Virus record (IMG/VR): IMGVR_UViG_3300031671_000010
Location: 1 to 27,343 of that record
DNA from: a virus
Length of the DNA stretch: 27,343 nt
Direction: 5' to 3' (one strand)
Shown one piece after another: positions 1 through 27,343 of the stretch (positions are counted from its first letter, which is position 1; every line of letters starts with the position of its first letter). A program made the position numbers and the translations under genes. The notes beneath the pieces were generated by a model. The model did not search any database and was not told the origin of the DNA. It saw nothing but the letters and a program-made list of their open reading frames with translations.

Positions 1-29
1 AGTTTTGTTCGCAAAAAAGGAGTAATGCG

Positions 30-494
30 ATGTACCGAGTCAAGCCTGAAATCACCGGCATGAGAAAAGAAGAAGTCAGGTTGTCTTTGCGGCATCGTCG
101 CTGGGGAGCATCCTGCGCGGCTACCAACCTGGATTTCATCTTACTGGAATGGCACTTCGACAAGCTTGCTGCCATCGTCGAGTACAAATATTACCTGGCC
201 TACGGAAAATTCAACATCCACAACGCGAACATTCGTGCGCTGGCGCGTCTGGCTTCGGCCAGCAAAATTCCGCTGCTTGTCGCCTATCATTTCGATAATT
301 TCTCGTTTATTGTCCAACCAGCGAACGATATTGCCAGGAAGATGATGCCTGAAGGCGAACACAGATGCAGCGAGTATTCTTTTGTAAAAGCGCTTTATTC
401 TTTGCGCGGTCTTCCGCTGCCGGATGATGTTGCAGCCAGACTGAACCGCTCGCTGCCGCCAGTGGAAGATGAAGCACTTGACGACATAGCGTAG
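30..494 (+). CDS. PD-(D/E)XK nuclease-fold small protein
   Basis: This 154-residue protein probably has a restriction-endonuclease-like (PD-(D/E)XK) fold. The visible signature is WGASCAATNLDFILLEW followed by AAIVEYKYY, which places D35, E51 and K53 in the D...ExK arrangement of that fold. The next stretch (about residues 64-97) looks like the conserved second half of small phage and plasmid nuclease-like proteins, with a helix, an IPLLVAYHF strand and an FSFIVQP strand. The ATG at 30 has an AGGAG ribosome site about 7 bases upstream; an ATG at 60 is a less likely start. What it cuts, or whether it is active, cannot be told. Fold call fairly confident, function inferred. Confidence 0.7.
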   Translation: MYRVKPEITGMRKEEVRLSLRHRRWGASCAATNLDFILLEWHFDKLAAIVEYKYYLAYGKFNIHNANIRALARLASASKIPLLVAYHFDNFSFIVQPANDIARKMMPEGEHRCSEYSFVKALYSLRGLPLPDDVAARLNRSLPPVEDEALDDIA

Positions 495-540
495 GCTGTT
501 CATACGTTCAACCTGTTCTCCTGACGACCACCTCAGAGGC

Positions 541-601
541 TCTGACAAGACCGTCAGATGGCCTGATAGGGTTGAGACGGTATAATTAGACCTGGGTCTA
601 A
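541..601. repeat. Two small inverted repeats in the gap after the nuclease gene
   Basis: Between the nuclease gene and the convergent minus-strand gene (495-751) I see no credible gene. A 6-bp hairpin, TCTGAC/GTCAGA with a 6-base loop, lies at 541-558. A 16-base near-perfect palindrome, TTAGACC-TG-GGTCTAA, lies at 586-601. A weaker imperfect hairpin lies at 726-748. None is followed by a clear T run, so they are not convincing terminators. The 586-601 palindrome could be a protein-binding site. Confidence 0.5.
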
Positions 602-751
602 AAAATCGCTTTGTAGCGCGTCGTCTTCAGAAAAAGACTCTTCGCGGTCTATGGAGCCGAGCGTGTATGTCATCTATTGGCTCGTGAAACAGGTATGCGA
701 CGAACTTGATGCCAGATAATTGAGCATATCAATGTTTTTCAATGATATTTA

Positions 752-1048
752 CTAGACAGTATTATTCTCTGAAGGGCTTTCTGTGTCAGAAGCGTTTGCT
801 TCTTCAAGCAATAAGGTTGCTGCGCCATCTTGAGAAATGAGTTCTGGATGATGCTTCTTTGGAGGAGGAACCGTTTGGATTTCGTCAATATGGTAAAGCG
901 TGATTCGTTCATTCAGTTTTTGCACACGTCTGATGATATGGCGGCGTCTCATTTGCTTGATATCGTCAGGAGTTACGCGATAACCTGCCTTTTTGCTCAT
1001 GACTTCTGCCGCCTCGCTGGGAGTAAGCCATACTTTCTTAGGTGACAA
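752..1048 (-). CDS. Small helix-turn-helix DNA-binding protein, candidate regulator
   Basis: A 98-residue protein on the minus strand. Its first half (VWLTPSEAAEVMSKKAGYRV ... DDIKQMRRRHIIRRV ... ITLYHIDEI) has the layout of an excisionase/MerR-type winged helix: a helix-turn-helix with 'TPSEAAEVM', a basic stretch, then a short hairpin. The C-terminal third is acidic and probably disordered. The start is TTG at 1048-1046, chosen because an AGGAG site lies 8 bases upstream on the minus strand and no ATG fits. A sigma-70 promoter lies directly upstream and its spacer holds an operator-like site, so the protein may regulate its own promoter and the divergent one. It could instead be an excisionase. 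The exact family is not certain. Confidence 0.65.
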   Translation of the reverse strand: MSPKKVWLTPSEAAEVMSKKAGYRVTPDDIKQMRRRHIIRRVQKLNERITLYHIDEIQTVPPPKKHHPELISQDGAATLLLEEANASDTESPSENNTV

Positions 1049-1074
1049 AATTTTATCTCCTCTGCGTTTCTTTA

Positions 1075-1103
1075 ATTTTACACCACATCGGATAATTTGT
1101 CAA
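1075..1103 (-). promoter_or_regulatory. Sigma-70-type promoter for the minus-strand regulator
   Basis: On the minus strand, TTGACA (complement of 1098-1103) is followed by a 17-base spacer and TAAAAT (complement of 1075-1080), upstream of the TTG start at 1048. The spacer contains a 16-bp operator-like site. Confidence 0.75.
1079..1094. promoter_or_regulatory. Operator-like site A
   Basis: TACACCACATCGGATA, one of three aligned 16-mers whose ideal form is the palindrome TATCCGA-NN-TCGGATA. The right half is perfect; the left half matches 4 of 7 bases. It overlaps the minus-strand promoter. Confidence 0.6.
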
Positions 1104-1113
1104 GAATGCGTAT

Positions 1114-1129
1114 TACCCGACTTCGGATA
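1114..1129. promoter_or_regulatory. Operator-like site B
   Basis: TACCCGACTTCGGATA. The left half matches the ideal TATCCGA at 6 of 7 bases and the right half is perfect. It lies between the two divergent promoters, where a bound repressor could act on either. Confidence 0.65.
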
Positions 1130-1183
1130 CTATAAGGAAGGAAACGAGTTTTCACGAAACCACAAAATTGGTGCCAAAATGGC

Positions 1184-1212
1184 TTGACAGATTATCCAAC
1201 ATCGGATATAAT
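1184..1212 (+). promoter_or_regulatory. Strong sigma-70 promoter for the rightward transcript
   Basis: TTGACA at 1184-1189 and TATAAT at 1207-1212 are separated by exactly 17 bases, matching the consensus at both elements. Transcription would start near 1219, upstream of the ATG at 1261. Operator-like site C fills the spacer and overlaps the -10 element. Confidence 0.85.
1193..1208. promoter_or_regulatory. Operator-like site C
   Basis: TATCCAACATCGGATA. It matches the ideal palindrome at 6 of 7 bases on the left and perfectly on the right. It lies between the -35 and -10 elements of the rightward promoter, the classic position for repression. Confidence 0.7.
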
Positions 1213-1260
1213 ATAGACAGTTAAGGAACAACAACAAGGAAATACGAAAGGACAAAAAAC

Positions 1261-1434
1261 ATGAGTACCACCACAGCAACCATTCAGGAAACAGCAAAGC
1301 CAACGCAGGCACAACCACACAACATAGATAAAAATGCCGTCACCGTAGCGCAGCCTCGTAGTACGTTCAGCACTGAAGAGCAGCGCAAAAACGCATCGCT
1401 CTACACAAACAAAGGTTTCTCGCTGATGCGGTAG
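1261..1434 (+). CDS. Short protein, probable N-terminal part of a frameshifted gene
   Basis: This 57-residue reading begins at the first ATG after the strong promoter, with a weak GAAAGGA ribosome site about 8 bases upstream. The first 35 residues are Thr/Gln/Ala-rich and probably disordered. Reading ends at TAG 1432-1434. A second frame, one base back, is open across this stop from 1377 and encodes a helix-like, protein-like sequence (RIALHKQRFLADAVGAILP...). The reading at 1480-1725 is in the same frame as this one. A change of one A in the five-A run at 1387-1391, plus a compensating change in the six-A run at 1503-1508, would join everything into a single protein of about 155 residues. 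I do not recognise the family. Confidence 0.5.
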   Translation: MSTTTATIQETAKPTQAQPHNIDKNAVTVAQPRSTFSTEEQRKNASLYTNKGFSLMR

Positions 1435-1479
1435 GAGCAATCCTACCCATCTTGCGAGAGCAAGAAAGCGCAGCCGCGT

Positions 1480-1725
1480 ATGAAAATGGTGTTCGTGTAT
1501 CGAAAAAAGTACTGGTGGACGGTTCGCTACACCGAGAAGAAGCTGGAAGAGAAGCTAAACAAGGCGTATCGAGGCAGAGTGATACGTCTGCTGGGCGAAC
1601 CTCCACTGTATGAGACAGAGCTGGACGAGCATATCGAGCCATTTGAACATATCGAATGGGCAAACGTCTGGTTTTTCCAGTGGAAAAAACGTGGCTACCT
1701 GGATTACGGCGTTGAGTCAAATTAA
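1480..1725 (+). CDS. Unknown small protein, probable C-terminal part of the same frameshifted gene
   Basis: An 81-residue reading that looks coding: YWWTVRYTEKKLEEKLNKAY is followed by a strand-rich acidic part and NVWFFQWKKRGYLDYG at the C-terminus. No good ribosome site precedes the ATG at 1480. Together with the helix-like sequence in the adjacent frame just upstream, this suggests the true gene starts at 1261 and that two compensating frame changes separate the pieces. Either the window has two indels in A runs, or the gene is decayed, or two short overlapping genes are present. Function unknown. Confidence 0.5.
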   Translation: MKMVFVYRKKYWWTVRYTEKKLEEKLNKAYRGRVIRLLGEPPLYETELDEHIEPFEHIEWANVWFFQWKKRGYLDYGVESN

Positions 1726-1729
1726 ACGC

Positions 1730-1755
1730 ACATCAAACGAAAATTTACATCAAAC
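1730..1755 (+). repeat. Short tandem direct repeat before the sigma-like gene
   Basis: ACATCAAAC occurs at 1730-1738 and 1747-1755, a 17-base period, each copy followed by an A-rich run. It lies between the upstream stop and the ribosome site of the gene at 1776. It could be a binding site or chance in A-rich sequence. Confidence 0.4.
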
Positions 1756-1775
1756 AAAAACGAAGGGCTGTCATC

Positions 1776-2360
1776 ATGAAAGCGAAAACAATTGCCGAAA
1801 AGCGGCTCACCAGTGAGCAAAGTGAATTTGCAGCGGAATATGTTCGCTACGCCGAGCAAAGGGCTGCGCAGTATTTCTATAAGCTCCGGCGTGCCGTCGC
1901 GCTCGAAACACTCGTGGAAGCGGCTTATAGCACGCTGGTCTCATGCGCCAAAGTATATGACGCTTCCATGAGCGTTCCATTTCTTGCGTATTTGAACGTT
2001 GCGCTCTCGCATACATTCTCAAATGCAATGAGCGCAGCACGCGAGCTTAACGAAGTAGCGTTTCCAGAGGAAGAGATCGAATGCTCAATCGAATGCTCAG
2101 AAGAGATGGCCTCAGCGCTCTCTTGCCGCGATGAGCATTTTGGCCTGGTCGAATTTGCAGATTCGTTTGGCCGTTTTCTCAACACGCTCAAGCCGCGGCA
2201 TCGAAAAATTCTCCTGATGCGCTACGAAGGGTATGACAATCATGAGATTGCTGCACTCATGCGCAAAGAATACGGTAAAAAGGCATCTTTTGATGCGGAT
2301 ACGGTTGGGGCGATTCTGCGCAAAACGCGGCGACAGTTCAATGCGTTTTGCGCAGAGTAA
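1776..2360 (+). CDS. Phage sigma-70-like RNA polymerase sigma factor
   Basis: This 194-residue protein has the two-block layout of a small sigma factor. Residues 40-90 resemble region 2 (ALETLVEAAYSTLVSCAKVYDAS followed by VPFLAYLNVALSHTF, like the 'GxxPFxAYAxxRI' stretch). Residues 133-190 resemble region 4, with FLNTLKPRHRKILLMRYEGY leading into a helix-turn-helix (NHEIAALM ... TVGAILRKTRRQFNAF). An acidic linker rich in Glu and Cys separates them. The ATG at 1776 has a modest AAGGG ribosome site. In phages such proteins redirect host polymerase to middle or late promoters, and this gene sits in the rightward operon before the late region. It could be a diverged sigma-like helper instead; promoter specificity cannot be read from the sequence. 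Confidence 0.75.
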   Translation: MKAKTIAEKRLTSEQSEFAAEYVRYAEQRAAQYFYKLRRAVALETLVEAAYSTLVSCAKVYDASMSVPFLAYLNVALSHTFSNAMSAARELNEVAFPEEEIECSIECSEEMASALSCRDEHFGLVEFADSFGRFLNTLKPRHRKILLMRYEGYDNHEIAALMRKEYGKKASFDADTVGAILRKTRRQFNAFCAE

Positions 2361-2372
2361 AAAACCGGTTTT
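2361..2372. repeat. 12-bp perfect palindrome after the sigma-like gene
   Basis: AAAACCGGTTTT directly follows the sigma-like gene's stop codon. It lacks a loop and a T run, so it is not a normal terminator. An alternating TA stretch follows at about 2387-2398 and could hold a weak -10 element. Role unknown. Confidence 0.4.
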
Positions 2373-2409
2373 GCTTCTTCATATGCTATATATATATAGA
2401 GAGTGAAGG

Positions 2410-2700
2410 ATGGCACAAGATGAAATAAGGAAATATATGAAGAAGCAAAAAGAATTTATCGTCTGGCTCCGCCAGCAGACCTGGTACCAGGGCAGCCCAG
2501 CGTTCCATTGCGCTTTACGCTATGCTTTTCGCAAAGATATGCCGCGCAATGGAACGCTGGAAGATTACCTGCGCCGGATTGAGCTCGAAGATACAGCAGT
2601 GTTTTTGGAAACGTGGCAGCAGTATCGCGGACCGAAAAGTAAGATGCTGCTGGATGATTTTATGCAACATCGTCTGCGCAATTTCTATCCGTATCAGTGA
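2410..2700 (+). CDS. Unknown small protein, possibly a YozE/SAM-like fold
   Basis: The 96-residue reading begins MAQDEIRKYMKKQKEFIVWL. The ATG at 2410 has an AAGG directly adjacent to it, while the ATG at 2437 (residue 10) has TAAGG six bases upstream, so the true protein may be 87 residues. The pattern FIVWLRQQ ... AFRKD-MPRNGTLEDYLRRI ... FLETWQQY faintly recalls the small helical YozE (SAM-like) domain, but this is a weak match by eye. It lies alone between the sigma-like gene and a terminator. Function unknown. Confidence 0.6.
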   Translation: MAQDEIRKYMKKQKEFIVWLRQQTWYQGSPAFHCALRYAFRKDMPRNGTLEDYLRRIELEDTAVFLETWQQYRGPKSKMLLDDFMQHRLRNFYPYQ

Positions 2701-2800
2701 GCAAGATATCTCAAGGATTTTGAGTCGGCCTGGGCGAAAAAACAGAAAGAGCTGGCGCACAAACGGTGCAATAAAAAAAGAATTTATTACGTAAAATACG

Positions 2801-2833
2801 ATAATATCAGTAAAAAACACTGATATTATTTTT
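2801..2833 (+). terminator. Intrinsic-type terminator, AT-rich stem
   Basis: A perfect 11-bp stem ATAATATCAGT/ACTGATATTAT (2801-2811 and 2819-2829) with a 7-base loop is followed by a run of five T (2829-2833). The stem has only two G-C pairs, so efficiency may be low. It separates the operon ending at 2700 from the regulator at 2909. Confidence 0.7.
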
Positions 2834-2845
2834 GTTATTTAGCAC

Positions 2846-2874
2846 TTGTATTTATCAAATTTATATGGTACTCT
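2846..2874 (+). promoter_or_regulatory. Probable promoter of the XRE regulator
   Basis: TTGTAT (2846-2851) is followed by a 17-base spacer and TACTCT (2869-2874). A TG at 2866-2867 makes an extended -10 element. It lies between the terminator and the gene at 2909. Moderate match only. Confidence 0.45.
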
Positions 2875-2908
2875 CTCATTAAACCTCTGTGAAAGGTGCA
2901 TCAAAATC

Positions 2909-3115
2909 ATGACAATTCGGGAACATTGCGACTATCTCGGCTGGACAGTCTCGGAACTGTCCAGACAGGCACGGATCAGCTACAACACGGCGAAAAAGGC
3001 GTACCACAACGAGCCTGTTACCAGCCGCGTTGTGGTAGAAATTGCGAGTGCGTTCAGTAGTGCGTTGAACAGGAGAATAAATGTGGGCGACCTCACGGGT
3101 GTGGTTATGCAGTAA
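2909..3115 (+). CDS. Small XRE/Cro-type DNA-binding protein
   Basis: A 68-residue helix-turn-helix protein starting MTIREHCDYLGWTVSELSRQ. Residues 5-45 have the XRE pattern: 'LGWTVSELSRQARISYNTAKKAYHN' is the turn and recognition-helix region, followed by a helix and a short C-terminal tail. In-frame sequence back to 2846 does not look like protein, so I start at the ATG at 2909, with a GAAAGG site about 12 bases upstream (rather long). It is Cro/repressor-like in size. It sits 36 bases upstream of the membrane protein gene, so the two are probably cotranscribed. The binding site is unknown; the operator-like sites at 1079-1208 are one candidate target. Confidence 0.75.
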   Translation: MTIREHCDYLGWTVSELSRQARISYNTAKKAYHNEPVTSRVVVEIASAFSSALNRRINVGDLTGVVMQ

Positions 3116-3151
3116 GGTCGCCCGAAAGTACACCCAAAGGAGTACAGATAC

Positions 3152-3982
3152 ATGTTACAACAGGAAAACAAAACTGGAAAGTGGATTGCATTGGCGGTAA
3201 GTCTGCCGCTCTCGGCTTTTACCATCTGGCGAGCATGGGACTTGATGACGACTATCCTGCCAGCCGACCAGGCGCTGGCTGCTGTTTTTGGTATTGCCGC
3301 ACTTGACGGCGGTATGGTGGCATGGATTTTTGCTTACATGAAGTCAAAGAGCAGCGATCAGCGCAGAGCGTCTGGCATCGGTGCCTTCATTGACTTTGCT
3401 GGCACTGGTCTGGTGACATTTATTGATTTAATGCTTTCTGGCGTGAAACGTGGACTCGTGGGTGCGCCTGCCAACCTGTTTCTCGCTGCCATCATCCTGA
3501 TTTCGGTTGTCGTTGTCATCAACGTCGGTATTGGCTGGCTCTATGTTCTCGGCGATCCAAAAAAGAAACAGGAGATTCGCGACCAGATTAGTCACGACAA
3601 AATAAACGACATGGCGTCGGCATTGATTGAGACAAATGCAGAAATGTACGCGCCGCAATTCGCGCAGGTCAAGGTCGCACAGTGGCTACAGCAAGCGCAG
3701 ATGATGCACGGCATTGGTGGCGCACTACAGCTACCCACCGCGCCTGTCGTAGAGTCATTACCAGCGCCGCAAAACGCAGCCTCCGGTAATATGTTTACAA
3801 AAGCAAAAGATGCTGTGCTGAACAAAATAAGTCCTGCTCCTGCGGCTCCTACTACCGAACCGTTGGATTATGACAAGTTGGCGAAGTCGATCATCGCACA
3901 GAGTACACCTTTAACGTCGCCCCAACTGCCAACAACGGCTCCGCAGTTGGGGACGACCAACAACAGCAACGGGAGCCACTGA
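3152..3982 (+). CDS. Four-helix membrane protein of unknown function
   Basis: This 276-residue protein has four predicted membrane segments, at about residues 11-32, 41-63, 74-97 and 107-133. Acidic residues lie in or next to the helices (ALDGG, FIDFAGTG, TFIDLML). A soluble tail of about 140 residues follows, first charged and helical (PKKKQEIRDQISHDKIND), then rich in Pro, Ala, Thr and Gln and probably disordered. The start has a strong AAAGGAG site 9 bases upstream. It is too long and too far from the lysis end to be an obvious holin. Possible roles include membrane anchoring of phage or plasmid-like replication or exclusion functions, but nothing in the sequence decides. It overlaps in another frame with the next gene region. 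Confidence 0.7.
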   Translation: MLQQENKTGKWIALAVSLPLSAFTIWRAWDLMTTILPADQALAAVFGIAALDGGMVAWIFAYMKSKSSDQRRASGIGAFIDFAGTGLVTFIDLMLSGVKRGLVGAPANLFLAAIILISVVVVINVGIGWLYVLGDPKKKQEIRDQISHDKINDMASALIETNAEMYAPQFAQVKVAQWLQQAQMMHGIGGALQLPTAPVVESLPAPQNAASGNMFTKAKDAVLNKISPAPAAPTTEPLDYDKLAKSIIAQSTPLTSPQLPTTAPQLGTTNNSNGSH

Positions 3983-3987
3983 CGGAG

Positions 3988-4043
3988 CGTAATTCGGAAG
4001 AGTTGGGCCAAACGAAATCGGAAGATTTTTCTTCCGAATTACG
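3988..4043 (+). repeat. 14-bp inverted repeat with a competing inner hairpin
   Basis: CGTAATTCGGAAGA (3988-4001) is perfectly complementary to TCTTCCGAATTACG (4030-4043). Inside it, TCGGAAGA/TCTTCCGA (4018-4025 and 4030-4037) forms an alternative 8-bp hairpin with a TTTT loop using the same right arm. The left arm overlaps the GGAAGAG that precedes the possible TTG start at 4003. Confidence 0.65.
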
Positions 4044-4326
4044 CACGAAAAGTCGAAAACTTGCAGAATATAACGGAATAGGTCGGATACATACAGAAGA
4101 AGAGATTGACCAGATTTTGGACTGGTATCTTGAGCACAAAAGTCTTCCGACGTACGTGTCCGACCGGCAGCGTTATTCATACCGACATCACAAGCGATTA
4201 CCGGAAAGGAGAGTCCTACTTGAGCAAAAGAAAAAGGCAAACGGGCGTTCTAAATCTAATGGACACGCCAAGAACGTGGTTTCGCTGGCTCGGAAACGAG
4301 CAGAACGTCAAGGACGCTCCGGCTGA
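4003..4326 (+). CDS. Unknown basic protein, start uncertain
   Basis: The reading from TTG 4003 gives 107 residues: an acidic-to-neutral first part (HTEEEIDQILDWYLEHKSLP), then a very basic C-terminus (KRLPERR, KKKANGRSKSNGHAKNVV, RKRAERQGRSG) suggesting nucleic acid binding. The same frame is open back to 3874, across the end of the membrane protein gene, but holds no ATG or GTG there. The GGAAGAG before TTG 4003 is too close for a normal ribosome site. Initiation could be coupled to the stop at 3980, or the frame could be reached by a shift from the upstream gene. Real gene likely, start unsure. It overlaps the next gene by 107 bases. Confidence 0.5.
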   Translation: MGQTKSEDFSSELRTKSRKLAEYNGIGRIHTEEEIDQILDWYLEHKSLPTYVSDRQRYSYRHHKRLPERRVLLEQKKKANGRSKSNGHAKNVVSLARKRAERQGRSG

Positions 4327-4585
4327 GGTGTTTGACGACTGGATAGCACAGTACGTCGATACCATCAATGGAGTAGACAGGTCTACCTGGGAGATTTTTC
4401 ACCGGTGGGGGATTACCAATGCCTGTATTGATGGGCAGCTTCTTGTACTTGTAGCGCGTCCAGATGGGAGCCTAATTGTAGAAGAAAAAGCTTCCGAACC
4501 GGAAGACCTTTCGGAAGAAAAAGCTTCCGGTGGAAATAGTAATGAAACGGTTTCACAGGCCGTTGTAGTGCAGGAAGCACTATGA
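4220..4585 (+). CDS. Unknown protein with acidic repeat tail
   Basis: I start this at TTG 4220 because AAAGGAG (4205-4211) lies 8 bases upstream; the next in-frame ATG is at 4259 without a good site. The protein has 121 residues. The middle (FDDWIAQYVDTINGVDRSTW ... ITNACIDGQLLVLVARPDGS) looks folded, perhaps a small alpha/beta domain. The tail is acidic and repeats VEEKASEP ... SEEKASGG, encoded by a 16-base DNA repeat. The stop overlaps the next ATG as ATGA. Function unknown. Confidence 0.65.
   Translation: MSKRKRQTGVLNLMDTPRTWFRWLGNEQNVKDAPAEVFDDWIAQYVDTINGVDRSTWEIFHRWGITNACIDGQLLVLVARPDGSLIVEEKASEPEDLSEEKASGGNSNETVSQAVVVQEAL
4481..4529 (+). repeat. 16-bp direct repeat in coding sequence
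   Basis: GAAGAAAAAGCTTCCG occurs at 4481-4496 and 4514-4529 (33-base period, so in frame). Each copy encodes EEKAS. The CTTCCG/CGGAAG core is shared with the inverted repeats near 4000. Confidence 0.7.
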
Positions 4586-4638
4586 GTCAGAAAAATCGAA
4601 CTGCTCGTGCCAAATGCAAGGAAGGAAAACAACCATGA
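4582..4638 (+). CDS. 18-residue basic leader-like peptide
   Basis: MSQKNRTARAKCKEGKQP, coupled at both ends by ATGA overlaps: its ATG overlaps the stop of the preceding gene and its TGA overlaps the ATG at 4635. AGGAAG lies 4 bases upstream. It may be a real micro-gene or only a coupling device for the next peptide. Confidence 0.35.
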   Translation: MSQKNRTARAKCKEGKQP

Positions 4639-4733
4639 AAAGCCATAGTTGGAAATGCAGATTTTGCCATGTGATGAATTACTGGCGTGATAACTGCAAA
4701 AATTGCCACAGGATGAAGCTACCGACGCAATAG
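4635..4733 (+). CDS. 32-residue zinc-finger-like peptide
   Basis: A short gene giving MKSHSWKCRFCHVM followed by NYWRDNCKNCHRMKLPTQ. The spacing W-x-C-x2-C-x3-N-x5-C-x2-C closely follows the RanBP2-type zinc-finger layout (which has x6 in the last gap), and a CxxC...CxxC knuckle clearly fits zinc binding. A strong AAGGAAGG site lies about 8 bases upstream of the ATG, and the ATG overlaps the preceding stop. It ends the early operon, just ahead of the GTTCA repeats. Micro-proteins of this kind often bind polymerase or nucleic acids; its actual partner is unknown. Confidence 0.65.
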   Translation: MKSHSWKCRFCHVMNYWRDNCKNCHRMKLPTQ

Positions 4734-4761
4734 CCCACCTATTGCGTTAAGCGGATAAAGT

Positions 4762-4799
4762 GCCGTGAACAGGCGTTTGAACACTGTTCACGGCGTTCT
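4762..4799. repeat. GTTCA-type repeat unit 1 with 10-bp stem
   Basis: GCCGTGAACA (4762-4771) pairs perfectly with TGTTCACGGC (4785-4794). The unit 4766-4799 matches 4875-4908 at 30 of 34 bases. Inside is the near-palindrome TGAAC-ACT-GTTCA (4778-4790). No T run follows, so a binding site is likelier than a terminator. The rest of 4734-5019 holds no gene that I can see. Confidence 0.7.
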
Positions 4800-4856
4800 G
4801 AGCGTTCACCGATACAGCAAAACAAGCCGAATTTGGGCATTTTTCTTTGTTTTTAG

Positions 4857-4908
4857 AGAACGCTATGAACGCCATGAACAGGCGTTTGAACAGCGTTCAT
4901 AGCGTTCT
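4857..4908. repeat. GTTCA-type repeat unit 2: 16-bp inverted repeat at a promoter
   Basis: AGAACGCTATGAACGC (4857-4872) is perfectly complementary to GCGTTCATAGCGTTCT (4893-4908), with a 20-base loop that itself carries TGAACA twice. TGAAC-AGC-GTTCA lies at 4887-4899. The right arm ends at the -35 element of the promoter at 4908-4936, as expected for an activator or repressor site. A seven-T run at 4913-4919 means a weak terminator cannot be excluded. Confidence 0.7.
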
Positions 4909-4936
4909 TGACTTTTTTTATCAAACGTCGTACAAT
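4908..4936 (+). promoter_or_regulatory. Strong sigma-70 promoter, candidate late promoter
   Basis: TTGACT (4908-4913) and TACAAT (4931-4936) are separated by exactly 17 bases, each matching consensus at 5 of 6 positions. A start near 4943 would transcribe the 80-residue gene at 5020 and then meet the terminator before the terminase genes. Confidence 0.75.
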
Positions 4937-4967
4937 TTTCACAACGAAACATAAAAGTTCAGCAACG

Positions 4968-5000
4968 AAAAACTCCATCTTTTTCCGCTGGACTTTTTTT
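4968..5000 (+). terminator. Weak terminator-like hairpin in the leader
   Basis: AAAAA-C-TCCA (4968-4977) can pair with TGGA-C-TTTTT (4989-4998) around one C-C mismatch, ending in seven T. It lies about 25 bases downstream of the expected start of transcription and just ahead of the GGAGG of the next gene. Weak evidence. Confidence 0.35.
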
Positions 5001-5019
5001 GTGTTTTTTGGAGGCATTC

Positions 5020-5262
5020 ATGGGAGATGAACGTGGAGTTGAAACGCGCTTTGCGCTCAAGGCAGTGAGACTTATGCCATACGGGTCGTACACACCGGAA
5101 CACATCTCCATCGAAGCGCTGCGTGATTTAGATTTGGCCGTATTGGCTGTTAAATTATCGCCAGATGGCTTTGGCAAAGTCACGCTCATCATAGAAAACC
5201 GATCCGAAACTTTTATCAAACAAACTATTAGCAAAAAAGTGCGTTCAGCACGCGACAAGTAG
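5020..5262 (+). CDS. Unknown 80-residue protein between late promoter and terminator
   Basis: I start at the ATG at 5020, where GGAGG lies 5 bases upstream; an in-frame TTG at 4999 falls in the T run and is unlikely. The protein begins MGDERGVETRFALKAVRLMP and contains a strand-helix-strand pattern (HISIEALRDLDLAVLAVKLS ... GKVTLIIENR) with a basic C-terminus (KKVRSARDK). I do not recognise it. It is the only gene between the promoter at 4908-4936 and the terminator at 5322-5357, so a regulatory role in late transcription is conceivable, by position only. Confidence 0.6.
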   Translation: MGDERGVETRFALKAVRLMPYGSYTPEHISIEALRDLDLAVLAVKLSPDGFGKVTLIIENRSETFIKQTISKKVRSARDK

Positions 5263-5321
5263 CTGATACCAGTAAGAACAACATAAAACGAAACGCTGTC
5301 AGAGAAGGCAACGAACTTCCG

Positions 5322-5357
5322 GGCGCGATCACTTTCTTGAGTGGTTGCGCCTTTTTT
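5322..5357 (+). terminator. Strong intrinsic terminator just before the terminase operon
   Basis: GGCGCGATCACT (5322-5333) pairs with AGTGGTTGCGCC (5340-5351), 12 bp including two G-U pairs, around a 6-base TTCTTG loop, followed by TTTTTT (5352-5357). It is the best terminator in the window. The small terminase gene begins only 21 bases after the T run, so late transcription must read through it. Confidence 0.85.
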
Positions 5358-5378
5358 ATTGCACATGAGGCACAACCA

Positions 5379-6002
5379 TTGAGCGAGATTGACGCCATTT
5401 GGGAACAACGCGACGATGAACCCGATAGCTGGTACAGCAAATTCCAGTTCTATTTGCTCATGGGTGTGGGCCGCTCAATGCTTGGTGCCTACAAAAAATA
5501 CATCACCCAAAAAGGTTCAAAAAAGCTCATAAATTTCGTTCCAGATGGCTGGGATGCCGCTGCACGCCGTTACGACTGGAAAGCTCGCGCTGTCGCCTAC
5601 GATAAATCTGGTGAAGCACAGGCACGTAAAGCCTATGAAGCTCGCCGTCTTGCCATCCTCTCGACTGGATTCGCCTTAGAACACGAACGTGTCGCGCTGC
5701 TTGATGACCTCGCCGCGCAGCTGGATGCCTATCGCCAGATAGAGGACCGCCTCTGGATTACCGAAACCAAACAAATCGGTTTTGGCAAAGATGCGCAGAT
5801 GATTGAGAATGTCACCTTCAACGCGCCTTTGGTCAAAGAATTACGCGGCACACTGGATGACCTGGCGAAAGAATTGGGTCAGCGCACGAAGCGCACTGAA
5901 GTGACTGGCACCGATGGCAATCCGATTGAGGTGGTCTATCACACGATTGTCAAAGAAGACGACGATGATTTTGAGGACATGGACGAAGGCGGTGAACAAT
6001 GA
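5379..6002 (+). CDS. terS: Terminase small subunit-like protein
   Basis: Probable DNA-recognition subunit of the packaging motor. I start at TTG 5379, with GAGG (5367-5370) 8 bases upstream, giving 207 residues that begin MSEIDAIWEQRDDEPDSWYS. An in-frame TTG at 5337 lies inside the terminator hairpin and is unlikely. The opening 'IWEQRDDEP.SWYSKFQFYL.MGVGRS' is the N-terminal layout seen in many phage small-terminase-like proteins. A DGWDAAARRYDWKARAVAYD motif follows (helix-turn-helix region), then long charged helices and an acidic tail (EDDDDFEDMDEGGEQ). The stop overlaps the large terminase ATG as ATGA. The family call is by pattern and position. Confidence 0.75.
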   Translation: MSEIDAIWEQRDDEPDSWYSKFQFYLLMGVGRSMLGAYKKYITQKGSKKLINFVPDGWDAAARRYDWKARAVAYDKSGEAQARKAYEARRLAILSTGFALEHERVALLDDLAAQLDAYRQIEDRLWITETKQIGFGKDAQMIENVTFNAPLVKELRGTLDDLAKELGQRTKRTEVTGTDGNPIEVVYHTIVKEDDDDFEDMDEGGEQ

Positions 6003-7438
6003 TTGCCGCAGAAAAAGTCGTCTTTCAGCCGCAACCTGGTCCACAGTCAAGATTTCTCGCCAGTATGGCCGATATTACAGGTTTTGGTGGCGCTGCTGGC
6101 GGTGGAAAAAGTTTTGGCGTCCTCTTATATATCGCCGAACCGCTCGCTGTTCATCCAGTGAATGGCTTTCAGGCTGTCGTCTTTCGGCGCGAATATCCAC
6201 GCATTACGCAATCGGGTGGCATCTGGGACACCAGCAAAGAAATATTTCCGGTACTCGGCGCAAAAGCGACCGAAGGTAATCTGGAATACCACTATCGCCG
6301 TAAAGGTGTTGAAACATCGGTGCATTTCCATCACCTCCAGCACGAATCCACCTGCGAAAACTGGAAAGGTGCGCAGGTACCGCTGTTCGCGTTTGAAGAG
6401 TTGACTGAGTTCACTGAGCGGCAATTCTTCTATATCCAATCTCGTAATCGCTCTATGTGCGGGTATAAGCCGCGCACGCTGGCGACTTTTAATGCTGATG
6501 CTGATTCATGGGTCAAGAAGTTCTTTGCGCCGTGGGTAAGCGAAGAATGGCCGGTCACTGACCGCTGCATCAGTGGCGAGCGACGTTACTTTATCCGTGA
6601 AGGCAATACCATTGTGTGGCTGCCCAAAGGCAAGAAAACCAAAGATGCCACCAGCGTGACGTTCATCGCCTCAAACATTTACGACAACCCCATCTTGATG
6701 GAAAAAGACCCCAACTATATTAAACGTCTCAAATCACTGCCTTTAGTGGATAGACTGCGCCTCTTGAATGGCGACTGGACGATTCGACCTGAAGGTGGCA
6801 CGCTCTTTCGTCGCGAGTGGTTCAAAATCATTGACGCTGCACCAGCGCAAGACCAGTGGTCAAGTGTGGCGCGTGCATGGGATTTCGCCGCCACAGAAGA
6901 GAAGGATAATAGCAAGAAAGCTGGGCCTGACTGGACAGCATCGGTGAAAGTTGCTCGCCTGAAAGATGGCCGTTTCTGTGTGCTGGACGCCCGCAAGATG
7001 CGTGAGAAACCCATGATTTGCGAGCTGGCGTTGAAGAATTTGGCTGAAGCAGACGGCCCACAGTGCATGATCGCGCTTGAACAAGAGCCAGGTGCTGCCG
7101 CTGTCGCTGTTATGCAGTACTACACACGTTTGCTGGCGGGCTATGTGGTCAAAGTCAACAAGACCAGCCGCAGCAAGATTGAGCGAGCACGGCCAGTCAG
7201 CGCACAGTGTGAAGCTGGCAATGTGCTGATTGTGCGCGGCCCACAGACCGATGACTTTCTCGCTGACCTTGAGTCATTTCCTAATCCGCGTGTGCATGAC
7301 GACTTTCCTGACGCTTTCGATTTGTGTATGGCACAGTTCTTTGGGCCACAGACCGACGATCATCTGCAAGACTTGCGCAACCGCCTGGCACTGCGCGACA
7401 AGCAGCGAGAGGAGATGCGGAATGCAACAGCCTTCTAG
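5999..7438 (+). CDS. terL: Terminase large subunit
   Basis: ATPase and nuclease that pumps and cuts DNA at the portal. The 479-residue protein has a Walker A motif GGAAGGGKS (residues 30-38), Walker B with catalytic Glu in PLFAFEE (128-134), and a coupling motif RTLATFNAD (159-167). The C-terminal RNase H-like nuclease half has D295 in ARAWDFA, an acidic-hydrophobic strand IALEQEPG (around E361/E363) and HDDFPDAFDL (433-441) supplying the last acidic residues. The length fits the family. The ATG overlaps the stop of the small subunit, and the portal start lies within its last codons, so the three are translationally coupled. Confidence 0.95.
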   Translation: MIAAEKVVFQPQPGPQSRFLASMADITGFGGAAGGGKSFGVLLYIAEPLAVHPVNGFQAVVFRREYPRITQSGGIWDTSKEIFPVLGAKATEGNLEYHYRRKGVETSVHFHHLQHESTCENWKGAQVPLFAFEELTEFTERQFFYIQSRNRSMCGYKPRTLATFNADADSWVKKFFAPWVSEEWPVTDRCISGERRYFIREGNTIVWLPKGKKTKDATSVTFIASNIYDNPILMEKDPNYIKRLKSLPLVDRLRLLNGDWTIRPEGGTLFRREWFKIIDAAPAQDQWSSVARAWDFAATEEKDNSKKAGPDWTASVKVARLKDGRFCVLDARKMREKPMICELALKNLAEADGPQCMIALEQEPGAAAVAVMQYYTRLLAGYVVKVNKTSRSKIERARPVSAQCEAGNVLIVRGPQTDDFLADLESFPNPRVHDDFPDAFDLCMAQFFGPQTDDHLQDLRNRLALRDKQREEMRNATAF

Positions 7439-9632
7439 CAAACCGTCGCTTTCCGCCCGCATTCGTGCCGGTGCCCGTGCATTCATGGGCGTCGCGCCAG
7501 TTGCCGGTACACCGCCGCTCATGGCACAGGTTGAGCAAAACCAACAACTGCTCAAACCATCGCGCTTTGACCCGTCACATTTGGGCGGCAGCGATTCGCG
7601 ACAGGCGCAAATCCTGAACACGCTGCTCACGCAAGGACGTATGCCCGGTTCACCGTCACAGAACTTCATCTCTGCTGACCAATCCATTATGGATTTGATG
7701 TATCAGGCACTCTCGCCACAGGACCCGCAGACCGCCACGCCGCTCTATACGCCGGGCGTGCCGCTGATGCCTATTCCCGGTGTCACACCGCCTGCTGGGC
7801 CGCGCCAATGGTCGTTTACTGTTGGCGGCAATATCAGTATGGTGCCGCGCAGTGGCGAGCAGTATGGCTTTGACGATTTACGCGCCATTGCCCGTATCTA
7901 CGACGGCATTCAAATCTGCGAGCAGGTCTGGCTGGATTACGTGAGCAAACTCAACATCAGCATCGAACTGCGCGACGAGTTGCAGACCGAAGACCTGGAC
8001 ATGACGAAATACGCCAAAGACATCCAGTCTTACACCGATTTCTTTGCCTATCCCGACAAACAGCGCGACATCAAATCGTGGTTACGGCTGGCCGTCAAAG
8101 AGCAGCTGGAAGTGGACGCGCTGGCTATCTATCCGCACCTCACCAACGACGGGCACCTGTTCGCGCTGGAGATACTCGATGGCAGCACGATCAAGCCGCT
8201 CTTCGATGACCGTGGTCGCCGACCTGAAGTGCCGTTTCCGGCGTACGAGCAATACCTCTATGGCGGCATACCTGCCGCCTGGCTGAATACCGACGAACTC
8301 ATCTATATGGTGGAAACTGAGCGCACCAACAGTATGTACGGCACGTCTCGCGTCGAGAAAATCCTCATGCGGGCCAATCAGGCATTACGCAAGCAAAGCA
8401 AGGACCTGTTGCGCTATACCGAAGGAACGGTGCCCGCTGGCGTGATACAGGTGCCGAGCGACTCGCCGTGGACGCAAGACCAGTTGGAAGAATTTGAAAT
8501 CAACCTGAACGCGCTGATGGCGGGCAACGATATGGCACGCGCTCGCCTGAAGGTGCTGCCCAAAGGTTTCATCTATCTGCCGACCGACGATCCGGCCATT
8601 CAGACGCTTTTTGATACGTTCCTGCTCAATATTACCACGTCCGCTTTTGGCCTGACGATGGCCGAACTCGGTTTTACTGAGAATGTGAATAAATCCAGTG
8701 GCGACAGTCAGGAAAACGTCGTCTACCGGCGCACGATGGTACCGCTTATCAGTCGCTATGAAGATTTGTTCACCTACATCTTGCGCAAGTACTTCAACGA
8801 GACGCGCTTCGTGGTGAAGTTCAAAGGTTTTGAAGAAGTTGAGGATTTACAGGCGAAGGCGAGCACCTACCTCAGTCTGGTGACAGCGGGCATCCAAAGC
8901 CCAACTCAGGCGGCGCAGGCATTACATCTGCCAGTGTACGACGATCAAAACGTGCCACCGTTCGTGATGACCAAAACTGGTCCATTTGTTGTTTCTGACC
9001 TTGCCAATGATGATGTACGCGCCGCGATGACGGCCGCACAGCTGGCAGCCGTTGCGCCGCCAAAACCCGCTCCAGCGGGCAGCATGACATCCGCTGAAGA
9101 GGATGACGAGACGCAAACTACGACGCCGCCAGATGACCAACAGGCCGCGAAAACTGATACGCCTGATGCATCGCAACCACCCGCAAAAAAAGGCGTCTCA
9201 GCGCGTTCCGAGGCGAGCATTGATTACCGACGTTGGCGTGAGCGTGCTATCGCCGACACAAAGGCGCACCGCCAGCAACGCGGCTTTACCACGCAATTTA
9301 TTCCGCCAGCCGTTCACAGCCACATCACCTGGGAACTGAATCGCTGTCAGACGCCTGACGATGTACGCGCTGTCTTCTCTCGTGCTGCTGAATTGGCACC
9401 CGACACCGGCAGTTGGCAAATTGGCGACCCCGATATTCAACGCTCGCTTGATGGCATGCGGGCCAATGGCACCAAAACGCTGACCTGGAAAACATTGGTC
9501 AATCCATGCGACCAGTGCAGTCGCAACGCCGACGCCACGGTGAATATCGGCGAGCCATTTCCGACCGGCGCATTAACCGTGCCAAATCATAAAAACTGCA
9601 ACTGTTCAGTTATTGAAGGAAAAGCGTCATGA
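7422..9632 (+). CDS. Portal protein fused to a head-morphogenesis C-terminal domain
   Basis: Forms the dodecameric DNA gate at one capsid vertex. I start at ATG 7422, where AGAGGAG lies 7 bases upstream, inside the end of the large terminase gene. The protein has 736 residues. The first ~560 residues follow the portal pattern (RAIARIYDGIQICEQVWLDY, YVSKLNISIEL, LIYMVETERTNSMYGTSRVE, and the long stem-helix region LLRYTEG ... ISRYEDLFTYI). A Pro/Thr/Asp-rich linker follows (about 570-620), then a DYRRWRERAI stretch and a C-terminal domain ending with C696-x2-C699 ... H723, C726, C728 and GEPFPTG, the signature of the Mu gpF/SPP1 gp7-type minor head protein C-terminus. Portal confident, fusion well supported. 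Confidence 0.9.
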   Translation: MQQPSSKPSLSARIRAGARAFMGVAPVAGTPPLMAQVEQNQQLLKPSRFDPSHLGGSDSRQAQILNTLLTQGRMPGSPSQNFISADQSIMDLMYQALSPQDPQTATPLYTPGVPLMPIPGVTPPAGPRQWSFTVGGNISMVPRSGEQYGFDDLRAIARIYDGIQICEQVWLDYVSKLNISIELRDELQTEDLDMTKYAKDIQSYTDFFAYPDKQRDIKSWLRLAVKEQLEVDALAIYPHLTNDGHLFALEILDGSTIKPLFDDRGRRPEVPFPAYEQYLYGGIPAAWLNTDELIYMVETERTNSMYGTSRVEKILMRANQALRKQSKDLLRYTEGTVPAGVIQVPSDSPWTQDQLEEFEINLNALMAGNDMARARLKVLPKGFIYLPTDDPAIQTLFDTFLLNITTSAFGLTMAELGFTENVNKSSGDSQENVVYRRTMVPLISRYEDLFTYILRKYFNETRFVVKFKGFEEVEDLQAKASTYLSLVTAGIQSPTQAAQALHLPVYDDQNVPPFVMTKTGPFVVSDLANDDVRAAMTAAQLAAVAPPKPAPAGSMTSAEEDDETQTTTPPDDQQAAKTDTPDASQPPAKKGVSARSEASIDYRRWRERAIADTKAHRQQRGFTTQFIPPAVHSHITWELNRCQTPDDVRAVFSRAAELAPDTGSWQIGDPDIQRSLDGMRANGTKTLTWKTLVNPCDQCSRNADATVNIGEPFPTGALTVPNHKNCNCSVIEGKAS

Positions 9633-11311
9633 GCGATAGCGATAAAGCCGCACAGCAAGCGCGGTCAAAAAAGTACGGCATTGGCATCAAGGAAGGCGGC
9701 AGTGTTAGCCAACCGAGCGGCGATGCGGGGATTCCTGAGAGTGCCTATGGCGACCCGGTTAACTTCAGGTACCCCATGAAAGATAAAAATCACGCCGACA
9801 ACGCTGCAAGCCGTTGGGGTGATGCAAGCAACCGCGCTCAGTACTCAAGTGCCGAGCAGAAAATTATCGGCGACCGTATTGCGGCCCGCCAGAAGTCCTT
9901 CGGGGAAACGCCCGCTAAGGAGAAACGTATGGACGAGCCAGTTATTATACGCGCCGATGGCAATCACGATGCTTTTAGTGGTAGCCATGAACACAGCCAC
10001 AGCGCGTTCGGCAGTCAAGGCGGCGACAACAGTCACAGCCACAGTCACAGCCACGACAACGACAGCAACCATGACCACAGTCATGCCGTTGAAGCAAGCG
10101 ACGTACCCGATATCTTGCGCTCGCTGCCTTCCGACCTCTCGTTGTATGCGCCAATCGTACGCATTGATAAAAGCAAGCGGCATGTTATTGTGCGTGCTAC
10201 CTCAGAGACGCTGGACAGTTACGGCACCATCTTTGACTTTCAGGCCAGTAAAGACGCCTTTACGCGCTGGAACGGCAATATCCGCGAGATGCACGACAGT
10301 AAGAAAGCTGTGGGCGCTGCACTCAAGTGGGAACCGAATGAAGAAGAGAAAGCCATCGACATTACGCTGCATGTCAGCCGTGGTGCGGAAGATACCTGGC
10401 AAAAACTCATCGAAGACCCGCCGACGTTAATTGGTGCTTCTGTTGGTGCCCGCAATGGCGTATGGGAAAAACGCAAAATTGACGACAAAGAAGTGCCTGT
10501 ACTGACGCGCTATGACCTCGTGGAAGTGAGCCTCGTGGATTCACCATCTAATCCTGATTGTCGCATTCAGATTGTGCGTGCCGATGGTTCACCGACCGAA
10601 GTACTCGACGACACAGAACCAGAAGACACACGTGCTGGCAAATCCATCAGTACTGCCAATGCACAGCAGATGCATCAATCCGCGATGCACTCATTACAGG
10701 CCGCCAAAGCATCGGCTGACCTGTGTGGCTGCCCAGCCTGTCAGGAAATTAGCCTCGCGCTTGACCCAGATCAAGATGGTGACATTGATATCGGCGAACC
10801 ATCACTCGACACCGACCACGATGACGGCAGCGTCAACAAACAAATGCTTGCTGATGGCACATCCGCTGTCATTCTCAAAACTATTCAAGCAGAAATACTT
10901 CGCACTGTCGCAGAAGCGATTGGCAGCGAACTCAAAGCAGCCACGACGCAACTACGCAGTGTTTCCGCGCATTTAGCGCAAATACATGAACCGGCAGACC
11001 AAACCGACATCACCCGACGCCTTGATGACGTTGCGGCTATGCGCACCGAGATGACGACAGTACGCTCGCTTCTGAGTGAGGTAAAAGCGTTGTCCGAGAG
11101 CTATGCAGGCCGAGCTTCCACTGGTGGTCCAGTAGTCAATACGGGATTTGCCCGGCAACAAGCACAACCCCAACCCGTCCAGCCGCAGCAACTTGCGGCA
11201 CAATTTGGCGCGTTCACTGAACTGCTTATCAAACAAGGCATCATCAGCGACCGTGACAAGCAAATCCAGGCGAACGTGCTCATTGAGCGGCTCGCCAACG
11301 GAGGAAAATAA
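9629..11311 (+). CDS. Prohead protease (XkdF/HK97 type) with scaffold-like C-terminus
   Basis: This 560-residue protein matures the capsid. Residues 1-95 resemble the DUF6582-type domain (SKKYG ... YPMKDKNHADNAA ... YSSAEQKIIGDRIAARQKSFG). Residues 119-152 are a His/Ser/Asp-rich stretch. Residues 170-318 are the protease: IDKSKRHVIVRATSETLDSY, IREMH with H222, GASVGA with S271, and YDLVEVSLVDSPSNPDC. Then comes CGCPACQE and a perfect 12-residue EF-hand calcium loop DPDQDGDIDIGE (379-390). The final ~150 residues are helical (LRSVSAHLAQ, RLDDVAAMRTEMTTVRSLLS) as in scaffold proteins, then Gln/Pro-rich. The ATG overlaps the stop of the portal gene as ATGA. Protease call strong, metal-binding parts are inference. 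Confidence 0.88.
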   Translation: MSDSDKAAQQARSKKYGIGIKEGGSVSQPSGDAGIPESAYGDPVNFRYPMKDKNHADNAASRWGDASNRAQYSSAEQKIIGDRIAARQKSFGETPAKEKRMDEPVIIRADGNHDAFSGSHEHSHSAFGSQGGDNSHSHSHSHDNDSNHDHSHAVEASDVPDILRSLPSDLSLYAPIVRIDKSKRHVIVRATSETLDSYGTIFDFQASKDAFTRWNGNIREMHDSKKAVGAALKWEPNEEEKAIDITLHVSRGAEDTWQKLIEDPPTLIGASVGARNGVWEKRKIDDKEVPVLTRYDLVEVSLVDSPSNPDCRIQIVRADGSPTEVLDDTEPEDTRAGKSISTANAQQMHQSAMHSLQAAKASADLCGCPACQEISLALDPDQDGDIDIGEPSLDTDHDDGSVNKQMLADGTSAVILKTIQAEILRTVAEAIGSELKAATTQLRSVSAHLAQIHEPADQTDITRRLDDVAAMRTEMTTVRSLLSEVKALSESYAGRASTGGPVVNTGFARQQAQPQPVQPQQLAAQFGAFTELLIKQGIISDRDKQIQANVLIERLANGGK

Positions 11312-11314
11312 CGA

Positions 11315-13003
11315 GTGGAAGAACAAGAATACGAACGTCGTCTTGCCGTTCTCGAAAAAGAGATGGCAAGCAAAAATAAGCCGGAAGCGATTATGCGCAA
11401 CAAGTATGGCGTGCCTGAAAGCGAGCGCACGCTGAACCGGTATAAACCCGGCGAGATGCTGGACACGCCCGACACCGTGCGCAGTTCCGGTGGCATTGTC
11501 AGCCGCGACCAGCTTTCTAGTTTCATGAGCAAGATGACCGCTGATACGCTCGCCCAGACCAACGCGGATATCGAACGTGCCATCAGCACATCGACTGGTT
11601 TCACACCATACGTGCTGGAAACGCCATCTATCCGCATCTATCCGACTGAAGCGCCTTTTGCCCAGATGATACCGCGTGTCGTTGGCCGTGGCACGGACGT
11701 CGAGCACTGGAAAAGTGTGCTTTCGCTGTTCTTGAACGGCGGCATCAACACTGGCCCATTCGGTCAGGTTGGACTTGGTGGCACGACTGACGGCGGTACG
11801 ACAATGAACCCGTTCATCTACAACGTGCAGCCGTTCCAGGCGACCTATCAAACCATTTTCCAGCCACAAACGCAGACCTTCCAGTCTCAGTGGAGGTCAC
11901 GTGCGTTAGAAGGCGACCTGATGGCTCGCGCCAAGCTGGACACGCTCTACGCGCTGAAATTGCAGGAAGAAAACTGGCTCATCAACGGTACATCCAGCCT
12001 GCACGTGCCGCCGCAGCCATTGCTCGTTGCTTCTGCCACTGGCGGTTCGCTCGCAACGGCCACGTATTGGGTACAGGTGACAGCGGTCAATGGTAGTGGC
12101 GAAACCACACCATCAGCGATTGCATCCGTATCCGTGACTGGCGCGACTGGTTCGATTGCGCTCACGTTCCAAGGCCAACCATTCGCAACGTCCTACAACG
12201 TGTATATCGGTTCTGGTGTGACGCAACCAACGAACGCCAACATGTTCATCGCGGTTGCTGGTGATTACCTGCCCGCCGCGCTGCCCGGACAACCGACCGA
12301 TTACGTCGGCAACATGAGCGTGACCGCAGTCATTGCAGTCAAACCAACGACTGGTGCAAATCCACCGGCGAGCAATACGGCCACCGTTGGCACCAATCTG
12401 TTTAACGGGGCGATTGCACTCTGCTATGCCAACCCAAATCCGCTCTCAGCCCCAAGCGTTGGTGAGCAAGGAATGACCAGCATTGTCATCCAGCCCGCTG
12501 CGTCTACTGGACTGATGGTGCTGACCGACCTGTTCAGACTCTTCCGTCTGATGTATGGTCAAGCTCGCGCCAATCCAAGTCACCTGTTTGTCAGTCCCAT
12601 TGAAGGTGAGACGCTCGCCGCGCTAATCGGCACTGCATCCAACTTCCGTGTGATGACCTCACCAACAAAAGGCAACGTGGACAAACTGGTCTACGGACAG
12701 TCCGTTGGCTCTATTCTCAATCCGGTCACGCAGACCTATGTTGAGGTGGTGACGCTGCCATACATGCCACAAGGCCAGATTCTCGCTGGAAGTTTCAATG
12801 TGCCATTCCCACTGCCTTCTGGGGTGTCTGATCCGCCTTTCCGCGTGAGCGTCAACCAGGATTACACCTATGTGGAGTATCCACCCACAATCGCCAACCC
12901 ACAGCAATGGGGTTGGGCGTACCTTGTTGATGAGGTTTTAATAAATCAGTACCAAGGTGGATGGGGGTTGTTGAATGGAATAGTACCTCCTAGTGTGTAC
13001 TAG
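11315..13003 (+). CDS. Major capsid protein, HK97 fold with Ig/FN3-like insertion
   Basis: The 562-residue capsid subunit starts at GTG 11315 with GGAGG about 10 bases upstream. The N-terminal ~50 residues are charged and helical. The HK97-type core follows: TGFTPYVLETPSIRIYPTEA, then MNPFIYNVQPFQATYQTIFQ, and a C-terminal shell part with LFRLMYGQARANPSHLFVSP and VNQDYTYVEYPPTIANPQQW. Between about residues 232 and 345 lies a threonine/serine/glycine-rich beta domain with an FN3/Ig pattern (TATYWVQVTAVNGSGETTPS ... SYNVYIGSG), typical of surface-exposed insertions on capsids. Position directly after the protease supports the call. A GC-rich hairpin follows the gene. Confidence 0.85.
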   Translation: MEEQEYERRLAVLEKEMASKNKPEAIMRNKYGVPESERTLNRYKPGEMLDTPDTVRSSGGIVSRDQLSSFMSKMTADTLAQTNADIERAISTSTGFTPYVLETPSIRIYPTEAPFAQMIPRVVGRGTDVEHWKSVLSLFLNGGINTGPFGQVGLGGTTDGGTTMNPFIYNVQPFQATYQTIFQPQTQTFQSQWRSRALEGDLMARAKLDTLYALKLQEENWLINGTSSLHVPPQPLLVASATGGSLATATYWVQVTAVNGSGETTPSAIASVSVTGATGSIALTFQGQPFATSYNVYIGSGVTQPTNANMFIAVAGDYLPAALPGQPTDYVGNMSVTAVIAVKPTTGANPPASNTATVGTNLFNGAIALCYANPNPLSAPSVGEQGMTSIVIQPAASTGLMVLTDLFRLFRLMYGQARANPSHLFVSPIEGETLAALIGTASNFRVMTSPTKGNVDKLVYGQSVGSILNPVTQTYVEVVTLPYMPQGQILAGSFNVPFPLPSGVSDPPFRVSVNQDYTYVEYPPTIANPQQWGWAYLVDEVLINQYQGGWGLLNGIVPPSVY

Positions 13004-13073
13004 CAAGCCAGTTTAACTGGCATTGACGCTGGAACGCTTGGCGATAGCTCGCTATAAAAATAGTCGAATAGTT

Positions 13074-13107
13074 GGTGCGGGTGGGTTTTCTCCGGCCCAC
13101 CCGCACC
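13074..13107 (+). other. 12-bp GC-rich hairpin between capsid gene and next gene
   Basis: GGTGCGGGTGGG (13074-13085) pairs perfectly with CCCACCCGCACC (13096-13107) around a 10-base loop. No T run follows, so it is not an ordinary terminator. The next gene's GGGGG ribosome site is at 13111-13115; CCCAC (13096-13100) could instead pair with GTGGG at 13109-13113 and block that site. It may protect the abundant capsid mRNA or tune the next gene. A smaller hairpin GCCAG/CTGGC is at 13007-13021. Confidence 0.7.
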
Positions 13108-13119
13108 CGTGGGGGCGAT

Positions 13120-13497
13120 ATGGCGAAATCAGAGACAAAAAAGAGTGAGAGCGCACCGGTGCAGGAAACCGCGTTTGTGGCACCAATTGCGCCAAAGTCC
13201 ATTGTCGAGTTACAAAACCGCACGATGGCCGCGCCGAATCCACAGGAAGAAATCTTCCCAAGTCGCCTGGTGGTGAACAACGGCAACGAGATGGTGATTT
13301 ACCACGTTGACTTGCCGCAAAGCGTGCTGGTGGCCTTGCTCGATCCAACGGTCGGTGATGGATTTATTCGCATCAAACCGTCTTCCACCTCTATTCAGAT
13401 GCCTGGTGGCGGCAAAATACGGTTTTTGCACACTTCACAAATTCGTGAGGTGCTGTTCGACAAAGAGTTACCGGACGGTTTGCTTGGGGGCGAGTAG
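13120..13497 (+). CDS. Unknown head-region protein
   Basis: A 125-residue protein starting at ATG 13120 with GGGGGCG upstream; an in-frame TTG at 13072 lies in the hairpin and is unlikely. The N-terminus is Lys/Ser/Glu-rich, then a beta-rich part (FPSRLVVNNGNEMVIYHV ... GFIRIKPSSTSIQMPGGGKI ... HTSQIREVLF). It lies between the capsid protein and the connector, where decoration or minor head proteins often lie. No family recognised. Confidence 0.6.
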   Translation: MAKSETKKSESAPVQETAFVAPIAPKSIVELQNRTMAAPNPQEEIFPSRLVVNNGNEMVIYHVDLPQSVLVALLDPTVGDGFIRIKPSSTSIQMPGGGKIRFLHTSQIREVLFDKELPDGLLGGE

Positions 13498-14385
13498 ATG
13501 AACCTGTATATCACTGCAAAAGAATACGTCAAAGCCGCAACAGGACAGGAAACGACCAGTCTGATTGGGCTGCTCGGCTACCTGTCAGCACCGATGATTG
13601 TGGGGGCGATATCGGTGCCGCTGTCCGCGCCGCTCACCGAACCAATAGCGGCGTACGACAACGTGACCATTTTCGACGGTTCTTCCAGTGAAGTCGTGCA
13701 GTGCAGCGCGTATACCAACATCAACGCGACAGCCATACCAGTGTTTGCATCATTGTTCGCGCACGCCACTGGCACGGTCATCTGCACCGATGGCACCGAT
13801 GGCAGTCTCGCACAGGCCATCATCGAAGGTTCTGCACACGTGGAACGCCATACCGAGCAGCCACTGCTCACGACCACCTATACCGATGAAACGCTCAGAT
13901 TGCGCAGCATGGAAGCAGCGATTACCAGCGATGGCACGCTGTACTTCCGTCCGCGCCAGTGGCCCGTCGCGGCGGTTACTGGGCTATCCATTCTGCTGTT
14001 CTCCGGCAGTACGCTCACGCTTGACCCGACGCAATGTGTCATCAGCAGCCGCGCCCGCTCGGTGGATGTACCAGTCATCAACAGCACGTCTTCTGGGATA
14101 TCTTTATTGGCCGCACTGCCGCCGCTGACCGCACTCGAACAGGCATGGCTTCAGGTGACGTACAGCGCGGGTTATGCCTACACAAGCTTACCGTGGGATA
14201 TCAAACGGGCGGCGATTATTCTCACCAGTAATGCACTGGCTGACCGCCAGAATGAATCAGGCGCGGCTGATTTCAGGCTTGGACAAAAGCAACTCACCAT
14301 GTTTCTGCGTGGCGATGCGACAGGCGAGACGACCTTTGAAAAACGCGCCTACACGCTGCTGAACAAATATAAGCGGGTGAGCTGA
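13498..14385 (+). CDS. Head-tail connector (gp6-like adaptor)
   Basis: A 295-residue protein that probably sits under the portal and extends the neck. Its ATG follows the previous TAG directly, with GGGGGCGAG upstream. The second half shows the gp6-like connector pattern: HVERHTEQPLLTTTYTDETL, then RPRQWPVAAVTGLSILL and a helical end with VTYSAGYAYTSLPWDIKRAA and LADRQNES...DFRLGQKQL. The first ~110 residues hold an additional small beta-type domain (NVTIFDGSSSEVVQCSAYT) that is not typical of short connectors. The stop overlaps the next ATG. Confidence 0.75.
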   Translation: MNLYITAKEYVKAATGQETTSLIGLLGYLSAPMIVGAISVPLSAPLTEPIAAYDNVTIFDGSSSEVVQCSAYTNINATAIPVFASLFAHATGTVICTDGTDGSLAQAIIEGSAHVERHTEQPLLTTTYTDETLRLRSMEAAITSDGTLYFRPRQWPVAAVTGLSILLFSGSTLTLDPTQCVISSRARSVDVPVINSTSSGISLLAALPPLTALEQAWLQVTYSAGYAYTSLPWDIKRAAIILTSNALADRQNESGAADFRLGQKQLTMFLRGDATGETTFEKRAYTLLNKYKRVS

Positions 14386-14696
14386 TGATTGAAACAACCG
14401 TCACAATCACGCGCAAAGGAGCCACTATCCAGTCGGGTATCGCGGTGCAGATAGATGCCAAAAACCCAATCATGATGGCGTATTACGGTGCCGCGCACCC
14501 ATACGACACCTTTGATTTGTACATCAAATACGCGCCCGCATCGCTCGTGGTGCTGCGTGATGACGAGTTTACCGACGAGAAGAACCTTGATGCGCTCACT
14601 GGAGCAAATACGTTGTACCGCACGATTGGACGCCCACAACGCTATCCAGATGGGCATATCGAATGCATAGTTGACCAGTTTACGGGGCCAGCATGA
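14385..14696 (+). CDS. Head closure (stopper)-like protein
   Basis: A 103-residue beta-rich protein. The end (VVLRDDEFTDEKNLDALTGA ... YRTIGRPQRYPDGHIECIVD) resembles the short head-closure proteins, where a 'gDrv.D' strand is followed by 'Y.V.G.P'. The ATG overlaps the stop of the connector gene (TGATG), and its own end overlaps the next ATG. Assignment by gene order and weak pattern. Confidence 0.6.
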   Translation: MIETTVTITRKGATIQSGIAVQIDAKNPIMMAYYGAAHPYDTFDLYIKYAPASLVVLRDDEFTDEKNLDALTGANTLYRTIGRPQRYPDGHIECIVDQFTGPA

Positions 14697-15073
14697 GCGG
14701 ATTTAGCTTTACATCCAATGTTGAGCAGCTTATCGCAAAGCTGATGAGCAAGGTCACGGGCATGCCGCAGTTCGACGACGCGCTCAAGCAGCGTATTGCG
14801 ACGGCGGTCATTGAGCGTATTCCGACGAACATGCACTGGCAAAATCCAACCGGTGCGCTCGCTGGAAGCTTTAGTTATGACGGCCATAGTGAGATTGGTT
14901 CGAGCCTGCCATATGCACGCAGACGTGAGTTTGGCTTCTCTGGGCGCACCGACAGTCTTGGCCGCACGTATACCAATGACCCAGGCGGCTTCTATATGCG
15001 CGACACGTTGGCATCGCTTGACGATGTGATTGACGGTGCCTATACCGCCGCAGCAACCGAGTATTTCGGCTGA
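14693..15073 (+). CDS. HK97 gp10-like tail completion/neck protein
   Basis: A 126-residue neck protein. The pattern PTGALAGSF ... EIGSSLPYARRREFGFSGRT ... RTYTNDPGGFYMRDTLASL is typical of HK97-gp10-like proteins, with a 'LPYA..+EFG' core and a C-terminal helix. Its start overlaps the stop of the preceding gene (ATGA). Neighbours on both sides fit a neck and connector cluster. Confidence 0.75.
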   Translation: MSGFSFTSNVEQLIAKLMSKVTGMPQFDDALKQRIATAVIERIPTNMHWQNPTGALAGSFSYDGHSEIGSSLPYARRREFGFSGRTDSLGRTYTNDPGGFYMRDTLASLDDVIDGAYTAAATEYFG

Positions 15074-15085
15074 TAAGGAGCACGC

Positions 15086-15538
15086 ATGCCGCACACGCAG
15101 GTCATCATCAATGAAATAGTTGCACTTATCAACGCCGCCAGCATCTACAAAACGGTTGAAATGGGGGCCATCAAAGACTGGACTGATTTATGGCCGGTGT
15201 GTGAAGTCATGATTGTCGAGGACGATAGCGACCATTTCGCGCATAGCGGCAAGATACGCGACATTCAAGGCTTTCGCGTCACCAGCGGCGTGCTGTTCAC
15301 CGAGCAATCACCAGCCGACGCGGTGACGCAGTTCATTGGTATTCGCGACGCTATCATCCCGATTTTTCAGCAGCGAGCACTGCTTACCGGTGTGGCGGGC
15401 GTTCAGGACAGCCGCGTCAAACCGCACTCGGTGAAAGTCAGTTTCATGATGATTCAAGGCAATGACTATCTGGTACATGAATTTATTGTTGAGGTTCATC
15501 AGACCTATAACATGCCGATTGGAGGCGCAAACGCATGA
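15086..15538 (+). CDS. Tail terminator-like protein
   Basis: A 150-residue protein with AAGGAG upstream. It begins with a helix (QVIINEIVALINAASIY), followed by strands and a FIGIRDAIIPIFQQ helix, and ends with VHEFIVEVHQTYN. This is the alpha/beta layout and position (just before the tube gene) of proteins that cap the tail tube. Called by order and layout, not by a diagnostic motif. Confidence 0.6.
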   Translation: MPHTQVIINEIVALINAASIYKTVEMGAIKDWTDLWPVCEVMIVEDDSDHFAHSGKIRDIQGFRVTSGVLFTEQSPADAVTQFIGIRDAIIPIFQQRALLTGVAGVQDSRVKPHSVKVSFMMIQGNDYLVHEFIVEVHQTYNMPIGGANA

Positions 15539-15762
15539 ATATTCGACCATACGTCCTGCATCAAGCGGGGCCAATATCAGGACTGGCAGGCACGTTTGCC
15601 GGGGGGCAGACGGTCTATGTGGACCTCGACACGATGGAAATAGTGAGCCAGTCGCCTATTCTCCAGCTACCAATGGACGCGCCGCCGACTGTCGTACACG
15701 TGGCGGTAATCAAAGCGACCGCATCGGTGAAAGCCGCGACAAAAGAAAGTGAGGCTGCATAA
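15535..15762 (+). CDS. Unknown small protein before the tail tube gene
   Basis: A 75-residue protein; its ATG overlaps the previous stop (ATGA) and its TAA overlaps the next ATG. It begins MNIRPYVLHQAGPI and is beta-like up to residue 45, then helical and charged (VIKATASVKAATKESEAA). No family recognised. Tight overlaps suggest dosage-matched neck or tail functions. Confidence 0.65.
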   Translation: MNIRPYVLHQAGPISGLAGTFAGGQTVYVDLDTMEIVSQSPILQLPMDAPPTVVHVAVIKATASVKAATKESEAA

Positions 15763-17381
15763 TGGCTTCAGCTGCTAACGGAAGCATCGGATTTGCGTTT
15801 GAGCCGACTGCAACACCCGGTGAGCGTATCGGGTTTATTCTGGCCTATAGCAACGTGGCAACAACCGCATCTGCCACCAATCAGCCAACCGGTTCTACCG
15901 GCATGCGCTGCCACATTCTGGTGTATAACAACACCGCCGTAGGCACCGTGACGATTACCGGCAAGGACATCAACGGCAACGCGCTGGCTGAGACCACGCC
16001 GAGCATCCCGATCTTCAACGCTGCTTCAGTCACCGATGAGCAAGGCCGCTTCGATTACCTGACGGTGGGTGTGTTCGGTTCGATCACTGCGGCGAGTATT
16101 GCTACTACCGGCCTGATCGGTGGACAAATCCAGATTAACGGCGTTCCCGGTGCACGCTGGTTGATGCCCGCGACGGCGAAGATTACGCCCAAATACGGTG
16201 AGTTTAGCCCGAAAGAACACCGTGGGCTTCCTGACCTGATTACGCACAAAATCCAGACGGTAAAAGATGTAGATGTGCAGTTTGACACCGCGCTCTATCC
16301 CGATACGAGTCTCTTTGCACCGTTTGCCATTGCCAATAGCATTACCTCACCGTCCACCTGGGTAAGCAATCCGTCCTCACCGACTGTGCTGTTGGCTGCA
16401 CTGGCCGTCTCAGGCTCGCCTTTGTCGCTTACAACACAACCGACGACACCGGGTATGAAACTCATTCTGACCATTGCATTGGCAACCGTTCCAGGAACGG
16501 TGACGATTTCTGGTATCAATGTTGACGGTGAGGCAGTGAGTGAAGTGATTGCGGGTGCTGGGAACGGTGTGTACTACTCGACGCTCATGTACAAAAGCGT
16601 CAACGCTTCGGGGCTTGTTATCGCTGGCTTTACTACTGGTACGCTGGCTGTCGCAGGCGTCTTTTCCTGGTCGCCAACCTTCCTGCCAAGCCTCAACCCG
16701 TTCTCGCTCACGACTGAATGGTACACCGGCACCGACAGCGTGGCTGTTCCCGGCTGTGTCTTTGAGGAATGGTCGCTGGACTTCGATGTCACCAAAGAAT
16801 TCAAAATGAGCATGAAAGGCTTTGGGCAGGACTACATCTACCTCGGCAATCGCGGCACCAATCCGATGTCAGGACAGCAGACCAGCGCACTGGCGCAACC
16901 AGTGGACTACCCACTGCCTGTCTGGAATGGGACTGTGTACATAGACCCGCTCTCTAACAGTCCGGGTACAACCATTTTTGGCGACCTGCTTACCGGCAAA
17001 GTGACATTTAAGGCACCGGTGGACGCGAAACACAAATTGAATGCTCGCCAGACGTATACGGTAGCCTATCGCAAACAAATCAGCATCGAATTTGAAGGCA
17101 AATGCGATTACACCAATCTGCTGCAAGCCGAGCAGTTCCGGCAGGATTACAAACAGTACATCGCACTCTCACTGCAAGGACGTTTTGCTGGCGGCGGCAA
17201 CTACCAGACCATCACGATTATCATCCCGTTCAAATTTAATAAATTTGATGTCACCTCAACGCCTGAAATGAGCGCGCCAGAAGTGGATTTCGCGGGTGTT
17301 GGTGAGTACGACGGCGGCATTGGCGGCAGCTACAAAATCATCTGGGGCAACACGCACACTGCTCCAAACTACACACTTTAG
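15762..17381 (+). CDS. Major tail (tube) protein
   Basis: A 539-residue protein that probably forms the stacked tube rings. Its position, right before the tail assembly chaperone pair and tape measure, supports this. The C-terminal half has tube-like blocks (TTEWYTGTDSVAVPGCVFEE ... FKMSMKGFGQD and SIEFEGKCDYTNLLQAEQFR). Two internal beta domains repeat: GTVTITGKDINGNALAET (residues 61-78) and GTVTISGINVDGEAVSEV (245-262), each preceded by a similar 'GM' strand. The length is well above the ~200 residues of small tube proteins, consistent with added Ig-like surface domains. Function inferred mainly from gene order. Confidence 0.75.
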   Translation: MASAANGSIGFAFEPTATPGERIGFILAYSNVATTASATNQPTGSTGMRCHILVYNNTAVGTVTITGKDINGNALAETTPSIPIFNAASVTDEQGRFDYLTVGVFGSITAASIATTGLIGGQIQINGVPGARWLMPATAKITPKYGEFSPKEHRGLPDLITHKIQTVKDVDVQFDTALYPDTSLFAPFAIANSITSPSTWVSNPSSPTVLLAALAVSGSPLSLTTQPTTPGMKLILTIALATVPGTVTISGINVDGEAVSEVIAGAGNGVYYSTLMYKSVNASGLVIAGFTTGTLAVAGVFSWSPTFLPSLNPFSLTTEWYTGTDSVAVPGCVFEEWSLDFDVTKEFKMSMKGFGQDYIYLGNRGTNPMSGQQTSALAQPVDYPLPVWNGTVYIDPLSNSPGTTIFGDLLTGKVTFKAPVDAKHKLNARQTYTVAYRKQISIEFEGKCDYTNLLQAEQFRQDYKQYIALSLQGRFAGGGNYQTITIIIPFKFNKFDVTSTPEMSAPEVDFAGVGEYDGGIGGSYKIIWGNTHTAPNYTL

Positions 17382-17390
17382 GAGCACCAT

Positions 17391-17822
17391 ATGGGCGCAT
17401 TCAAGAGTAAGGCCACCGTCAAAATTGAGGCGGTGGCTGGCTGGGACACTGGCGAGTTCATCGCGATTAAAGGCGTGGTGACTGCGGAGGACATGGAAGA
17501 GATGTCGCAGCAGTCCACTAGCGCAGGTGCGGATGGCAAACAACAGCAGAAAAGCACGGTTTCGATGGTGGCGGCGCTGCAACGCATGATCGAGGACTGG
17601 TGCCTGTTTGGCGACAACGATCAACCGGTGGCGCTGTACGAGACGTTCAAAGGCAGACGCCACAAGCGTCTCGACGTGATTGCGAAACTGCCGATGGCCT
17701 ATATGCTTCCGGTGATGCAAGCGATTGGCGAGATTATCGAAAGTGCGCAGGTGCCTGACAGCGAAAATTTTTCCAGTGGTGTAAACGGGCATATGCCGGA
17801 AAACTTGTCCGTGGTGAAGTAG
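17391..17822 (+). CDS. Tail assembly chaperone, short form (gpG-like)
   Basis: A 143-residue protein with AGGAG upstream. It likely binds the tape measure during tail assembly. The zero frame ends at TAG 17820-17822 with the poorly structured tail SENFSSGVNGHMPENLSVVK. The frame one base back is open from 17759 to 18010 and has no start codon, so a fraction of ribosomes should shift to give a longer form, as in lambda G/GT and many siphoviruses. The neighbours (tube upstream, tape measure downstream) are exactly those of this gene pair. Confidence 0.8.
   Translation: MGAFKSKATVKIEAVAGWDTGEFIAIKGVVTAEDMEEMSQQSTSAGADGKQQQKSTVSMVAALQRMIEDWCLFGDNDQPVALYETFKGRRHKRLDVIAKLPMAYMLPVMQAIGEIIESAQVPDSENFSSGVNGHMPENLSVVK
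17765..17771 (+). promoter_or_regulatory. -1 frameshift slippery site A AAT TTT
   Basis: In the zero frame the codons are GAA AAT TTT, so the heptamer is A-AAT-TTT, which fits the X-XXY-YYZ rule. A -1 shift gives AAA TTT and continues TTC CAG TGG in the downstream frame. A poorer candidate, G GAA AAC, lies at 17798-17804. Confidence 0.75.
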
Positions 17823-18010
17823 CACCCAACGAAATTATCGAGCAGGAACTCTGGCACCTGTTCGGCTCACGCAGCGAATATCGGAAAGCACCATTCACGA
17901 TTGCCCAAAAAGCGCGTCTTGTGTTGCTCGCTAAATGGTCGGTTGAAGCCGAGCAGCAAGAGGAAAACCAGAAAGAACTCGACAAAAGTAAAGCAAAGTT
18001 TGGGGAATAA
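17765..18010 (+). CDS. Tail assembly chaperone, frameshift extension (gpT-like)
   Basis: The second half of the fused chaperone, read in the -1 frame from the slippery site to TAA 18008-18010. It adds about 79 residues after residue 127 of the short form, giving about 206 residues. The extension includes PNEIIEQELWHLFGSRSEYR, QKARLVLLAKWSVEAEQQEE and a charged helical end. No ATG, GTG or TTG with a ribosome site opens this frame early enough to give it as a separate gene. The tape measure gene begins four bases later. Confidence 0.75.
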   Translation, partial: KFFQWCKRAYAGKLVRGEVAPNEIIEQELWHLFGSRSEYRKAPFTIAQKARLVLLAKWSVEAEQQEENQKELDKSKAKFGE

Positions 18011-18013
18011 TTA

Positions 18014-20500
18014 ATGGCTGGAGAATACGTCCTCTCACTCGTCATGCAAGCGCAAGATAACGCCAGCAACGCCATATCCGGGCTTCTCAGCAAGCTCGGC
18101 CCGCTTGGTGGCGGCATCGCCGTGGCCGGAGCAGCGCTGGTCGGCGTTGGTATAGCCAGCGTACAAATGGCAGGCAACTTTCAAGAGTCTATGACGCAGC
18201 TGGTAACGGGTGCTGGTGAGTCGCAATCCAACCTCAAGCTGGTCTCTGACGGTATCCTCAACATGGCAGTTACGACTGGCACTTCAACCGACCAACTCTC
18301 AAAAGGCATGTTTATGATTGAGAGTGCGGGCTACCATGGGGCACAAGGTCTGCAAATATTGCAAGTGGCCGCTGAAGGCGCAAAAGTTGGAAATGCCGAT
18401 CTCGGTGCAGTAAGCAACACTTTAACCACTATACTGCACGATTATCATATGAAAGCATCAGATGCAGCAGCCGCTATGAACGGGCTTACGGCCACGGTCG
18501 CCAACGGCAAAACCCATCTGCAAGACCTCGCCAACAGCATGGGCAATGTTTTACCGCTTGCTTCTTCTCTGCACATCTCGTTTCCGCAGGTGGCTGGTGC
18601 CATCGCAGAGATGACAAATAGCGGCATGACTGCCCAACGTGCCTCAATGAACCTCGCCAACGCCATTCGCTCGCTGGCGGCACCTGGTACGACCGCACAG
18701 AAGGCCATGAAGTCGGTCGGCATCTCGGCGCAGGAACTCCACGACACACTCACCAATAAAGGACTGCCAGCCGCTCTACAACTTATCGAGCAGCACGTGG
18801 GTGAAACATTCCCGAAAAATAGTGTGCAGTACACGCAGGCGATGAAAGCGATTATGGGTGGTGCAACGGGATTAAATGTCAGCCTCATGCTCGGCGGCAA
18901 GAACATGAAGGATTACAACGGGAATGTGACCGCTATCTCGAAGTCCATGAATACGGGGAAAGGCAGCGTGCAAGGCTGGGCAGACGTACAAAAAAATTTC
19001 AATTTCAAGGTCGCACAGGCCAAAGAAATGGTGAAGACCTTTATGATACGGCTTGGGCAAGGTTTGATACCGGTGATTGAAAATGGGGCCGACGCGCTGG
19101 GCAACATCATCGGAAAAATAGCATCTTTTGTCAGCTGGTTGAACGCGGGCAGTGGGCCAGCGAACGCGCTCAAAGTAGCCTTAATCGCTGTTGGGGCGGC
19201 GCTTGCCATCATCAAAATAGGCAATTTTATTGCAGCTATCCCGGAAATGCTCGCGAGCCTGGGCGCGTGGATCGCCGAGACCTGGGCGCAAGTCGCAGCA
19301 TTAGTGGCAGAAGCCATCGCTGAGATGGCTGCAAACTGGCCGATCTATCTGATTATTGCCGTGATTGTATTAGTCGTGCTTGCAATCACGCACTGGGGTG
19401 CAATCACCAACTGGCTGAGCGGCGTGTGGCATAAAGCGATTCAAGGCATCATTGATATGCTCAACATGCTAGGAATCCACGTTGGGCAAACCAGCACCGA
19501 AATTGCGCTGCATACCGCACAGATGAGAGACAAAACTCTGGCGCATACCGAAGCGATGGATGTTGGGTCAGTGCATCATCTGGAAAATATGCGAGTGAAC
19601 ATTATTGCGAAACTCAAAGACTGCAAAACACAGGCGGAACGCAATACGCTGGAAATGCAGCTCAAAGTGGTAGACAACCATCTGAAGATGAAAGTCGCGG
19701 CATTAAAACATACCGAAGAGCTTCGTATACAAAATGCCGCAAAAATGGCAAAGCTCAAAGAAGAGGCAGAAGAGCAAAGTAAAGGACTCGTACAGAAAGT
19801 CGGCGACTGGTTCGCTAACCTGTACACAACTTGCGTCAACTGGATTCAAACAACCGTTGCAAAAGTCGTCAATTGGTTTATCAACCTCAAAAATCAGGCT
19901 GTCCAAAAAGTGATCGATTTTGTCAACGGCATTATTACCTGGTTTACCAACCTGCATACACGAGTAGTCAAAAAAGTTCAACAACTCATCACTAATATCG
20001 AAAATTTCTTCCAGCAATTGCCAGGAAAAGCTCTGAAATGGGGCAAAGATATGATCCAAAACCTCATCAATGGCATCACATCAATGGTGGGTGGCGTCAC
20101 GAGCGCAGTAGGCAACATTGCTGGGAAAATAGCTGGTTTCCTGCACTTCTCAAAACCGGAACTCGGCCCGCTTGCGAGCGCCGACCAGTGGATGCCGCAC
20201 TTCGGCGATTTGCTGGCAAGTGGATTGCAAAATCAAGTTGGCAAACTGCAAGCGGCAGCGAGTGCGATGGCGAGTGGCGCGGCTGGCGGTGTGGGTGCAG
20301 GACTCTCTGGCGCACCATCCACTGCATCGCCATCGGCATCTGGCGACAGCACGGGCGCTGTGGTCAACAACTTCACCATTAACTATGTCGGTAACGGGAA
20401 ATGGACGAAACAGGACGCCATAGACTTATCAAATATCTTGCAGCACATGCAGAGAATGAGTGGGCTGCAACCGGCAACATCTAGTGGAAGGCGGTACTAG
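18014..20500 (+). CDS. Tail tape measure protein
   Basis: An 828-residue protein that sets tail length and is ejected ahead of the DNA. It begins MAGEYVLSLVMQAQDNASNA and then shows the TP901-type core (GNFQESMTQLVTGAGES, TGTSTDQLSKGMFMIESAGY, GAIAEMTNSGMTAQRASMNL). A long hydrophobic block at about residues 385-475 (ALKVALIAVGAALAIIKIG, NWPIYLIIAVIVLVVLAI) is the usual membrane-interacting part. The C-terminal half has long charged helices and repeating aromatic motifs (DWFANLY, NWIQTTV, NWFINLK, TWFTNLH). The length suggests a tail of roughly 120 nm by the usual rule of about 0.15 nm per residue, so a medium-long tail. GGGG precedes the ATG. Confidence 0.92.
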   Translation: MAGEYVLSLVMQAQDNASNAISGLLSKLGPLGGGIAVAGAALVGVGIASVQMAGNFQESMTQLVTGAGESQSNLKLVSDGILNMAVTTGTSTDQLSKGMFMIESAGYHGAQGLQILQVAAEGAKVGNADLGAVSNTLTTILHDYHMKASDAAAAMNGLTATVANGKTHLQDLANSMGNVLPLASSLHISFPQVAGAIAEMTNSGMTAQRASMNLANAIRSLAAPGTTAQKAMKSVGISAQELHDTLTNKGLPAALQLIEQHVGETFPKNSVQYTQAMKAIMGGATGLNVSLMLGGKNMKDYNGNVTAISKSMNTGKGSVQGWADVQKNFNFKVAQAKEMVKTFMIRLGQGLIPVIENGADALGNIIGKIASFVSWLNAGSGPANALKVALIAVGAALAIIKIGNFIAAIPEMLASLGAWIAETWAQVAALVAEAIAEMAANWPIYLIIAVIVLVVLAITHWGAITNWLSGVWHKAIQGIIDMLNMLGIHVGQTSTEIALHTAQMRDKTLAHTEAMDVGSVHHLENMRVNIIAKLKDCKTQAERNTLEMQLKVVDNHLKMKVAALKHTEELRIQNAAKMAKLKEEAEEQSKGLVQKVGDWFANLYTTCVNWIQTTVAKVVNWFINLKNQAVQKVIDFVNGIITWFTNLHTRVVKKVQQLITNIENFFQQLPGKALKWGKDMIQNLINGITSMVGGVTSAVGNIAGKIAGFLHFSKPELGPLASADQWMPHFGDLLASGLQNQVGKLQAAASAMASGAAGGVGAGLSGAPSTASPSASGDSTGAVVNNFTINYVGNGKWTKQDAIDLSNILQHMQRMSGLQPATSSGRRY

Positions 20501-22630
20501 ATGTTGGTGGAGCTTGCAGGATTCGATCTTACAAACCTCATAGACCACCCGTCGCTGGCTGGTAGTAAGAGCACGAGCGACCCGCTTGAGTCCATGACCT
20601 TCGAGTTTGTGGACATCGGCTCACAACTGTACCCGACTTTTGGGCAGCACATCACGGTCTGGGATGATACGACACCTTCAACCGTCGTGCAGGTACCGAC
20701 GCGCAACTACCTCGTGAATCAGCTGATTGCCGGGTCAAGTCCGACCACGCCATACGGGCCGTGGGTTACAGGCGGTGCATTATCCAGTGTACTCTCATTC
20801 CAGATAGTGGCACCTGTTTATGCGATGAGCGCGACGTTTGCAAACAACACCTATAGTGGCGGCAACAACACGGCCTACATCACGCAAAATGTGGGTTATT
20901 CGTTCTTTGCCGCTATCGTACCTGGGCAAACCTATATGGCGAGCGTCACCATTCAAGGCAGCGGCACCATCAGCAATATCAAAGCGTTCCTGACGATTCA
21001 GTACCTTGACGGGACACAAACACCAATTGGCAGCCCATTTACGACGGAAGTTGTGCCTACGCTGTCCTCTTTTAAGTTTTCGACATCCGGCGTAGCACCT
21101 GCTGGCGCTGTTTATGCACAGATGCTGGTAGGAGGCAAGGCAACAGTCTCAGGCACCAACAGCGGCGTTATTCAATTTATCCATAGCGGCAGTGGCATTC
21201 TGGGCTGCGTCACACTTGAGCCGGTGCTGTTCCCAAACGGGCACCTGGAAGACGGCACACCCATTCTCTACCCGACGCCGGACTGCACGACCACCTCTAT
21301 TGATGCAGCTATTCTGCCGGACGGCACCACGACGCGCATGAGGTGGATTTTTAATGGCTACATCAAAGATATTAAAGTGACGTATGAAGGCACCAATCGA
21401 ACGTACGTGCTTGATTGTATGCCGATGGGCGACGTGATAGACAACGGGGCCATCATCAACGCGGCCTATGAAAGCACCACCGACCAGGCCATTATCAATA
21501 ATCTGGTCAGCACCTACTTTAGCACGACGCTTTCCACGGGGCAGCCGAACTTCAACCTGCCGCCGGCAACGGTGAACCTGGGGCAAAACATCAGTAATGT
21601 GAGTTACAGCGATAGCAGTTTGCGCGATGTGCTCAATAGCCTCGCCGACTCAACTGGCTTTATTTACTATGTAGATGAGTACAATTACCTGCATTACAGC
21701 GACACGCCGTTCGATTACTCATTGATTCAGGTCAATGTGGATAGCCCGGATTACGTGACCAGCTATCCGCCGCAAAACTACCAGGTGGAGTACGACGGCT
21801 CGCAGTTGCGTAACAGTGTGAAAGTGCTGGGTGGGCAGTACTACACGTCTTCAACCGACGCATTTAACGGCAATGGTTCAACAAAGAGCTTCACACTAAC
21901 CAGTCCACCGCAAAACTTTCAGAACGTCACCATAGGCGGCACGCTCTACGCACCAACATCTTCCAACAAAGTCGGCATTGTCGGGCAGGACAAGCTCGGC
22001 GTGAACGGTGTGGTGGTGCTGTACGACCACAACAGCAGCGTGGTGACGTTTAACACCGCTCCTGCATCTGGCACGAACAATGTACTGGTTACTTATACGA
22101 CGTACAGAAATGTTGCCGTTCAAATCGAAGACAACAACAGCATCGGCCAGTACCAGCGCCACTTTTATAGCAAAGTCACCGATACGACTATCGCCGACAG
22201 CCCAACAGCGCAGATGCGCGGCGTCTCTGAGGTCGGGGCGTTTGCGCAGCCGCTGATTATCCTCACCTTCGACCTGAATGTGTATATCGCACGCGGGCTG
22301 GCGGTGCTGGTGACAAGTGCACTGGACAATTTCGCCGCGCAGGCGTTTATCGTGCAGCAAGTGGACACCAAATCAATGGGCGGCGGAGTGGTGGTCTACA
22401 GTTACACCGCTGGTCAGTACCGGCCATCTATGACCGATTCTTCCAGAAACACCTATAAGGCGCTGCAAGGCACCGGCAGCGGCTCTGGCAGCACCGTGGT
22501 ACAGCTCACGGTCGAATCAATGGTGGACAGCACCTATTACGGTGATTCGGTGTCAGGCGTCCTCTCAGCCGTTGTGACCGCCACCTATGGGGGCGCGGGT
22601 GTCTATTACGGCTTTGCCTCATTCGATTGA
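20501..22630 (+). CDS. Tail hub/minor tail protein with carbohydrate-binding-like insertion
   Basis: A 709-residue protein whose ATG directly follows the tape measure stop. The first ~65 residues (MTFEFVDIGSQLYPTFGQHI) and the block after ~260 (RWIFNGYIKDIKVTYEGTNR ... YVLDCMPMGDVIDN) together resemble the baseplate hub domain of siphoviruses. Between them, at about residues 70-245, lies a jelly-roll-like region with the CBM4/9-type pattern (NVGYSFFAAIVPGQTYMASV, STSGVAPAGAVYAQMLVGG). A second insertion-like part (FNGNGSTKSFTLTSPPQNFQ ... FNTAPASGTNNVLVTY) precedes the last hub part (RGLAVLVTSALDNFAAQAFI). It probably joins tail tube and receptor-binding parts. Domain names are by pattern only. 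Confidence 0.7.
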   Translation: MLVELAGFDLTNLIDHPSLAGSKSTSDPLESMTFEFVDIGSQLYPTFGQHITVWDDTTPSTVVQVPTRNYLVNQLIAGSSPTTPYGPWVTGGALSSVLSFQIVAPVYAMSATFANNTYSGGNNTAYITQNVGYSFFAAIVPGQTYMASVTIQGSGTISNIKAFLTIQYLDGTQTPIGSPFTTEVVPTLSSFKFSTSGVAPAGAVYAQMLVGGKATVSGTNSGVIQFIHSGSGILGCVTLEPVLFPNGHLEDGTPILYPTPDCTTTSIDAAILPDGTTTRMRWIFNGYIKDIKVTYEGTNRTYVLDCMPMGDVIDNGAIINAAYESTTDQAIINNLVSTYFSTTLSTGQPNFNLPPATVNLGQNISNVSYSDSSLRDVLNSLADSTGFIYYVDEYNYLHYSDTPFDYSLIQVNVDSPDYVTSYPPQNYQVEYDGSQLRNSVKVLGGQYYTSSTDAFNGNGSTKSFTLTSPPQNFQNVTIGGTLYAPTSSNKVGIVGQDKLGVNGVVVLYDHNSSVVTFNTAPASGTNNVLVTYTTYRNVAVQIEDNNSIGQYQRHFYSKVTDTTIADSPTAQMRGVSEVGAFAQPLIILTFDLNVYIARGLAVLVTSALDNFAAQAFIVQQVDTKSMGGGVVVYSYTAGQYRPSMTDSSRNTYKALQGTGSGSGSTVVQLTVESMVDSTYYGDSVSGVLSAVVTATYGGAGVYYGFASFD

Positions 22631-22641
22631 TCGGGGAAATC

Positions 22642-23235
22642 ATGCGCGATTTTAACATTATCAAGCAAGCAATAGACATCGCCGAACGCTACCGCCGCCG
22701 CACACAGGTTGTGGAAAATACGCGGGTAGTGGGGCGTATCAAAACGTACCTGCTGCCGCCCATCAGTGAAGCAGAGTACGCTATGTGGTGGCCGAAATTA
22801 CGCGAAGCCGAGCGCGAACGCTATCTGGAGAGCGACGTACCCAATATTGTGACGCAGAATGGACGCACGCAGATTCTCACCTATGTCGGCAACGGCTCAA
22901 TTAACTCTGGTCTTATCGGCAACATCAACCCATTCGCGCAGTATTTCTCTGTCGGCACGGGACTGATTGCCACCTTGTCTGCTGGCGACGTGGTGGTCAA
23001 TGGTGAAATCTTTCGCGCTGCGCCATCGGCGGCTATTATTTCCGGCAACGCGGTCTCTCTGTCCACGTTCTTCGGCGCGGGCAGCGCGAATGGGGCGTAC
23101 ACCAATTGCGGTTTCTATGGCGTCGGGGCGACCGCCACGCTTGGTACTGGCACACTGCTCACGCATGCGCTGTATAGCTTCGTCAAAACGTCGGCAAACA
23201 GTCTGACCACTACCTATATCGTGAATGTGAATTGA
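22642..23235 (+). CDS. Tail tip/fibre-like protein
   Basis: A 197-residue protein starting at ATG 22642 with GGGGAAA upstream; an in-frame TTG at 22627 overlaps the previous stop and is less likely. It has a helical, charged N-terminus (AIDIAERYRRRTQVVENTR), then a Gly/Ala/Thr-rich beta part ending GTGTLLTHALYSFVKTSANS, a pattern common at the end of phage fibre or baseplate-associated proteins. Exact role unknown. Confidence 0.65.
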   Translation: MRDFNIIKQAIDIAERYRRRTQVVENTRVVGRIKTYLLPPISEAEYAMWWPKLREAERERYLESDVPNIVTQNGRTQILTYVGNGSINSGLIGNINPFAQYFSVGTGLIATLSAGDVVVNGEIFRAAPSAAIISGNAVSLSTFFGAGSANGAYTNCGFYGVGATATLGTGTLLTHALYSFVKTSANSLTTTYIVNVN

Positions 23236-23242
23236 GGATGCT

Positions 23243-23533
23243 ATGAGTACTGCATTAAATCGCTTCGAGGTTCTGTTGCCGCAATACCCGGAAGGCAGCG
23301 CAGGAAACACGGCTGTGCAGGCGTTTCTTGTCGAAATGGGCAGTATCACGACCTTTTTTGTCTCGCGGGTGAGCCAAATTGCGGCCAACAACGCGGAAAC
23401 GGAAGGTGCAATTGTGTGGGGCGCTTTGAACACGGCGCAATCGCTGTCCGCACTCATGGCGCTTGAAACCTTAAATACGGCGCTCGGCATCACGTTGCCG
23501 TGCATTTCCTGGTCAGTGAATACAGAACCATGA
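23243..23533 (+). CDS. Unknown small tail-module protein
   Basis: A 96-residue protein with a GAGG site 5 bases upstream. It is mostly helical with Ala-rich stretches (FLVEMGSITTFFVSRVSQIA, LSALMALETLNTALGI). It sits between the tip protein and the triplicated family and ends 7 bases before the first copy. No family recognised. Confidence 0.6.
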   Translation: MSTALNRFEVLLPQYPEGSAGNTAVQAFLVEMGSITTFFVSRVSQIAANNAETEGAIVWGALNTAQSLSALMALETLNTALGITLPCISWSVNTEP

Positions 23534-23540
23534 GGACGCT

Positions 23541-23894
23541 ATGACACTCACGTATGTGCCGCTCAACACGACAAACACGGTGATTCAGGCGGCAGATATC
23601 AATCAGGCCATCAAGTATTTGCAACAGCCATCGGGCGGGCAAGAATTGAGCCATTACTATCTGGAAGGCCCGGCACCGGCAGCTGATACGGTCTCGATGT
23701 ATGTGACGAGCCATTCCAGAGGCAGCACGCCGGTCTCGGCAACGGTGGATGTCACCGACCAGGCGATGACTGGCCTGTCGGGATCGCTGCCGATAACGGC
23801 AACGCTGAAATCGTATGGCGTGCAAGTGTATGCCATCACGACATCTGCGCAGCAAAATGCACGCTGTGGGGGCGCTATTACTTTTCAATATTAG
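23541..23894 (+). CDS. Triplicated tail-tip family, copy 1
   Basis: A 117-residue protein with GAGGACG upstream. Shared features with the next two genes are an N-terminal short strand, then ADINQAIKYLQQPSGGQE, a Ser/Thr-rich beta core with TPVSATVDVT, and a C-terminus ending CGGAITFQY. The 'xNQxIxxLQQPxGxQE' block and the 'GGxxTxQY' end are the family signatures. It is probably a beta-rich, structural or receptor-binding protein of the tail tip, by context. No known family recognised. Confidence 0.75.
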   Translation: MTLTYVPLNTTNTVIQAADINQAIKYLQQPSGGQELSHYYLEGPAPAADTVSMYVTSHSRGSTPVSATVDVTDQAMTGLSGSLPITATLKSYGVQVYAITTSAQQNARCGGAITFQY

Positions 23895-23904
23895 AGGAAA
23901 AACC

Positions 23905-24249
23905 ATGGCACTGGTACTGGCGATTACGGGGCATAACGTGCATGCCACTGATTACAATCAGGTGATAAACGTGCTGCAACAGCCTGCGGGCGGGCAGGAA
24001 CTCGGTGGCTACGTGCTCTCTGGGAACACGTACACGAGCGGCTGTACGGTCGCGGTGTATATTGCCACGCTCTCAAAATATACGCCGCTGGTGTCGGTAT
24101 CGGTTGATACGACGGATATCAGCCCACCAGCGTACTTCAATACGCTGCTTCTCGCGAAGGAAACCAGCCACGGCTTTCTGATTTATACGACGTGGACATC
24201 GGCGCAAGGCGGCGGCGCATGCGGCGGCAAGTACACCGCCCAATATTGA
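23905..24249 (+). CDS. Triplicated tail-tip family, copy 2
   Basis: A 114-residue paralogue. I start at ATG 23905 with AGAGGAAAA upstream; an upstream in-frame TTG at 23815 would overlap copy 1 and is unlikely. It contains TDYNQVINVLQQPAGGQELG, then GNTYTSGCTVAVYIATLSKY, TPLVSVSVDTTD and CGGKYTAQY. It differs most from copy 1 in the middle loop (PPAYFNTLLLAKETSHG). Two cysteines (CTVAV and ACGG) may be paired. Confidence 0.75.
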   Translation: MALVLAITGHNVHATDYNQVINVLQQPAGGQELGGYVLSGNTYTSGCTVAVYIATLSKYTPLVSVSVDTTDISPPAYFNTLLLAKETSHGFLIYTTWTSAQGGGACGGKYTAQY

Positions 24250-24259
24250 GGAAAACAAC

Positions 24260-24601
24260 ATGGCGCTAACGGTAGTGGCAACGGGCGACACAATTACGAC
24301 GCTCTCGCTCAATCAAATTCTATACTACTTGCAGCAACCGAGCGGTGCGCAAGAATACGGCAACTATAACATTTCTGGCAATTGCTACACGAGCAGTTGT
24401 TATCTGACCTGCTATATCGAAACGGAATCACGCAATTCGGTGCCGGTTTCTGCCGCGCTTTCAACGAGCGACGGACAAGGCGGCGGCGCGGGCAATCCGT
24501 CATACGGCAGTCTGACTATGGGCGGACTGCAAGCCTACTCACTGGTGAGTGCGGCAACGACCAACGCGTTTGTGGGCGGGCCACACACGGTTCAGTACTG
24601 A
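24260..24601 (+). CDS. Triplicated tail-tip family, copy 3
   Basis: A 113-residue paralogue with GAGGAAAA upstream. It contains SLNQILYYLQQPSGAQEYGN, then GNCYTSSCYLTCYIETES, VPVSAALSTSDGQGGGAGNP and VGGPHTVQY. It is closer to copy 2 than to copy 1 around GN-YTS-C. It is followed 13 bases later by the cysteine-rich gene. Confidence 0.75.
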   Translation: MALTVVATGDTITTLSLNQILYYLQQPSGAQEYGNYNISGNCYTSSCYLTCYIETESRNSVPVSAALSTSDGQGGGAGNPSYGSLTMGGLQAYSLVSAATTNAFVGGPHTVQY

Positions 24602-24614
24602 AAGGAAGAAATGT

Positions 24615-25142
24615 ATGGGGCTACATTCCTACAACGAAGAAACGGGCGATCTTGAGTATTATTGCACCAATCCTGAGTGCAGCCATCACAGCTGCGCCGA
24701 TTGGGAAGCGTTTCGCACCTGCGCGCATCATGACCAAATGGAATACGTCGTTGTGCCTGCCGCTGAAATGCAGCAACGACTGGCTGGCGTCCTACCGCCT
24801 GAACAGCTGCAACAGCTGGGCGACACCATCATCTCACAGCAAAGCGCGGCGCACCGCGTATCAGGCGGCACGTCCAATGTGCATCACGCCAGCCACGAGG
24901 ATATCAAATGGACTGGCCCCAATGAGGTGCAATTGCCGATGTGCGAATGCGGCACGCAAATGACGCTCAAAGTCAATTTTAGCGACGCGGAATTGAATGC
25001 GCCAAACATCAAAATTGTGCGCAGAAATAAAGATAACCCAACCATCATTGATGGCATAGACCAGCATCCGATGGTGGCTCGCCATCAAGCGTTGGCAAAA
25101 AAATTGGAGCAATTAGGCAACGTGTACCGCCCGCTGCTATAA
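24615..25142 (+). CDS. Cysteine/histidine-rich protein, probable zinc binder
   Basis: A 175-residue protein starting at ATG 24615 with AAAGGAAG six bases upstream; an in-frame ATG at 24549 lies inside copy 3 and is unlikely. The first 40 residues hold C17, C22, H24, H25, C27, C36, H38 and H39 (CTNPECSHHSCADW then CAHHD). A second CEC cluster (residues 110-112) is in PMCECGTQMTLKVNF. The spacing suggests one or two zinc sites. A predicted coiled or helical middle (EMQQRLAGVLPPEQLQQLGD) links the two. It lies in the tail-tip region, an unusual place for a zinc-binding protein. Function unknown. Confidence 0.65.
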   Translation: MGLHSYNEETGDLEYYCTNPECSHHSCADWEAFRTCAHHDQMEYVVVPAAEMQQRLAGVLPPEQLQQLGDTIISQQSAAHRVSGGTSNVHHASHEDIKWTGPNEVQLPMCECGTQMTLKVNFSDAELNAPNIKIVRRNKDNPTIIDGIDQHPMVARHQALAKKLEQLGNVYRPLL

Positions 25143-25157
25143 GAAAGGAAAACGACA

Positions 25158-25883
25158 ATTTCAGATTTCACGACAATTAGAAGCATGTTCAATTCAGGCA
25201 CTGATGCGAGTCCCACCTGGAACGCCATCGCCTTTGGCGGTTCGGCAGGTGCCAATGAGTATCGCTGGTGCGCGTCTGGCGCTGGTGCCGCAGGTACGGG
25301 CTCAGCATCCTGGCCGCAGTACAGCCGACCAGCTTCAACGGGTGCGATACCTGAGCTCTGGGGCTTTTCAGCAGATACCACCGGCATCAAATGCGCGACA
25401 TATGACGGCACCAACGGCAAGGCCAATGTGTTCGCCATAGACTTTGATGCAGTTGGCACCTTCGCTGCTGCTCCAACGCTCTCTGCCTGGGGCGATAATA
25501 CGCACACCGCGCCATCCGCTGGCACACAGCCAGGTGGTCAGAGCGGTTCGCCCATTGTGAACGGGCAGACCACTGACACCAGCGATGCCAGCTACCTCAA
25601 AGGCAACCTGTATGGCACGTCAGGAACAACGGTCAGTGCTGGCTCGGTCGGCACCACGCTCGCGGCCACATCAGGCACAGCAGGCAGCGTTTCACCCGGC
25701 ACGGGCGCATGGATGGCGACGTGGCAGTCATTGCAAGGCGCTATCCAGTACATTACCGCAGCGGCAACGCCAGCGGCAACCACGGCTGGCAAGCTGTTCT
25801 TCACACTTGCGTTGTACACCGGGCCAAACATGAGCCTGGGTACACTGCTGCCGGTGGTGACGTTCACTTACAGCTACGTCTAA
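25158..25883 (+). CDS. Fibre-like Gly/Ser/Thr-rich protein, probable ATT start
   Basis: This reading gives 241 residues from ATT 25158. No ATG, GTG or TTG occurs in frame between the upstream stop and an ATG at 25185, yet AAAGGAAAA lies 8 bases before the ATT and 35 bases before that ATG. The sequence between (ISDFTTIRSM) continues the protein smoothly. The body is Gly/Ser/Thr/Ala-rich with strands (FAIDFDAVGTFAAAPTLSAW, GTTLAATSGTAGSVSPGTG) and ends with a hydrophobic strand (VVTFTYSYV). It looks like a tail fibre or appendage component. No family recognised. Confidence 0.65.
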   Translation: MSDFTTIRSMFNSGTDASPTWNAIAFGGSAGANEYRWCASGAGAAGTGSASWPQYSRPASTGAIPELWGFSADTTGIKCATYDGTNGKANVFAIDFDAVGTFAAAPTLSAWGDNTHTAPSAGTQPGGQSGSPIVNGQTTDTSDASYLKGNLYGTSGTTVSAGSVGTTLAATSGTAGSVSPGTGAWMATWQSLQGAIQYITAAATPAATTAGKLFFTLALYTGPNMSLGTLLPVVTFTYSYV

Positions 25884-25892
25884 GGAGGCTCT

Positions 25893-26834
25893 ATGACGCT
25901 CACACCATCAGGTGAAGTCGCCGTCTTTCCGGCACCGGTTGACCAGTTTCAGCCAGGCAAATCGGCGTACGAGTGCGTGGCGTTTTGCGCGGCATTCGTG
26001 CACTTTGCTGGTCCGCCCACAGGCAATCCAGGCGGCACACCTGCACAGGTGATTGCGACGGCTGAACAGTGGTATGCCACGGAAGAAGGCTCAAATGATT
26101 CATCCAACATGAACGGCATGAGTCTGGATGCCGAGTACGCCATGCTCAAAGGCTTGGGTGTCGCCTATACGCCGCTGCCCATCAGCGCGAACTCTGCACA
26201 CGACAGCGACATGGCAAACGTCAAAGCAGCTTTGCTGGCCGGAAAGCCGGTGATGATCTGCGGAGCGGAAACAGGCTTTTACGATGTTGGCCTCGGCGAC
26301 ATCATTCCATACGGATGGACACCGACCGGCAATCACTGCATCGTTGCAACCGGCATCGCGCCATCAGGCAACTTTTACGTGCGCGATATGGCAAACGTCG
26401 GACACAATCTGGCTCCAGGCTCACAGCGCGAATATGACAACAACCGCATGGATTTGATCTCAGGAACGGCCATAGACGTTCCGTGGCTCTCGACGCCGCC
26501 GCCAGCGCCCAATTTGCTCCTGCCCAACGCCAACGACCTGGCTGTCTGGAATCTGCTGCAAACCATGCTGTCCGAGGCGTTTCCAACCTTGCCGCCACTT
26601 CCAACCATTCCATGCGACCCGACGCATGCTATTCCGCAAGCATGGTTGGTCGGCAGATGGAAACACGGCTGCAACTTTGGTACGCCGCTACAGGTGGAGC
26701 AGAATATGACCAGTTTTTATAAAACGCCGTACACCGTCATGGAACAGGAGTTCACCCACGCTCGCGCCTCCTGGCACAGCGATACCGGAAAAGTTACATG
26801 GTATGACGCCCGCGGCGTTGTTGTCGTTCTCTAG
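25893..26834 (+). CDS. C39/papain-like cysteine peptidase, possible cell-wall lysin
   Basis: A 313-residue protein with AAGGAGG upstream. The catalytic pattern is that of a papain-fold peptidase: C28 in SAYECVAFCAAF, H148 in GNHCIVATGI and D165 (with N168) in FYVRDMANVG. The last ~110 residues (from PNLLLPNANDLAVWNLLQTM) hold an additional, partly Pro-rich domain with WLVGRWKHGC and YTVMEQEFTHARASW, possibly a wall-binding or oligomerisation part. In phage tail modules this class often cuts peptidoglycan peptides for DNA entry or for lysis. It is the only enzyme of the tail end seen here. Active residues are assigned by eye. Confidence 0.7.
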   Translation: MTLTPSGEVAVFPAPVDQFQPGKSAYECVAFCAAFVHFAGPPTGNPGGTPAQVIATAEQWYATEEGSNDSSNMNGMSLDAEYAMLKGLGVAYTPLPISANSAHDSDMANVKAALLAGKPVMICGAETGFYDVGLGDIIPYGWTPTGNHCIVATGIAPSGNFYVRDMANVGHNLAPGSQREYDNNRMDLISGTAIDVPWLSTPPPAPNLLLPNANDLAVWNLLQTMLSEAFPTLPPLPTIPCDPTHAIPQAWLVGRWKHGCNFGTPLQVEQNMTSFYKTPYTVMEQEFTHARASWHSDTGKVTWYDARGVVVVL

Positions 26835-26843
26835 GAGGCACGC

Positions 26844-27343
26844 ATGAGCATCGCCAGCACCTTATACAGCATCGGAAACGCACTTGACCCGATGACGGCC
26901 TACTGGAGCGCAGCATTGTCTACCGGCAAGCGCGTTTCCGAGCGCACGCTGCTGCCCACGCTTGCTCGCGGCGGCAAAGGACTGCGCAGTCTGGATTGGG
27001 CGCTTGATTTGGTCTCTACGGGCGATGTGCGGCGCATTACCGAGCTTTCGCTCCACTGTCCTGATGGTCGAACAGCAGTGCTGGAAATCGCGGAACCGGG
27101 CACCGCGTTCCAATTCAAAACCAAATCGCTCACTATGTTCGCCAAAGATGGGCTCTGCATCGAGTATCAGGTGATTGGGCGCGTTGTGGACAAGGCAACC
27201 GGCAGGTGCGAAGCATTTGCCTGGGATTACCGGCCAAAGCCAGGTGAGCCGAACCTGGTGGCGTTCAAAACCAGCATCTATAACTTCGGTAGCTGGCGCG
27301 ATACCATGACGCCAATCGGCGCGCTGGGGTTAGAAGTGCAAGG
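26844..27343 (+). CDS. Unknown tail-end protein, cut by the window edge
   Basis: An open reading from ATG 26844, with AGGAGG upstream, runs to the end of the window without a stop (at least 166 residues). It begins MSIASTLYSIGNALDPMTAY and contains LARGGKGLRSLDWALDLVST and VDKATGRCEAFAWDYRPKPG. No family recognised. It continues beyond the window. Confidence 0.6.
   Translation, partial: MSIASTLYSIGNALDPMTAYWSAALSTGKRVSERTLLPTLARGGKGLRSLDWALDLVSTGDVRRITELSLHCPDGRTAVLEIAEPGTAFQFKTKSLTMFAKDGLCIEYQVIGRVVDKATGRCEAFAWDYRPKPGEPNLVAFKTSIYNFGSWRDTMTPIGALGLEVQ

Follow-up and report, generated by a model that had tools for sequence, protein, structure and literature searches.

We conclude that three adjacent genes in an uncultured long-tailed virus probably encode miniature receptor-binding feet of the tail tip. 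By structure prediction and by analogy with known phage and pyocin feet, these would probably be trimeric, would contact glycans, and would serve non-redundant functions. The window, by which we mean the whole stretch of DNA analyzed, is a 27,343-base virus record with a siphovirus-type structural module (terminase, portal, capsid-type protein, and tape measure). The three genes follow one another within it:

23541-23894, plus strand: copy 1, 117 aa, an N-terminal helix region and a predicted jelly-roll (from ORF and homology; pairs with copy 1 of the relative described below)
23905-24249, plus strand: copy 2, 114 aa (from ORF and homology; a 905-aa protein of the relative carries its counterpart by position as the C-terminal domain)
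24260-24601, plus strand: copy 3, 113 aa, whose AlphaFold model is a discoidin/H-type-lectin-like jelly-roll (from ORF and model; pairs with copy 3 of the relative)

The preliminary description of this DNA had named three consecutive genes of 113 to 117 residues that were duplicated and then diverged, and both statements are borne out. The genes are separated by 10-bp spacers, with an AGGA-type ribosome site ahead of every ATG. Their products are 38-40% identical in pairs across ∼110 residues, with alignment scores of 163-173 against shuffled means of 31-33 and shuffled maxima of 53-64 (z 22-25), and copy 3 used as a query against the window record retrieves copies 1 and 2 at E ∼1e-15. These comparisons confirm that the protein sequences are those of true paralogues. 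At the DNA level, the sole similarity is one 60-nt stretch, 72% identical, between copies 1 and 2; the duplication is therefore old, and there is no sign of recent gene conversion.

As had been anticipated, the copies belong to no described sequence family, since no Pfam, PHROG, or NCBIfam family matches any of the three. No match came from 50,697 phage records searched by tblastn with copies 2 and 3, and viral-contig scans, whether run with one copy or with the alignment of all three, returned no relative, nor did a first genome scan. A relative was reached through the terminase, whose alignment led to 80 virus loci; the three-copy profile was then run on 50 whole records. One of the 50 is a carrier, IMGVR_UViG_3300005537_000017 (39,375 bases; referred to here as G002), with three profile matches at E 4e-31 to 9e-29, and the search was repeated with a six-sequence profile comprising the window and G002 copies. 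A further 38 records searched by profile gave spurious matches only, and weak profile matches (12.5 bits) in three near-identical records were rejected as lying antisense to a helix-turn-helix-like ORF. Scanning genomes with the tail-tip alignment gave no match, and no close strains of the window virus were found in the searches made. Among the records searched, the family is thus carried by two viruses only, the window virus and G002. The homologues in G002 are not single unrelated genes; there are exactly three copies, in the same place as in the window.

That place lies behind the tape measure and tail tip, among the following neighbors in the window:

18014-20500: tape measure
20501-22630, plus strand: 709-aa tail-tip protein, immediately following the tape measure; 38-42% identical to its G002 counterpart, with a distant relative in Methanosarcinales virus vir515 (BK063672.1) and Thermoanaerobacterium phage THSA-485A
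22627-23235, plus strand: 202-aa fiber-like protein; 42-44% identical in G002, where it stands directly before copy 1
23243-23533: 96-aa gene directly before copy 1, with no counterpart in G002
24615-25142, plus strand: 175-aa Cys/His-rich protein immediately behind copy 3; G002 has it at the corresponding place, 48-49% identical

The gene order therefore runs from tape measure to 709-aa tail tip, 202-aa fiber-like protein, 96-aa gene, and copies 1, 2, and 3, and it supports the earlier placement of the triplet at the tail tip, where the proteins would be located in the virion. G002 keeps the same order, with copy 1 directly behind the fiber-like gene and without the 96-aa gene between them. 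In addition to the identities listed above, the two viruses are 67% identical in the capsid-type protein, 56% in the portal, and 45% in the terminase, so that by sequence G002 is clearly a distant cousin of the window virus. The ∼120 bases common to both ends of the G002 record fit a complete circular record.

Several other genes of the window gave separate observations. The 96-aa gene matched RRM_9 at E 0.007, below the cut-off, which we took as chance. The 175-aa protein begins with a Cys/His-rich stretch (CTNPECSHHSC...C..H), has a CxCG motif, and matches no family; from these residues, it is possibly a zinc ribbon. A 313-aa protein (25893-26834) matches a C39-like peptidase weakly (PF13529, E 4e-4, narrowly missing the cut-off) and has no relative in phage records; it is possibly a lysis or cell-wall enzyme. 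The window also has mosaic relatives (5999-7438 and 11315-13003): the terminase is nearest (∼42%) to Methanoculleus and Rhizobium phages, and the capsid-type protein and portal resemble those of THSA-485A.

The middle copy in G002 is part of a much larger protein:

9678-10028: G002 copy 1, standalone, 116 aa
12422-12754: G002 copy 2, inside ORF 10040-12757, where it makes up the C-terminal ∼111 of 905 residues
12766-13107: G002 copy 3, standalone, 113 aa

At one conserved position, the same domain thus occurs by itself and as the C-terminal part of a 905-aa tail protein. The 905-aa protein has a LamG_3 lectin domain at residues 624-781 (PF13385, E 7.6e-23), and its residues 360-556 resemble a portion of a phage protein that PHROGs calls phosphodiesterase. 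Its first ∼340 residues belong to no known family, yet look enzyme-like by eye; a GH18-like barrel that motifs seemed to suggest there was rejected, since neither PF00704 (GH18) nor any solved chain matches this N-terminal part. Because the N-terminal block of the small proteins is kept inside the long G002 chain, the comparison suggests that the domain together with this block is an end module complete in itself and not an anchor to the tail.

We built a maximum-likelihood tree from the six sequences, three from the window and three from G002. Window copy 1 pairs with G002 copy 1 (support 84/86; 49% identical) and window copy 3 with G002 copy 3 (support 92/90; 42% identical), and a single clade of the three window copies is disfavored, marginally (p-AU 0.033). 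The second copies are paired by position only and not by the tree. Taken with the gene order, the 1-1 and 3-3 pairings are most simply read as a triplication that most likely took place before the two viruses diverged. The copies would then have been kept since before that divergence and are for this reason probably non-redundant, as is also indicated by lineages 1 and 3 having persisted in both viruses.

The preliminary description had raised the possibility that the tip is hetero-oligomeric, built from the three products (a 1:1:1 trimer would be one form), or that they might provide host-range variety. The triplet occurs in both viruses in the same order, its genes are adjacent in the window, copies 1 and 3 form separate lineages, and the copies have N- and C-terminal blocks in common, all of which would suit such an assembly. 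The middle copy of G002 lies in a 905-aa chain, however, and would make a very unequal trimer, and known phage and pyocin feet of this fold are homotrimers (PMC6363177). We consider a hetero-oligomer improbable because of the very unequal chain sizes in G002; three different homotrimeric feet would be the most likely arrangement.

The blocks common to the copies are placed as follows:

23601-23645, plus strand: NQAIKYLQQPSGGQE, signature block of copy 1, covering the end of the helix and the turn that leads to the first strand (from alignments)
23956-24000, plus strand: NQVINVLQQPAGGQE, signature block of copy 2 (from alignments)
24311-24355, plus strand: NQILYYLQQPSGAQE, signature block of copy 3 (from alignments)
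23868-23891, plus strand: C-terminal GGxxTxQY of copy 1, last strand (from alignment and model)
24223-24246, plus strand: C-terminal GGxxTxQY of copy 2 (from alignment)
24575-24598, plus strand: C-terminal GGxxTxQY of copy 3 (from alignment and model)

Both blocks had been described before, and GGxxTxQY is exact in all three copies; the NQxI block is present as well, but copy 3 has L rather than I at its fourth position. The copies had also been said to have very different middles, which holds in part. Low-identity segments do exist, and across the six homologues pair identity is lowest in three segments: the loop that precedes the last strand (0.25), the loop after strand b3, and strand b2 (0.26 each). 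The center also keeps, however, an 'S.STPVS.SVDT.D' stretch at 0.47-0.52. The best conserved parts among the six are the structural ends, QQPxGxQE and the last strand.

We modeled copy 3 as a single chain with AlphaFold, using the six-sequence alignment as input. The model has a mean pLDDT of 77, with a low-to-medium-confidence helix (residues 14-24) followed by a beta-sandwich (residues 31-113) that mostly scores 78-92. Foldseek searches of this model against the PDB and viral models gave no match at E ≤ 0.001; the lists, all of whose entries fall short of that threshold, are rich in tailspikes, discoidins, agglutinins, tail fibers, and H-type lectin phage proteins. In VIA-align, discoidin II ranks first (Z 9.9, 2.0 Å over 82 residues) and discoidin I next, followed by the C-terminal domain of the LKA1 tailspike (Z 8.9), snail agglutinins (8.2-8.5), and tail proteins of Pam1, K64-1, R-pyocin, AP22, phi297, and Sf6 (Z 6-7.4). 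A second model, of G002 copy 1, is weak (pLDDT 63) and gives the same order of matches, with a best Z of 9.0. The copies are therefore predicted to carry an antiparallel discoidin/H-type-lectin-like jelly-roll of ∼90-100 residues. With discoidins, agglutinins, and phage tail feet as its top matches, this predicted fold supports the earlier suggestion that the proteins are of a receptor-binding type. Gene position and the C-terminal place of the domain in the G002 905-aa protein point to a tail-tip or fiber-end location, where we would expect the copies in the virion.

Beta-sandwiches are also common in decoration proteins, and plant-virus capsids and pilus proteins are among the lower-ranked VIA-align matches (Z 4-5), so the copies might instead be some other small beta-sandwich virion protein, such as a head or tail-tube decoration, rather than tail adhesins. 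We regard this as very unlikely, given that the top matches of both models are phage tail feet and lectins, that the genes stand behind the tail tip and the fiber-like gene, and that one copy is fused to a LamG protein.

A single known family would account for all three proteins in predicted fold only and not in sequence. H_lectin (PF09458) matches nothing in the window, in G002, or in any of the six members, and in hhalign the Bacillus phage Page H-type lectin domain gave a probability of 0.2%. One PF09458 match in another virus record (G014; 14.1 bits) was rejected because it lies antisense to a 374-aa ORF. Gp53-like_C (PF21882, the AP22 gp53 type) has no match in the window or G002, whereas the phage Page positive control matches. 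The three proteins likewise have no Pfam or PHROG tail collar match (phrog_5795), and the family profile has no match in vir515. We therefore keep the copies out of the H_lectin and Gp53-like_C families, although their models look like members of these families and they probably work like them.

H-type lectins are the best fold matches, with discoidin I/II and Helix pomatia agglutinin at Z 9.9 and 8.3 over ∼80 residues. These are eukaryotic proteins, however, and the copies have no PF09458 match; sugar-binding residues in the copies are putative. Also similar are the C-terminal discoidin-like domains of tailspikes, including LKA1 gp49 (4RU4), phi297 gp61 (4RU5), AP22 gp53/gp54, and Pam1 (7EEA). 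They resemble the copies in fold (LKA1 Z 8.9, 8.4), and G002 copy 2 also ends a large tail protein, but they follow a beta-helix or fiber, whereas the G002 protein has LamG and the window copies are standalone, and identity is only ∼6-12%. The LKA1 domain, which is of the same kind, is thought likely to bind carbohydrate (PMC5701251).

The R-pyocin foot (PDB 6CL5, 6CL6, 6CT8, and 6CXB) is a trimer proposed to bind receptors, and the fold relatives reported for it are the same as those of our models (PMC6363177). Both models match it as a predicted jelly-roll (Z 6.7-6.9, 72-86 residues), and a short helix lies just before the foot in the pyocin as in the copies (PMC6363177). It differs in ending a long fiber with a shaft and head, whereas each window copy is the whole protein, with three in tandem, and it has no sequence similarity to them. 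Its proximal loops L2 and L4 are conserved and its distal loops L1, L3, and L5 variable (PMC6363177). In the six sequences, the loops that we assign to L3 and L5, as inferred from strand order, are the most variable and have the most indels, and L2 is conserved; the overall difference between distal and proximal loops, on this assignment and with six sequences, is not significant (p 0.11).

Conservation of the structural ends, QQPxGxQE and the last strand, could also mean that the domain is mainly a trimerization or capping module that locks tail-tip fibers, with receptor binding left to other parts, such as LamG and the upstream domains in G002 and the 202-aa or a 232-aa fiber-like protein in the window. 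The domain does end a long protein in G002, at the site where many tailspikes carry a trimerizing domain. Two of three G002 copies and all three window copies are standalone, however, and have nothing else to trimerize, and in R-pyocins this fold is the part proposed to bind the receptor (PMC6363177). We think it unlikely that capping is the main role, and capping and receptor binding can coexist.

Tandem tail proteins also occur in the unrelated virus vir515, where three adjacent tail-collar paralogues (46-51% identical; 24960-27063) lie directly behind a tail-tip protein distantly homologous to that at 20501-22630 of the window. They are ∼230 aa and of the tail-collar type, and we rejected them as relatives of the copies because they belong to a different family and the profiles find nothing in the vir515 record. 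With an unrelated triplet there in vir515, the family of the window and G002 is not alone in having tail proteins triplicated in tandem.

In the receptor-binding reading that we favor, each copy would consist of a short N-terminal helix (residues ∼14-24), the QQPxGxQE turn, and the discoidin/H-type-lectin-like jelly-roll (∼31-113), and would probably trimerize through the helix and jelly-roll, as R-pyocin fibers and tailspike C-terminal domains suggest by analogy. The feet would sit near the 709-aa tail tip, with the loops far from the helix contacting host surface glycans. After duplication before the window virus and G002 diverged, the retained copies would have taken on probably non-redundant roles, the same module serving alone and, in G002, as the end domain of a larger LamG-bearing adhesin. 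A broader and rather doubtful extension is that the trio of shaftless, standalone mini-feet is a gene set of a deep lineage, in which one slot can be swapped for a large lectin fiber with its own foot, making a modular adhesin socket.

The organization is unusual and the kind of tail adhesin ordinary, and current views of tail adhesins are not overturned. The analysis delimits a small protein family that Pfam, PHROGs, and NCBIfam do not contain and assigns it a likely role, and it supplies three paralogous candidate receptor-binding proteins. Together, the window virus and G002 would be a natural example of a tail slot at which a small adhesin and a large one are exchanged.
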